Below, piece by piece: positions 1-64,000 of a DNA stretch of 64,000 nt. The notes beneath the pieces are model-generated. The model was not told the origin of the DNA, ran no database searches, and saw only the letters and a list, made by a program, of their open reading frames with translations. The translations under genes were made by a program, and so were the position numbers. Numbering within the stretch: position 1 is the first letter of the stretch; the number at the start of each line of letters is the position of its first letter. Origin of the DNA: an uncultured Candidatus Nitrosopumilus sp. (GTDB taxonomy: Archaea > Thermoproteota > Nitrososphaeria > Nitrososphaerales > Nitrosopumilaceae). The stretch covers positions 24,848-88,847 of the forward strand of contig CAJQSE010000005.1 of the NCBI GenBank assembly GCA_905612485.1, in the 5' to 3' direction.

Positions 1-197
1 ATAGTGTATGCACCTACACTACTGCCAACACCTGATGGAAATACAAGAATGATATCTTTAATTGCTTTTCCAAAAAGAGGGTGTTTTTTATCACTAATAA
101 TTCCAGTTTTTTTATCAACTGTTCCCAAAAAATTAATTGGATCATTTGATTTTAAAACAATACCTTCTACCTTTCCTGAAACTAAAATTTTATTCAT
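1..197 (-). CDS. Aconitase X swivel domain / phosphomevalonate dehydratase small subunit (DUF126), partial at window edge
   Basis: Minus-strand reading from ATG at 197: MNKILVSGKVEGIVLKSNDPINFLGTVDKKTGIISDKKHPLFGKAIKDIIFVFPSGVGSSVGAYTI; ATGA overlap with the stop of the upstream large subunit. Confidence 0.8.
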   Translation of the reverse strand, partial: MNKILVSGKVEGIVLKSNDPINFLGTVDKKTGIISDKKHPLFGKAIKDIILVFPSGVGSSVGAYT

Positions 198-1348
198 CTT
201 GTTTCATCTTCGACAATTTGTTTTAATGATTTTAAATTAACATCCACACCATTAGAATTTTTAAGATAAAATGCACCTTTGATACTATTAGTAGTAACTG
301 CATCAACATCATCTTTAGATATCAATGGAGTTAGACATGTACAACAATCAGCAAGAATTTCACATCCAGCACGCTCAAGTTCTGTTATGTAACCAATTTT
401 TTGTGCCTGTTCCTTTACAGTTCGAGGTAAGAAAACCATGCATCTTTTTTGAAATGAACGACCTTTTAGTTTAGCAGTAAGATCAGAAATTTCATCTAAA
501 CCTAGTTGAGGACTACCCAGTGTAATTAAATCGCCTTTTTCTGCAGTGTTGAGCTCATCATGAACATTTTGCATTTCTTTTTCATCAAAATCTATTTTTT
601 CAGTATTTGAGTCACCTTCACCAAAAATAAATTTAGCACAAGTTCCAGATGTTCCCATTCCACCACACATTGCTTTAGATTGTCTTTGATCCATTTCACC
701 AAGGCCAGAAATATTTACAGATGTATCACCTAATTTTCCAGCATAAAATCCCAACATCCCATATGTTAATTCATTTGGATTTTTAACTTTCATTCGTATT
801 GTAATATTTGGGGTATCTTCTTTTCTTAATGAGGAATAAGGGCTTTTACCAACAATAGCACTAGCTAGTGCACTAAATGCACTTTCTTTGTTTGTTTTTA
901 AATTATCATATGAATTTGCATGGATGGCAGCATTACTTTCTGCAAATGCAACTTGTGTTCCATTTTTAGGAATATCAAAAATTTCATAAGGAATACAAGA
1001 AAAGGATGGAATAACTCCCATTGTTTCATATGAATTTTTAATGGATAATTGCTTTGAAATAAAATTTTCATCTAATTTGTAATTAGATACATTATCAATA
1101 TCAAACCCCATTGGATTCAAAGTTGTTTTTACTGTAACACGAGCATCTTTACTAACGCTAGATAGAAGTTCTTCTCCAGCATCACCAATTGTGTTATAAT
1201 TTACACCAGAAAGATGAGCCCATTCAATAGGAATTAATTTTTCAGCATCAGTTGCTTCACCAGTTGCAACCAAAATTCTATATGCCATTTGCATAGTTTC
1301 TCCTTGTTCGCCTTTTAGTGCAGATTCTTCATCTCTAGTTAATTCCAA
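194..1348 (-). CDS. Aconitase X catalytic domain / phosphomevalonate dehydratase large subunit (DUF521)
   Basis: 384-aa ORF; MCGGMGTSGTCAKF and CEILADCCTC motifs; paired with small subunit. Confidence 0.85.
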   Translation of the reverse strand: MELTRDEESALKGEQGETMQMAYRILVATGEATDAEKLIPIEWAHLSGVNYNTIGDAGEELLSSVSKDARVTVKTTLNPMGFDIDNVSNYKLDENFISKQLSIKNSYETMGVIPSFSCIPYEIFDIPKNGTQVAFAESNAAIHANSYDNLKTNKESAFSALASAIVGKSPYSSLRKEDTPNITIRMKVKNPNELTYGMLGFYAGKLGDTSVNISGLGEMDQRQSKAMCGGMGTSGTCAKFIFGEGDSNTEKIDFDEKEMQNVHDELNTAEKGDLITLGSPQLGLDEISDLTAKLKGRSFQKRCMVFLPRTVKEQAQKIGYITELERAGCEILADCCTCLTPLISKDDVDAVTTNSIKGAFYLKNSNGVDVNLKSLKQIVEDETR

Positions 1349-1381
1349 TGGTCAATTATCATTATTACAGTTATAATACTT

Positions 1382-2053
1382 GTGCGTAAATTTCAATTGA
1401 AAATGAAAAGAATTCTTACGGGTATGACAAATACCATGAATGCTGTAAAACCACCAAGAATTACAGCATTAAGAGATCTACATAATGCAGAAACAGGTCC
1501 ATTTAGTATTTTAATTGGAACTATACTTTCCGCAAGAACTAAAGATGAAACAACTACAAAAGCAGTAAAAGCATTATTTTTAAAATATAAAAATCCTGAA
1601 GATTTAGCAAATGCAAAAATAAAAGATGTAGAAAAAATAATTAGATCAATTGGATTTTTTCATGTTAAATCTAAAAGAATTATAGAAGTTGCAAAAATAA
1701 TTCATGAAAGATATAAAGATAAAGTTCCAGAAGATCTGGATACGCTAGTACAGTTACCAGGTGTTGGAAGGAAAACTGCTAATTGTGTTTTAGTGTATGC
1801 ATTTGAAAAACCAGCTATCCCAGTTGATATTCATGTTCATAGAATTTCAAATAGATTAGGTTTAGTGAATACAAAAAATCCTGAAGAAACAGAACAAGAG
1901 TTAATGAAAAAAATAGATAAAAAATATTGGATTGACATAAATGATACATTTGTAATGTATGGTCAAAATATTTGTAAGCCTATTTCTCCAATGTGTGATG
2001 TTTGTAAAATTAAAAAAAGTTGTAAATATTATAAAACTAAGAACGTTTCTTAG
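1382..2053 (+). CDS. nth: Endonuclease III (HhH-GPD, 4Fe-4S)
   Basis: LPGVGRKTANCVL HhH motif, VDIHVHRISNRLG, C-terminal CKPISPMCDVCKIKKSC cluster. Confidence 0.93.
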   Translation: MRKFQLKMKRILTGMTNTMNAVKPPRITALRDLHNAETGPFSILIGTILSARTKDETTTKAVKALFLKYKNPEDLANAKIKDVEKIIRSIGFFHVKSKRIIEVAKIIHERYKDKVPEDLDTLVQLPGVGRKTANCVLVYAFEKPAIPVDIHVHRISNRLGLVNTKNPEETEQELMKKIDKKYWIDINDTFVMYGQNICKPISPMCDVCKIKKSCKYYKTKNVS

Positions 2054-2702
2054 TAAAATATAATGTTGCACCTAAAAGTCCAATCCCTGCTGCAACATAA
2101 AATGGGAAAAATGCAAACATATTTTTTCCAGGATCACCAGACAATATGTCTATAATCATAACTCCAGAATTTATTGCAGGTGGATCAGTACTTCCTTGCA
2201 TTCCATAAACTGAATACGACTCAATTTCAAATTGTCCAATATCCAAATTTGTTACAACTATTCTTGCTCCATTGTTTACAGTTAATCCTGCTCTATCAGT
2301 ATATGACACAATAGATTTTGCTTGAGGATACCACCCTCTATCTAAATCACTATGAACAACAATGTATCCCTCATCAGGAGTTTGTACCGCAACCCAAAAT
2401 TTATTGTCAGGTTTTGGACCCATACCAACTTCAATAAATTCACTATTATCCAGTTTATCATATACTCTAAAAACGGCATTACCATCTGGATTTGCATAAA
2501 GTAAATTGTTATCAATAGTAATTTGCCAGCTTACACTGTGAATATTATCTAGTGGAATTATTGGTGCATTACGCAATACGGTGTTAAATTTTTCTGCAGG
2601 AATTTCCATATTTTCAATAATTAAAGAAGGGTTTACTTCTTGAGCAAATGCAGGAGTAATTATGAATCCAAGAAATATAATTATTAAAAATAAATATTTC
2701 AT
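2037..2702 (-). CDS. Secreted membrane-anchored protein of unknown function
   Basis: N-terminal signal peptide and C-terminal TM helix with basic tail. Confidence 0.7.
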   Translation of the reverse strand: MKYLFLIIIFLGFIITPAFAQEVNPSLIIENMEIPAEKFNTVLRNAPIIPLDNIHSVSWQITIDNNLLYANPDGNAVFRVYDKLDNSEFIEVGMGPKPDNKFWVAVQTPDEGYIVVHSDLDRGWYPQAKSIVSYTDRAGLTVNNGARIVVTNLDIGQFEIESYSVYGMQGSTDPPAINSGVMIIDILSGDPGKNMFAFFPFYVAAGIGLLGATLYFTKKRS

Positions 2703-2732
2703 GAGCTAATCTAAATTTGTTTGAATAAATAT

Positions 2733-3875
2733 CTAATCAACAAAAGGTTTTGGATTATCCAAAATTACTTTTGCTACTTCAGGTCTTAAAATAAATTCAG
2801 ATGGTGCTTGTCCATTTTGAATCATTTCTCTAAGTGCAGTTCCACTAATTTGCTCTTTTACATCATTATCATGTGGACATGCCTTTGGAGTTGTATAAGT
2901 TAGACATTTTTTACAGTAGAAGAATGGTGGGAAAAATACTGGAGAAATTTCTAACTCAGGATAATCATCAAAGATTTTTTGTGCTGCCATTGGATCATAA
3001 AATTTTCCAACACCAGCATGATCACGTCCTATAATGATATGAGTACAACCATAATTTTGTCTCATAATTGCGTGATGTATTGCTTCTTTTGGACCAGCAT
3101 ACTTCATTTGTGTATGTAATGTTCCAAGTTGACATCTATTTTCAGGATAGTATAATTTTATCATAGTTTCATAACATTTTACAATCACTTCATCTACAAA
3201 ATCACCAGATTTTTTCTTACCAATTACAGGATTTACAAATACACCATCACGAGTTGTTATGGCTGTTTTTTGTAACATTTCATGTGCTACATGTGGTGGA
3301 TTTCTTGTTTGAAAGGCACAAATTGTTTTCCAACCAGCTTTTACAAAAGATTCTCGAGTTTGAATTGGTGTTAATCTATTTTTTCTAATTTCAGTATCAT
3401 TTGGTCTTTGGAGATAATCAATTTTTCCACTAACCAAGAAATCTTTCATTGACATTGTATATGCAACACCAGGATGTGATGAATCAGTAGTACCATAGAT
3501 TCCCTGAGCAGTTTTCTCTTTATCAAAAGTAAATGTCTCATCAACATGTAATATTGCAATTCCAATACCATCTGGATTTTGTAATAAAACATCTCCTGCT
3601 TCTTTCATTTTAGATGCAGTATTATCATCAACATCAAGTACAATTGGAATAGTCCATGCTAAATCATTGGAAAGTCTTCCACGAGATACAACACTTTCAA
3701 AGTCTTGTTGTCCCAAAAATCCTTCTAAAGGACTAAAAATACCATCTGCAATATTTTCAACATCATTTGCTAAATCTTCAGTAATAGTAATTGAAAATAA
3801 TTCCGTAGCATCAACTTTAGTAATTCTGTTAACTAGAATTCCACCATGAGGTACTATTGAATTATTCTCTGACAT
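2733..3875 (-). CDS. sat: Sulfate adenylyltransferase (ATP sulfurylase)
   Basis: [35 protein letters not shown] motifs. Confidence 0.95.
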
Positions 3876-3885
3876 GTTTAGCTCT

Positions 3886-4641
3886 CTATTTATGGTCTAT
3901 ATGAAGGCCACATTCTTTGTTACCATCTTGTTCCCACCACCATCTACCTGCACGAAGATCCTCACCTGGTTTTATTGCTCGAGTGCAAGGTTCACATCCA
4001 ATACTTGTAAAACCTTTGTCAAGAAGACTGTTGTATGGTAAATTATTTTTTTTAATATATTCTTGAATTTGATCCCAAGTCCAATCAACTATTGGATTAA
4101 TTTTTAAGATTTCACCATGTCCATGATCTAATTGAAACATTGTAACATCTTCACGATTTTTTGTCTGATCACGTCTTAATCCTGTTATCCAACCATCTAA
4201 AGTATTCAACATTTTATTCATTGGATGGACTTTCCGAATTTCACAACAAAGTTTTCTGTTATCTACACTTTCATAGAAAAGATCTAATCCTTTTTCTTTG
4301 ACCATTTCTTCAACTTCTTTTGTATTAGGAAGTAGAACTTCAACTGAAATATTGTACTTTTTTTCAACAATTTCCATAATATCATAGGTTTCTTGTGGAA
4401 GTCTTCCAGTACCAAGAGTAAAAAATCGAAAATTAGGATTAATTTTTAACATAATATCCATAACAACGGTATCTTCAGCACCAAAACTTGATGCTTTAGC
4501 AACTTTAGGATGTAAATTATTTGATACCCACTGCAAAGCTTCATCAGTAGTTTTGATTGTAGAATTCAGATTATCTACTTGTTCCTGTGTAAATTTTGTC
4601 ACATATTCATATAAAATATTTCTTTTATATTGATTACCCAA
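3886..4641 (-). CDS. cysH: Phosphoadenylyl-sulfate/adenylyl-sulfate reductase
   Basis: [13 protein letters not shown]-loop-like motif, [17 protein letters not shown]-terminal [23 protein letters not shown]. Confidence 0.92.
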
Positions 4642-4686
4642 AAATTTATGCTAAATTATAAACAAGTGAAATTCAAAATAGAAAAG

Positions 4687-5802
4687 ATGAATAAAATATC
4701 ATATGTAGTAGTTTTCCCCAGTATATTTTCTAAAAATAAAATTCCACAATTAATTAAAAATATTAAAAAAATTCTTAAAATAAAAAATCAAGAATATAAT
4801 TCTGTAAAACGTGATGGAGATATTATTTTAGTTGATGCAAATGATCCTGTATTTGCATCATCAGTTATCAATTTACTTTTTGGTATTGAAAAAATTATTA
4901 TTGCAAGACAAATAAAAAATGATTTTCAAAGTATTATTTCAGAAATTACAACAATTGGAGGTAATTTATTATTAAAAGGAGAAAAATTTTTAGTTAAAGT
5001 AGAAGGAATGTCAAAAGGATTTCTTGTTAAAGATATAGAGATAGCATCTACTTCTAACATAATAGAAAAAAAATCAAATTTAGGAGCTCATCCAGGTACT
5101 GATGAAAATTTTGATAAATTGCTTTACACTTATTTAACAAAAAATAATGCATACATTTGCATTTTTTTAGATAAAGGTAAAGGTGGAATTCCATATCAAT
5201 CACAAAATCAACAAACAATTTGTGCGATATATGATGAAATTTCCGCAGTATCTTGTTATGAAACAATTAAGCAAGGATATGATACAAAGATCATAGTTTG
5301 TTATAGACAAAAATCTGAATTAATGAATTTAGCTAAAATAATTAATCAAATAATTCCAAGATTAGTACAAGAAAAAATTGAATTGGAATTTTATTTTTTA
5401 AAAATAAAACCAAATGGAATCAAAAATTATTTAATTTATATAAATTCAATATTAGAAATTATGTTAAATCATTCAAACAATAGAATATCTTTAGCCTTAT
5501 CACCATTGATATTTCCTGCAAATTTTATTGATAATGCATTAAATTATGTATTCAGTAAAAACAAAATTCCAATTATTCCTCTAACAGGTGTAGATAATGA
5601 ACTATTTACAGAAGCAAAAGAAATTGGTTTAGAACGAAATATTAAGAAATTAGAAAAAATGATCAATATTAGTTCAAATGATGTTCCCAAATTTTCTAAA
5701 ACAAGTGTAGAGTATGCTCTTAAAACAAAACAAAAAATTTTTGTTAAAGTAGGAGTAAATAATGTTCATGATATTTTAGACTCATTAAATGAAAATCATT
5801 GA
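4687..5802 (+). CDS. THUMP-domain ThiI-like protein with apparently degenerate PP-loop
   Basis: ORF track starts at 4630, but that overlaps the divergent cysH start; internal ATG at 4687 preferred. THUMP-like LVKVEGMSKGFLVKDIE..., DKGKGGIPYQSQ resembles ThiI linker. Confidence 0.65.
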   Translation: MNKISYVVVFPSIFSKNKIPQLIKNIKKILKIKNQEYNSVKRDGDIILVDANDPVFASSVINLLFGIEKIIIARQIKNDFQSIISEITTIGGNLLLKGEKFLVKVEGMSKGFLVKDIEIASTSNIIEKKSNLGAHPGTDENFDKLLYTYLTKNNAYICIFLDKGKGGIPYQSQNQQTICAIYDEISAVSCYETIKQGYDTKIIVCYRQKSELMNLAKIINQIIPRLVQEKIELEFYFLKIKPNGIKNYLIYINSILEIMLNHSNNRISLALSPLIFPANFIDNALNYVFSKNKIPIIPLTGVDNELFTEAKEIGLERNIKKLEKMINISSNDVPKFSKTSVEYALKTKQKIFVKVGVNNVHDILDSLNENH

Positions 5803-5832
5803 AAATTTAAACAGTATATTTAATTAGAAATT

Positions 5833-7068
5833 ATGTTCAAAATAGGGGAATTTATCTATCCGTGGGGAAGTGGTCATTATTCTCGAATGATGAGACTAAA
5901 TGATGCATTATCAAATGAAATTAAAGATGAATTAGAAGTTCATTTTTCAAGTAAAGATCATGTTTATCAAAAATTATTAAAAAAATTCCCTGATAAAAAA
6001 GATAAAATTCATGAAATTTTAATGCCAACTCCAATTGATGGAAAATTTGGTCCTAGTATTTCAAAATCATTGATGAATATACTATTACCAATCCAAAATA
6101 ATCCTTCATTAATAAAACAGATTATGAATTATTTAAGAGAAGAAAGAAAACTATACAATAAAGAAAAATTTGATTTAGTAATAAATGATGGAGATATGGG
6201 TTCAAATATTTTAGCAAATAATAGAAACATCCCAAGTTTATTTGTAACAAATCAATTTAGACCAAAATTATATAATTCAAGATCATATCTTTATCCATCA
6301 CTAATTTTTATAGCAAAACAAATCAATAAAGCATCAAAAATTCTTGTTGCAGATTCTCCTCCTCCATATACTATGTGTGAATATAATCTAAATTTTATCA
6401 AAGAATCTGAACATAAAGTAGTTTATGTTGGCCATTTTACAAATAGTAAAAAAATTAAAAATCAGACTAAAACTGATCTAGAAAAATTGGTAAAAAATAA
6501 TGAATTTGGTTATTGGATGAGAACGGGAAATAAATCAGCTAATGATGCAACTGGTGAAAGATATAATGAAGTCTTCAGCAAAAATGAAATGATAAAAGAA
6601 AAAAGAATTATTTCACATGCTAGAAATGAATCAAGTATTGATTCAGTAATTGGAAAAGATGGTAAAAAATATTCGATTTCAGATGCTTTAGAAAAGAAAA
6701 TAGATTGGATACAAATTGATATTGGTTTTCTTTCAGAACAAGAAAAAAACACAGTCTTAGATTTATGTAAATATGCAGTTGTAAACGGTTCCCATACAGT
6801 AATGGGTGAGATAATGGGTGAAAAGGCAAAACCGATAATTGGAATTCCAATTCATGATGAAAATACAAATAATATCAAATGGGCTGATGAGAAAAAATTA
6901 GGAATTTTAGTTTCAAAAACAGAACAAGTTGTAGGTGCTATTTCTAAAATTAAAGAAAATTATGAAATATTTGAAGGGAATTTGAATGAATTTTCAAAGA
7001 ATTTTGTGCCTAATGGTGCTGAAAATTCAGCAAAAATTGCATCTGAACTGTTAGAAGAAAAGAGATAA
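5833..7068 (+). CDS. Glycosyltransferase-like protein (MurG/GT-B-like)
   Basis: N-terminal GSGHYSRMMRL and C-terminal VVNGSHTVMGEIMGEKAKPIIGIPIHDE. Confidence 0.55.
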   Translation: MFKIGEFIYPWGSGHYSRMMRLNDALSNEIKDELEVHFSSKDHVYQKLLKKFPDKKDKIHEILMPTPIDGKFGPSISKSLMNILLPIQNNPSLIKQIMNYLREERKLYNKEKFDLVINDGDMGSNILANNRNIPSLFVTNQFRPKLYNSRSYLYPSLIFIAKQINKASKILVADSPPPYTMCEYNLNFIKESEHKVVYVGHFTNSKKIKNQTKTDLEKLVKNNEFGYWMRTGNKSANDATGERYNEVFSKNEMIKEKRIISHARNESSIDSVIGKDGKKYSISDALEKKIDWIQIDIGFLSEQEKNTVLDLCKYAVVNGSHTVMGEIMGEKAKPIIGIPIHDENTNNIKWADEKKLGILVSKTEQVVGAISKIKENYEIFEGNLNEFSKNFVPNGAENSAKIASELLEEKR

Positions 7069-7092
7069 TAGATTATTTTAGAAATTTTTATC

Positions 7093-7160
7093 ATCTGGCA
7101 CGCGGGATTTCGATGGGCGAACGGACCGCAAGGGATGATGAAAAAATCTGCGTGCCAGAT
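7093..7160. ncRNA. Candidate structured RNA / long hairpin, class unknown
   Basis: Perfect 11-bp inverted repeat ATCTGGCACGC (7093-7103) / GCGTGCCAGAT (7150-7160), extendable past one bulge by GGATTT/AAATCT; GC-rich in an AT-rich intergenic region. Confidence 0.55.
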
Positions 7161-7175
7161 AAAATATCGATCAAT

Positions 7176-7195
7176 AAAGAACGTGCGAACGCTTT
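7176..7195. other. Small hairpin with GCGA (GNRA-type) tetraloop
   Basis: AAAG-(AA bulge)-CGT-GCGA-ACG-CTTT followed by T; shares GCGAACG with the 7093-7160 element. Confidence 0.35.
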
Positions 7196-7221
7196 TATGG
7201 AAAAAATTAATGTAAATTTCA

Positions 7222-7533
7222 TTGGTTGTTTGTCCTGAATGTACAGCAAGAGCAAAAAAGAAAATTTTAACTAAATATGAAGAAGAAGTAGAAGAAGAGG
7301 ATAGAGATAGACAAGATCTTTACAAATTATACGATGAAGTTGAAATTCCAATGGAAATGGATAAAAATACAAAAAATTTTATTTGTAAAAAATGTGGATT
7401 ATATGCATCAAGAGAGCAGGTTTCAGATATTAGATTCAAATTAAATCAAAAAGAAAGAACACGTGATGATAAACATGATGACTATCTTGAATGGTGGTCA
7501 AAAAGTAAAAAAGATAAAAATTTAGATAATTAG
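7222..7533 (+). CDS. Zinc-ribbon protein of unknown function
   Basis: CPEC...CKKC pattern; TTG start. Confidence 0.7.
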   Translation: MVVCPECTARAKKKILTKYEEEVEEEDRDRQDLYKLYDEVEIPMEMDKNTKNFICKKCGLYASREQVSDIRFKLNQKERTRDDKHDDYLEWWSKSKKDKNLDN

Positions 7534-7546
7534 TAATGAATTAACA

Positions 7547-7945
7547 ATGGTAAAGAAAGATAGTATTCCTGATTTGGTTACTAATGAAATTCAAAATGCT
7601 AAATTTGAAAAACCAAAGAAATTGAAAATATCAGAATATGTTTTAGAAATGAATTAAGAAGACAATAAAACATACACTCAATTGTATGAACCATTAGAAG
7701 ATAGAAGACAAATTATCACAATGGATTTACCAAAAAAAATTAAAATTTTAGAATTAGAAAAAGGATTAGTATACAAATTTACTTTTGAACAGTACAAAGC
7801 ACCATTAAGTAAAAAAATTCCAGAGTTTTTGTAGAAAGAAAAAGAAATAAATATAATTTATGATTTTAAATTAAAATCAATTAAATTAATAGATGAAGGA
7901 GGTTCTAATCAAGCCTCAGAAAATAAGATTAATCAATTTTTGTAG
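7547..7945 (+). pseudogene. ORF interrupted by two in-frame stops (TAA 7655-7657, TAG 7832-7834)
   Basis: Single frame reads MVKKDSIPDLVTNEIQNAKFEKPKKLKISEYVLEMN*EDNKTYTQLYEPLEDRRQIITMDLPKKIKILELEKGLVYKFTFEQYKAPLSKKIPEFL*KEKEINIIYDFKLKSIKLIDEGGSNQASENKINQFL*. Confidence 0.6.
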
Positions 7946-8729
7946 AATCTAATTGTTTTTTAAAAGATTTTCCTAAAATTGGATTAATGAAATAAGGAAA
8001 TGTGTGTTTTAACCATACTGCAATACGAACTATGGAAGGTGTAATGATTTCAAGTCTAGATGAATTTGAAGCTTTTACAATTGCTTTTGCAACTGTTTTA
8101 GAATTAAGAGATGTTGGTGAGTATTTTGGCATTTTTTCAAAAGATGGATGATCAAAAAAAGTAGTTTTTACCATTATTGGACTAACAACTGTGATTCCAA
8201 CTCCAGTACCACTAAGTTCATGCTTAAGACCTTCAGAAAATCCTAACATTGCAAATTTTGATGCACAGTATGAAGCAATTCCAGGTAAACCAAAGCTTGC
8301 AGCAACAGATGCTACATTCACTATATGACCTGATTTTTTCTCTAGCATTGATGGAAGAAAATTTTTGGTGCAATAAATCATACCAAAATAATTAGTTTCC
8401 ATTTGAGATTCTATATCATTTATTGAAAGATCATATACAGAACCATAAATTGCAAAACCAGCATTATTTACCAAAATATCAATAGAATTAAATTTTTTAA
8501 GAACAATTTTTGACATTTTCTCTACTTGATCTTTTTTTGAAACATCACATGTACAAACTAATGTATTTACATTGAATTGTTTTAATTCATTTTCTACTTG
8601 TTCAAGCTTATTTTTTCTTCTTGCAACTAAAATAATACTTGAACCTAATTTTGCAAATTCTATTGCAGTTTGTTTACCAATTCCTGATGATGCTCCAGTG
8701 ATTAAAACTACTTTATTTTTAAAATCCAT
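7929..8729 (-). CDS. Short-chain dehydrogenase/reductase
   Basis: TGASSGIGKQTA, NNAG, YCASKFA motifs. Confidence 0.92.
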   Translation of the reverse strand: MDFKNKVVLITGASSGIGKQTAIEFAKLGSSIILVARRKNKLEQVENELKQFNVNTLVCTCDVSKKDQVEKMSKIVLKKFNSIDILVNNAGFAIYGSVYDLSINDIESQMETNYFGMIYCTKNFLPSMLEKKSGHIVNVASVAASFGLPGIASYCASKFAMLGFSEGLKHELSGTGVGITVVSPIMVKTTFFDHPSFEKMPKYSPTSLNSKTVAKAIVKASNSSRLEIITPSIVRIAVWLKHTFPYFINPILGKSFKKQLDSTKID

Positions 8730-8763
8730 AAATAAAAAAAATCAATTAATGATAAAGTGCTTT

Positions 8764-9780
8764 CTATTCATTTTGATTTTTTGGAATTTTACTCAAGGCT
8801 AATTTTACTAATAATAGCCATGTAATGGCTATTGGAATATAATATGTTGCAATTCTCCAACCAATTACTGCATCCCATGCAAGAATTCCTTCAATGATGG
8901 TAAAGTCAAATGGATTTAAATTATTTAGATAAGCCACAATACCAAATTCAGCTAAACCTGAACCACCAATTGTAATAGGTAAATTTCCAATTGCATTTGC
9001 ACCCATAACTGCCATTATTGAATCAAACATACTAATTATGTATCCAGTTCCCATTGCTATAATCATAAAAGAGATTCCATAAAATGACCAGGATACAAGT
9101 GAAAGTAAGAAAGAAACTGTAAAGATTTTTTTAGATTCTGATGTTTGTATATTTTCTCTAATCATAGTACATGTTTCTTCCATCCAAGAATTTGTTTGAT
9201 CAATAATTTTAATTCCTTTTTCTTTTCCTAATTTTTTAACAACTATTTCTAAAATATTTGGAACTTGAAATGTATGTTTAGAAGATAAAAAGAACATAAC
9301 CATCCATAAAAATGTTATAGAAATACTAGTAGCTAAAATAACTATCCCAACAACATATGCTCCATTCAATAATGCAATTATTCCTGCTAACATAGATAAC
9401 AAACCTGCTGCAAGTACCTCAGTTACAATATCAACAAGTGCAATCCATGTGGCTTTTGACAGTGCAATTCCCTTTTTCTTCAAATAATAAATTACAACAA
9501 ATTCTGCTCCAATAAACATTGGAGTTGTAAATTTAATAAATTCACTACCAACTCTAACACCAACTAATTTAAAAAATGAATCAGTATTACCAAGATATTT
9601 TCTTGTAATATATGCAAATTTAATTCCCTGTAAACCCAGTTTAATCATCATTGCAATAATTGCACCCACAAATGGGAAAATCCCAATTGCAAGAATATCT
9701 TCTATCTTAATATCAAATTGAATAGCAATTAGAATAATTGGAATTAATGTAACAGGTATAGCTACTATTCTCCAGTTCAT
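8764..9780 (-). CDS. Lysylphosphatidylglycerol synthase TM region-like / flippase-like membrane protein (UPF0104-like)
   Basis: Multi-TM 338-aa protein; IGNLPITIGGSGLAEFG motif. Confidence 0.7.
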   Translation of the reverse strand: MNWRIVAIPVTLIPIILIAIQFDIKIEDILAIGIFPFVGAIIAMMIKLGLQGIKFAYITRKYLGNTDSFFKLVGVRVGSEFIKFTTPMFIGAEFVVIYYLKKKGIALSKATWIALVDIVTEVLAAGLLSMLAGIIALLNGAYVVGIVILATSISITFLWMVMFFLSSKHTFQVPNILEIVVKKLGKEKGIKIIDQTNSWMEETCTMIRENIQTSESKKIFTVSFLLSLVSWSFYGISFMIIAMGTGYIISMFDSIMAVMGANAIGNLPITIGGSGLAEFGIVAYLNNLNPFDFTIIEGILAWDAVIGWRIATYYIPIAITWLLLVKLALSKIPKNQNE

Positions 9781-9839
9781 TTGATATTTTATTCAAAGAA
9801 TCAAATATGAAAGTTGATAAAATTTTAGTTGATGAATTC

Positions 9840-9861
9840 TCATGCCTAAAAATAGGCATGA
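9840..9861. repeat. Perfect inverted repeat in divergent intergenic region
   Basis: tCATGCCTA-AAAA-TAGGCATGa. Confidence 0.8.
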
Positions 9862-10001
9862 AAAAGACGATTAAATTGAAATTAAGATAAATTTCTAACT
9901 AATTCTAAATTTAAAATAATTATAAAATAAATTTCAGTAAAAAATTTCTTAAATTATCATCTAGTTTGAAATATAAGCAAAGAAAAGTAATCTAGACAAG
10001 A

Positions 10002-10760
10002 TTGAAAACAATTTTTATTACTGGAACAGCAGGAGCAGGAAAATCATCGCTTACATCAAAATTACAGGAATATTATACAAGAAATGGAGCATTTGCTGCA
10101 GTTTTAAATTTAGATCCTGGTGTTGAAAGTATGCCATACAATTGTGATGTAGATGTTAGAGATTATGTAGATTATGTTTCAATAATGCAACAATATAGTC
10201 TTGGACCAAATGGTGCATTAGTAATGGCAAATGATTTGATTGCATCAAAAATTGATGAAATACAAAATGAAGTTGATAACATAAACCCAGATTATCTAAT
10301 TGTGGATACACCAGGTCAAATTGAATTATTTGCATATCGTTCTAGTGGTCGTTTTATTATAGATAATTTAACATCTGATGAAAAGACAAGTATTTTTCTT
10401 TTTGATGGTTCAATAGTTACTACACCTACAAATTTTGTTTCAATTGCATTACTTGCAACATCAATTAGATTACGGCTTAATTTACCAACAATAAATGCAA
10501 TAACAAAAACAGATGTAATAGATACTAAACTAAAAGACATATTGGAATGGTCAACAAATTTGAATACATTAGAAAATGCAATTTCTAAAGATACAGATGG
10601 TGAAACTTACACACTAACTACAAGTATTTTACGAGGATTAAATCTTAGTGGGTTTGCACAAGGATTAATTCCAATTTCAAATTCAACTGGTGAAGGAATT
10701 GTTAATCTTGAAAGTGCCCTAAGTAGAATTCTTAATTTGGGTGAAGAGGTAGAAGGGTAG
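10002..10760 (+). CDS. GPN-loop GTPase
   Basis: GTAGAGKSS P-loop, LGPNGALV (GPN), DTPGQIE. Confidence 0.92.
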   Translation: MKTIFITGTAGAGKSSLTSKLQEYYTRNGAFAAVLNLDPGVESMPYNCDVDVRDYVDYVSIMQQYSLGPNGALVMANDLIASKIDEIQNEVDNINPDYLIVDTPGQIELFAYRSSGRFIIDNLTSDEKTSIFLFDGSIVTTPTNFVSIALLATSIRLRLNLPTINAITKTDVIDTKLKDILEWSTNLNTLENAISKDTDGETYTLTTSILRGLNLSGFAQGLIPISNSTGEGIVNLESALSRILNLGEEVEG

Positions 10761-11684
10761 TTGGTATCAAAAATAACAGTTAGAGCACCATCATCTACGG
10801 CTAATTTAGGACCTGGATTTGATATATTTGGACTAGCAATAGATGCATTTTATGATGAAATTACATTAACAAAAACAAAAAGTGGAATTACAATAATTAC
10901 AGATGATAATATTCCTACAAATCCAGAAAATAATACTGCTGGATTAGTAATAAAAAATATGAAAAAAGAATTAAAAATAAAAGACGGAATTGAAATTAAG
11001 ATAAAAAAAGGGATACCTACTGGATTTGGTATGGGTAGTAGTGCTGGATCTGCAGCTGCTGCTGCAGTAGCATTTGATAAATTATTTAAATTAAAATTAA
11101 ATCCCAATGCACTAGTAGAATTTGCAGGGTTTGGTGAAAAAGCAAGTGCAGGAACAATTCATTATGATAATGTTGCAGCATCAGTTTTGGGGGGATTTGT
11201 TATTGTTAAAACAAATCCACTAAATGTAGTTACAATAGAACCTCCTATGAATCTAAGAATGTGTATTGCAGTTCCAAAAATAGAAGTTCCAAAAAAGAAA
11301 ACAAAAGTTTCAAGAGGAGTAATTCCTAAAAAAGTAAAATTAACGGATGCCGTGTTGAATATATCAAATGCAGCAGTAATTGTTGCAGGATTTATGAAAA
11401 AAGATCCTGAATTAATTGGAAATTCAATTAAGGATGTAATTGTAGAACCTGCAAGACAACATATGATTCCAGGATATCAAAAAGTAAAACAAAATGCCCT
11501 AAAAGCAGGAGCATATGGTGTTACAATTAGTGGTGCAGGTCCATCAGTAATTGCATTTTCAAAAAATTCATTTGATTTAAAAAAAATTAGTAGTGCAATG
11601 TCAAAGGGATTTAAAACTGTAAATATTGAATGTCAGACAATAATTTGTAAACCAAGTAAAGGTGCAATAAATACACAAAAATAA
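10761..11684 (+). CDS. thrB: Homoserine kinase (GHMP family)
   Basis: APSSTANLGPGFDIFGLA, IPTGFGMGSSAGSAAAAA, VTISGAGPSVIAF. Confidence 0.92.
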   Translation: MVSKITVRAPSSTANLGPGFDIFGLAIDAFYDEITLTKTKSGITIITDDNIPTNPENNTAGLVIKNMKKELKIKDGIEIKIKKGIPTGFGMGSSAGSAAAAAVAFDKLFKLKLNPNALVEFAGFGEKASAGTIHYDNVAASVLGGFVIVKTNPLNVVTIEPPMNLRMCIAVPKIEVPKKKTKVSRGVIPKKVKLTDAVLNISNAAVIVAGFMKKDPELIGNSIKDVIVEPARQHMIPGYQKVKQNALKAGAYGVTISGAGPSVIAFSKNSFDLKKISSAMSKGFKTVNIECQTIICKPSKGAINTQK

Positions 11685-11688
11685 TTAA

Positions 11689-12372
11689 ATGATGAATATG
11701 AAAAAAGCAGTAATTGTATTTAGTGGAGGAGTAGATTCTGTATGTGCAGTATCATTTTTAAAATCAAAATATGAATTATATGGGATCACATTTTCCTATG
11801 GTCAAAAAGCAGGTATGGAAATTAATGCAGCAAAATCTTTTGCAAAAAAACTGGGATTAAAAGAACATAAAATTATTGATATTGGTTTTATGAAAAATCT
11901 CTATGGAAATTCAAATGTTTTAACAAGTTCAAAAAGAAAAATTCCAACTAAATTTGAATATTCAATTGTGGTTCCAATTAGAAATGCAGTATTTCTTTCA
12001 ATAGCATCGGCATGGGCTTTTACACTTAATGCATCTCTTGTTGCATATGGTGCACATACAGGAGATACAAATTATCCAGATTGTAGACCAAAATTTGCAA
12101 AAAAATTAGAAAATGCATTTAATGAAGGAGAAATTGATGGAATTAATTTAAAATTAAGAAAAAATATTGAGATTTGGTCACCATATCGTAAGGGATTATC
12201 TAAAAGTGATTTATTAAAATCAGGAATGAAAAATCTAGGTGATTCAATTTTTAAAACTTGGAGTTGTTATGCAAATAAAAAACATCACTGTGGAATTTGT
12301 GAGTCTTGTAATAATAGAAAAATTGCATTTAACAAAGCTGGAATTATAGACAAAACAAAGTATCTAAAATAA
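11689..12372 (+). CDS. queC: 7-cyano-7-deazaguanine synthase
   Basis: VFSGGVDSVCAVSFL PP-loop; C-terminal CxxC-type zinc site HHCGICESCNNRK. Confidence 0.93.
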   Translation: MMNMKKAVIVFSGGVDSVCAVSFLKSKYELYGITFSYGQKAGMEINAAKSFAKKLGLKEHKIIDIGFMKNLYGNSNVLTSSKRKIPTKFEYSIVVPIRNAVFLSIASAWAFTLNASLVAYGAHTGDTNYPDCRPKFAKKLENAFNEGEIDGINLKLRKNIEIWSPYRKGLSKSDLLKSGMKNLGDSIFKTWSCYANKKHHCGICESCNNRKIAFNKAGIIDKTKYLK

Positions 12373-12381
12373 TTAAATTAT

Positions 12382-12627
12382 TTATCTAAGAATTTTCTTT
12401 TTTAGAATTATACTTCTAATTAATACATACCAAACTAAAAAGAATGATGCAAAAATTCCTGTAATTACATAATTATGTTGTTCAGTAGTTAATCCTTCAA
12501 ATGTATCAGTAATTAGAACTGCTGAGAAAAAAGCAATTACAATAAGAGCTACACATTCTACTGCATACCATATCCAACCTGGAAATGATTCTTTTGGAAT
12601 GTGAACATATGGATTTGCTTTTCCCAT
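12382..12627 (-). CDS. Small membrane protein
   Basis: 81 aa, two hydrophobic segments. Confidence 0.6.
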   Translation of the reverse strand: MGKANPYVHIPKESFPGWIWYAVECVALIVIAFFSAVLITDTFEGLTTEQHNYVITGIFASFFLVWYVLIRSIILKKKILR

Positions 12628-12669
12628 ATTGATGATGAAAAATATTGATTATTTAATTTTTGAGTATTA

Positions 12670-13227
12670 TTAGAACAATGAATTTGAAGCACGTTTTCTA
12701 ATTAGTGCTATAATACTCTCTTTTTCGTCTTTATTCTCATAGATTCCTCTAAATGCAGATGAGGAAAGAGTTGCATCGTTTCTCACACCACGCATTTTCA
12801 TACAAAGATGTTCTGCATCAGCAAAAACTACTACACCTTTTACTCCTTGAGAGTATAATTCATCAGCAATATTTTTGGTTAAACGTTCTTGAATTTGGAG
12901 TCTTTTTGAATATTTTTCAACTAATCTGACTAGTTTTGATATTCCAAAAACTCTCCCATTTGGAGAATAAGCAATGTGAATTTTTCCATAAAATGGCAAC
13001 ATATGATGTTCGCACATAGAATAAAATTGTATATCACGTGCAATTACTACATCAGAATCTTCTGAAAATTGTACAGACAATTCTGAATCTGAGTCATATC
13101 CTCCAAAAATTTCTCTATACATACTTGCAATTCGTTTAGGAGTTTCTCTCAGTCCTTCACGAGTTGGATCCTCACCAATTTCAATAATTAATTCTCTCAC
13201 AAGTTTTTTTACGCGTTCTTCATTCAT
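12670..13227 (-). CDS. folE: GTP cyclohydrolase I
   Basis: REGLRETPKRIA, MCEHHMLPFYGKIHIAY, RLTKNIADEL. Confidence 0.95.
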   Translation of the reverse strand: MNEERVKKLVRELIIEIGEDPTREGLRETPKRIASMYREIFGGYDSDSELSVQFSEDSDVVIARDIQFYSMCEHHMLPFYGKIHIAYSPNGRVFGISKLVRLVEKYSKRLQIQERLTKNIADELYSQGVKGVVVFADAEHLCMKMRGVRNDATLSSSAFRGIYENKDEKESIIALIRKRASNSLF

Positions 13228-13291
13228 TTTATATTTTTACTCATTTTTTCTAGTATTTGAACGTAATCTGATTTTTAGACTAATGTCAAGG

Positions 13292-14005
13292 TTATGGAGC
13301 CCCGATAAATTTGTGTAATTGTGGAACTACCTTGACATCAATATAATATGGAAATACCACATCATACAAATTTAATAAAAGATCCAAAGAAGGTTCAGAA
13401 ATTCCATATGTTGGTTGAATTACAAATCCATTGATATTTTCTTTTAAAATATTATTAAAAATCTCATCAATTAATTTTTTAAATTCATCTAATTGAGTTT
13501 TAGAACTTACGACAATTTTGATATATGTTGTTTTTTTAGATTTTACAGATGATTCAAGACATTTCATAGTATGGCCAATTAATTTCTCATAATGTTCAGA
13601 ATCTACAAAATCAGAATCTTTTGTTTTAAATTCAATTTTAACAATATCCATAAATGGTAAAACATGATTAAATCGATCAATATCAAAACATGATGATTCC
13701 AAATAAGTAGGGATATTTTTATTTTGGATGTGTTTTGCAAGTTGTGCAACTGCTTCATGTTGAATTAACGGATCACCTCCAGTAAAATTCACTTTGTAAG
13801 TTTGATCTTGTAAATTAGTGTCAATTAACTCATTTGCTTCTTCAATTGTATATTCTGTTCCAGAATTAAGTGGTAAAGATTCCTTAGTATCACAATAAAA
13901 ACATGTGAAAGGACATCCTGCAAGTCTAACAAAAAGAGTTTTTGTACCATAAAGAATACCTTCTCCTTCTACAGATGTAAATATCTCAAATAATCTTACT
14001 TTCAA
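13292..14005 (-). CDS. queE: 7-carboxy-7-deazaguanine synthase (radical SAM)
   Basis: EIFTSVEGEGILYGTKTLFVRLAGCPFTCFYCDT; FTGGDPLIQ. Confidence 0.93.
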   Translation of the reverse strand: MKVRLFEIFTSVEGEGILYGTKTLFVRLAGCPFTCFYCDTKESLPLNSGTEYTIEEANELIDTNLQDQTYKVNFTGGDPLIQHEAVAQLAKHIQNKNIPTYLESSCFDIDRFNHVLPFMDIVKIEFKTKDSDFVDSEHYEKLIGHTMKCLESSVKSKKTTYIKIVVSSKTQLDEFKKLIDEIFNNILKENINGFVIQPTYGISEPSLDLLLNLYDVVFPYYIDVKVVPQLHKFIGAP

Positions 14006-14049
14006 GTAATAATGCTAATTTTTTTCATTATTTATTTAATGAGTTTGTA

Positions 14050-14244
14050 CTAATGCATTACAGGTTCTTTTGTATAAAATAGTCCTGAAATAAAGAATAC
14101 AACGCCTAAAATTCCAATAGTACTTCCAATCAATTCTACTTGATTTTGTAATTCTCCTCCCATTGGAGACCATAACCAAACCATTAAAGCGCCAACTATA
14201 ATCATTGGAATTCCTACACCTATTGTAATTGATTTAGAAGTCAT
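14050..14244 (-). CDS. Small membrane protein
   Basis: 64 aa, two TM segments. Confidence 0.55.
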   Translation of the reverse strand: MTSKSITIGVGIPMIIVGALMVWLWSPMGGELQNQVELIGSTIGILGVVFFISGLFYTKEPVMH

Positions 14245-14275
14245 ATTGAAATTCTTTAGAAAATGTATATGAAGC

Positions 14276-15103
14276 TTATGTTATTCGTATTGAATATCCA
14301 ATATTTTGCATTAATTCCTTTAATTCACCGTATACTAGTTTAGCATCATGAATTTGATTTTTTGAAAGTAATTCTCTTATTTCGAGAATTAATGTATGAC
14401 CTTTATCAATTTGAAATTGATCAATGCCATCATCTTGGGCTTTTGTTAATTGTTTATCAATTCTATCAAGTAACCTATCAAAAAATCGCTTGATAAAATC
14501 AGATCTGTGTTTTATAGCAGATTCACGTATATCATTTTTAATAGAATCAAGAATAATCTTTATTTCATTAATAACATCATTATATGATCCATATCCATTA
14601 TTAATTTGAATACGTAATTCCTGAATTAAATCATAAATTTTAATAAAATCAGATTCTACGTCAGCATTATATTTTTTAGAAATTTTTTCTAAAGTTTTAA
14701 CATATTTTTCTAATCTATCAATTTCACTGGTTAAATTCCTATTAGATTTATCAGATACAGTTACTACTACAACTTTTTCTGAAGATTGGGAAATTATTCT
14801 AGAAATTTGCATAAATGAATTCATTGCTAAAAGAAAATCTTGCTTTGCTTTTTCAATATCATCAGGTAAAGATTCATCTAATGAATATACAGCTCTATGA
14901 CCTTTATCATATAAAATTTGTAGATTATTTGGAATTTGATCCCCATATACTCTATCTAATTGATTTACAATTTGTTTATCTGCTTGTACAGCAATACGCA
15001 ACAAAATACTTGGATCATTTTGTCCATATGCACGATCAACTAATGACGGAGATACTGTACCAAAAATTAAGACAATTATTGCAAATACGGCTAATTTTTT
15101 CAT
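14276..15103 (-). CDS. Secreted helical protein of unknown function
   Basis: Signal peptide MKKLAVFAIIVLIFGTVSPSLVDRAYGQ; overlaps the upstream gene by 4 nt. Confidence 0.7.
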   Translation of the reverse strand: MKKLAVFAIIVLIFGTVSPSLVDRAYGQNDPSILLRIAVQADKQIVNQLDRVYGDQIPNNLQILYDKGHRAVYSLDESLPDDIEKAKQDFLLAMNSFMQISRIISQSSEKVVVVTVSDKSNRNLTSEIDRLEKYVKTLEKISKKYNADVESDFIKIYDLIQELRIQINNGYGSYNDVINEIKIILDSIKNDIRESAIKHRSDFIKRFFDRLLDRIDKQLTKAQDDGIDQFQIDKGHTLILEIRELLSKNQIHDAKLVYGELKELMQNIGYSIRIT

Positions 15104-16017
15104 TCTTCCTCCTCCATATTCTTGCGTAATTTTACCAAATTTTGTAAATCTTTCTTTTCAATTTCAATTACTCCTTCACGTTCTAGTCTTTTTACTGCAC
15201 GCCACATAGTAGTTCTTGGTTGCAAGAATTTTTTACGTAATTCACTTTCAAGTGCTTTTCCTCCATTATTAAAAATAAATTTCACTAATTCTCTATCATC
15301 CTCACGGAGATCTGGTTTTAATTTAAAAATTGTTTCAATATCTAAAATATTATTTTTTTCAGTTATTGGATTATGGTTTACTGGTTTAGGATTTTTTTGT
15401 TTTGTACGAATAATTATTACAGCTCCAATTAGAATAATTATTAATACTCCCCCAATTATTGCATATGAAAAGTAATTTGTTTCAGTTTTTGGATCCGGTA
15501 TTGGATTAGAAATAGTATTACTAAACAAATAATCAATTTCAGTTTTCCCTGAAGGTAGTGTTAATTTATTTTGATCATTAATTATTTCCATATTAATTGG
15601 AAGATTAGTCATTCCAACAATTACAGAATTTTGTGGTAATAGTAATGTAAAATTAGAAGGAGAATCTAAAGAAAATGTCCAAAGTTTACTTTGTTTGGAT
15701 ACTAAATCATGAATATCATATTCGATACTAATAACAGATGAACCAAAAGTTTGAATTAAAGCAAAATTATCTAATACATCCGTATCTAATAGAAATTCAT
15801 TATCACCAATTACAACTAGATTATCAATACTACTTCCAAATAGATTTAATTCATAATCAGTAAGAAAGGAATCAACATCAATTTCTGTAGAAACATGTGT
15901 AGAACCATCAGGATAAATAATAAGATCAAGATCTCTAGGAGAACTAAATGAAGATTGGATTGGAAGTAAAGCTGCTACAATAATCATACTAGCTACCAAA
16001 AGAGGTGTTTTGACCAT
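15100..16017 (-). CDS. Membrane-tethered winged-helix regulator (extracytoplasmic domain - TM - wHTH)
   Basis: ORF track starts at 16107; internal ATG at 16017 (MVKTPLLVASMIIVAALLPIQSSFS) gives a good signal peptide. C-terminal TM then FLQPRTTMWRAVKRLEREGVIEI. Confidence 0.7.
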   Translation of the reverse strand: MVKTPLLVASMIIVAALLPIQSSFSSPRDLDLIIYPDGSTHVSTEIDVDSFLTDYELNLFGSSIDNLVVIGDNEFLLDTDVLDNFALIQTFGSSVISIEYDIHDLVSKQSKLWTFSLDSPSNFTLLLPQNSVIVGMTNLPINMEIINDQNKLTLPSGKTEIDYLFSNTISNPIPDPKTETNYFSYAIIGGVLIIILIGAVIIIRTKQKNPKPVNHNPITEKNNILDIETIFKLKPDLREDDRELVKFIFNNGGKALESELRKKFLQPRTTMWRAVKRLEREGVIEIEKKDLQNLVKLRKNMEEEE

Positions 16018-16111
16018 TGTATCAAAGATACCTTCATTCCTTACAAAAAGTATTCCATCGTCTCCTAGAGATTGGTTCGATTGAGTTGGTTCGATTAATG
16101 AGTACATTTGA

Positions 16112-16435
16112 TCAATACCTTAGATTCATGCTTTCTACTAGTCGTTGAAATCTTTTGAATTCCTGGAAAAAGCCTAGGCCTTTTTCAGTAATTTGAAAGA
16201 CCCTATTTCTATCATTTCTGACTGATTCTACCAAGCCAGCTTCTATCAGTTTCTCACATTTGTCTAACACTGCATAGTGAGATAGGTTGGCTTTTCTAGA
16301 AATTGCAGATACAATGATTCCATCACGACCACCGTCAGCGGTTACGTCTAAGATATCACCCATTATGCCCATTTCGGACCTGTATTGTTGTTTTGACATG
16401 CAATAGTATAGAATGTAGTAGTTTATGAGGAACAT
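16112..16435 (-). CDS. Winged-helix transcriptional regulator
   Basis: ISRKANLSHYAVLDKCEKLIEAGLVESVRNDRNRVFQITEKGLGFF. Confidence 0.8.
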   Translation of the reverse strand: MFLINYYILYYCMSKQQYRSEMGIMGDILDVTADGGRDGIIVSAISRKANLSHYAVLDKCEKLIEAGLVESVRNDRNRVFQITEKGLGFFQEFKRFQRLVESMNLRY

Positions 16436-16448
16436 TCTGAAACATTAC

Positions 16449-16470
16449 AGCGGAACACAAAGCGGAACAC
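16449..16470. promoter_or_regulatory. Tandem direct repeat AGCGGAACAC x2 (period 12) upstream of wHTH gene
   Basis: 16449-16458 and 16461-16470 identical. Confidence 0.5.
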
Positions 16471-16629
16471 CCATTTCTTCAAAAAAATCCTCAGATTTTG
16501 GTAAAAATAAGTTTACAATGAAAAATTTTAGAAAAACAAGCCTAGAAAATACAATTAAAATTCATTCACAAGGTCAGTTTTGAGATTTATAATAACTTTT
16601 TATTCCCATTTTCAATAGAAAATCATAAA

Positions 16630-17091
16630 ATGTTTGATAAGTTCAAAGAAGATAATGGAGGAGAGATGATGGAAGAAAAAATCAATGTATCTGAATCAGT
16701 AGAAGCATCTCCAAGTGCTGAATCTACCATCGGAATTGGTGAATTAATGGGAAAGCGTGCAAAATTAGAGGAAGCAATTGACTATGTCGGTTTAATGATA
16801 AAAAATCTTAAAGATAAAAGAACTATGCTTGAAAAAGATATAGAGGAAGAATCAGTAGATATTAAAAATCTTAAAGAAAAATTACAAAAAGTTAGTGAAT
16901 ACATTAATGAAGAAAATAGAGGAATTCAAGAACTTACAGATAAAAGAATGAAAGTAGAAAATGAAGCTGATGAAGTGGGAATAATAATTAATAATTTAAG
17001 AGATAAACTGGCAAATATCGATACAATTGTTGGCGAAGAAGGAAATAGAGTTAAACAAATTAAAGAAAGTAGAGATAATCTAGAAAGTTAA
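16630..17091 (+). CDS. Coiled-coil protein of unknown function
   Basis: Extended heptad-like charged sequence, 153 aa. Confidence 0.7.
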   Translation: MFDKFKEDNGGEMMEEKINVSESVEASPSAESTIGIGELMGKRAKLEEAIDYVGLMIKNLKDKRTMLEKDIEEESVDIKNLKEKLQKVSEYINEENRGIQELTDKRMKVENEADEVGIIINNLRDKLANIDTIVGEEGNRVKQIKESRDNLES

Positions 17092-17094
17092 AAA

Positions 17095-17736
17095 TTAGAA
17101 AAATTTAGTACTAGTTTTTTCTTGACTACTTGATGGAACTGATGGAAACATTTCACCAGTTGAATTTTCTGCAACAGCAGATGCTTCTCTTAAAATTTTC
17201 TCAGATTCTGCATTAGTAGTTTCATCCATTCCAAATGCTGCATCACCTGTAAAACTTTCAGTCATAAATCCTCCAAGCATCTCTGCCATTTGACCAATTT
17301 CTTGTTCAGCACCAGGCATTATTTTTCCAAGTGATGATTTCAAATTCTTCATTAGACCCATTGTTGGCATCATAGCTACTACAGTATCTCCAAGATCATT
17401 ACAAGTAGATAATCGTAATTCAATTTGTTCTAATGCAATTCTAGCACTGCTTAAAATTTTTGTAACTTTACGAACTTCAGCTAATTCATTTCCTAAAACC
17501 TTACTAGTTTGAACATCATGATTTTGTGTTGCAGTTACAATTCGTTGAAATAATTTAGCATCACGCTCTTGTAACCTAGTTAACATTGAATCTAATTTTT
17601 TGATTTGTGATTGTAATTTTTTGATTCCATCTTGAACTCGTGGTTTTAATGGACCTTTAGGCTTGATTGTATCATTTATTTTATCACTAATGCTTATTTT
17701 TGGTTGTTTTGACCATTTAGTTTCAAGACCAGACAT
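17095..17736 (-). CDS. CdvB-like ESCRT-III (Snf7 family) protein
   Basis: MSGLETKWSKQPKISISDKIND...LKPRVQDGIKKLQSQIKKLDSMLTRLQERDAKLFQRIV; internal ATG at 17736 preferred over the track start 17769. Confidence 0.85.
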   Translation of the reverse strand: MSGLETKWSKQPKISISDKINDTIKPKGPLKPRVQDGIKKLQSQIKKLDSMLTRLQERDAKLFQRIVTATQNHDVQTSKVLGNELAEVRKVTKILSSARIALEQIELRLSTCNDLGDTVVAMMPTMGLMKNLKSSLGKIMPGAEQEIGQMAEMLGGFMTESFTGDAAFGMDETTNAESEKILREASAVAENSTGEMFPSVPSSSQEKTSTKFF

Positions 17737-17904
17737 ATGTTTGATTTTTAAATTAATACTTAATTTCAAGTGTAAAAATTGCTTAACAGTACGTAAACTT
17801 TAGTTAGCTAAACTTGAAAACGGAACCAAAAAGTGAATCTGACTAGATAGACGTCCCTTCGGATCCATTGAACAATTTTAATACAAATTAATCTCTCCAA
17901 ATTT

Positions 17905-18357
17905 ATGAATAAAAAAAGTATTGGAATTTTAATGATTTTGGGTGTAGTAATTTTAGGTGTATCTATTTCAATGAACTCTGAAGAAAAAGATGATAGTGTG
18001 ATATTTCATGTAACTTTAGCAGATCCTGAACTGTATACTAATGGAATTTACACAAATAATTTTACAATGGAACCTGGCACATATTTTTTTAGATTTGTCC
18101 CAAATGGAAGTAGTCCTGAAATCTTATCAATAAAATTAAGTGGTCAAAATTATAGTTTTATAGAAAATTTTAATCTGAAAGGTATACCATATGAATCAGA
18201 AACTTCAAAATATTTTACATGGGAATATGAAGGAGTCAAAAACATCACGATTGATTCAATGAAAGAAATTACAATTGTAATTAATCCAAATGATAATGTA
18301 ATGGGTTCAGTATCTATAGATATTATTAAGGAAAAAAGTGACGAATCTACAAAATAG
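17905..18357 (+). CDS. Secreted/membrane-anchored protein of unknown function
   Basis: N-terminal hydrophobic anchor. Confidence 0.65.
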   Translation: MNKKSIGILMILGVVILGVSISMNSEEKDDSVIFHVTLADPELYTNGIYTNNFTMEPGTYFFRFVPNGSSPEILSIKLSGQNYSFIENFNLKGIPYESETSKYFTWEYEGVKNITIDSMKEITIVINPNDNVMGSVSIDIIKEKSDESTK

Positions 18358-18397
18358 ATTCCCATGAATTTAATACAACCCAAAATTACAAAATATT

Positions 18398-18604
18398 ATG
18401 AAAGATAAAAAATTTAGAGCTAAATTAATAATTCTCTTAGGTTCAATTTGGATAGTTATCACATTACCATTACCATGGATTATAAATAATCCAGCAGTTT
18501 CAGAGGCTCAATTTAACACCATACTTGGAATAATAGGAGTTATGTCAATTCCATTTATTATGCTAGGAGTTGCATGGTCATTAAAGCCAGAATTAACAAC
18601 ATAA
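18398..18604 (+). CDS. Small membrane protein
   Basis: 68 aa, two TM segments. Confidence 0.55.
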   Translation: MKDKKFRAKLIILLGSIWIVITLPLPWIINNPAVSEAQFNTILGIIGVMSIPFIMLGVAWSLKPELTT

Positions 18605-18615
18605 GGAAATCATAA

Positions 18616-19431
18616 TTGAAGAATATTCCAATTCCTGATAAAATTCCTGAATTAGATATTGCAATTAAGGCTGCACAAGAAGCAAGTAATGTAATTTTAG
18701 AGATTTATCAAAAAGATTACAATACATTCACAAAAACTGATAATTCACCAGTTACAGATGCAGATTTAAAAAGTAATAAAATAATTAATGAAATTTTATC
18801 AAATACAAAATATTCAATACTTTCTGAAGAAGATATTGATGATCAAAGTAGATTATCAAAAGATATGATTTGGATTGTTGATCCCCTTGATGGGACTTCT
18901 GATTTTATTGATAAAACTGGAGAGTTTACTGTAATGATTGCATTAATACAAAATAAAAAACCAATTCTTGGAGTTATTGCATGGCCAACAGAAAAAACAT
19001 TATTTGTTGCACAAAAGAATTGTGGTGCTTTTAGATATTCAGATAACAAATGGGATAAAATTTCAGTCACTAAAATAGATAAACTACCTAAATGTAGAAC
19101 AGTAGGATCTAGGCACCATTTATCAGAAAAAGAAAAGGAATTCATTAAAAAAATTGGAATTGAAGATTTTACAAGTATAGGTAGTTCATTAAAAGTTGGG
19201 AAAATTAGTTCTGGTCAAGCTGAAGCTTATATCACTACAACAAACAAAATGAAAGAATGGGATACAGCTGCATCTTATTGTATTGTTTCAGAAGCTGGTG
19301 GGAAAATGACAGATATGTTAGGAAATGAATTAACATACAATAACAAAAATGTGTATCATCAAAATGGGATTTTAGTTACTAACGGATTAATTCATGATAA
19401 AATAGTAGAAGAATTTAAAAAATTAGAGTAG
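18616..19431 (+). CDS. Inositol monophosphatase family / 3'(2'),5'-bisphosphate nucleotidase (CysQ-like)
   Basis: SEEDIDD, WIVDPLDGTSDFI, KEWDTAASYCIVSEAGGKMTD; TTG start. Confidence 0.85.
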   Translation: MKNIPIPDKIPELDIAIKAAQEASNVILEIYQKDYNTFTKTDNSPVTDADLKSNKIINEILSNTKYSILSEEDIDDQSRLSKDMIWIVDPLDGTSDFIDKTGEFTVMIALIQNKKPILGVIAWPTEKTLFVAQKNCGAFRYSDNKWDKISVTKIDKLPKCRTVGSRHHLSEKEKEFIKKIGIEDFTSIGSSLKVGKISSGQAEAYITTTNKMKEWDTAASYCIVSEAGGKMTDMLGNELTYNNKNVYHQNGILVTNGLIHDKIVEEFKKLE

Positions 19432-19962
19432 GTTTCTTTCATTAAGAAAGTCCTTTACTTTATTTGCACTGTCTGAAAGTGGATCATGCTCAGTATCAAT
19501 TACTAAATCTGCTTTTTCTGGAGCTTCATAAGGATCATCAATTCCTGTAAATCCTTTAATCTCGCCTTTTCGTGCCTTGGCATACATGCCTTTGACATCT
19601 CTTTCTTCACATTTAGCTAATGAACACTTTACATACACTTCTGCAAATTGATCACCTGCAGCAATAATATCTCTAGCATTTTCTCTATTCTCAACATATG
19701 GTGAAACTAGAGATACTATACTTGGAACACCATGATTCAACAAAAGCTTAGCTAGATGAGCAACTTTTTTGTTATGTTCATCACGTCCTGCTTTTGAAAA
19801 ATCTTTAGGTGAAAACCATTCTCTTAGTTCATCACCATCAAGCATTGCCAAATTTGGGATATCTTTCTGCAAATCTTTTACAATGGTAGTCTTTCCTGAA
19901 CAAGGAAGACCAGTCATCCAAAGAATGAAAGGTTTCATGTACAAAAATGTTGAAATAACCAA
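19423..19962 (-). CDS. cysC: Adenylylsulfate kinase
   Basis: GLPCSGKTTIVKDL, LDGDELREWF, FAEVYVKCSLAKCEERDVKGMYAKARKGEIKGFTGIDDPYEAP. Confidence 0.93.
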   Translation of the reverse strand: MVISTFLYMKPFILWMTGLPCSGKTTIVKDLQKDIPNLAMLDGDELREWFSPKDFSKAGRDEHNKKVAHLAKLLLNHGVPSIVSLVSPYVENRENARDIIAAGDQFAEVYVKCSLAKCEERDVKGMYAKARKGEIKGFTGIDDPYEAPEKADLVIDTEHDPLSDSANKVKDFLNERNLL

Positions 19963-19975
19963 TAAAGAGCTTACG

Positions 19976-20524
19976 CTAATTTTGAACCCAATCTTGATTC
20001 TCTAAATATTCAATTTCTTTAATCATTTCTTCCATTTTTTTTGAAACTGTCATAACTGATTTGAATTGTTCATACATTTCAAATTCTTCTTCTTTTGAAA
20101 TAATTTCAGCCTCTGCTTTATCAAAGAAAGTTTCTTCTTTTTTCATGTGATCCATCAGATAAATTGAATATGTTTTCAAAAATCTTGCAACAGGTTCTCG
20201 TGAATCCTCACCATTTTTCCATCTTTTTACATGTTTTTTGATCTGTATTGCAATTCTCCTTGAAAATTCATGTTCAATTAGTAATGCATGTATTTCTTGC
20301 TTCAAATGATCGTAACTTGCAACACATGGAAAATAGGAGTCTTCTTCTCGTGAATAATGAATTGAATCAAAAAATTCCTCAATAATTATTGTAATTTTTT
20401 CTAAATCAGAAATTGGAATATTTTTGCCTGCATAAAGATCTGTATAACATTTTACGATAACCTTATCTAAACGTCTAATTTGTTTATGATCTTCGCGTAA
20501 TGAATTAGTTGCACTCAATAACAA
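19976..20524 (-). CDS. Hemerythrin HHE-domain protein
   Basis: EDHKQIRRLDK, HYSREEDSYFP, EHEFSRRI, MDHMKKEETFF. Confidence 0.8.
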   Translation of the reverse strand: MLLSATNSLREDHKQIRRLDKVIVKCYTDLYAGKNIPISDLEKITIIIEEFFDSIHYSREEDSYFPCVASYDHLKQEIHALLIEHEFSRRIAIQIKKHVKRWKNGEDSREPVARFLKTYSIYLMDHMKKEETFFDKAEAEIISKEEEFEMYEQFKSVMTVSKKMEEMIKEIEYLENQDWVQN

Positions 20525-20544
20525 AAATTATTGTTACTATAGAT

Positions 20545-20844
20545 TTAATGTTTTTCTAAAAATTGATTAATTTTTTCAAGATATTTATTATTATACTCAT
20601 TAAACATCTCAATTTTGCTCTGATTCAAAGCCATTGCACCAGGTCTCGTGTTGACATGTTTTTCACAAATTTTTTGTTGTTTTAAAATATTATCTAAGTT
20701 TTCTTGGGAAATTGATTCTAAGTTTTCAACTAAAATTGAAAGTTCTTTTTCAAAAATAGTTTTTATTTCAATAACAGATGGCTCTGAACCAATAATTTCT
20801 TGAGTCATAATATTACCAAATACTTTTTTGTTTAATTCTAACAA
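20545..20844 (-). CDS. Conserved hypothetical protein
   Basis: 99-aa ORF, downstream member of a collinear group. Confidence 0.5.
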   Translation of the reverse strand: MLELNKKVFGNIMTQEIIGSEPSVIEIKTIFEKELSILVENLESISQENLDNILKQQKICEKHVNTRPGAMALNQSKIEMFNEYNNKYLEKINQFLEKH

Positions 20845-20907
20845 TATTTTAGCACTAAATTAGTAATATAAATTCAATTTGGTTTATCTCATTATTGAAA
20901 ATAAAAA

Positions 20908-21144
20908 TTAAGCTGATTCTCCTAGAAAATGTATAATATCATTAGTTACAACAACTGTTCTATCTTTTGGAACATGGTATAATTTTTTTGAACCATTTAG
21001 TGATTGTACAATAAGTTTTGAAAATGGATCTTTAAGAGATTTGTAAAGAATTCCCTTATCACCAACTGATTGAGACCAATGAACTCCTTGAACAAAGGAA
21101 ATGGTTTGAAATTTAATTACTTGATATGAATAGACCATTTTCAA
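20908..21144 (-). CDS. Conserved hypothetical protein
   Basis: 78-aa ORF abutting crcB. Confidence 0.5.
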   Translation of the reverse strand: MKMVYSYQVIKFQTISFVQGVHWSQSVGDKGILYKSLKDPFSKLIVQSLNGSKKLYHVPKDRTVVVTNDIIHFLGESA

Positions 21145-21525
21145 TTAATTATTAATAATTGCACTCATTAAGGATTTACCTCCAATCAAAGCTACAATAG
21201 ATAATCCTACATTTGCTAAAATATTTACGATTAATGACACATATTGATTATTTTCAAGTAAATTACTAGAATCAAGTGCAAATGCAGACATAGTAGTTAA
21301 TGAACCACAAAAACCTACAGCAGCAAATAAAGAGTATTTTCCATCAAGATGCCATTGTTGGGAAAGTACAACAAATATTCCAAGAATAAACGCTCCAATA
21401 ACATTAACCACCAAAACGTTAACAGGTATTATATTGAAAAGTAATGGAGATTCAGTAATCTTGTATCTCAAATAAGCTCCAAGTACAGAACCTACACCAA
21501 GAAAAATAAATTCTAGTCCTTTCAT
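21145..21525 (-). CDS. crcB: Fluoride channel CrcB/Fluc
   Basis: GSVLGAYLRY, NVIGAFILGI, GFCGSLTTMSAFALD. Confidence 0.9.
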   Translation of the reverse strand: MKGLEFIFLGVGSVLGAYLRYKITESPLLFNIIPVNVLVVNVIGAFILGIFVVLSQQWHLDGKYSLFAAVGFCGSLTTMSAFALDSSNLLENNQYVSLIVNILANVGLSIVALIGGKSLMSAIINN

Positions 21526-21614
21526 TTACTATCAAATTATCATTAGAGGTTATTAGTGATATTATAAAAAACTGATGTCCACAGTTTTTATATCTTAACT
21601 TAACTTTCAAATTT

Positions 21615-21809
21615 ATGACAATTAAACTACGATGTAATGATTATGGTTATGACTGTGATTTAGTTTTAGATGAAGAATTAACTGTAGGTTTAATTAAAAA
21701 ATTAAGAGATCATTTTGAAGAAGAACATGGACTTGACTATACAATGGGAGCAGTTACACAAATGATTACTAATCGTGGACATTCTTTAGAATCAATCAAA
21801 AAAGAATAA
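21615..21809 (+). CDS. DUF1059 family protein
   Basis: LRCNDYGYDCDLVL...HFEEEHG. Confidence 0.8.
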   Translation: MTIKLRCNDYGYDCDLVLDEELTVGLIKKLRDHFEEEHGLDYTMGAVTQMITNRGHSLESIKKE

Positions 21810-21826
21810 ATTTTTAATTAAAAATT

Positions 21827-21916
21827 CTATGTAAAATTAACTAGTACAATAATTGCAGTGCATATACCCATTAAAGCAAACATGTATTTTCTATACTTTG
21901 GATCACTTGTTCTCAT
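21827..21916 (-). CDS. Candidate 29-aa single-TM microprotein (not in ORF track)
   Basis: MRTSDPKYRKYMFALMGICTAIIVLVNFT then TAG. Confidence 0.45.
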   Translation of the reverse strand: MRTSDPKYRKYMFALMGICTAIIVLVNFT

Positions 21917-21960
21917 AGTATTATTTTAAAAGTAATAGGATTTAAAAATTAATGCTATTT

Positions 21961-22479
21961 TTAAGAATTTGATAGTTTACCTAATACAATATTTCTAACT
22001 TTAACCATCTTTCTTGCCAGCATAAATCCACCACCAGTCATAGAACTTCCAACAATAATGTGTAATATGTTAGCCTCTTGTGTTGGTGCAACAAGTACAA
22101 CATATGCAAGTCCAATAATCATTAACAATACACCAAAACCTGCAAAAATAGCCATCATTATTGGAACTCTAGATGGTACTGGAGGCAAATAAGGTTCTTC
22201 TGCATATTTATCAGTAGTTGCTTGAATATCTACAAGATCTTTACAAACATTACAACAACGATGACGTTTTTTATTTTGCCATGTAGTAGTTAAGAAAAAG
22301 AAATCCTGATGACATGAATCACATGATCTCTTAGGTAGAGTAATTCTACCATGATCATCAAAGTCCTGACCAATTTCTTTCATACATTCTTTACAAAAAT
22401 ATCCAGGAACTCGCCATTGCTTTTGAAAATTGTACTTCTTAAAGCCCAGTGCTACATTGCACCCAGTACAAGAGGTCAT
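21961..22479 (-). CDS. Multi-CxxC zinc-binding membrane protein
   Basis: CTGC, CKEC, CDSC, CNVC then two TM segments. Confidence 0.7.
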   Translation of the reverse strand: MTSCTGCNVALGFKKYNFQKQWRVPGYFCKECMKEIGQDFDDHGRITLPKRSCDSCHQDFFFLTTTWQNKKRHRCCNVCKDLVDIQATTDKYAEEPYLPPVPSRVPIMMAIFAGFGVLLMIIGLAYVVLVAPTQEANILHIIVGSSMTGGGFMLARKMVKVRNIVLGKLSNS

Positions 22480-24479
22480 TATGCTCCTTGTGTTTTCTTT
22501 CCACTAAAGACTTTTGCGATTCCTTCTCTTGCTTCAATTAATGGCAAGAATATGATAATTGCTGATGCAATTGATACCCATATGACTGATATTGCTACCC
22601 AGACAGTGTAGGAACCAAGTTCAAATATATATCCTGATGCAATTAATGGCATTGGCCATACAATGATTAGTATCAAAGCCATAATACCTCCACCTCTAAC
22701 ACTGAACTTGAAGGCTTTCTTCAATGTCTCTTCATCTTCTTCCTGTTGTGTTGCAGTGATTTCGACAAGAGTAATCTTGGTTTTAAGTTCATTCCAATCA
22801 AATGTCTTTCCTGCTGCAAGACTTCCAACTATTGCAATTATACCACCGGAAATAATTGCTGTAATATTTGCAAATAGCATAGCGTAATTGTTACCAAGAC
22901 TAGCTAAGTCAATAACACCACCTGATTCGACAAAACCACCTGCACCAGATGCGACTATTACCCATACAGTTGTGGAACATAACAATCCAATAACCGCTCC
23001 ACCTGTCGCGGCAACTTTGTTGGTTTTGGACCATAATATCGTAAGTGCGATTGGAACTACTGCTGAACCAATCAAGATACCCATTGCTAGGTAGACGAAT
23101 CCAAGACTTAGACCCATTCCAAGTAGTACTACAGCTAGACCACCCATACCAATCCCAAACGCAACAATTGTCGCCCTGGATACTTTAACGAGTTGCTTAC
23201 CTGTAGCATTCGGATTTCTGTACGTCCTATACAGATCATAAGTTACAATTGAGGATACTGCGATTAATTCTGCAGATCCTGCAGAAGTTACTGCCATGAA
23301 TAACATTGTTAATACCAAAATTGCTCCAACTTCACCCATTAGTGCAGTTGCTGCTGCTGGAACTACTAAGCCCATTTGAGCTTGTTGCATTGTAATATCT
23401 ACATCGAGCGCAACCGCCGTCAGCCCCATCGTAGTTGCAAGTGTAAATGGAATTGCAAACCAACAAAGTCCACCAAGTAAGAAACCTTTTACAGTTGATG
23501 ATGGTTTGGCAGCAATTGCTCGTTGCCAATATGCTTGATCCACAAAGACAGTTCCAAAGTTACCAACTATGTTAATAATACCAAACATCAAACCACCGGC
23601 TGATGCCATAGTCAAGAATGCTCCTCCAGCATTACCTTCAATCGGTCTTATTTCGGCTGCTTGTACTAATTTATCATACATTCCTTCAATACCACCAGTA
23701 ATGTCAGTATTGATGTAGACTGCTGAAACAAATGTCAATATTGTAACGAATATGATAATAGTGTGCATGTAATCTGCAACGAAAGTTGCTTTTAATCCTC
23801 CAACTAAAGTGTAAATCATAACACCGACTGGAATTAAGAATGCGGCTAGTGAAATATCCATTCCAGTTAAACCATTGACAACTGCTGATCCACCAAGTAG
23901 GAGCATTGCAGTTACAATCATGTTAGTCATTAATGCAAATACCAAGAATACCTTGTGAGAACCGTTACCATATCTTGCACGAATAATTTCTAAGAAAGTG
24001 TGTGCGTTTGGTGCTTTTCGTTTTAATTCAATAGCTAAAATTCCGAATAATAGAACCTGAATTGATGCGCCTGCTGCGTACCAAAATGGACCACTGATAC
24101 CATATTGATATGCTACAGTGGATGATTGCAGTAATGTTGCCGCCCATGTCCATGCTGAAACAATTGCTGCTGCAGTAAGACCAGTTTTGATAGTTCTTCC
24201 TGCTGTGTTAAACATTTCAGAGGTTTGACTAACACCTAGATATTTTTCTTCAATTTTTACTTCAATTGTAATAATTACAGCAAATACCATTCCTAGACCA
24301 ACAACAATAGCCCAACCAATCCATTCTGGCAAGGCCTCTCCAATGGCAAAACCTTCAGATATTGCACCTGCTGCATAAACAGATTGAGGAATACCAGAAA
24401 CAGTAATGATCGCAAGTATAGCTAAAAGTGAAAACCCGTAAATAGATCTCGATTGCAACACTAAAAAAACTAATGCCAA
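22479..24479 (-). CDS. Sodium:solute symporter, likely urea transporter (DUR3-like)
   Basis: 666-aa SSS-family multi-TM protein adjacent to the urease genes. Confidence 0.8.
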   Translation of the reverse strand: MALVFLVLQSRSIYGFSLLAILAIITVSGIPQSVYAAGAISEGFAIGEALPEWIGWAIVVGLGMVFAVIITIEVKIEEKYLGVSQTSEMFNTAGRTIKTGLTAAAIVSAWTWAATLLQSSTVAYQYGISGPFWYAAGASIQVLLFGILAIELKRKAPNAHTFLEIIRARYGNGSHKVFLVFALMTNMIVTAMLLLGGSAVVNGLTGMDISLAAFLIPVGVMIYTLVGGLKATFVADYMHTIIIFVTILTFVSAVYINTDITGGIEGMYDKLVQAAEIRPIEGNAGGAFLTMASAGGLMFGIINIVGNFGTVFVDQAYWQRAIAAKPSSTVKGFLLGGLCWFAIPFTLATTMGLTAVALDVDITMQQAQMGLVVPAAATALMGEVGAILVLTMLFMAVTSAGSAELIAVSSIVTYDLYRTYRNPNATGKQLVKVSRATIVAFGIGMGGLAVVLLGMGLSLGFVYLAMGILIGSAVVPIALTILWSKTNKVAATGGAVIGLLCSTTVWVIVASGAGGFVESGGVIDLASLGNNYAMLFANITAIISGGIIAIVGSLAAGKTFDWNELKTKITLVEITATQQEEDEETLKKAFKFSVRGGGIMALILIIVWPMPLIASGYIFELGSYTVWVAISVIWVSIASAIIIFLPLIEAREGIAKVFSGKKTQGA

Positions 24480-24608
24480 TATCTATTTAAGGATTTTAAG
24501 GTCATTAACTGTTAAATACATCAAATTTCAGGCTCAGATAAAAATACAGAATAGTCAACATAAAATTATTTTGGAGTAATCAAACATGTATTTTTGGTCA
24601 TATTTTTG

Positions 24609-24665
24609 AAATAAATGATAAAATATTTTTAAAATAAATGATAAAATATTTTTAAAATAAATGAT
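24609..24665. repeat. Tandem repeat, 23-bp period, about 2.5 copies
   Basis: ATAAATGATA at 24611, 24634 and 24657; unit AAATAAATGATAAAATATTTTTA; last copy enters the ureC stop region. Confidence 0.85.
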
Positions 24666-26364
24666 ATAGTCGTCCTAAAGATAATTTTGTTGCAGGATCA
24701 GTTGTAGTAATTTTTCCATCAACTTTTACTTCATATGTTTCTGGATTTACATCAATGTCAGGTGTTGCATCATTATACAACATATCTTTTTTCCCAATAG
24801 AGCGACAATTTTTTACAGCAACTAATTTTTTACCACAATTAATTTTTTCCTGCATGCCATTATCTAATGCTAATTGAGATGTAAAAATTATAGATGTAGA
24901 TTGTACTGCTTTACCAAGTGATCCAAACATAGGTCGATACAATACAGGTTCTGTTGTTGGGATGGATGCATTTGGATCACCCATTAAAGAATAAGCAATG
25001 AACCCACCTTTGATAATCATTTTAGGTTTTACACCAAAAAATTGTGGAGACCAAATTACAATATCAGCTAATCTTCCAGGCTGCAAGCTTCCAACATGAT
25101 CAGAAATTCCATGTGCAATAGCAGGATTAATAGTAATTTTTGCAAGATATCTTTTTACTCTAAAATTATCATTTTGAGAATTATCTTCAGATAAACTTCC
25201 AGTCATTTTTTTCATCTTATCTGCAGTTTGCCAATTTCTTGTAGTAACTTCTCCAACTCTTCCCATTGCTTGACTATCTGAAGACATCATACTAAGAACT
25301 CCAATGTCATGCAAAACATCTTCTGCAGCAATTGTTTCTCCTCTTATTCGAGATTCAGCAAATGAAATATCTTCAGGTACTGATGAATTAAGATGATGAC
25401 AAACCATCATCATGTCAAGATGTTCTGCTAAAGTGTTTACAGTAAATGGACGTGTTGGATTTGTTGAAGATGGAAGAACATTAGATAAACTTGCAACTTT
25501 TAAAATATCAGGAGCATGTCCACCACCTGCACCTTCAGTATGATAAGTATGAATTGTTCTACCTGCAATTGCTGCAATTGTATCATCTACAAATCCACAT
25601 TCATTTAGAGTATCAGTGTGAATAGCAACTTGAGTATCAGTTTTGTCAGCTACATTCAATGCAGAATTAATTGTTGCAGGAGTTGTTCCCCAATCTTCAT
25701 GTAATTTTAATCCACAAGCTCCAGCTTCAATTTGTTCAAATAATGCAGGTTCAAGAGAATCATTTCCCTTTGCAAGAAAACCAAAATTCATTGGAAAATT
25801 ATCTACAGATTCAATCATTCTATGAATATTCCATTTTCCAGGTGTGCATGTTGTAGCATTAGTCCCATCAGCAGGACCAGTTCCACCACCAATCATAGTT
25901 GTAGTTCCATTACAAATTGCATGTGTTGCTTGTTGTGGAGAAATAAAATGAATATGAGAATCAATTGTACCAGGAGTACAAATCGTATTTTCTCCAGCAA
26001 TGATTTCAGTGTTAGATGAAATTATCATATCTACATCATCTGCAATATTTGGATTTCCAGCATTTCCTACACCTACAATTCTTCCGTCTTTTACACCAAT
26101 GTCAGCTTTGATAATTCCTAAAACAGGATCTAAAATTATTGCATTTGTGATAACGAGATCAAGTGAATCAGCTCTAGATACTCCACTAGCTTGTCCCATT
26201 CCATCTCGAATACTTTTTCCACCTCCAAAAACAGATTCATCACCATGTTTGATCAAATCTTTTTCAATTTCAATAATTAAATCAGTATCAGCAAGACGAA
26301 CCCTATCACCTGTTGTAGGACCAAACAAATCAACATAATTTTTTCTAGAAATATTTAGAGTCAT
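24652..26364 (-). CDS. ureC: Urease subunit alpha
   Basis: [27 protein letters not shown] (carbamylated Lys), [22 protein letters not shown]. Confidence 0.98.
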
Positions 26365-26741
26365 AATTCCATACCTCGAAATCCTTGTTCTTTTGCTTTA
26401 GAAAATGCTTCATCTTGTTTTTCAGATAATGAACCATTTACTAATCCACTAAATCCATAAACAATTCTTTTTCCAGAAAATTCTGTTAACTCTACTTTTT
26501 TATTATCTCCTGGTTCAAATCTTATAGAAGTTCCAGCAGCAATGTTAAGATGAAATCCATAAGATTTTCTTCTTGAAAATTCTAACGCCTTGTTCACTTC
26601 AAAAAAATGTGCATGAGATCCAACTTGAATTGGTCTATCACCAGTATTTGTAACATCCAAAGTTATTGTAATTTTTTCAGCATTTGCAATTATTGGTTCT
26701 TCAGATAGAAAATATTCTCCAGGAATCATTTTAGTTTTCAC
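26361..26741 (-). CDS. ureB: Urease subunit beta
   Basis: [49 protein letters not shown]. Confidence 0.97.
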
Positions 26742-27039
26742 CTATAGGATCATGAACAGTAACTAATTTTGTACCATCATCAAAAGTAGCTTCAACTTGT
26801 ATTGAATGAATTAATTCTGGAACTCCTGGCAATACTTGATCTCTTTTTAAAACTTGTTTTCCAGAACTCATTAATTCTGGAACAGATCTTCCATCTCTTG
26901 CACCTTCCAATATATGATCAGAAAGAATAGCTACAGATTCTGGATGATTTAATTTTAATCCCCTCCCTTGTCTTTTACGTGCTAATTCTGCTGCAACAAA
27001 AATATTTAATTTCTCTAATTCTCTAGGTGTAAGCATCAA
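26731..27039 (-). CDS. ureA: Urease subunit gamma
   Basis: [59 protein letters not shown]. Confidence 0.97.
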
Positions 27040-27121
27040 TAATTATCATATTCAATTACCGTATATAATAATTCAAAAAGTAATTACAAAACTATAACTT
27101 TATCAAAATAAGAAAATAATC

Positions 27122-27595
27122 ATGATAATCATCAATTCAATTTTAGGGAATATCTTCAAAGGAGAAAATTTAGAGAAAGAAAAGTTTGAGGAAATAAAAA
27201 TTTCCCGAATTGATTTAGAAAAAAGAATTCTGAGGAAAAAAACAAATTTAGGCACAGATATTGGAATTAATTTAGATTCAAGCATTAAGCTTCAACATGG
27301 AGATGTTATTGGTAATAATGAAATAAAAATTATTGTTAAACAAATTCCTGAAAAAGTAATTTTAGTAAAATTAAAAGAAAATAATCAAAATATAGCCATA
27401 ATTTTAGGTCATATTATCGGAAATAGGCACAGACCAATTTCAATTGAAGATAAAATGATATTATTTCCAATCCAAGAAGATTCAGAATTAGAAATATTTC
27501 AAAGACTATTCAAAGATATAATTGATCATGTTGAATTAAAAATAGAAGAAAAAATATTTTTGCCACATACTAGTGCTGATGTACATGAACACTGA
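27122..27595 (+). CDS. ureE: Urease accessory protein UreE
   Basis: LGHIIGNRHRPI motif and position. Confidence 0.9.
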   Translation: MIIINSILGNIFKGENLEKEKFEEIKISRIDLEKRILRKKTNLGTDIGINLDSSIKLQHGDVIGNNEIKIIVKQIPEKVILVKLKENNQNIAIILGHIIGNRHRPISIEDKMILFPIQEDSELEIFQRLFKDIIDHVELKIEEKIFLPHTSADVHEH

Positions 27596-28286
27596 TGAAA
27601 TTCATGAAGAGCTTGCAATTATGCAGCTTTCTGATTCATTTTTTCCCACCGGACTTTATGCAACATCAAATGGATTAGAATTTCTTTTTTCTAAAAATGA
27701 AATCAAAGGAGTAGAAGATATTAAAAATATGATTAAAGTAAATATTGAACAACAAATAGGACCTTCAGATTGTGTTGCACTTGAAAATTCACTTGAAAAT
27801 GCTGAAAAGAAAAATTTTGAGGAAATAATACAAGCAGATGAAATGGCATTTATTATGAAACCAATAAAAGAAATAAGAAAGGCATCAGTCAATTCAGGAA
27901 TTCAATTAATCAAATGTGTTTCAGAATTTGTAAAAGATGATAATATTTTTAATAAATATCAAAAAGCAATTAAAGAAAAAAAAGTACATGGGGTATTTCC
28001 AGTAGCATTTGGAATATGTTGTAGTGCATTAAAAATAAAAAAAGAAAAAAGTCTTACAATGCTACTATATGGTTTTACAGTTAGTGTTGTAGGAGCAGCT
28101 TTAAGATTAGGATTAATTCAACATTTAGAAGGACAAAAAATAATTCATGAAATTAAACCAATAATTGTTAAAACTCTAAAAGAAAATTCTAATAAATCAC
28201 TTTTTGATATGTGGCAATTTGCACCACAATTTGATATAATTCAAATGTCGCATGAAAAAATGGATTCTAAAATGTTTATTACGTAA
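27573..28286 (+). CDS. ureF: Urease accessory protein UreF
   Basis: LQLSDSFFPTGLYATSNGLE-type N-terminus (MQLSDSFFPTG), overlaps ureE. Confidence 0.92.
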   Translation: MLMYMNTDEIHEELAIMQLSDSFFPTGLYATSNGLEFLFSKNEIKGVEDIKNMIKVNIEQQIGPSDCVALENSLENAEKKNFEEIIQADEMAFIMKPIKEIRKASVNSGIQLIKCVSEFVKDDNIFNKYQKAIKEKKVHGVFPVAFGICCSALKIKKEKSLTMLLYGFTVSVVGAALRLGLIQHLEGQKIIHEIKPIIVKTLKENSNKSLFDMWQFAPQFDIIQMSHEKMDSKMFIT

Positions 28287-28303
28287 AAATTGATTTTTGC
28301 TTT

Positions 28304-28960
28304 ATGACTCACATACCAAGGATAGGCATTGGAGGACCTGTAGGTTCTGGAAAAAGTATGTTAATCGAATGTCTTGTACCTATACTAGCTGAAATTGGTT
28401 ATAGTATTAGCATCATTTCAAATGATGTTATCTCAAAAGAAGATGCTGATCGAATAAGGAAAAATTTAGCTACAGAAAGAGGATTGTTACCAGAAAATAT
28501 GGTAATTGGACTTGCTACAGGAGGATGTCCACATACGGCAGTTAGAGAAGATCCTTCAATGAATTTAGCAATAATAGAAGAAATGGAAGATAATCATCCA
28601 GAATTAGATTTAATTATAATTGAAAGTGGTGGAGATAACATTACCACAACATTTAGTCCAATTCTTGCAGATTATTTTATTTACATAATTGATGTTGCTG
28701 GTGGAGATAAATATCCAAGAAAGGGAGGATTAGGAATTACAAATTGTGATCTTTTGTTAATAAATAAAATAGATCTTGCAGAATTAGTAGGTGCAAATTT
28801 AGAAATTATGAAAACAGATGCTGAAAGAATAAGAAAAGAAAAACCATTTGAATTTATTAATTGTAAAACAGATCAAGGTATTAAAAAAATTGCAGAGCAT
28901 ATTATTCATGATTTGTTATTAGATTCTCAACCTAAATCAAATAATTTAAAAAAAGTGTAA
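28304..28960 (+). CDS. ureG: Urease accessory GTPase UreG
   Basis: GIGGPVGSGKSMLIE, LATGGCPHTAVREDPS, IESGGDN. Confidence 0.97.
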   Translation: MTHIPRIGIGGPVGSGKSMLIECLVPILAEIGYSISIISNDVISKEDADRIRKNLATERGLLPENMVIGLATGGCPHTAVREDPSMNLAIIEEMEDNHPELDLIIIESGGDNITTTFSPILADYFIYIIDVAGGDKYPRKGGLGITNCDLLLINKIDLAELVGANLEIMKTDAERIRKEKPFEFINCKTDQGIKKIAEHIIHDLLLDSQPKSNNLKKV

Positions 28961-28963
28961 GAT

Positions 28964-29887
28964 TTGAACGACATAAAATTAATTTCAGATGAAATTCCGC
29001 AAGAGGTAAAAAAATATAATTTAAAAATAGAACAGTTAGAAGTTGGAAAATCAGGTAAAGTTGGAATTTTGGATGTAGAATTAAAACAAAATAATGAATT
29101 AAAAACAGTCATAACAAAACAATTTTCTCAAGTACCTTTACAAATTCAACGAGCCATATATCCTGAAAGTTCACTTCCAGGTATGGCATATTTGTATATT
29201 ATTTCACCTTCAGGCGGGATTTTGCAAGGTGATAGGTACAAAACAGATATCGCTTTGAAAAATAATGCTGTTAGTCATATTACTACACAAGGTGCAACTA
29301 GAATCTATAGTATGAATTCAAATTCTGCATCACAAATGGTAAACATTACACTAGATGAAAATTGCTATTTAGAATATATTCCAGATCAAATAATTCCATA
29401 TCAAAATTCTAGATATTATCAAAAAGTAAATTTGAATATACATGATAATGCAACTCTAATTTATTCAGAAGTTTTAACACCTGGACGAACAGCAATGAAA
29501 GAAACTTTCGATTATGATATTTGTTATCTTAGAACATATTGTAAAAATCAAAACAATGAATTTCGATGTCTAGAAAATATGAAAATAGAACCTAAAAAAT
29601 ATAATATGAAAATAAAAGGAATTTTAGGAAAATATAATATTGTTGGAACAGTATATGTCTTAACAAAGAAGAATCAGATAACAAAACTTGAAAATATTAT
29701 TAATGAAAATATAGAAAAATCAGAATTAATTTCAATGGGTACATCAATTCTACCAAATGAATCAGGAATTATTATTAAAATTTTAGGAAATAATACCGAA
29801 GATATTTTTAATAAAATTTATGATGTGTTAAAAATTATTAGAAAAGAAATTTTAAAAGCTGAATTTACTAAAATAAGAAAAAACTAA
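28964..29887 (+). CDS. ureD: Urease accessory protein UreD/UreH
   Basis: SPSGGILQGDRY, HITTQGATRIYSMN, PDQIIPYQNSRYYQ, TPGRTAMKE. Confidence 0.93.
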   Translation: MNDIKLISDEIPQEVKKYNLKIEQLEVGKSGKVGILDVELKQNNELKTVITKQFSQVPLQIQRAIYPESSLPGMAYLYIISPSGGILQGDRYKTDIALKNNAVSHITTQGATRIYSMNSNSASQMVNITLDENCYLEYIPDQIIPYQNSRYYQKVNLNIHDNATLIYSEVLTPGRTAMKETFDYDICYLRTYCKNQNNEFRCLENMKIEPKKYNMKIKGILGKYNIVGTVYVLTKKNQITKLENIINENIEKSELISMGTSILPNESGIIIKILGNNTEDIFNKIYDVLKIIRKEILKAEFTKIRKN

Positions 29888-29888
29888 A

Positions 29889-30107
29889 TTATTGATAAAA
29901 ATCAGGTTCTTGATCCTTTTTCTGTTTTGGAAGATCTTCCATTACAGCTTGAACAACTTCGTTATGATTATAGGTCAAATGTCTTAAAAATTTTGCAGAT
30001 TCATCAGATCTTGTTTTTTCATCAGCAAAAAGCATTTCAGGACTACTTAATTCGCTCATCATTTCTTTACACTCTTTACAAGGTTCAAAATCAAGATAAA
30101 GTTTCAA
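29889..30107 (-). CDS. Conserved hypothetical CxxC protein
   Basis: 72 aa, CKEC. Confidence 0.5.
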   Translation of the reverse strand: MKLYLDFEPCKECKEMMSELSSPEMLFADEKTRSDESAKFLRHLTYNHNEVVQAVMEDLPKQKKDQEPDFYQ

Positions 30108-30137
30108 TATTTCATCTCATTTCCTTTAGTATTTAGA

Positions 30138-32279
30138 CTATTTTATGACTTGAGGTATAGGATCTTCTCTCTTTCGAGGCTTTACCTTATCCACAGCATC
30201 AATTAGATCTTGTTGAGTGATCTTAATCTCCTTGACATTCTTTAACTTACCAGAAACATATCTCCTCAAAGCTGCAATAGCTGCTCTGTTTGCGACTGCT
30301 GCAATTTCAGCACCACTAAAGTTATCAGTTAACTTTACAATTTCTGAGATTTTTGCATCACTTGCAAGAGGCTTACTTTTTGTATGGATCTCAAAGATAT
30401 GCTGTCTTCCTTTCTCATCAGGATTTGGAACTTTGATGATTCTATCAAATCTACCTGGTCTGAGAAATGCTTCATCAACAATATCTAATCGATTTGTTGC
30501 AGCAATTATTAACACATTGTTTAGCTCTTCTAGTCCATCAATTTCTGTTAGGATTTGAGACACTACATTTTCTGTAACATGTGAATTAGAACCTCCGCTT
30601 CCTCTTCTTGGAACAAGTGCATCAACTTCATCTAAGAAAATGATACATGGAGCAGCTTGTCGTGCTTTTCTGAATATTTCTCTGATTCCTTTTTCAGATT
30701 CTCCTACCCATTTTGAGAGTAGTTCAGGACCTTTGATACTGATAAAATTAGAATCTGTCATTTTGGCAAGAGCCTTTGCTATCAGTGTCTTTCCAGTTCC
30801 TGGAGGACCATCAAGTAAAATTCCCTTGGGAGATTCTACATTAACATAATCATATGCATCCTTGTATTTGATTGGCCATTCAACAGCTTCTTTGAGTTCT
30901 TCTTTTAGATTTTCTAAACCACCAACATCATCCCAACTTACATTTGGAACTTGAACTTGAACTTCTCTGAGTGCACTAGGACTTACTTCTTTTAGTGCAT
31001 CTCTAAAGTCATCACTGGTGATTTGGATCTTTTCAAGTATCTCTGATGAAATTTTTTCTTCATCATAATCAATCTCAGGAAGAATTCTACGAAGGGATTT
31101 CATTGCTGCTTCTTTAGATAATATTTCTAAATCAGCTCCCACAAATCCATGTGTAGTTTTTGAGATTTGTTTTAGATCTACTTTTTCATCAATTGGCATA
31201 CCACGTGTATGAATTGAAAGAATATCGAATCTTCCTTCATCATCAGGAATTCCAATTTCAATTTCTCTGTCAAATCTTCCTGGTCTTCTAAGTGCAGGAT
31301 CTATTGAATCTGGTCTATTTGTTGCAGCAATTACTACAACATTACCTCTAGACTTCATACCATCCATCAATGTTAATAGTTGAGAAACTATTCTTTTCTC
31401 AAGTTCTCCTGATACTTCATCTCTTTTTGGAGCAATGGAATCTATTTCATCAATGAATACAATGCTAGGGGCGTTCTCTTCGGCTTGTGTAAAAATTTCT
31501 CTAATTCTTTCTTCACTTTCACCATAATGTTTACCCATTATTTCAGGACCACTTATAGAGATAAAATGAGCATTAGTTTCTCCAGCTACTGCTTTTGCAA
31601 GTAATGTCTTACCAGTTCCTGGTGGACCATAAAGTAAAACACCTTTTGGAGCTTCCACGCCTATTTTCTCAAATAATTCAGGATGACGCATTGGTAATTC
31701 TACCATTTCACGAATTTTTTGAACTTCGTTTTTTAGACCACCAAGTTCATCATATGTTATTCTTGGAACAGAAACATCAACTACTTTAGTTAATGAACCA
31801 AGTTTGAAAATTGTTTTTTCAGTAACAATTACTGGTTTGGATGGTTTTGTATTTGTTACAACAAATTGAACTCTACTTCCCATTTGTGTATTTAGTGATA
31901 TTGAATCACCATTACTAAACACATGATTAAGATAGTTGTAAATCATATATTCTTGTAATCCATCAGTTGTAATTTTTTCAGTTGGAGACAAAATGATTTG
32001 TTCAGCTTCTACAGCTTCAACGGATTTAATAGAAATTTTATCATCTATTCCTGCTCCAATATTTTGTCTAGTAATACCATCTATTTTGATTATTCCTGCT
32101 CCATATTCTTGAGGTGTTGCAGGCCAAAGTTTAACATATGTTTTTTTGTTGTGTGTTAATTCTAAAATTTGACCAATATTCCAATTTTGATCCTCAATTA
32201 TTTTTGGATCAATTATTGCTCTACCTTTCCCAATATGTTGTTGTGGAATTTCATTAATTTTTAAACTTATTTTTTCCAT
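30138..32279 (-). CDS. CDC48/VCP-type AAA+ ATPase
   Basis: CDC48 N-domain plus two AAA modules ([32 protein letters not shown]). Confidence 0.97.
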
Positions 32280-32305
32280 ATTATTACCTCAAAAAAATGA
32301 GGGGG

Positions 32306-32800
32306 TTATTCAACCTCCACTCTTTTACTAGTTTGTTTTTCTACAACTAATTTGAAAATCAATTGTAAGATTCCATTTTTGTAGGTAGCTTTTGCAGAGT
32401 TTTCGTCAACTTTATGTTGTAGTGGAACTTTACAATGATATTTTTTTTCACCATGTTCTGCAGTAATATCTACAACATTTTTGTCAACTAAAATTTTGAC
32501 ATCAGTTTTTTCAACTCCTGGCATTTCAGCTATGAGTTTTACTACTTTCTCTTTTTCATCTACAATTGTATCAACAATTGCTTCTCTAGTATCAGAAATA
32601 TGAGGACAGTCTGATTTTATGTTTCCATATTCCTGTACAGAAGGTTTTCCATCTGAACCAACAGTCATTGTATAACCGTAAAAAAGTGGACCAGAATTGG
32701 AATTACCTTTATCTTCTTCAAAAGTATCATTTACGTCAAAAAATGAAGTTGTCATACTTTTGAAAATTCTATCAATTTCGGTATCAAAGAAACTTGTCAT
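32306..32800 (-). CDS. Hsp20/alpha-crystallin small heat-shock protein
   Basis: Alpha-crystallin domain VVKLIAEMPGVEKTDVKI...YKNGILQLIFK. Confidence 0.85.
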   Translation of the reverse strand: MTSFFDTEIDRIFKSMTTSFFDVNDTFEEDKGNSNSGPLFYGYTMTVGSDGKPSVQEYGNIKSDCPHISDTREAIVDTIVDEKEKVVKLIAEMPGVEKTDVKILVDKNVVDITAEHGEKKYHCKVPLQHKVDENSAKATYKNGILQLIFKLVVEKQTSKRVEVE

Positions 32801-32814
32801 ATTAATCTACAATA

Positions 32815-32830
32815 TGTAATATATATTACA
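32815..32830. promoter_or_regulatory. 16-bp perfect palindrome in divergent hsp20 promoter region
   Basis: TGTAATATATATTACA equals its own reverse complement. Confidence 0.5.
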
Positions 32831-32904
32831 TTATATAAATATATTGAATAATAATTTATATTATTACATAATCCTATTATAACTGACATATTATAATAAT
32901 TCTA

Positions 32905-33567
32905 ATGAGATCAAACATGTCTATTCCCGAAGTTGTAAGAGAAATCATAACGAGAAATCGCTCAATTTATGATTGTATGAAAATGGATTTGATCAATTAT
33001 ACTGCATTAGCAGTAAAAATTCAACCAGAAATAGAAAAAATTTTAGGAAATTCTGTTAATCTCAATACTGTGGTAGTTGCAATCAAAAGATATGCAGATT
33101 CATTTGAAATTAAAGAAGAAATGAAAGAAGAACCAGTTTTAAAAAATGCTAGATTAGCTTTAACAGATGGAATCATGGATGTTAAATTTTCTATTAAGGA
33201 TTCAAATGAAATGGATCCTATGTCAATTTTAGATAAATTCTCTAAGGTAACTAATAATTATGAATTTTTTAGATTATCAGATTCATTTAGATTTCTTACA
33301 GAGGATATGGAAGATATTAGACAAATTTTCAATAGTGTTTCAGAAAGAAAAGATATGTTTAGTACCGGTCTTGCAAAAATTAGAATTTCAATACCAAACT
33401 CTCAAAACCAATCAAATGTAGTATCATATGTTGCAGAAGTATTACATGCAAATGGAGTAGAATTAGTTAATGCATTTTTCAGTCAAGATAATATTACAAT
33501 AATTCTTAATGAAAAAGATTCATCAAGAGCTTATGAGATTTTACATTCAGATATTATGAGAACATAA
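32905..33567 (+). CDS. ACT-like regulatory domain protein
   Basis: C-terminal ISIPNSQNQSNVVSYVAEVLHANGVELVNAFFSQDNITIILNEKD. Confidence 0.55.
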   Translation: MRSNMSIPEVVREIITRNRSIYDCMKMDLINYTALAVKIQPEIEKILGNSVNLNTVVVAIKRYADSFEIKEEMKEEPVLKNARLALTDGIMDVKFSIKDSNEMDPMSILDKFSKVTNNYEFFRLSDSFRFLTEDMEDIRQIFNSVSERKDMFSTGLAKIRISIPNSQNQSNVVSYVAEVLHANGVELVNAFFSQDNITIILNEKDSSRAYEILHSDIMRT

Positions 33568-33631
33568 ATTAGTAGTTTTTTTAAAATTATACTTATAGCA
33601 TATATTCAGTCAATAAATGGATTAGATATAA

Positions 33632-34990
33632 TTGGTCAAAAGTAAGAAAAAAATTGTAATTTTAGGTAGTGGTTTTGCAGCTGTAGAATGTGCTAGACAA
33701 TTAGAATCAGAATTTGGAAAAGATCCTGGAATTGAATTAGTAATGATTGGAGAGGATAATTTTCTATTATTTACTCCAATGTTACCGCAAGTAGCCTCAG
33801 GCATGATTGAAACTAGGCATATAGTATTCCCAATTCGAACAATTTGTAAAAAAACAAAATTCTATGAGGGAAGAATCAAAAATGTGGATCCATATGGAAA
33901 ATTAGTAACAATATGGGGAACTAGAGATAAAAGAAGTATTTCAATTCATTATGATTTTTTAGTAATTGCACTTGGTAGTGAAACCAATTTTTTTGGTATG
34001 GCTGATGTTGAAAAAAATGCTTACACAATGAAAACACTCAACGATGCTGTAATGTTAAGAAATAGAGTAATTGATATGCTTGAACAAGCAGAAAATGAAA
34101 CAAATCCAATCCTTAGAAAAAGTTTTTTGAATTTTGTTGTAGTTGGTGGTGGTTTTGCAGGAATAGAAACTGCAGGGGAATTAATGGATTTACTTTTAGA
34201 TGCACGAAAATATTATCCTACTATCCACAAAGAGGATCTTAAAGTAATTGTATTAGAAGCGATGGGGGAAATTTTACCTGGATTTAATAAAAAATTAGCA
34301 GACTTTGCAAAAAAGAAATTAATAGAAAGAGGAATTGATATTCAATTAAAAAAAGCTGTTACAAGTTTTGATGGGAATGAAGTAACAATAAAAACATTAG
34401 ATGAAACCCCAAAAGATTCTATTGATCAATCTGAAGTTAAATCAATTATTACAAAAACTTTGATTTGGACTGCAGGAGTTACTCCAGTTAATACAATTAA
34501 AAGATCAATGTTCAAAACTGAAAAAGGAAAAATAATAATTAATAATTTTCTTGAAGTTCCTAAATTTCCAGGTGTATTTGCAATAGGTGATTGTGCTTTA
34601 TTTATAGATCCAATAACAAATAGACCATTTCCTCCAACTGCACAAATTGCAGAATCCCAAGCAAAAATGGCTGCAAAAAATTTAATTTCTTTAATTCAAA
34701 ATTCTGAACAAGAAAAATTTGTTTACCATTCTAAAGGACAAATGGCAATTATTGGAAAAAGATCTGGAATTGCAACATTTTTGGGAGTAAATATTTCAGG
34801 GTTTGTAGCTTGGTTAATTTGGAGAAATGTGTATCTATCAAAAATTCCAACATTTGATAAAAAAACACGTGTATTTCTTGATTGGGTAATAGATTTATTC
34901 TTTGATAGGGATATTTCCCGATTAAAATTAATGAAACGTGAGGCTGAATTAGAATACAAGTTACTTGATGAAGTAGATGATGTTTGGTAA
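33632..34990 (+). CDS. NADH dehydrogenase-like FAD oxidoreductase (NDH-2 type)
   Basis: VILGSGFAAVECARQLE, VVGGGFAGIETAGEL, FAIGDCAL; non-ATG start. Confidence 0.85.
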   Translation: MVKSKKKIVILGSGFAAVECARQLESEFGKDPGIELVMIGEDNFLLFTPMLPQVASGMIETRHIVFPIRTICKKTKFYEGRIKNVDPYGKLVTIWGTRDKRSISIHYDFLVIALGSETNFFGMADVEKNAYTMKTLNDAVMLRNRVIDMLEQAENETNPILRKSFLNFVVVGGGFAGIETAGELMDLLLDARKYYPTIHKEDLKVIVLEAMGEILPGFNKKLADFAKKKLIERGIDIQLKKAVTSFDGNEVTIKTLDETPKDSIDQSEVKSIITKTLIWTAGVTPVNTIKRSMFKTEKGKIIINNFLEVPKFPGVFAIGDCALFIDPITNRPFPPTAQIAESQAKMAAKNLISLIQNSEQEKFVYHSKGQMAIIGKRSGIATFLGVNISGFVAWLIWRNVYLSKIPTFDKKTRVFLDWVIDLFFDRDISRLKLMKREAELEYKLLDEVDDVW

Positions 34991-34998
34991 TTATAATT

Positions 34999-36510
34999 TT
35001 AAAATTTCTTTCTAATTCCAACAATCACTACAGCTGGAACTCCCAGATACATTCCAATGTTTAACATAATTACAGATAATCCCATACTCAAAACTTCTGA
35101 TTCAGATTCAGTATTTTCCATTAGTGATAGTGATGAAATCATTGGAGTGATTGCAAGCTTGACTGCTTCCTTGAATAGTGGGTTTTCACGCTCATAATCT
35201 GCTATAATTGGTGAGAAAGAATAGTAAATGTCATTGAATGTTCCCATGAAGGCAGTTCCAGATTCTGTTTGTAACAATTGATTATCTCTTAGTTCCCTGA
35301 GTTGTTGAACTTGTGGGGCTAATTCACTACCGTATGTTGCAGTAGCAATTAGACAACCACCACCTTCTTCTTCAGTTAATTTTATTATAGTAGAATCTTG
35401 TGATGGAATTGTAAATGAATTAAGTGATTCATTAAATTTTGAAATTTCATCATTAAAATTATCTACAGTATTACTATATGCAAATGTGTATAATTTATCA
35501 TTTGTAAGTATCATTGCCTCTATAAATTTAATTTTTAATGAAACATTATCAACTTCAAAAGAACCAATTGCTTCTGTTTGATAAACATTAGATTTAATTT
35601 TTTGTTGGGAAAGTATTTCTAATTGATTTTGATAAACTGCTTGTTCTAAAATATTATTTTTTGCAGTTATTAGATCATCTATAGTTTTTCCTTTTACATC
35701 TTTAATTGTTAATGAAATGTAAGGATTTATTCCATCAACTTTTGGACCAACTGCTACCACGTCAGGTGAATCTTCAGTAGTTTTTTCTGGTTGTTGTAAT
35801 AACCATCCTACTGGGGCACTAAATTTTACATCAAGTTGTTGATTTTCAAAAGTTGTATAACCAGATTCTGTACCTGTAACTGTTGATCCGCTACGTTTAG
35901 GTTCTGATAATTCTAAAATATCTGAAATTTCAAAACGATCAACTACTGTAGTTGTAATGATTTTAACTTGTTCAGGATTAATTGGTCTGTCATTAGTACC
36001 AGTTTGAACTGCAGCTATTTTATCAAGTGTTTCAAAACTAGATTCAGTTACAATTCTTCCAAATACAGTATATTCACCATCAAGAAAAGTTGAATCTTGA
36101 TGAACTATAAAAAATTGTGAGCCTGCACTGTTAGGATCAGATGATCTTGCCATTGAAACAATACCTCGATCATGTTGAATATTATTGAATTCTGCTTCGA
36201 TTCTATCAGAAATTGCTGCATCCCCACCTTGACCCCATGTATTTGGATCTCCATCAATTGTATTTGGATCTCCAGATTGGATCATAAATCCTGGAATTAT
36301 TCTATGAAATAATACTCCATCATAGTATCCTGTTTGAGATAATAAAAGAAAATTTTCAATATGTTTTGGTGCATCTAAATGAAAAAATTCTATTACAATA
36401 TCTCCTTGATTTGTTTCTAAAACTACTAAAGGATCAGAATATTGTGCAAATGCATAGTTTGTAAAACTAATTAAAATTAAAGAAGTCAATATTAAAAGAA
36501 ATTTATTCAA
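34999..36510 (-). CDS. Secreted cyclophilin-type peptidyl-prolyl isomerase with C-terminal CFI-box-like domain
   Basis: Signal peptide; LFHRIIPGFMIQSGDP, SAGSQFFIVH; C-terminal GGGCLIATATYGSELAPQVQQLRELRD and TM segment. Confidence 0.85.
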   Translation of the reverse strand: MNKFLLILTSLILISFTNYAFAQYSDPLVVLETNQGDIVIEFFHLDAPKHIENFLLLSQTGYYDGVLFHRIIPGFMIQSGDPNTIDGDPNTWGQGGDAAISDRIEAEFNNIQHDRGIVSMARSSDPNSAGSQFFIVHQDSTFLDGEYTVFGRIVTESSFETLDKIAAVQTGTNDRPINPEQVKIITTTVVDRFEISDILELSEPKRSGSTVTGTESGYTTFENQQLDVKFSAPVGWLLQQPEKTTEDSPDVVAVGPKVDGINPYISLTIKDVKGKTIDDLITAKNNILEQAVYQNQLEILSQQKIKSNVYQTEAIGSFEVDNVSLKIKFIEAMILTNDKLYTFAYSNTVDNFNDEISKFNESLNSFTIPSQDSTIIKLTEEEGGGCLIATATYGSELAPQVQQLRELRDNQLLQTESGTAFMGTFNDIYYSFSPIIADYERENPLFKEAVKLAITPMISSLSLMENTESESEVLSMGLSVIMLNIGMYLGVPAVVIVGIRKKF

Positions 36511-36583
36511 TATTTGTAAAAAAAATATCTCACTTAAAAGGCAATTGTATTAGTTTTTAACAAAGTCATACAAATCTTCCGTT

Positions 36584-37075
36584 ATGTATCCTGATGAGAA
36601 AATTCAGGCACATTTAGTTTCTGTATGGAGAGAATCTAAAAAATTCTTCTCAGTTGGAGGAAGAGAAGGAATGTTGGTTTTAACTGATAAGCATTTAACA
36701 TTTGTTCATAAAACAGAATCAAAAATAAATTGGTGGAAAAACATTACACAAAGACAAGTAATTAATTTGTTAAGATCAAAAAATACAATGATTCATCATG
36801 ATGGTTATGGTGAAAAAGATCTTTCAAATGATTTAGAAAATAGTAAAAATATTGAATTAACATTTAATGATATTGATAAAATTAGTTTTAAAGAAGAAAT
36901 ATGGGGTAGTGCTTTACATTTAGAATATGAAAAAGATGGTAAAAAAGAAAATTTTCAATATGCAATAGCTCAAGATTGGGTAAAATATCCTATGAAAGAG
37001 CCTACAAAATACTTGAAAGTGGATTGGGAACCATTTATCCAATATATTAAAGAAAGGCAAAATTTTACTAAATAA
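36584..37075 (+). CDS. Conserved hypothetical protein
   Basis: 163-aa ORF, plausible composition. Confidence 0.6.
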   Translation: MYPDEKIQAHLVSVWRESKKFFSVGGREGMLVLTDKHLTFVHKTESKINWWKNITQRQVINLLRSKNTMIHHDGYGEKDLSNDLENSKNIELTFNDIDKISFKEEIWGSALHLEYEKDGKKENFQYAIAQDWVKYPMKEPTKYLKVDWEPFIQYIKERQNFTK

Positions 37076-37077
37076 AA

Positions 37078-37794
37078 TTGGGAAAAGTTTTTGCTGTTGG
37101 TGTTGGTCCAGGATCACCAAAATATGTAACAGAAATTGTAAAGGAAATTGTTCAAAATTGTGATATTGTGATTGGTTACAAATACACTCTAAAAACAATA
37201 GAGAGTCTTATTGAAGGAAAAGAAATCTATGAGATAACAATGAATAATCAAGAGAAATCCTATCAAAAAATACTTCCTGAACTTGGTGATAGAACATTAG
37301 TAATTCCGTTTACAGGAGATGTAAATTTTTCAGAATCTGAAGTTGTTGATAGATTAATAGAGATTTTTGGAGAAGTTGAAATTGTTCCTGGAATAAGTTC
37401 AATTCAAGTTGCCGCATCAAAGGCCAAAATTCCCTTAGATAAATCTAAAGTGATTACAATGCATGTAACAACCCCAATTGAAGATAAAAAATTAGAATTA
37501 CAAAAAGCATTGATAGATGGTTTTAGTGTTGTATTAGTTCCAAGACCTTGGCCAAAACAACCAGACAAACATTTTATGCCATCAGAAATTGCAATTTATC
37601 TTCGAGAAAATGGTTTTAATACTGTTAAAATGAAAGTTCATATTTTTGAAGCAATTACAACTGAAAATGAAACTAATTTTGAAGGAACTGTAAAAGAATT
37701 AGAAGGAAAAGAATTTTCTGATTTATCTGTAATGGTATTTAATCAAGCAAGTTTAGACTCTTACATGAATTATAAATGGCAATGGGAAAATTAA
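37078..37794 (+). CDS. Cobalt-precorrin methyltransferase (CbiE-like)
   Basis: VGVGPGSPKYVTE, VPGISSIQVAASKAKIPLD; non-ATG start. Confidence 0.75.
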   Translation: MGKVFAVGVGPGSPKYVTEIVKEIVQNCDIVIGYKYTLKTIESLIEGKEIYEITMNNQEKSYQKILPELGDRTLVIPFTGDVNFSESEVVDRLIEIFGEVEIVPGISSIQVAASKAKIPLDKSKVITMHVTTPIEDKKLELQKALIDGFSVVLVPRPWPKQPDKHFMPSEIAIYLRENGFNTVKMKVHIFEAITTENETNFEGTVKELEGKEFSDLSVMVFNQASLDSYMNYKWQWEN

Positions 37795-37803
37795 TTATTT
37801 AAA

Positions 37804-38340
37804 TTATAATCCAGGCATCTCAATACTTTTATTTTGAATTAATTCAATCATATAAAATTCAATATATCCACCTATCAGAAGAAGTGTTATTACAATTCCA
37901 ATTTCAATAACTATTGGTTTTATAAACTGAGATAGATTTGATTTTGTAATTATTGCTTTAATTAAAATAAAACTCCTAGAAATTGCTAATGAATATGAAA
38001 AAATTTCCATTAATCCAAATGGGGATAAAAATAAAATAGAAAGTGGAGAAATATTAGCTATTTCAGGCATAGAAGTTACAATTGCTGCAAAGGCGTATCC
38101 TGTAGACCATGAAGAAAATAATCCCCAAAAAACACCAAATCCAGGAATAAACATTGGTAATGCAATGGTTGTATTATGTACAAAGATACCAAATGCATCA
38201 ATATCTAAAACTAATTTTTCAAATTCTTTTATGAATAAAGCTGCTTCTTCTTCACTAACAGTAGACATTGAACCAAGTTGAAAAATACCTGTAAAAATCC
38301 CCAAGAATACAAAAAATGTAATAATTCTAATTTTATTCAT
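37804..38340 (-). CDS. SpoIIM-like membrane protein
   Basis: Multi-TM; MFIPGFGVFWGLFSSWSTG and LFLSPFGLMEIFSYSLAISRS. Confidence 0.65.
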   Translation of the reverse strand: MNKIRIITFFVFLGIFTGIFQLGSMSTVSEEEAALFIKEFEKLVLDIDAFGIFVHNTTIALPMFIPGFGVFWGLFSSWSTGYAFAAIVTSMPEIANISPLSILFLSPFGLMEIFSYSLAISRSFILIKAIITKSNLSQFIKPIVIEIGIVITLLLIGGYIEFYMIELIQNKSIEMPGL

Positions 38341-38401
38341 ATTGCCTTGATTTAATGAACAATATTTGAGGGTTAGTTTAGAGCAGATTTAATTAAACCA
38401 A

Positions 38402-39865
38402 ATGATATTTTTTGATATGAAAAAAGAGTTATCCTCTGCATTAAACTATGCATTAAACAAAGGATTTCAAATTCATCCAGATGCATTTAAAATTTTAGAT
38501 GAAATTACAGATGTGAAACAATTAGAGAAAATAATAAAAGAAATTATTAAAGAAAAAACTAAACAGAAATTGTTTCAAATTAATCAAAATGATTTAGAAA
38601 TATATCTTGGAATAAAAGATGATCTTAATCTTCAAAATGAAATGAAGATATTATCAGATCCCACTAGTAAAATCACATCAGGAGAGGGGGTTAAAGGATA
38701 CAATGCCTTGTTTTCTAGTCGTTTTAACAAACTTAAACGAATTGTCTCTGATAGACCAGAATCAAAGATGATAAAATCCATATCAGTTGTTAAAACAACA
38801 AAATTAGAAAATGATGTGTATGTGTGTGGATTGCTTACCACACGAAATACTGAAAGAAACATCACAAAATTAGTTTTAGAAGACCTTTCAGGCTCACTTG
38901 AGGGTATTATTTTTGATGAGGAATTACAAAAAACTGCGGGAACTTTATTAATTGATCAATTTATTATGGCACGAGTAGCTACAGCTAAAAATTCAGGATT
39001 AATGATTAAAGATTTGATTTTGCCTGATATTCCAGATCAAAAAATTAACAAATCAGAAAGTGAAGTATATGCTGTATTTTTATCTGATTTACATATTGGA
39101 AGTAAATATTTCATGGAGGAGGAATTAATTGAATTTGTAACTTGGTTATCTAGTTCTGATCCTGTTGCTAGAAAAGTTCGTTTTGTCTTAATTGGTGGTG
39201 ATATAGTTGATGGTGTTGGAATATATCCAAATCAGAATAAAGAGTTAGTTTGTCAAACAGTTGAAGAACAATTACAAAAAGCAGAAAATTTACTAGATAA
39301 AATTCCAAAAAATATCAAAATTATCATTATGCCTGGAAATCATGACCCAGGAAGAAGAGCCCTGCCTCAACCTGCAATACCACAAAAGTACAATTCAGGT
39401 TTATGGGAAAGAGAAAATATTGAAATGGTTGGAAATCCAGCTCTGGTCTCATTAAATGGAGTTAAGGTATTGATGTTTCATGGTCAAAGTATAGATGATA
39501 TTGTAAAAACTACTCCTGGTCTAAGTTATGATAGACCTACAGATGTTATGAAAAATCTTCTTAGAGCTAGACATCTAAGTCCAGTTTATGGTAGTTCAAC
39601 ACCAATAGCACCAGAAGTAGAAGATCTTTTAGTAATTGAAGATATTCCAGATATTTTTCATGTAGGACATGTACATAAGGCTCAATTAGATATGTACAAG
39701 GGAATTTTATTAGTTAATTCGGGGTCTTGGCAAAAACAAACACCTTTCCAAGCAAGTGTTGGAATGGTTCCAAATCCAGGTCTTGCTATTATTGTAAATC
39801 TAAAAACTTTCCAAGTATTACATGAGAATTATAGTTCAAACTCAAATAATGTCTTGCAAAGTTAA
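38402..39865 (+). CDS. DNA polymerase D small subunit (DP1)
   Basis: LSDLHIGSKYF, GGDIVDGVGIYPNQ, PGNHDPGRRALPQPAIP, GHVHKAQL phosphoesterase motifs. Confidence 0.95.
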   Translation: MIFFDMKKELSSALNYALNKGFQIHPDAFKILDEITDVKQLEKIIKEIIKEKTKQKLFQINQNDLEIYLGIKDDLNLQNEMKILSDPTSKITSGEGVKGYNALFSSRFNKLKRIVSDRPESKMIKSISVVKTTKLENDVYVCGLLTTRNTERNITKLVLEDLSGSLEGIIFDEELQKTAGTLLIDQFIMARVATAKNSGLMIKDLILPDIPDQKINKSESEVYAVFLSDLHIGSKYFMEEELIEFVTWLSSSDPVARKVRFVLIGGDIVDGVGIYPNQNKELVCQTVEEQLQKAENLLDKIPKNIKIIIMPGNHDPGRRALPQPAIPQKYNSGLWERENIEMVGNPALVSLNGVKVLMFHGQSIDDIVKTTPGLSYDRPTDVMKNLLRARHLSPVYGSSTPIAPEVEDLLVIEDIPDIFHVGHVHKAQLDMYKGILLVNSGSWQKQTPFQASVGMVPNPGLAIIVNLKTFQVLHENYSSNSNNVLQS

Positions 39866-41050
39866 TTCATCTTTGAAAGATTTTTTAATCATTTCTGATG
39901 AAACTGTTAGTTTGTATTTTTTAGTTCTTCCATGAATTCCCTGATGAATTAATCTTCCAGAGATAATTCCAGATAATTCAATTTCACTTAACATTTGAGT
40001 AACTCGTCTTTGAGTTAATCCATCTTTTCCAACTACTTTACAGAGATTTTTGTAAGAAGAGTAAATCTCACCAGTAGATGACCCATTAGCCTTCATTATG
40101 GCTAAAAGTACTAATTTTTCATGTAGGGGGTATGATTTTAGAGAGGCTTCTTCTTTATTTTCTTCAATTTTTAGAGAGGCTTCTCTAACATGTTCAATTG
40201 TAACTTTATCAGATTGTTGTCTTTCAGCAAGTTCTCCAGCTACTCGAAGTAAATCAATTGCTCTTCTTGCATCACCATGTTCTCCTCCAGCAAGTGCAGC
40301 ACAGAGATTTAACGCAGGGTCTTCTACAGCGTTTTCAATAAAAGATTCTTTGATTCTTTCTTCTAGAATCTTTTTAATTTGTTCAACATTATAATTAGTA
40401 AATACAATTTCTTCTTCACCTAAACTACTGATTACTCTAGGATCAAGTTTTTCTTTGAATGTTAAGTCGTTTGAAATTCCCACCATAGTTAAAGATCCAA
40501 CCTCTAATTGCTCATTTGCTCTTGTTAATTGATATAGAATATCTTTACCAGTTTTTACAACTAGTTGAGCAAGATAATCAATTTCATCAATTACAAAAAC
40601 TGCATTAAGTTTCTCTGTACTAATTCTATTTAGGAGTCTTTTGAAGACTTCACTAATAGCAAGCCCAGTTGTAGGTAATTCTTTCTCATTTAGGCCTAAT
40701 TGCCTGCCTATACTAACTAATAATCCGTATAATGTTGTCTCGTTTTTAGAATTTGAATATATTAATTTTATTGGAAAATTTGATTTCTCAACTCTTTCTT
40801 GAATTTTTAAAAGAACTTTTTTAACAACTAAAGTTTTACCAGTTCCAGGTTTACCATAGACTAGTAAATTGGAAGGTCTAGATTGTTTTAGAATTGGTAA
40901 TAATGATTGAGTAACTTGTTCTTGTTCAGAATCTCTATGAAAAATAATATTTGGAATATATGTAAAATGAAGAATTTCCCTATTTTTAATAATAGATTTT
41001 CCAGATTCTGCTGCATCAAGCATTCTATCAATAGGGTCAGACATACTCAC
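39842..41050 (-). CDS. Orc1/Cdc6 replication initiator
   Basis: YGKPGTGKTLVVKKVL, VFVIDEIDYLA, GEHGDARRAIDLLRVAGELAE, C-terminal wHTH. Confidence 0.96.
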   Translation of the reverse strand: MSMSDPIDRMLDAAESGKSIIKNREILHFTYIPNIIFHRDSEQEQVTQSLLPILKQSRPSNLLVYGKPGTGKTLVVKKVLLKIQERVEKSNFPIKLIYSNSKNETTLYGLLVSIGRQLGLNEKELPTTGLAISEVFKRLLNRISTEKLNAVFVIDEIDYLAQLVVKTGKDILYQLTRANEQLEVGSLTMVGISNDLTFKEKLDPRVISSLGEEEIVFTNYNVEQIKKILEERIKESFIENAVEDPALNLCAALAGGEHGDARRAIDLLRVAGELAERQQSDKVTIEHVREASLKIEENKEEASLKSYPLHEKLVLLAIMKANGSSTGEIYSSYKNLCKVVGKDGLTQRRVTQMLSEIELSGIISGRLIHQGIHGRTKKYKLTVSSEMIKKSFKDELTLQDII

Positions 41051-41189
41051 ACACCTTCATTTCTTCTCTGTTCCATCTTACTCATTTCCTAATAAAGAGA
41101 GTATAGAATATAATAGTAATTCTAGTTTAGTTTATGATTAGTTATTTTTAATTAGATTTAGATTTTCTAAAAAAATAAATTAAAAAAAA

Positions 41190-41520
41190 GATAGAGTGGA
41201 AATACTGGTGTGTGGGTCTTTATGTTGGAAAAAAGATTAGTTAACAAATTGTTAATTTTATATGAAGAAAATCAAAAAAAACCTCATTTTAACCCCTATA
41301 TTTCCAATCCAGGCGTTAAGAAACCTATTAACATTGTGAATATCCCAAAACTACCCCTCTATTTCCACTCCAGGCATGATTATTTCATTATTAGGGGGTT
41401 TAAATTAGAAATTAAATGTTAATAATAGAAAATAGGCTAGGCGTAGGCTAGGCAGTCAATGTTAACAAACTACAATGTTAACAAAACTGATCAGATCACT
41501 TCAACCGTTAACATTAGATC
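41190..41520. other. Candidate replication origin: ORB-like elements and dense repeats
   Basis: ORB-like cores at 41194-41204 (+), 41291-41315 (-) and 41351-41376 (-); A/T-rich tract between; AATGTTAA motifs and tandem TAGGCTAGGC. Confidence 0.7.
41433..41453. repeat. Tandem TAGGCTAGGC x2 (period 11)
   Basis: 41433-41442 and 41444-41453 identical. Confidence 0.85.
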
Positions 41521-41535
41521 AATTAGATCTCAAAG

Positions 41536-41934
41536 ATGGCAAAAAAGAGAATTAGAATAGATATGGAGGATGCAGACGGTGCTCGTTATGATATTAAATT
41601 AGAAGGAAATGTGACTAGAGATAAGGTCCTCAAAATATTTGAAATGATGGATTTGATGAATATTGAAGAAGAGGAAGAAAAATCTATTAAAATGGATTCT
41701 ATAGGCTCTAAAATTTGGCATATTACAGATAAATTCTTCCCAATGGGTAAATTCACTTCGACTAATATTCTTGAAAAATATGAAGATGAATTTAATGAGC
41801 CTGTAAAACTTAGTGTAATATCGACATATTTGTCACGATTTGCAGCAAAAGGTAGGGTGGATAGAATAAGAACTGGCCGAGAATGGACCTATCAATCAAT
41901 TAGGATTGCTCAAAAACAACAATCTATCAAATAA
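41536..41934 (+). CDS. Small winged-helix-like protein adjacent to origin candidate
   Basis: 132 aa; STNILEKYEDEFNEPVKLSVISTYLSRFAAKGRVDRIRTGREWTYQSI. Confidence 0.7.
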   Translation: MAKKRIRIDMEDADGARYDIKLEGNVTRDKVLKIFEMMDLMNIEEEEEKSIKMDSIGSKIWHITDKFFPMGKFTSTNILEKYEDEFNEPVKLSVISTYLSRFAAKGRVDRIRTGREWTYQSIRIAQKQQSIK

Positions 41935-42088
41935 TAGTTACTTTCTTAACTATCAATTCATCCTTTCCAAGAATTATTTTCACATATTCTCCTTTTTGTA
42001 TATCCATAAATCTTCGAAATTGTTTTGGAATTGAAATAGTACCTGCAGATGTTATTTTTACTAACACTTCATTTTCTTGTACTGACAC
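41927..42088 (-). CDS. AbrB/SpoVT-MazE-like DNA-binding domain protein, 53 aa (not in ORF track)
   Basis: GTG start; MSVQENEVLVKITSAGTISIPKQFRRFMDIQKGEYVKIILGKDELIVKKVTII. Confidence 0.7.
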   Translation of the reverse strand: MSVQENEVLVKITSAGTISIPKQFRRFMDIQKGEYVKIILGKDELIVKKVTII

Positions 42089-42211
42089 ACTATCATTATA
42101 ATTTAATAATATATATAATTTAATATTTTAATATATTAATAAATATTAAGAAAATACGGTGATTTCCAATTAAAATAATTTATTTTATTAAAAAATTAAC
42201 TTTGTAATAAT

Positions 42212-42814
42212 CTATACAATAGTTGGATTGTATACAACATCTTCAACTTTCGATTTTCCTTTTTCTGTAATTGAATATATGTATGGTTTTGTTTCTGTAT
42301 TTCTTTGTACTAAACCACTTTCAAATAATTTCTTCATTAATCTAGATGTATGCTCTCTACTTCTTTTTGTTGTGATTTGTATATCACGTGATGTCATAGC
42401 TTTATTCGTGATTAAATGCAACACATAATCAGTTGGACTCACATGTTCAATATTTGTTATATTAGGCGTAGAAATTTGCTTTTTAGGAACAGTTTGGGAC
42501 TCTTTAATCACTTCAATTTTCTTTTCGGGCTCCTTAATTTCTACTAATTTTTGTATAAATTGTTTCAAATCTAGGTTTGGATCAATTGGATTTTCTTCAA
42601 CTCCTTGAATATCTAATGCATCTAGGCGTATTTTCATATCAATTAACTGTCTTTCATAATATTCTAAACGCTCTGTTTGAGTAGGATCAGTAATATCACT
42701 ATTGGATTTTATGAATGGACGAACTTTGAAGAATAGATACAAACCGCCCAAACCTATCAAAAATGCTAAAATCACACCTAAAATTACTTCAGGTTCAGGA
42801 ATTTCTACTAACAT
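42212..42814 (-). CDS. Membrane-anchored winged-helix protein
   Basis: N-terminal TM ILGVILAFLIGLGGLYLFF; C-terminal DIQITTKRSREHTSRLMKKLFESGLVQRN...YSITEKGK; start GTG 42817 or ATG 42814. Confidence 0.75.
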   Translation of the reverse strand: MLVEIPEPEVILGVILAFLIGLGGLYLFFKVRPFIKSNSDITDPTQTERLEYYERQLIDMKIRLDALDIQGVEENPIDPNLDLKQFIQKLVEIKEPEKKIEVIKESQTVPKKQISTPNITNIEHVSPTDYVLHLITNKAMTSRDIQITTKRSREHTSRLMKKLFESGLVQRNTETKPYIYSITEKGKSKVEDVVYNPTIV

Positions 42815-42948
42815 CACAATTTTTATGCCTAAATTGTGATTTATTGTGATTGACCAATATTATTTCACACTTTAGATTAACAATCTCACACTAACAATCA
42901 CATAATTAATATAATATCACAATTGATTATTCATTTTACTAATCACAA
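42813..42948. promoter_or_regulatory. ATCACAAT/ATTGTGAT motif array including a 10-bp inverted repeat
   Basis: ATCACAATTT-TTATGCCT-AAATTGTGAT at 42813-42840; further copies near 42843, 42897, 42916 and 42942. Confidence 0.55.
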
Positions 42949-42951
42949 CTA

Positions 42952-43314
42952 TTACATATTTGATGCCTGTCTGATTAACTTCTCTATCACAACAATCACT
43001 TCATCTTCTCTTTCTGGAAAGATATCACTATCATTAATCACACTAATCTGTTCGGAAAGTTTTGATATCACATCAATATCATCAGGCAAAAGTATGCCTA
43101 AACCTCGTAAAAGTATGATTGAATAGAATAATGCAACCAATTTCTCTCTAGATTGACCTACTTGTCTGTAATACGCTCCTTTAGATATGGAAAAACTTGA
43201 TTCTAAAAGATCCTTTTGATTTAAAATTATTTCAATTTGTCGCTCTGTAAACAGTGATTTTTTGATAATTTTACTCATAATATTGTTAAAATTAGATTCT
43301 TTAGACTCTGCCAT
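42952..43314 (-). CDS. Conserved hypothetical protein (possible DNA-binding)
   Basis: MAESKESNFNNIMSKIIKKSLFTERQIEIILNQKD...; internal ATG at 43314 preferred over track start 43377. Confidence 0.6.
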   Translation of the reverse strand: MAESKESNFNNIMSKIIKKSLFTERQIEIILNQKDLLESSFSISKGAYYRQVGQSREKLVALFYSIILLRGLGILLPDDIDVISKLSEQISVINDSDIFPEREDEVIVVIEKLIRQASNM

Positions 43315-43379
43315 AGCTATACAAAACTGTATACCACTATTCCAATTAAACTTTAAAGTGTCATATACAAACCACAATT

Positions 43380-44129
43380 ATGGCAGGAAAAGTTGAATCG
43401 TTCCTAAAATCAGAATTAGAAAAGAAAAATGCATTGTTATTTGTTTTAATTGATTCTGAAGTTTCAAATTTAGAGGCTTCAAGTAAACTTGCTCAAGATG
43501 TTGAAAAAATTGGTGCTTCTGCTATCTTAGTTGGGGGCTCATCTGCTACTGATCAAATTGAAATGTCTCAAGTTGTTAAGGGCATTAAACAAGGCATTAA
43601 AATTCCATTAATTCTTTTTCCTGGTAATGTTACAGGTGTTGTACCTGATGCAGATGCTATTTTGTTTAGTTCATTAATGAATTCAGAAAATCCTTATTTT
43701 ATTACACAAGCACAAGCATTAGCAGCTCCAAGCGTTGCTAAATTTGGTTTAGAACCTTTACCAACTGCTTACTTAGTGGTAGGTGATGGTACATCTGCTT
43801 GGTTTGTTGGTTCTGCAAGAGGAATTCCTTTTGAAAAACCTAAAATCGCTGCTGCATATGCACTGGCAGCACAATTTTTGGGTATGAGATTTGTGTATTT
43901 AGAAGCAGGTTCTGGTGCAAAAACCAACATAACTCCTGAAATGGTTAAAACTGTTAGACATACGTTTAATGGATTTTTGATAGTTGGAGGTGGAATCAAA
44001 GATGTTGGAACTGCTGAAAGTTTGGTTAAAGCAGGAGCAGATGCATTAGTAATTGGAACTTTCCTTGAACAAGGAGGAAGTATTACAAAACTTGAAGAAA
44101 TAGCAAAAGCAATTCAAAGAAGCAAGTAA
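43380..44129 (+). CDS. Geranylgeranylglyceryl phosphate synthase
   Basis: VGGSSATDQIEM, LILFPGNVTGVVPDADAILFSSLMNS, YLEAGSGAKTNI, VGGGIKD. Confidence 0.95.
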   Translation: MAGKVESFLKSELEKKNALLFVLIDSEVSNLEASSKLAQDVEKIGASAILVGGSSATDQIEMSQVVKGIKQGIKIPLILFPGNVTGVVPDADAILFSSLMNSENPYFITQAQALAAPSVAKFGLEPLPTAYLVVGDGTSAWFVGSARGIPFEKPKIAAAYALAAQFLGMRFVYLEAGSGAKTNITPEMVKTVRHTFNGFLIVGGGIKDVGTAESLVKAGADALVIGTFLEQGGSITKLEEIAKAIQRSK

Positions 44130-44141
44130 TACTATTCTATA

Positions 44142-47100
44142 ATGTCTGAAAACGATGCAATTTCTCGTATTCGTCATATTGACATGCCAGACTATTATTT
44201 GGATTATTACTCAAATCTCTCAACTGAGACATATTCAATATTTGAGCATGCAGCATTAGCAAAATCTACTTTAGTTGATTCTTCAGGCATAATTGAGCCT
44301 AAAATTGCATTTGATTTAGCAGATCGAGTTTCAAAAATGCACGATATTGATATTGCTGAATCATTAAGAGAAATTTTAAAAATTGAATCCAAAGAACTTT
44401 CTGCATTAATTTTAGCTAAAGACATTGCTTTAGGAAAATATTCACTTCCAGATGCTTCTTTAGAAGATAAACTAGATCTTGCAGTTCGTGTAGGTTTAGC
44501 AATAATTACTGAGGGTGTTACTATTGCACCTCTACAAGGAATTAGTGAAGTAAAAATAAAGAAAAATAAAGATGGAACTGATTATCTTTCAGTTTCAATT
44601 GCAGGACCTATGCGTGCAGCCGGTGGAACAGAATCTGCAGTCACTTTACTAATTGCAGATTATGTTAGAAAAATAGCAGGATTATCAAAATTCCAAGCAA
44701 ATTCTTTTGATGATGAAACAGGTAGGTTTGTTGAAGAATTACGAATTTATGAAAGAGAAGCTAGTAGCTTTCAATTTCATATATTAGATGAGGATATTGA
44801 ACATGTTATTTCTAATCTTCCAGTTGAATTGGCTGGTGTAGATACTGATCCATATGAAGTTGTAAATCATAAGGGAATGACTAGGATTAAAACTGATAGA
44901 GTTAGAGGTGGAGCTTTACGTGTTCTTAATGATGGTTTGATTGGAAGATCAAAAAAACTACTCAAAAGAGTGGAAATGTACAATTTAGATGGTTGGGAGT
45001 GGCTTGGTGACCTTAAAGGTGCAGTTCAAACAGGTGATAATCAGGAAGATGCTGCAACAAAAAGAATGCGTGAGGTGATTACAGGCAGATCCGTTTTATC
45101 TATGCCTAACAAATTAGGTGGATTTCGGCTTCGATATGGAAGGGCTTGTAATACTGGTTTTGCAGCAATAGGATTTCATCCAGTTGTTGCTGAAATTTTA
45201 GATCATACAATTGCTGTTGGGACTCAAGTCAAAACTGATATTCCTGGAAAGGGAGCAACTGTTGCATTTGTTGATTCGATTGAAACTCCAACTGTACGTC
45301 TTGATAATGGTGACGTTGTAAAAATTAAAGATGTTAAACATGGAATAGAAATTAAAAATAAAATTGAAAAAATATTACATTTAGGTGATGTTTTAATTAC
45401 ATTTGGAGATTTTCTTGAAAATAATGCTCAACTAATACCATCAGGATATGTTGAGGAAATTTGGATAGAAGAATTAAAGTTAATTATTTCAAAATTTGAT
45501 ACTGAAAATCAGTATCTAAAACAATTTTTAATTAAAATACCTACAATTGAAGAAGCATTAAAAATTTCAATTAATTTCCAGTTTTCATTACATCCACATT
45601 ATCTTTATTTTTGGGATAAAGTTTCATCAGAAGAATTGGTTCAACTTTTAGAACCAAAAATTTTTAATGAAAATAATATTGAATATCCAATTAAAATAAA
45701 AAAAATTCTTGAGAAATTAGGAACTCCTCATAAAGTTAAAAATGAATATATAATTTTAGAAAATGAAGAAGCAAAAATTTTCTTTAATTTATTATTTATA
45801 ACAAAACCAATAATTGATGATTCCTCAGTTCCTCAGATTTTAACAAAATCATCAAAAATTAAAATTAATAATAAATTTTCAACTTCTGTTGGAATTAGAA
45901 TAGGAAGACCTGAAAAAGCATCAGCTCGACAAATGAAGCCTCCTACCCATGTATTATTTCCAATTTCTGATAAAGGCGGACCAACAAGAGATCTTCTTAA
46001 AGCATCACGAAATCAGCACTTTTTTGCAAATATTTACAATAGACATTGTTCACAATGTGATGAACCATCAATTGGAATAAAGTGCTCTAAATGTGGTGAA
46101 AAAACAATAATTACTTTTAGATGTAATAATTGTAGAGATACACTAACAGAACCATATTGTAAAAAATGTAAACGTAAAACTCCTGCACATTCTCATAAAG
46201 AATTTCCATTAAAATCACGATTACTTTTAGCTCAAGAAAAAATGGGTATTCGTGCAAAAGAACCTTTCAAAGGTCTCAAAGAATTAATCAGTAAGGATAA
46301 AATCGCAGAACCTCTTGAAAAGGGACTTGTACGTCAAAATCTAGGATTAACTACATTCAAAGATGGAACTATTCGATTTGATGCAACAAATTCTCCTTTA
46401 ACCCAATTCAAACCATCATGGATTGGAACTTCTATTGAAAAATTAAAGGAATTAGGTTATTCTCATGACATTGATGGAAAACCACTTGAAAATATAGATC
46501 AAATTATTGAACTTCGAATGCAAGATGTAGTAATTCCTAATGAAAGTGGAAGATATTTGGTTTCTACTTGTAAATACATTGATACACTTTTAGTAAAATT
46601 TTATGGTAAATCTTCATTTTATAATGTAAAAAATACTGAAGAATTAATTGGCCATTTGATTATTGGTTTAGCACCTCATACCTCTGTTGGAATTGTAGGT
46701 CGAATAATTGGATACACTGAAACTCATGTTTGTTTTGCAACACCAAATTGGCATTCAGCAAAAAGACGAGATGCTGATGGTGATGCTGATTCTATTATGT
46801 TGTTGATGGACAGTTTACTTAATTTTTCACGACAATTTCTTTCTGATAGAATAGGAGGTTTAATGGATGCACCATTACTTATTCAACCCCTTGTTTTGCC
46901 TCACGAATCTCAACCTCAGGCACATAATCTTGAAGTAACAAAAATACTTCCTTTAGAATTTTTTGAATCAACAATTCAACAAAGTAAAGCATCAGATGTT
47001 ACTTCAGTTGAAATTATTAAATCAAGATTAGAAACTAAGAGACAATTTTATGATTATCATTTTACTCATTCAACTTCATCATTAACAACTTCCAAATCTC

Positions 47101-47519
47101 GGAGTGCATATTCAACACTAGGTTCAATGCTTGATAAATTTGATATGCAAGTTAGAAATGCTGAATTAATTGATGTTGTTAATCCATCTGAACTTGTTTC
47201 AAATGTAATTTCAACACATCTTGTTCCAGATATTATGGGAAATCTTAGAGCATATGCAAGACAAAGTTTCAGATGTACTGCATGTGGAAAATCATATCGT
47301 CGAATGCCTCTTATTCAAACATGTGTGTGTGGTCATAAACTAATTGCTACAATTACAAGAGGTTCAGTTGAAAAATATCTCAAACTTGCAAAAAGACTAG
47401 TTGAAAAATATGATGTTGGTGAATATCAACGTGGACGAATTTATGCTTTATCTGATGAAATAGAATTAGTTTTTGGTAAAAGTCAGGGAGATCAATCCCT
47501 CCTTACAGATTATGCTTAA
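44142..47519 (+). CDS. DNA polymerase D large subunit (DP2)
   Basis: 1125 aa; GPMRAAGGTESAVTLLIADYVRK, zinc clusters, RRDADGDADSIMLLMDSLLNFSRQFL. Confidence 0.98.
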   Translation: MSENDAISRIRHIDMPDYYLDYYSNLSTETYSIFEHAALAKSTLVDSSGIIEPKIAFDLADRVSKMHDIDIAESLREILKIESKELSALILAKDIALGKYSLPDASLEDKLDLAVRVGLAIITEGVTIAPLQGISEVKIKKNKDGTDYLSVSIAGPMRAAGGTESAVTLLIADYVRKIAGLSKFQANSFDDETGRFVEELRIYEREASSFQFHILDEDIEHVISNLPVELAGVDTDPYEVVNHKGMTRIKTDRVRGGALRVLNDGLIGRSKKLLKRVEMYNLDGWEWLGDLKGAVQTGDNQEDAATKRMREVITGRSVLSMPNKLGGFRLRYGRACNTGFAAIGFHPVVAEILDHTIAVGTQVKTDIPGKGATVAFVDSIETPTVRLDNGDVVKIKDVKHGIEIKNKIEKILHLGDVLITFGDFLENNAQLIPSGYVEEIWIEELKLIISKFDTENQYLKQFLIKIPTIEEALKISINFQFSLHPHYLYFWDKVSSEELVQLLEPKIFNENNIEYPIKIKKILEKLGTPHKVKNEYIILENEEAKIFFNLLFITKPIIDDSSVPQILTKSSKIKINNKFSTSVGIRIGRPEKASARQMKPPTHVLFPISDKGGPTRDLLKASRNQHFFANIYNRHCSQCDEPSIGIKCSKCGEKTIITFRCNNCRDTLTEPYCKKCKRKTPAHSHKEFPLKSRLLLAQEKMGIRAKEPFKGLKELISKDKIAEPLEKGLVRQNLGLTTFKDGTIRFDATNSPLTQFKPSWIGTSIEKLKELGYSHDIDGKPLENIDQIIELRMQDVVIPNESGRYLVSTCKYIDTLLVKFYGKSSFYNVKNTEELIGHLIIGLAPHTSVGIVGRIIGYTETHVCFATPNWHSAKRRDADGDADSIMLLMDSLLNFSRQFLSDRIGGLMDAPLLIQPLVLPHESQPQAHNLEVTKILPLEFFESTIQQSKASDVTSVEIIKSRLETKRQFYDYHFTHSTSSLTTSKSRSAYSTLGSMLDKFDMQVRNAELIDVVNPSELVSNVISTHLVPDIMGNLRAYARQSFRCTACGKSYRRMPLIQTCVCGHKLIATITRGSVEKYLKLAKRLVEKYDVGEYQRGRIYALSDEIELVFGKSQGDQSLLTDYA

Positions 47520-47521
47520 AA

Positions 47522-48844
47522 TTATCTCAATTTGACGTATTCGTAGGCACCCAGTTTATTGTCAAAACAATATTTGACTTTTTGATATTCTTTTCTCCAA
47601 GATTTAATTTTGGAAAGAATTTTCTTTGGATCCTTTTTCTCAATAATTATTTGTTTCATGAATGTTGCAATCTCTTGCATTTCATTCTCTTTCATTCCCA
47701 ATCTTGTAATTTCAGATACACCCAATCTAATACCACTTGGATGGAAATAATTTCTTCCAGCTTTAATATCCCCAGGAATAAGTTGCCTGTTTACAATTAT
47801 GTTGGCTTTTTCTAATTGAGCTTCAACTTTACCACCATCAGAATAATCTAAAACATTAACTGCAATTTGATGCGACTCTGTGAATCCTCTACTTTCACCT
47901 AATACTTTGAATCCTGCATCACTTAATGCTTCAGCAAATGATTTAGCATTTTTAATTACATCAGATGCATAATCTTTTCCAAATTCTAAAGCTTCTGCAA
48001 AGGCAACTGCTTTTCCTGCCATATTGTTAATATGATGACTACTTGTAAGACCTGGGAATATTGCTTTTTTAATTGGTTCTGCATGTTCTTCAGAACCTAA
48101 AACTAATCCACCTTGAGGACCAAATAATGTTTTATGAGTACTCATTGTCATTGTATCTGCACCTTCACGTAATGGATCTTGGAATTTACCACCTGCAATT
48201 AATCCTGCAACATGAGCTGCATCATAATTGATGTGAATATCATATGTTTTAAGAAAATCAGATAGTTCCTTTACTGGATGTGGAAATAAGAATAATGATC
48301 CTCCAAACATTGCCATTTTAGGAAGGCGATTATTCTTTTTGAGTTCCTTTATTTTTTCTTTAGTTTTATCAACATCAATTGTCATTTCTTCAGCATTAAA
48401 CGGATAAAATTCAATTTCTAATCCATGAACTAATCCTGCAGTTCCTGAATGTTCTCTTTTACCGTGTGAAATATGGCCACCAGCTGGAATAGATGGTGCA
48501 ATCATTACATCACCTGGATTTGAATAAGCTGAATATACTGCTAAATTTGCAACTACACCCGAAATTGGTCTTACATCAGCAAATTTTGCTTTGTAAAGTT
48601 TTTTTGCTAATTTCATACATTCAAACTCTACCTCATCAATGTAGATACATCCTGCATAGACTCTTTCTCCAGGCCAGCCTTCTGCATATCTATTACCAAA
48701 ATCAGAAATAATTGCTTCTCTAACTGCTGGACTTGGAATATTCTCACTAGCGATTAATGGTATTGAGTTCTCAAACCATTTATGATGTTCTTTTAATTTT
48801 GCAAATATTTTATTATAAGATTCTTTATTTTGGGATTTAACCAT
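47522..48844 (-). CDS. glyA: Serine hydroxymethyltransferase
   Basis: IASENIPSPAVREA, NRYAEGWPGERVYAGC, STHKTLFGPQGGLVLG. Confidence 0.96.
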   Translation of the reverse strand: MVKSQNKESYNKIFAKLKEHHKWFENSIPLIASENIPSPAVREAIISDFGNRYAEGWPGERVYAGCIYIDEVEFECMKLAKKLYKAKFADVRPISGVVANLAVYSAYSNPGDVMIAPSIPAGGHISHGKREHSGTAGLVHGLEIEFYPFNAEEMTIDVDKTKEKIKELKKNNRLPKMAMFGGSLFLFPHPVKELSDFLKTYDIHINYDAAHVAGLIAGGKFQDPLREGADTMTMSTHKTLFGPQGGLVLGSEEHAEPIKKAIFPGLTSSHHINNMAGKAVAFAEALEFGKDYASDVIKNAKSFAEALSDAGFKVLGESRGFTESHQIAVNVLDYSDGGKVEAQLEKANIIVNRQLIPGDIKAGRNYFHPSGIRLGVSEITRLGMKENEMQEIATFMKQIIIEKKDPKKILSKIKSWRKEYQKVKYCFDNKLGAYEYVKLR

Positions 48845-48939
48845 GATTTGTAATTTGGTTTTCCCAATTTAAAAACACCGATACTTAATTATTTTTTTAT
48901 AATGATCTGGAAGGTATAAAAGGGGAATCTGGACTTTTT

Positions 48940-50661
48940 ATGATTATGGGTATGCAAGCAACTTCAAAGGGAAATATGCCTGTTGTACTGCTAAAAGAAG
49001 GCGGTACAGAAACTAAAGGTAGAGATGCTCAAAAAAACAACATTGCAGCAGCCAAAATTGTTGCTGAAATTGTTCATACTAGTTTAGGTCCACGGGGAAT
49101 GGATAAAATGTTAGTTGATTCCTTAGGCGACGTTACAATTACAAATGATGGTGCTACTATTCTCAAAGAAATTGATGTTCAACATCCAGCAGCAAAAATG
49201 CTAGTTGAAATTTCTAAAACTACCGATAATGAAGTAGGTGATGGAACAACTTCAGCTGTTGTTTTAGCTGGTGCATTACTTGAACAAGCTGAATCATTAC
49301 TTGATCAAGACGTTCATCCAACAATTATTGTTGATGGATATAAAAAAGCAGCAAGAAAAACTAAAGAATATCTTGAAGAAATTGCAGATTCAATTTCTCC
49401 AGTTGATAAAAATATGTTAACTAAAATTGCAAAAACTTCAATGCAAACTAAACTAGTTAGAAAAGATTCTGATTTACTTGCTAATATTGTTGTAAAATCT
49501 GTAATGGCTATTACTGAAAAAGATGGTGAAAATTATGAAGCTGATATTGATGATATTAAAGTAGAAAAGAAAGCAGGAGGATCCATTAAAGATTCTATTA
49601 TTATTGAAGGCATTGTTCTTGACAAAGAAGTTGTTCATGGTGGTATGCCTAGACAAATCACTGATGCAAAAATTGCATTAATTAATACTGCATTAGAAAT
49701 TAGTAAAACTGAAACTGATGCAAAAATTAACATTTCAAATCCCCAACAACTAAAATCATTTTTAGATGAAGAAAATAGAATGCTAAAGACAATGGTTGAC
49801 AAAGTTATTGGTTCTGGTGCAAATGTAGTACTATGTCAAAAAGGACTTGATGATATGGCACAACACTATCTAGCTAAAGCAGGAATTATCGCAGTTAGAA
49901 GAATTAAAGAAAGTGATCTTACTAAACTTGCAAAAGCAACAGGTGCTAGAATTGTTACAAATCTAGATGACTTATTTGAAAAAGATTTAGGCAGTGCAGA
50001 AAATGTTGAAGAAAGAAAGATTGAAGAAGATAAATGGGTATTTGTTGAAGGTTGTAAACATCCAAAATCTGTAACTTTACTTTTACGTGGTGGTTCTCAA
50101 AGAGTAGTAGATGAAGTTGAACGATCTGTTCATGATGCATTAATGGTAGTAAAAGATGTAATTTTAAAACCACAAATTGTTGCAGGTGGAGGTGCTCCTG
50201 AAACGTTTGCTTCAACAAAACTTAGAGGTTGGGCAAAATCATTAGAAGGAAGAGAGCAATTAGCTGCAGAGAAATTTGCAGATGCTTTAGAAGTAATTCC
50301 ATTAACCCTTTCTGAAAATGCAGGAATGGATCCAATTGATACTCTTACACTCCTTCGTTCTAAGCAACAAAAAGGTGAAAAATGGACTGGAATTGATGTT
50401 ATGAAAGGAAAAGTTGGAAATATGAAATCAAGTGATATTATTGAACCATTAGCCGTTAAACTTCAAATCGTTTCAGCAGCATCTGAAGCAGCATGTATGC
50501 TACTTCGAATTGATGATGTAATCGCCACTCAAAGTTCTGGTGGCGGTGGAGGAGAAGGAGGAATGCCACCTGGAATGGGTGGAGGAATGCCACCTGGAAT
50601 GGGTGGAGGAATGCCACCTGGAATGGGTGGAGGAATGCCTGATATGGGCGGAATGATGTAA
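48940..50661 (+). CDS. Thermosome subunit (group II chaperonin)
   Basis: [41 protein letters not shown]-terminal GGM-rich tail. Confidence 0.98.
50564..50638 (+). repeat. 24-bp tandem repeat, about 3 copies, encoding MPPGMGGG
   Basis: gaatgccacctggaatgggtggag repeated in the thermosome tail. Confidence 0.85.
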
Positions 50662-50722
50662 GATTATTTGAAAAATTTCCTTTCTTCAAAAGTTTATTTG
50701 ATTATTAAATTTACGAATCATA

Positions 50723-51001
50723 TTGAGTAATATTTCACCAAAAGTATTTTCAAGCTTCAAGTATGTTTATCTAATTGCATTTTTTGCTTTACTTTCTGGA
50801 GTTTTTTATCCATTAGTTACAAAAACAAGTTTTGAACCTGTGATTAGCGGAATTTTGATATTATTTTTAGGTTTAGCAGGTGGTGTTTTGTTATACAAAG
50901 CTACTACATCTGAAACTAAAAGAGAAATATTTTTTGGAGTTGGATTAATTTTAATTGGAATTTCATTATATTTTATTTTTCAAATTACTGGAAGAGTCTA
51001 A
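50723..51001 (+). CDS. Small membrane protein
   Basis: 92 aa, three TM segments; TTG start. Confidence 0.55.
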   Translation: MSNISPKVFSSFKYVYLIAFFALLSGVFYPLVTKTSFEPVISGILILFLGLAGGVLLYKATTSETKREIFFGVGLILIGISLYFIFQITGRV

Positions 51002-52470
51002 ACATCAAAGTATAGATAAAATTCATGCGGATGTGGTCTAATTGCAATTTCTCTTTGATCTCTTCTTTCTAATTCAATAATTTTATCAATTACATCATTA
51101 GTGTAAATTGGATTTAAGAATTTTCTATCACTTTCTAATTCATCTAATGCCTCTCCAAGACTTTTTGGAAGAACTCCAATTCCTCGTTTAGCTCTATCAG
51201 ATTTTGTCATTTTGAATATATCATCACGTACTTGTTCACCTGGATCCATTTTCTTTTTGATTCCATCCATTCCTGCTGCTGTAACTGCTGCAAATACAAG
51301 ATATGGATTTGATGAAGGATCCGGTGCTCTAAATTCTAATCTTTTTAATTTGGAATGTCGTTTTCCTCTCAAATGTTTTGGGACTCTTACAATGGCAGAA
51401 CGATTTCCTGCACTCCATGCAATATATGCTGGAGCTTCATACCCTGGTACTAATCTATGATATGAATTAGTAGTAGGATTACAAATTGCAGATAACGCTT
51501 TTGCGTGATTAATAATTCCACCACAAAAATATCTTCCAGCTTGACTTAATTCAATCTCATCATCAGGATCATAAAATGCATTTTCATTTCCTTTCCATAA
51601 ACTAACATTAACATGCATGCCAGAACCTGCATCCATTGCAATTGGTTTAGGCATACATGTTGCAACTTTACCATATTTCTGTGCAACATTTTTGATTACA
51701 TATTTGTAAGATTGTGCTGCATCTGCAGCATTTGTCATATGATCATACATGATATCAATTTCACATTGTCCTGCAGTTGCAACTTCGTGATGATGATTAT
51801 CACATAATATTCCAAAATTATTACTAAGTATATTCACACATTCATTTCTGAATGGTGAAAGAGTATCTGAAGGCGGTGAAGGATAATATCCTTCTTGTAA
51901 TCCCATTGGATATCCATCTCCATCATTACTCCATGGAGCTTCTTTTGATTCAATTGAATATGATTGTCCTTTGTATGGTGTTAAAACATCCCAGTGAACT
52001 TTGTCAAAAACAAAAAATTCTACTTCAGGACCCCATGTACTAAAATCATATCCTTGAGTTTTGATATATTCTTCTGCCTTTTGAGCAATTCCTCTAGGAT
52101 CTCTAGATAATCTTCCTCTATCTTCACCCCAATAAACATCACAAAGAAGTCTAGCTGTTTTATTTTCAGTCATCCAAGGAATAATTGCAAATGTATTTGG
52201 ATCTGGTTTTAATAATAAATCTGAATCTTCTACAGTTGTAAAACCTACAATTGACGAACCATCTAATTTTGGTAAACCATCTCTCATTTGTTCTGGTGTG
52301 AATGTATTTGCTGAAATTGTGGTATGATGAAAATGACCAGTTAAACCTGTAAATTGTAAATCAATAAATTGAATTCCTTCATGTTGAATTCTTGAAAATA
52401 CTTCATCAGGTGAATATGATACCTGGATTGCTTTTCCGTGACTGACTTTATATGGCAATTTATACTTCAA
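50998..52470 (-). CDS. glnA: Glutamine synthetase
   Basis: FVFDKVHWD, MDAGSGMHVNVSLWKG, NSYHRLVPGYEAP, KRLEFRAPDPSSNPYL. Confidence 0.97.
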   Translation of the reverse strand: MKYKLPYKVSHGKAIQVSYSPDEVFSRIQHEGIQFIDLQFTGLTGHFHHTTISANTFTPEQMRDGLPKLDGSSIVGFTTVEDSDLLLKPDPNTFAIIPWMTENKTARLLCDVYWGEDRGRLSRDPRGIAQKAEEYIKTQGYDFSTWGPEVEFFVFDKVHWDVLTPYKGQSYSIESKEAPWSNDGDGYPMGLQEGYYPSPPSDTLSPFRNECVNILSNNFGILCDNHHHEVATAGQCEIDIMYDHMTNAADAAQSYKYVIKNVAQKYGKVATCMPKPIAMDAGSGMHVNVSLWKGNENAFYDPDDEIELSQAGRYFCGGIINHAKALSAICNPTTNSYHRLVPGYEAPAYIAWSAGNRSAIVRVPKHLRGKRHSKLKRLEFRAPDPSSNPYLVFAAVTAAGMDGIKKKMDPGEQVRDDIFKMTKSDRAKRGIGVLPKSLGEALDELESDRKFLNPIYTNDVIDKIIELERRDQREIAIRPHPHEFYLYFDV

Positions 52471-52511
52471 TCAAACACAAATACAACCAGCATTTAAGGA
52501 TTAGCTAGAAT

Positions 52512-53069
52512 ATGTCTGAATCGAATCAAATAGATATTAATTCATTACATAATACAGTTTTACGAGAAACTGAAAATGATTCTTTATTAGAAATAAAACC
52601 AAATTTTTATCGAAACTTGTCTGATTTTATTGGAAATTTAAGAAAACAAGAATTTGATGGTATAGAAAATAAAATTAAAGATACAATGATAGAAATGGCA
52701 AGTGAATTAACATCATTACTCATACATATTAGATTAGAGAAAATTTCTAATTCTAATGATTTTGATATTAGTTATCTTCTTGATGAAGAAAAATTCATTT
52801 TAGATTCACGAGAAGAACAAAATGAAAGAACGGAAATGATTCTATCTGCAACAATTAACGGAAAATCAAAATTCCTTGAATCATTAGCTGAAAATCACAA
52901 AATTAAGAAAGTTGTAATTAGATTTCTTAGTGAAGTAGACGAAATTATAGGTGCAGATCTTGAAAAATATGGACCATTTAAGATAGAAGACATAGCTACA
53001 ATCCCCTATGAAAATGCTCAGGCTTTAATTGCTAAAAAAATTGCAACTAAGGTTAGATGGGAAGATTAG
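52512..53069 (+). CDS. GINS complex subunit (Gins51-like)
   Basis: VVIRFLSEVDEIIGADLEKYGPFKIEDIATIPYENAQALIAKKIA. Confidence 0.8.
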   Translation: MSESNQIDINSLHNTVLRETENDSLLEIKPNFYRNLSDFIGNLRKQEFDGIENKIKDTMIEMASELTSLLIHIRLEKISNSNDFDISYLLDEEKFILDSREEQNERTEMILSATINGKSKFLESLAENHKIKKVVIRFLSEVDEIIGADLEKYGPFKIEDIATIPYENAQALIAKKIATKVRWED

Positions 53070-53100
53070 GTAGAAATTATACCTATTATCTTTACAGATT

Positions 53101-53385
53101 ATGTCTCATACTGGAGTAGATGTTATTGATTTTCTCTTTTATACAATTTATCCAGTAATTGGAATTTTCATTGTTGAAATCATTAGTAGATTAATCAAAC
53201 TTCCAAAATGGATTAAACTTTGGACTCAGGCAGTTGTATCTGTAGCTTTTGGTACTTACTATTGGTTTATTCTACCTGCACCACAAAATTTTCCATTAAC
53301 TGCTATGGTTATGTTTGCATTAGCAATTGCCTTGATTTATCAAGGAAGACGAGCTAAAATTTCACCTGAAAAAAGTCCTTACTAA
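53101..53385 (+). CDS. Small membrane protein
   Basis: 94 aa, three TM segments. Confidence 0.55.
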   Translation: MSHTGVDVIDFLFYTIYPVIGIFIVEIISRLIKLPKWIKLWTQAVVSVAFGTYYWFILPAPQNFPLTAMVMFALAIALIYQGRRAKISPEKSPY

Positions 53386-53391
53386 TTTTTA

Positions 53392-53610
53392 TTATTTTCC
53401 AAAAATTCGTTTAAAGATACTTCCTTTACTTTTATTTCCATCACGAATTATTTTTTTCTCTCCAAATTTTTCTGATCTAATTTGTCGTAATTTTACACAT
53501 CTATGTTCTTCTGGAAGTCTATGTTCCGTACAAAATGGATCCTTACAATAACTACAATGAAATGGCATCTCTGTTAAATCCCCACAATAAGCACAATTTT
53601 CAGATATCAT
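53392..53610 (-). CDS. AN1-type zinc finger protein
   Basis: CAYCGDLTEMPFHCSYCKDPFCTEHRLPEEHRC. Confidence 0.85.
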   Translation of the reverse strand: MISENCAYCGDLTEMPFHCSYCKDPFCTEHRLPEEHRCVKLRQIRSEKFGEKKIIRDGNKSKGSIFKRIFGK

Positions 53611-53723
53611 AAGTTAGTGTAGGTTTTTTCTTTTAAAAAACTTATTAAAATTTTAGTAACTTACTACCATCTAATATTTCTAAACATTTTTAGTATTGTT
53701 GATGAAAATTTCGATGATAACTA

Positions 53724-54464
53724 ATGATTAATGGTAAAATTGCAATAATTACTGGAGCAAGTAGCGGTATTGGGGAAGCTACTGCTTTAACACTGGCCAA
53801 AGCTGGTGTTAAAGTTGCAATTGGTGCTAGAAGAATAGAAAGATTGGAAGAATTATCAAAAAAAATTATTGCTAATGGTGGAGAGGTATTCTTTCAAAAA
53901 TTAGATGTAACAAAAAATGAAGAATGTAAAAATTTTGCTAAAGCAGTTTTGGATAAATGGGGTTCAATTGATATTTTAGTAAATAATGCAGGTCTAATGC
54001 CATTAAGCTTTTTTAAAAATCTCAAAATTGATGAATGGGATAGAATGATAGATGTAAACATTAAAGGCGTGTTGTATTGTACAGCCTCAGTTATTTCTCA
54101 TATGAAAGAAAAAAAATCTGGACATATAGTTAATCTTTCATCTGTAGCTGGTAGAGTTGTATTTCCTGCTGGTAGTGTTTATTGTGCAACAAAATTTGCT
54201 GTAGCTGCATTTACAGAAGGATTAAGACAAGAATTTAGTGTTCGTTCTAATATTCGAGTAACTAGTATTGAACCTGGAATAGTTGCAACTGAACTTACTG
54301 ATACAATTACTGATGAATCCCTTCAGCAATTTGTAGAAAATGGAAAAAAGATGGAAACTTTACAAGCACAAGATATTGCAAATGCAATTTTATATGCAGT
54401 AGATTCTCCATCACATGTTAATGTCAATGAAATTTTAATTAGACCTACAACCCAAGAAAAATAA
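53724..54464 (+). CDS. Short-chain dehydrogenase/reductase
   Basis: TGASSGIGEATAL, NNAG, YCATKFA. Confidence 0.93.
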   Translation: MINGKIAIITGASSGIGEATALTLAKAGVKVAIGARRIERLEELSKKIIANGGEVFFQKLDVTKNEECKNFAKAVLDKWGSIDILVNNAGLMPLSFFKNLKIDEWDRMIDVNIKGVLYCTASVISHMKEKKSGHIVNLSSVAGRVVFPAGSVYCATKFAVAAFTEGLRQEFSVRSNIRVTSIEPGIVATELTDTITDESLQQFVENGKKMETLQAQDIANAILYAVDSPSHVNVNEILIRPTTQEK

Positions 54465-54465
54465 G

Positions 54466-55614
54466 TTGTCAAATATTCCCCATGTTGTAATTTTAGGAGG
54501 AGGATTTGGTGGCCTTTCTGCAGCTAACGAAATAAGAAATTCATTAGATTCATCTAAAGTGAAAATTACAATTATTGATAAAAAAGACTGGTTTATGGTT
54601 GGATATGCACAATTATGGATCATGAATGGAACTAGAACTTTTGAAAATTCTATTGGTTCATTAAATGAATTACCAAAAAAACAAATTAATTTTATTAAAG
54701 ATGAAATTATTGAAATTAATCCAGAAAACAATTTTGTAAAAACAAAATCTGAAAATATTCCATTTGATTTTCTTATAATTTCTATGGGTGCAGTATTGGC
54801 ACCTGAAAAGATATCAGGTTTAATAGAAAATGGATTTAATTTGTATGATCATAACCAACTCAATGAAATTAATCAGAAATTGAATAAAATAGAATCTGGA
54901 AAAATTGCTATTGTCATTATGGGAATGCCTTACAAATGTCCCCCAGCACCTTTTGAGGCTAGTTTACTAGTTGATTCAATGCTTAGAAAGAGAGGAATAC
55001 GAGATTCTGTACAAATTGACTTTTACAGTCCTGCACCAATTACATTACCGGCAGCAGGTCCTGAAGTAAGTAAAAAAATTCTTGATTTAGTAAACTCAGA
55101 AAAAATTACTTTTCATAATTCTCAAAAAATTAAGCGTGTAGAATCTAAAAAATTAATTTTTGAAAATGATGAATACCATTTTGATATTCTTTTAGCAATT
55201 CCGCCACATATTGCACCTAAAGTAATTTATGATTCTAATTTAGCAAAAGAACCAGGATTTATTCCGATTGATAGGAATTGTAAAACACCATTTGAAAATA
55301 TTTTTGCAGTTGGTGATGTGACAAGCTTATCAGTTACTGATTCCATAGTAGTACCAAAAGCAGGAATTTTTGCTGAAGGTGAAGGAATTACAGTTGCAAA
55401 AAATATCATTTCAAAACTTGAATCAAAAGAAACATCTGTTTTGTTTGATGGTAAAGGTGGATGCTTTTTAGAATCTGGCAGGGATACTGCTTCAGTACTT
55501 GAAGTAGATATGTTTACAAATGAAAAACCTTCTACCAAATTAACAGAATCTACCAAAGATAATCTATCTAAAAAATTAGATTTTGAAAAAGAAAGACTAT
55601 CAAAATGGTTATGA
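54466..55614 (+). CDS. FAD-dependent oxidoreductase (sulfide:quinone oxidoreductase-like)
   Basis: VILGGGFGGLSAANEI, MGMPYKCPPAPFEASLLVD, FAVGDVTSL; TTG start. Confidence 0.8.
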   Translation: MSNIPHVVILGGGFGGLSAANEIRNSLDSSKVKITIIDKKDWFMVGYAQLWIMNGTRTFENSIGSLNELPKKQINFIKDEIIEINPENNFVKTKSENIPFDFLIISMGAVLAPEKISGLIENGFNLYDHNQLNEINQKLNKIESGKIAIVIMGMPYKCPPAPFEASLLVDSMLRKRGIRDSVQIDFYSPAPITLPAAGPEVSKKILDLVNSEKITFHNSQKIKRVESKKLIFENDEYHFDILLAIPPHIAPKVIYDSNLAKEPGFIPIDRNCKTPFENIFAVGDVTSLSVTDSIVVPKAGIFAEGEGITVAKNIISKLESKETSVLFDGKGGCFLESGRDTASVLEVDMFTNEKPSTKLTESTKDNLSKKLDFEKERLSKWL

Positions 55615-55824
55615 TGTATCTTCTTGATTTGTCTCTTTAGTTAGATGTTCTAGTATAGCTTTAACTTCAACACCCAAATCTTGATTATTTTTTGACAAGT
55701 TTAATTTTTCAGCAATACCATTTTTAAAATCTAGATTTTCTGTCTCTATGCTTCTTTTTTGAATACAATCTGTATGATCTTTATCAGTGGCTGAAATTTT
55801 ATGACAAATATTACATATTTTCAT
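55609..55824 (-). CDS. Conserved hypothetical small CxxC protein
   Basis: 71 aa, CNICHKISATDKDHTDC. Confidence 0.55.
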   Translation of the reverse strand: MKICNICHKISATDKDHTDCIQKRSIETENLDFKNGIAEKLNLSKNNQDLGVEVKAILEHLTKETNQEDTS

Positions 55825-55880
55825 AATTTTTATTTGTTAATAGGACGATTTAATAATTTCATTTTGTGCCTGTGAAACTA

Positions 55881-55954
55881 GGGATCGTAGTCTAGCTTGG
55901 TATGATACTAGCCTGGGGGGCTAGTGGTCGCAGGTTCGAATCCTGCCGATCCCA
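55881..55954 (+). tRNA. tRNA-Pro (GGG anticodon)
   Basis: Acceptor GGGATCG/CGATCCC, anticodon stem CTAGC/GCTAG with loop CTGGGGG, T-arm GCAGG-TTCGAAT-CCTGC, discriminator A; no intron. Confidence 0.95.
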
Positions 55955-56716
55955 TTATAATTTCAAAACTTTGAGTAAATTTTCAAAATTTTCTCTTGTT
56001 TTTTCTTGTTTGTATGATTTTAAGGCATTAATAATTTTTTTTTTGGAGGAATTTTTGTAGATTTTTTGAGCTTGTTTTGCAATACCTGATCCAATAAAAA
56101 ATGCTTGAGTTATTGATGTAACATTTGAAGGCTTTCTATTTGTGCTAGAACTTTCAAAATCAATTAAAGAAACTTTTGTTTTACCTACAATAACATGCTT
56201 TGAAATATTACTTAATTCACCATGATCAAATCCAATTTGATCTAATCTATAACAATCTTCTAAAGCACTTTTTATTGTAGATTTTAATTTTTTTACACTA
56301 CCAGATCCTTTCAACATTCCAATCCAATTACTAAATTTTTCTCCTTCAATGTATTCCATGATTAAGAAATTTTTACTTGCATCAATTATTTTTGGACCAA
56401 CATTAATTGAATTTACTAATTTTAATAACACAGCTTCATTTTTCATATTTTCTCTTTGAGAATCAGTTCTTCTAATTTTTAATGCAACTTTTTTATTTCC
56501 TCTTTTTACAAGTACTACAATACCAACGTATCCTTTTCCTAAAATTGCTAAACTTCCAATTGTAGTGGGACCTGTTAAACAAATTGATTTTATTTTTAAT
56601 TTTTCTAATTCATTAATTCTTGATTTAATTTGACGATTAGTTGCATTTGGATATCCTAAAATATTTGAATATGGTTCTTCTGTAAATTTTTTAATTGAAA
56701 TGAAGGAGTGTGCCAT
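55955..56716 (-). CDS. Predicted serine/threonine protein kinase (RIO/COG2112-like)
   Basis: GYVGIVVLVKRGNKKVALKIRRTDS, LIMEYIEGEKF, GFDHGELSNISKHVIV, LIDFESSS. Confidence 0.8.
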   Translation of the reverse strand: MAHSFISIKKFTEEPYSNILGYPNATNRQIKSRINELEKLKIKSICLTGPTTIGSLAILGKGYVGIVVLVKRGNKKVALKIRRTDSQRENMKNEAVLLKLVNSINVGPKIIDASKNFLIMEYIEGEKFSNWIGMLKGSGSVKKLKSTIKSALEDCYRLDQIGFDHGELSNISKHVIVGKTKVSLIDFESSSTNRKPSNVTSITQAFFIGSGIAKQAQKIYKNSSKKKIINALKSYKQEKTRENFENLLKVLKL

Positions 56717-58040
56717 CTACTGAAATCAATTCAGCTACTTCCTCTTTAATTGATTTACTTAGAGTTTTATTTCCTACAAATACCTTAAAACCTCGTTTAA
56801 AATCATTTTGAAGGCCTTTTGGTATGCCTACTTGAAGATTTTTTTTCAAAAATTCTTTCATAAAACTTTCAGCATCAATATGTTTTCTTTTTTCTAGTGA
56901 AATTATTTTTCTATTATTTCCAACCCATACTAATTCAGCATCTTTAAGATTTTTAGAAATAAAACTATGCGTACTATCTTCTCTAAAGAATTCTGGTCCT
57001 TTCTTTTGATATATTTCAGCTATTTTTGTAGATTCTAAAAAGAAAATGAGATAAGCCTCTTTTTGTTGATCTGTATGAGATTTACTTCTAAGTACAGTAA
57101 ATCCTCCTAATTCTAACTGTGTAGATAATGTTGAAGTTGCTCTTTTAATTTGCCCCCAAATAATATCTGGACTTCTGGTTTTAAATTCAAATTTTACAAC
57201 TAGTAAATTATTCCAAAATTTATTTGATATTTTTAATTTTTTAGTTTTAAAAAATTCTAAACTTGGTTTTTGTTTTAATGCTCTACAAATAAGAATAAAC
57301 TTTCCAATGTTTTCATTTGAAATGGCAGCAGCTAAATTTCTATTACTATCAATTGGATCAATTACAACTATTGATGTATCAAAACATTTTGATGTTTTTC
57401 CAATAATTTGATTTTCTTTAATTTTTGATATTGATTTTATTAAATTTTCAAAACTTCCAAATTCTAAAATTAAAACTTCTGAAATATATCCACTAAATCC
57501 TTGTTTTGCAATTTCTGCACCATAGATTTTATTAGATTTTAAAAATGTCTTGAGAATTCTAACTTCATTTTTCATTTTTAAGGTCAATGATTTTTTCATA
57601 AATTTTGTGTGGAATGGTGATCTATCTGCAGCACTTTTCCATTCACCAATTTTGACATCATAACATGGTACAATGTTAATTTTAGTATCTTTAATTTTAG
57701 CTTCAACATAAGGATGTTGGGAATATCTAACATATGGAGAATATTTTTTTAGTGATTCAAAACCTATTTCTTTTGAAATATTTTCTAATTTTTCCTCAGA
57801 AATATTTTTTTGAAATTTGATAAAAATATCAATATCTGCATTTTTTGATAACCATGTATCTTTAGCATATGAACCTCCAAATTCCAATTCTATTACTTCA
57901 GAATATTTTTGAATTTCTTTTTTAACTAATTTGTATACTTTATCTGCAATTTCTTTTTTTGACTTTTGAATTACTTTAGATGGAATTGTCGTTTTTCCAA
58001 TTTTAGAAATAATTTGTTTCATTATTTTACCACTAATCAT
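56691..58040 (-). CDS. cca: Archaeal CCA-adding tRNA nucleotidyltransferase
   Basis: EFGGSYAKDTWLSKNADIDIFIKF, KQGFSGYISEVLILEFGSFENL, VVIDPIDSNRNLAAA. Confidence 0.95.
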   Translation of the reverse strand: MISGKIMKQIISKIGKTTIPSKVIQKSKKEIADKVYKLVKKEIQKYSEVIELEFGGSYAKDTWLSKNADIDIFIKFQKNISEEKLENISKEIGFESLKKYSPYVRYSQHPYVEAKIKDTKINIVPCYDVKIGEWKSAADRSPFHTKFMKKSLTLKMKNEVRILKTFLKSNKIYGAEIAKQGFSGYISEVLILEFGSFENLIKSISKIKENQIIGKTSKCFDTSIVVIDPIDSNRNLAAAISNENIGKFILICRALKQKPSLEFFKTKKLKISNKFWNNLLVVKFEFKTRSPDIIWGQIKRATSTLSTQLELGGFTVLRSKSHTDQQKEAYLIFFLESTKIAEIYQKKGPEFFREDSTHSFISKNLKDAELVWVGNNRKIISLEKRKHIDAESFMKEFLKKNLQVGIPKGLQNDFKRGFKVFVGNKTLSKSIKEEVAELISVDGTLLHFN

Positions 58041-58123
58041 TTTTTAATTGATTTTATATTAATTTCATTATTTTTACTTATTATCTAATAGTTAACTTCA
58101 TAGACGAGTATTTTTTTTGATAT

Positions 58124-58675
58124 ATGTTGAGTAAACTACTCGTATGTTTAACAGGCATGCCTGGTGCTGGTAAATCTACAATTGCTGAGGGCTTGAAATC
58201 TAAAGGCTATGAAATTATTAATTTAGGAAATGCAGTGCGGGATGAAGCTAAAAATAGAAATCTAGAAGCAAGTAGAGAAAATCTTGGAAAATTAATGTTA
58301 GAACTTAGAGAAAAAAATGGACCTGGTGCAATAGCTGAATTAGTTGAATCAAAAATAAAATCCTCTACTGCAAATGTATTGTTAATTGATGGAGTTAGAT
58401 CCAATGATGAGATACAAGTACTTAGGAAATTTGGAACTGTAAAATTATTAGCAATTCATGCATCTATAGATACTAGATTTAATTTCTTACAAAAAAGAGG
58501 AAGAACTGATGATCCACAAACAAAAGAACATTTCAATGAAAGAGATAATCGTGAATTAGGTGTTGGTATTAGCAATTCTATTGCATTATCTGATTTTGCA
58601 ATATCTAATATTGGTTTAACAAAAAATGAATTAATAACAAAATCATATGAAATAATTCAAAAGTGGATTGAATGA
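58124..58675 (+). CDS. UPF0200 family P-loop nucleotide kinase-like protein
   Basis: LTGMPGAGKSTIAEGLKSKGYEIINLGNAVRDEA. Confidence 0.85.
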   Translation: MLSKLLVCLTGMPGAGKSTIAEGLKSKGYEIINLGNAVRDEAKNRNLEASRENLGKLMLELREKNGPGAIAELVESKIKSSTANVLLIDGVRSNDEIQVLRKFGTVKLLAIHASIDTRFNFLQKRGRTDDPQTKEHFNERDNRELGVGISNSIALSDFAISNIGLTKNELITKSYEIIQKWIE

Positions 58676-59067
58676 ATATTCCAAGTCTTAGTTGCAAAAT
58701 AGAAATGTTTTGTACAGTAAATCCTTCTGAATCTATTGAAAAAATAGAAAAAGCAATTTCTAATATTTTTCCGTATTCAATTATAAATAATAATAATTTA
58801 TCAATTAATGCACAATCTAAAGAATTAAGATCTTTTGAAAAAATTTATCAATTTATTCATAATAATAAATTACAAAAAAATTATTTACGTTCACTAGAGG
58901 ATCATTTACAAGATGATACAACATGGTTTTATCTTAATAAACAAGCAGCATTTGTTGAGCAAATAGCAATTTGTGAGGAATCTGATGAATCTCCATTAGG
59001 ACCAATTAAAGTTAGTATAACATCATCTAATATTGATGCAATAATTGACTGGATAGTTTTTGATTAA
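58672..59067 (+). CDS. UPF0201 family protein
   Basis: VNPSESIEKIEKAISNIFP, KNYLRSLEDHLQDDTTWFYLNKQAAFVEQIAICEE; overlaps upstream stop. Confidence 0.75.
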   Translation: MNIPSLSCKIEMFCTVNPSESIEKIEKAISNIFPYSIINNNNLSINAQSKELRSFEKIYQFIHNNKLQKNYLRSLEDHLQDDTTWFYLNKQAAFVEQIAICEESDESPLGPIKVSITSSNIDAIIDWIVFD

Positions 59068-59151
59068 ATAAAATTAGTTAAAAAAATTAACTCATTATTG
59101 ATTATTTTTTTTAGTTTGAATTTAAAATGAATTTTTTGAGAGTAACATCTA

Positions 59152-59565
59152 ATGTTGATAAAATTAGGCATAATTGCAGCTATTTTGATTTTAGGTGGTA
59201 TGATATTTTCTACAGAAATCACTACATTATTTCCAAGTACATCAGCATTATTAGCTGATTCATTAAAAGATGACATTAATACCCTTAATGAAAAAGTAAC
59301 AAATTCTGCTGAGAATCGTCTAGATACTTCTATTGATAAAACTATTCAAAGTGTTAGTGATAGTGTCTATCAAGGAATTACAGAAACTGGAGATAAATTA
59401 GTTGAAAATGTTAATGAAAAAATCTCTGAAGGAATTACAGAAACTGGAGATAATATTAAAACTCAAATTGTAAAATCAAGTGAATCATCTAAAGAAATTT
59501 TTACAAATGAAGTATCTGGATTTGATCCATTTAGTTTTATAAAAAATTTATTTAAAATTAATTAA
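59152..59565 (+). CDS. Membrane-anchored amphipathic-repeat protein of unknown function
   Basis: N-terminal TM; repeated [22 protein letters not shown] units; TTG start. Confidence 0.6.
59372..59453 (+). repeat. 25-bp exact direct repeat, 57-bp spacing, in-frame
   Basis: AAGGAATTACAGAAACTGGAGATAA at 59372-59396 and 59429-59453. Confidence 0.9.
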
Positions 59566-60457
59566 TTATTACTTCTAAAAGATCTTTTGCAGTAATAACT
59601 GAATTATGAATTTGCTCTGCTTCTATTTTGTGTTCAATTTCATCTTTATATCTTGCAGAAAAATGTGTTAAAATCAAATTTTTTACATTTGCATTTTTTC
59701 CTAACTCCGCAGCTTGTTTTGCTGTTGAATGACACGTATCTTGTGCTTTTTGTTTTTCTTCATCAAGAAATGTAGAATCAAAAACTAAGTAATCACATCC
59801 TCCAAAAAATTTTTCTAATTCTTTTGTTGGCATTGTATCTCCTGAGATTCCTATTTTTTTCCCTGGACGTTTTTTACCTAATACTTGTTCAGGTTTAATT
59901 ATTTTTTCATTATTAGTAATATTTTCTCCATTTTGTAATTTATTCCATAATTCACCTTCTGGTATGCCTAATTTCTTTGCTTTTTCAACATTAAATCTTC
60001 CTGGTTTATCTTTTTCTTCAAATAAATATGAAAATGCAGTTATTGAATGATTTGCTTTTGCTGCATGAATTAAAAATTTATTATTTTCATATATTGTTCC
60101 TTCATTAACAATTGTAATTAAAATAGAAAATGATAATCCAAAATTTAATATTTTAATATTAGCTGCAAGAAATTCATCAATTCCTTTGGGGCCAAAAATT
60201 TCTAGAGATTCAGTTCTATTTTGCATTGACATTGTTTGTAATAATCCTAGAATTCCTACACAATGATCTCCATGCAAATGTGTTACAAATATTTTCATTT
60301 TTTTATTCCATCCCAACCCTGATTTCATATATGAAATCTGTGTAGATTCACCTGCATCAAACATTAGAATTTCACCCTCTCTTTCTAAACAAATGCAAGA
60401 CAATCCCCTTTTTTCTGTTGGTTGTGCAGCTGATGTTCCTAAAAATACTAGTTTCAT
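59558..60457 (-). CDS. rnz: Ribonuclease Z
   Basis: [51 protein letters not shown]. Confidence 0.95.
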
Positions 60458-61401
60458 TTAATCAAAATAGTTCTTGTGAGACTTTTATGCCTATAGATCT
60501 GATATTTTTTCAATCCTTTTAATTTCATTTTAGGATCTAATTCTTTTTTATACATTACAGCAATTTTCTTGTTTTTAGGAATAATTGAAATAAATCTTTT
60601 CAAAATTTCTTCAGGTTTTTCTGATGCTTTTGAAGATCTACCATATGGTAAATCAGTAACAATTCCATCAAAATCATTTGATATTTTTACCAATTCTTGA
60701 AAATCTGATTTCAAAATTTTTGATTTGTAATTATTAATCTCAAGATTTTTTTTGGAAATTTCACACATATTTTCATCAAAATCTATTCCAATTGCATTGA
60801 TACCCATAGATTCAGATTCAAGTAATGTTGTACCTGTACCACAAAATGGATCACATAAAGTTTCTCCTTTTTTTAATCCAACTAAATTTATCATAACTCT
60901 TGTCAATTTCCAATCTAATTCATGAGGATATTTTTTACTTTTTTTAGGACGTTTTCTATTTTCATTTTTTTCTGAAAAACCAAAAAAATTTTCTTCATTT
61001 GTAAAAATTAGATATACTGTAATGTCAGGATTTTCTAAATTTACTTTTGCATGTGTAAATTTAGATATCATGTCACCCATAGATCTTTCTAATTCTAATG
61101 TATTCAATTGATTTGATGATAGATTAATTACTCTACATACAAAACTTTTTGTATTTTTTAGAACCTGAAAATTTTCATCATCTAAAAATAATCCTGACAT
61201 TTTTCTTAATATTTGTCCAGAAATTTTTACAAATGTAGCACGTTCCATAATTTTATTCCAATTAGTTTTTGATTGAATTATTATTAGATTTGAAATTATT
61301 TTTATTTTAGCAAACCTATCATACATTTTTACAATTGCAACAACCTCATCAGTTGCAAGTTCTAAATAATCTTTAGATAAAATAAAAAAACTTTCTGGCA
61401 T
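60454..61401 (-). CDS. THUMP-domain tRNA guanosine N2-methyltransferase (Trm11/TrmG10-like)
   Basis: [41 protein letters not shown]. Confidence 0.88.
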
Positions 61402-62282
61402 TACATTATTGCCTTTGCAATAGTTTTTGAAATATCTACTTTTGATGTTTTTCCTGGAATTGTATTTGTACTAATGATACTTGTAACTCCTGCTTTCTTT
61501 ATTTTCTTTTCAGCATCATTCATTAGAAGTGCATGTGTACATGCAACATAGATTCTTTTACATTTTTGTTTTTTAAGAAATTGTGTAGCTTTGATAATAC
61601 TACCTCCAGTACTTATGATATCATCAACTAAAATCAAATCTCTATTTTTAACTTCTTCTAAATTTTTTGTTTTAATTTTTACTTTACCTGTTTTTCTATC
61701 TCTTGTTTTCTCTAATGAGATATAATCTGAATTGAATTCCTTTGCAAATTCCTTTGCTCTTTCTTTTCCACCTTGATCTGGCGATACAATTAAAGGATTT
61801 TTTAGGCTCAATTTCTTAAAAAATCCTACAAGATCTGGAATTGCAGTAACATTTTTTGTTTTGATACTAAAATGCTTCAATCCAATTGAACTATGGATAT
61901 CCACAACAATTATTTTTGATGCTCCAGCACTTTTGAATAACTTACCAAGTACTTTCATTGTAACAATTTCACCTGGTAAAAATTCTCTATCTTGTCTTGC
62001 ATATCCCATATATGGAATTACAGCAATTACTTCTGATGAATTTTCTTTAGCTTTCGTAATTAATGATAATACTTGAACTAAATTGGTATCTACTGGGGGA
62101 TAGATTGATTGTAAAACAATAGATTTCTTTTTTGATATTTTTCCAATTAATGTTATTTTACTTTCTCCATCAGAAAAAACTCTAATTTCTGATTTTACAA
62201 GATTTGCCTTTATTTTTTTAGATAATTTTCTTGCTAAATCTTCAGAAGATTTTCCAGCAATTACTGATAATTTATTCAACAA
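61401..62282 (-). CDS. prs: Ribose-phosphate pyrophosphokinase
   Basis: IPYMGYARQDREFLPGE, VDIHSS, VSPDQGGKERAKEFA, LVDDIISTGGSI. Confidence 0.96.
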   Translation of the reverse strand: MLNKLSVIAGKSSEDLARKLSKKIKANLVKSEIRVFSDGESKITLIGKISKKKSIVLQSIYPPVDTNLVQVLSLITKAKENSSEVIAVIPYMGYARQDREFLPGEIVTMKVLGKLFKSAGASKIIVVDIHSSIGLKHFSIKTKNVTAIPDLVGFFKKLSLKNPLIVSPDQGGKERAKEFAKEFNSDYISLEKTRDRKTGKVKIKTKNLEEVKNRDLILVDDIISTGGSIIKATQFLKKQKCKRIYVACTHALLMNDAEKKIKKAGVTSIISTNTIPGKTSKVDISKTIAKAIM

Positions 62283-62325
62283 AATGATGTGGTTTTATGG
62301 GATTCTTAAGTTTTGAGAAATTTTT

Positions 62326-64000
62326 TTAGTCATCTCCATCTCCACGACCTAAATCCCCAACACCATATTCATCAGTGACTTGTTTACGCTTACTTTCATG
62401 TTCTGCAATTTCTTGCGCTTCCCTCTTTTCATCTCCCTGATACACTGTTCTAATTGGCCATGGAATTCTAATATCGTATTTCTTAAATTCTTCATACATT
62501 ATGACACGCATATCACTTTTCATTTTGAATTGTGAACCATAATCCCTAACATATACAATGACAGCAAAATCAAGAGATGAATCATTGAATTCATTAAATC
62601 TAACAACTGGTTGTGTTATGTCTACATGTAGATCTTTATCACAACCACAACTTGATTTATTTTCATCTAAAAATGAACATCTATTTTGTCTAACTAGATG
62701 TTTTCCTTTACCATCTTTAATTTCTATCATTCCACGTTTACCAATTTTTACTAAAATAGCTGCAACTTGTTTTGGATCATTTAGATATGATACTCCAACT
62801 TTAATTATTGCTGGAACAAGTTTATTTTCTTTTGTATAATTGATAATTTGTGCTGTTACTAACTGTCTTGTAGGAATTATTGCTACAGATTCATGTAATC
62901 CATCTCTAACATAGGTCACTCTAGGTGTAATTTTATGAACATATCCATTATATCCTGATTCTAATTGAATTCTTTCTCCTTCTTTGAAAATATTGTCTTT
63001 TCTAATCATTATATATGCAAAGTAATTTTGCATTGTTTCTTGTAAGGCTAAACCAATACCAATTGCAAGACCACCTGTTGCAGTTGCTAATACAAACAAA
63101 TCTACTCCCCACCAAGATACAATTCCTAAAATGGTTACACCAAAAATTCCTACAGGTAAAATTTGTTTAAATGATTTAGGAATACCTTCTCTTTTTTTGC
63201 TTGCATATCCTACTGGTCGAGAACTTGGAACTAATGGCTCAAAACCATTAATCCTCTTTTCTTCTCTCCAAATATCTATTGCAAATATTTCATTTGGCTT
63301 TGCACCCAGTTTTAATTTTCTTCCTGATTGATTATTTCCCGTAATACAATTGTTCAAATATTTTAAATATTTTCCTCTTTCAGATTCTTTCCATTTTTCA
63401 AAAGTATTACTTACTAATTTTTCATAACTTCCAATAGGGTTTCCTTTTGAAGTACGATATTGTTCTAATTGAATAATTCCTTTTTTTGTTTTACATAAAT
63501 TCTTGAATTCTTCATCAGTAAAATCTTCAGGTGTAATAGTTGGTGCAATCCATTTGTATAATTTGTGAAAAAGACCATCATCATCTGAAAAACCTTGCAT
63601 ATCATACCAAACTTGAAAATCTTGTTTTTCAAGAATTGATTTATCACGTTTTGTAAGCATTATTGGTATTAAATGAGAAATTGTATATCCGATAACTAGA
63701 ATATTGAAAGTATTGAGAATTTTTGCAAAAGTTTCTTCAGGAGTTAATTCCATTGTAGAAATATTTGAATCCTGTTCAAATAATTCTGAAGTTTGAATAT
63801 ATGCATTAGTTGATGAAATTAGAGCAATCGCAAAAAATGGTAATACTGCATTTTGTACAAATTTTGATAAATGTGGTCTAGTGTAAAATATTTTTTTTGA
63901 TTTTATCAGTGATGAGAATGTTCTATATGCAGCAGCTATCATAACAATTCCAACTATCATTATGATGAAAGCTAATTGGAGTGATTCTGATGAAGCTAAT
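62326..64000 (-). CDS. MscS-family mechanosensitive ion channel, probably partial
   Basis: GGLAIGIGLALQETMQNYFAYIMI; the frame remains open from the 63960 ATG to the window edge (LASSESLQLAFII). Confidence 0.88.
   Translation of the reverse strand, partial: LASSESLQLAFIIMIVGIVMIAAAYRTFSSLIKSKKIFYTRPHLSKFVQNAVLPFFAIALISSTNAYIQTSELFEQDSNISTMELTPEETFAKILNTFNILVIGYTISHLIPIMLTKRDKSILEKQDFQVWYDMQGFSDDDGLFHKLYKWIAPTITPEDFTDEEFKNLCKTKKGIIQLEQYRTSKGNPIGSYEKLVSNTFEKWKESERGKYLKYLNNCITGNNQSGRKLKLGAKPNEIFAIDIWREEKRINGFEPLVPSSRPVGYASKKREGIPKSFKQILPVGIFGVTILGIVSWWGVDLFVLATATGGLAIGIGLALQETMQNYFAYIMIRKDNIFKEGERIQLESGYNGYVHKITPRVTYVRDGLHESVAIIPTRQLVTAQIINYTKENKLVPAIIKVGVSYLNDPKQVAAILVKIGKRGMIEIKDGKGKHLVRQNRCSFLDENKSSCGCDKDLHVDITQPVVRFNEFNDSSLDFAVIVYVRDYGSQFKMKSDMRVIMYEEFKKYDIRIPWPIRTVYQGDEKREAQEIAEHESKRKQVTDEYGVGDLGRGDGDD

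Follow-up and report, generated by a model that had tools for sequence, protein, structure and literature searches.

Experimental mapping has placed one replication origin in N. maritimus (Pelve et al., 2013, as cited in PMC4010727 and PMC5333045). The prediction made for this species by Ori-Finder 2 was counted as a true positive (PMC4164010), and origin recognition box (ORB) repeats beside its cdc gene have been named (PMC5797428). The polarity with which Orc1 binds an ORB is fixed, and inverted ORBs around an A/T-rich element direct the recruitment of MCM (PMC12141716). The G-string of the box contacts the AAA+ domain, and in haloarchaea its extended form is indispensable (PMC3936714).

The region described here lies within a window of 64,000 nucleotides, the whole stretch of DNA analysed, from an uncultured Candidatus Nitrosopumilus sp. 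Because the N. maritimus origin has been mapped and predicted and carries ORB repeats beside cdc, the region is the counterpart (orthologue) of that single origin, and so of a known type. In genome G083 (loci L027 and L040), which we take to be N. maritimus SCM1, the gene neighbourhood, the order of ORB1, ORB2 and ORB3, their spacing and the GTTAAC boxes are the same, and the differences are base-level changes only; the SCM1 origin was mapped experimentally, whereas the present one is recognised from its sequence. Sulfolobus oriC1 (ORB3-DUE-ORB2, with ucm and UBP), as described in PMC12141716, is likewise adjacent to orc1, with inverted ORBs around an A/T-rich element and an extra non-ORB motif between them, a place taken here by GTTAAC in the spacer. 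The present region differs from it in having tandem ORB2 and ORB3 on one side, 61-62 bp apart, and GTTAAC boxes both in and around the spacer. Inverted ORBs with G-strings around an A/T-rich region beside cdc6 are shared with haloarchaeal oriC1 (PMC3936714), but no G-rich enhancer repeat was noticed here and the halophile-specific extended G-string is absent.

The intergenic region beside orc1/cdc6

The initiator gene adjoining the ORBs occupies 39842..41050 on the minus strand, starting at a GTG at 41050 or an ATG at 41044. Its identification as orc1/cdc6, already proposed in an earlier reading of the sequence alone (hereafter the sequence-only reading), was confirmed by profile matches (Pfam Cdc6_lid, 3.9e-25; Cdc6_C, 1.3e-20; TIGR02928, 4e-110), and the gene has 86-97% identity to orthologues in the genus. 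Its convergent neighbour is the small subunit of DNA polymerase D (DP1; 38402..39865, plus strand; PF04042, 2.9e-23), and the large subunit (DP2; 44142..47519, plus strand) was recognised by its Pfam DP2 domains.

As in origins of the oriC1 type, the intergenic region lies beside the orc1/cdc6 gene. It extends over 485 bp (41051..41535) to a divergently transcribed winged-helix gene and, as had been claimed, is unusually long: it is the longest in the window, ahead of one of 435 bp, once a 70-aa ORF inside it (41210-41422) is discounted. We took this ORF to be spurious because the distance from ORB2 to ORB3 is 61 bp in some relatives and 62 bp in others, which would break its frame. Just upstream of the winged-helix start, four GATC sites fall within 41 bp (41489-41529). 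Two to three of these are kept in most relatives; from genome-wide frequencies, 1.3 would be expected in all 485 bp.

The spacer between the inverted ORB1 and ORB2 (41217..41290) had been singled out as A/T-rich. At 19% GC it belongs to the lowest 6% of windows of its size, but it is not the extreme of the region: the stretch from the orc1 start to ORB1 (41100..41189) is richer still, with 12% GC (lowest 0.3%) and a conserved block at 41110-41150. This second stretch is presumed to hold the orc1 promoter and, although it lies outside the inverted ORB1/ORB2 pair, may contribute to unwinding. The spacer is a plausible duplex-unwinding element by analogy with Sulfolobus oriC1 (PMC12141716). Melting may start in either of the two stretches.

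ORB elements and their conservation

Read on the minus strand, positions 41351-41374 and 41291-41313 give CCTGGAGTGGAAATAGAGGGGTAG and CCTGGATTGGAAATATAGGGGTT, letter for letter as quoted in the sequence-only reading, and the third core, GAGTGGAAATA, stands exactly where it had been placed, at 41194-41204 on the plus strand and in the opposite orientation. The proposed resemblance to ORBs holds for these sites, with the correction that their core is a derived TGGANTGGAAA instead of TCCAGTGGAAA. As delimited here, ORB1 (TAGAGTGGAAATACTGGTGTGTGGG; 41192..41216, plus strand) is a divergent ORB, conserved in the family and inverted with respect to the other two, with its G-rich end facing the spacer. 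ORB2 (GCCTGGATTGGAAATATAGGGGT; 41292..41314, minus strand), which is also conserved, scores 34.9 bits against a matrix made without this species, and ORB3 (GCCTGGAGTGGAAATAGAGGGGT; 41353..41375, minus strand), a direct repeat of ORB2 at a distance of 61 bp, scores 39.1 bits. The layout is that of oriC1-type origins, with inverted ORBs, one on the plus strand and two on the minus strand, around an A/T-rich element.

Compared with the common motif TCCA[CG]T[TG]GAAA[TC][GA]AAGGGGT (PMC4164010), ORB3 agrees at 17 and ORB2 at 16 of the 20 positions (counted by hand), which places both among ORBs; the TCCA half of the motif reads TGGA in each of them. The two elements are unique in their genome context. 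The assembly that contains the window (948 kb) has the pattern CTGGANTGGAAATA at exactly two places, both at the origin, and the reversed-pattern controls do not occur at all. An ORB matrix derived from other species and applied to the complete 1.36 Mb genome G127 exceeded 10 bits only at the ORB3 and ORB2 sites (39.1 and 34.9 bits, respectively, at the origin), and the next best site genome-wide reached 7.2 bits. ORB1 scores -1.6 bits with this ORB2/3 matrix and is weak as a motif when taken alone. The short core GAGTGGAAATA is common in the window (37 matches with up to two mismatches, 28 expected) and therefore carries no weight by itself; the evidence lies in the full 23-bp element.

The sequence-only reading had staked its proposal on the conservation of the ORB-like elements between related species. 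We compared the upstream regions of orc1 from 37 relatives in the family, 36 of which aligned with the window, and found the number, orientation and spacing of the ORBs to be kept across the family. ORB2 and ORB3 were recovered as direct repeats by the pattern GCCTGGANTGGAAATAAAGGGGT, read on the orc1 strand, in 34 of the 37 Nitrosopumilaceae relatives, always 61-62 bp apart; in the other three (L036, L042 and L043) only ORB3 matches it. In these family relatives ORB1, with the consensus GATAGAGTGGAAATATTGGTGTGTGGG, lies 104-120 bp off in the opposite orientation to ORB2 and ORB3. The mean frequency of the commonest base over the 37 sequences was 0.93 in ORB1, 0.945 in ORB2 and 0.957 in ORB3, versus 0.76 outside the ORBs. 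ORB1 is thereby one of the most strongly conserved blocks between the two genes, its place and orientation being kept as well as those of ORB2 and ORB3. The constant distance between ORB2 and ORB3 suggests that two bound Orc1 molecules would be in contact on one face of the helix.

The corresponding sites in other families of the order are classical ORBs, for example CTCCAGTGGAAACAAAGGGGT, 60-62 bp apart. The Nitrosopumilaceae element is therefore an ORB with one half of its dyad altered, from TCCA to TGGA. Upstream of orc1, the change from TCCA to TGGA (or TAGA) separates the Nitrosopumilaceae loci L007-L049 from L050-L056 and L129-L135.

Nucleotide skew and the reading as an origin

The assembly containing the window is fragmented (50 contigs) and incomplete (74%), so relatives were used for the skew analysis. 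The closest complete genome is G127 (1,360,076 bp), whose orc1 is 97% identical, and its whole sequence was used. GC skew, which had been suggested as a check, gave no signal in G127 (2201 of 5000 shuffles were as large), and AT and purine (RY) skew were used instead. The detrended cumulative AT and purine skews share one apex, at 1,350,567, which is 9 kb from the ORBs (1,359,890-1,359,973). The nadirs, at 677,525 and 685,544, are half a genome from the ORBs, and none of 5000 block permutations produced an AT/purine skew range as extreme. The skew check thus bears out a switch at the locus in AT and purine skew, with a nadir at the antipode, while GC skew is flat. In a half-sample of the 1,645,259 bp genome G083, where the apex is broad, the AT apex at 0.12 Mb and the RY apex at 1.45 Mb flank the ORBs, and the nadir is at 748 kb. 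A single bidirectional origin at this locus would give just such an apex near the ORBs and an antipodal nadir.

The ORB sites are unique and conserved, they lie beside orc1 and close to both polymerase D genes, and in G127 the AT/purine skew peaks 9 kb away with an antipodal nadir. The observed features are thus position, orientation, conservation, fixed spacing and skew. They make us highly confident that the locus is the oriC1-type origin of chromosome replication in this Nitrosopumilaceae archaeon, and almost certainly the only start site. The candidate origin of the sequence-only reading is thereby supported, and the region would be where Orc1 binds, the DNA melts and replication initiates.

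In a divergent promoter region such as this one, the conserved elements could be mere promoter or operator sites of the orc1/winged-helix gene pair, serving Orc1 autoregulation while replication starts elsewhere. Three GTTAAC boxes at most about 80 bp from the winged-helix start codon would suit such a role, and promoter and origin functions can coexist. However, a skew apex at the locus with its nadir at the antipode, an ORB architecture complete with G-string and the mapping of the origin in N. maritimus (PMC4010727) all speak for replication starting here, and we consider a purely regulatory role very improbable. We give slightly less credence still to a relic, in which case this origin would be inactive or secondary and the main one would lie next to a different Orc1 paralogue. 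In its favour, some members of the genus carry a second Orc1 paralogue, a distant one (E about 1e-40), and the present genome is incomplete. Against it, G127 contains only one Orc1, its skew forms one V whose apex is at the origin locus, and the ORB sites are strongly conserved.

On this reading, ORB biology leads us to expect that Orc1/Cdc6 from the adjacent gene would bind ORB1 on one side and the tandem ORB2 and ORB3 on the other. ORB1 and ORB2 each have their G-rich end turned towards the A/T-rich spacer (41217-41290), where bound Orc1 would recruit MCM. The spacer would then melt, and two forks would depart in opposite directions towards a terminus half a genome away.

GTTAAC boxes and the winged-helix neighbour

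Besides the ORBs, the region holds four GTTAAC boxes, against 0.08 expected. One lies inside the spacer (GTTAACAAATTGTTAAT; 41240..41256), two form an exact GTTAAC-N10-GTTAAC pair (starting at 41461 and 41477; 41461..41482), and the fourth is at 41507..41512. The cluster (41240-41512 in the window; G127:C1:1359753-1360020) is unique in the G127 genome, and its 16-bp and 30-bp steps are conserved. Of 61 family genomes, 47 carry the GTTAAC-N10-GTTAAC pair, as a rule in one copy, and it stands at the origin in every genome with a located orc1; additional copies away from the origin were seen in G022 and G098. In families f2, f3 and f7, GTTAAC boxes are present in the corresponding region too. A literature search combining GTTAAC, archaea and replication origin returned no relevant origin paper, and neither the boxes nor the winged-helix protein is described in any paper that was found, the text of Pelve et al. 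(2013) lying outside this scope. At 41434..41453 on the plus strand AGGCTAGGC is directly repeated, its two copies being 11 bp apart; this sequence occurs only four times in the G127 genome.

The gene divergent from orc1 across the origin (41536..41934, plus strand) encodes a 132-aa protein with a C-terminal winged helix, a domain modelled by AlphaFold with a pLDDT of about 90. Searches with this protein found no family in Pfam and no sequence match in the PDB, and a fold search against the PDB gave generic winged-helix repressors only, none at E below 0.001. We therefore do not assign it to WhiP, UBP or any other named family.

Of 151 genomes of the order, 129 encode the protein, typically with its gene adjoining orc1. 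Its presence is strongly associated with that of this Orc1 ([126,5],[3,17], counted by hand; p about 2e-15), and part of this association reflects missing contigs, since the genes are neighbours and many of the genomes are drafts. Neither an Orc1 of the origin type nor the winged-helix neighbour was detectable in G026, G034, G036, G042, G049, G062, G066 and several f9 genomes. These genomes include members of genus g31 of family f13, one of them 96% complete; it is possible that the canonical origin system was lost in such genomes, or that the contigs are missing.

A fixed pairing in which the 132-aa protein binds GTTAAC is disfavoured, because the families of L056, L132 and L135 have the protein without the boxes, and we do not claim it. 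We put forward only tentatively, as somewhat less probable than its opposite, that these archaea, of the ammonia-oxidizing type, have a second origin module besides Orc1/ORB. It would consist of the GTTAAC boxes and a dedicated factor, for which the 132-aa protein is the best candidate, and would regulate or license initiation in the manner of Sulfolobus ucm/UBP. The observation of the GTTAAC boxes and the winged-helix protein is the sole part of the finding that may be new.

With this analysis a major lineage, for which reviews list only the N. maritimus origin as mapped, gains an origin described to the base and supported by comparison, and a derived ORB half-site is recorded for Nitrosopumilaceae. 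The GTTAAC boxes and the origin-linked winged-helix protein are candidates for initiation regulators still missing from the picture of these archaea.
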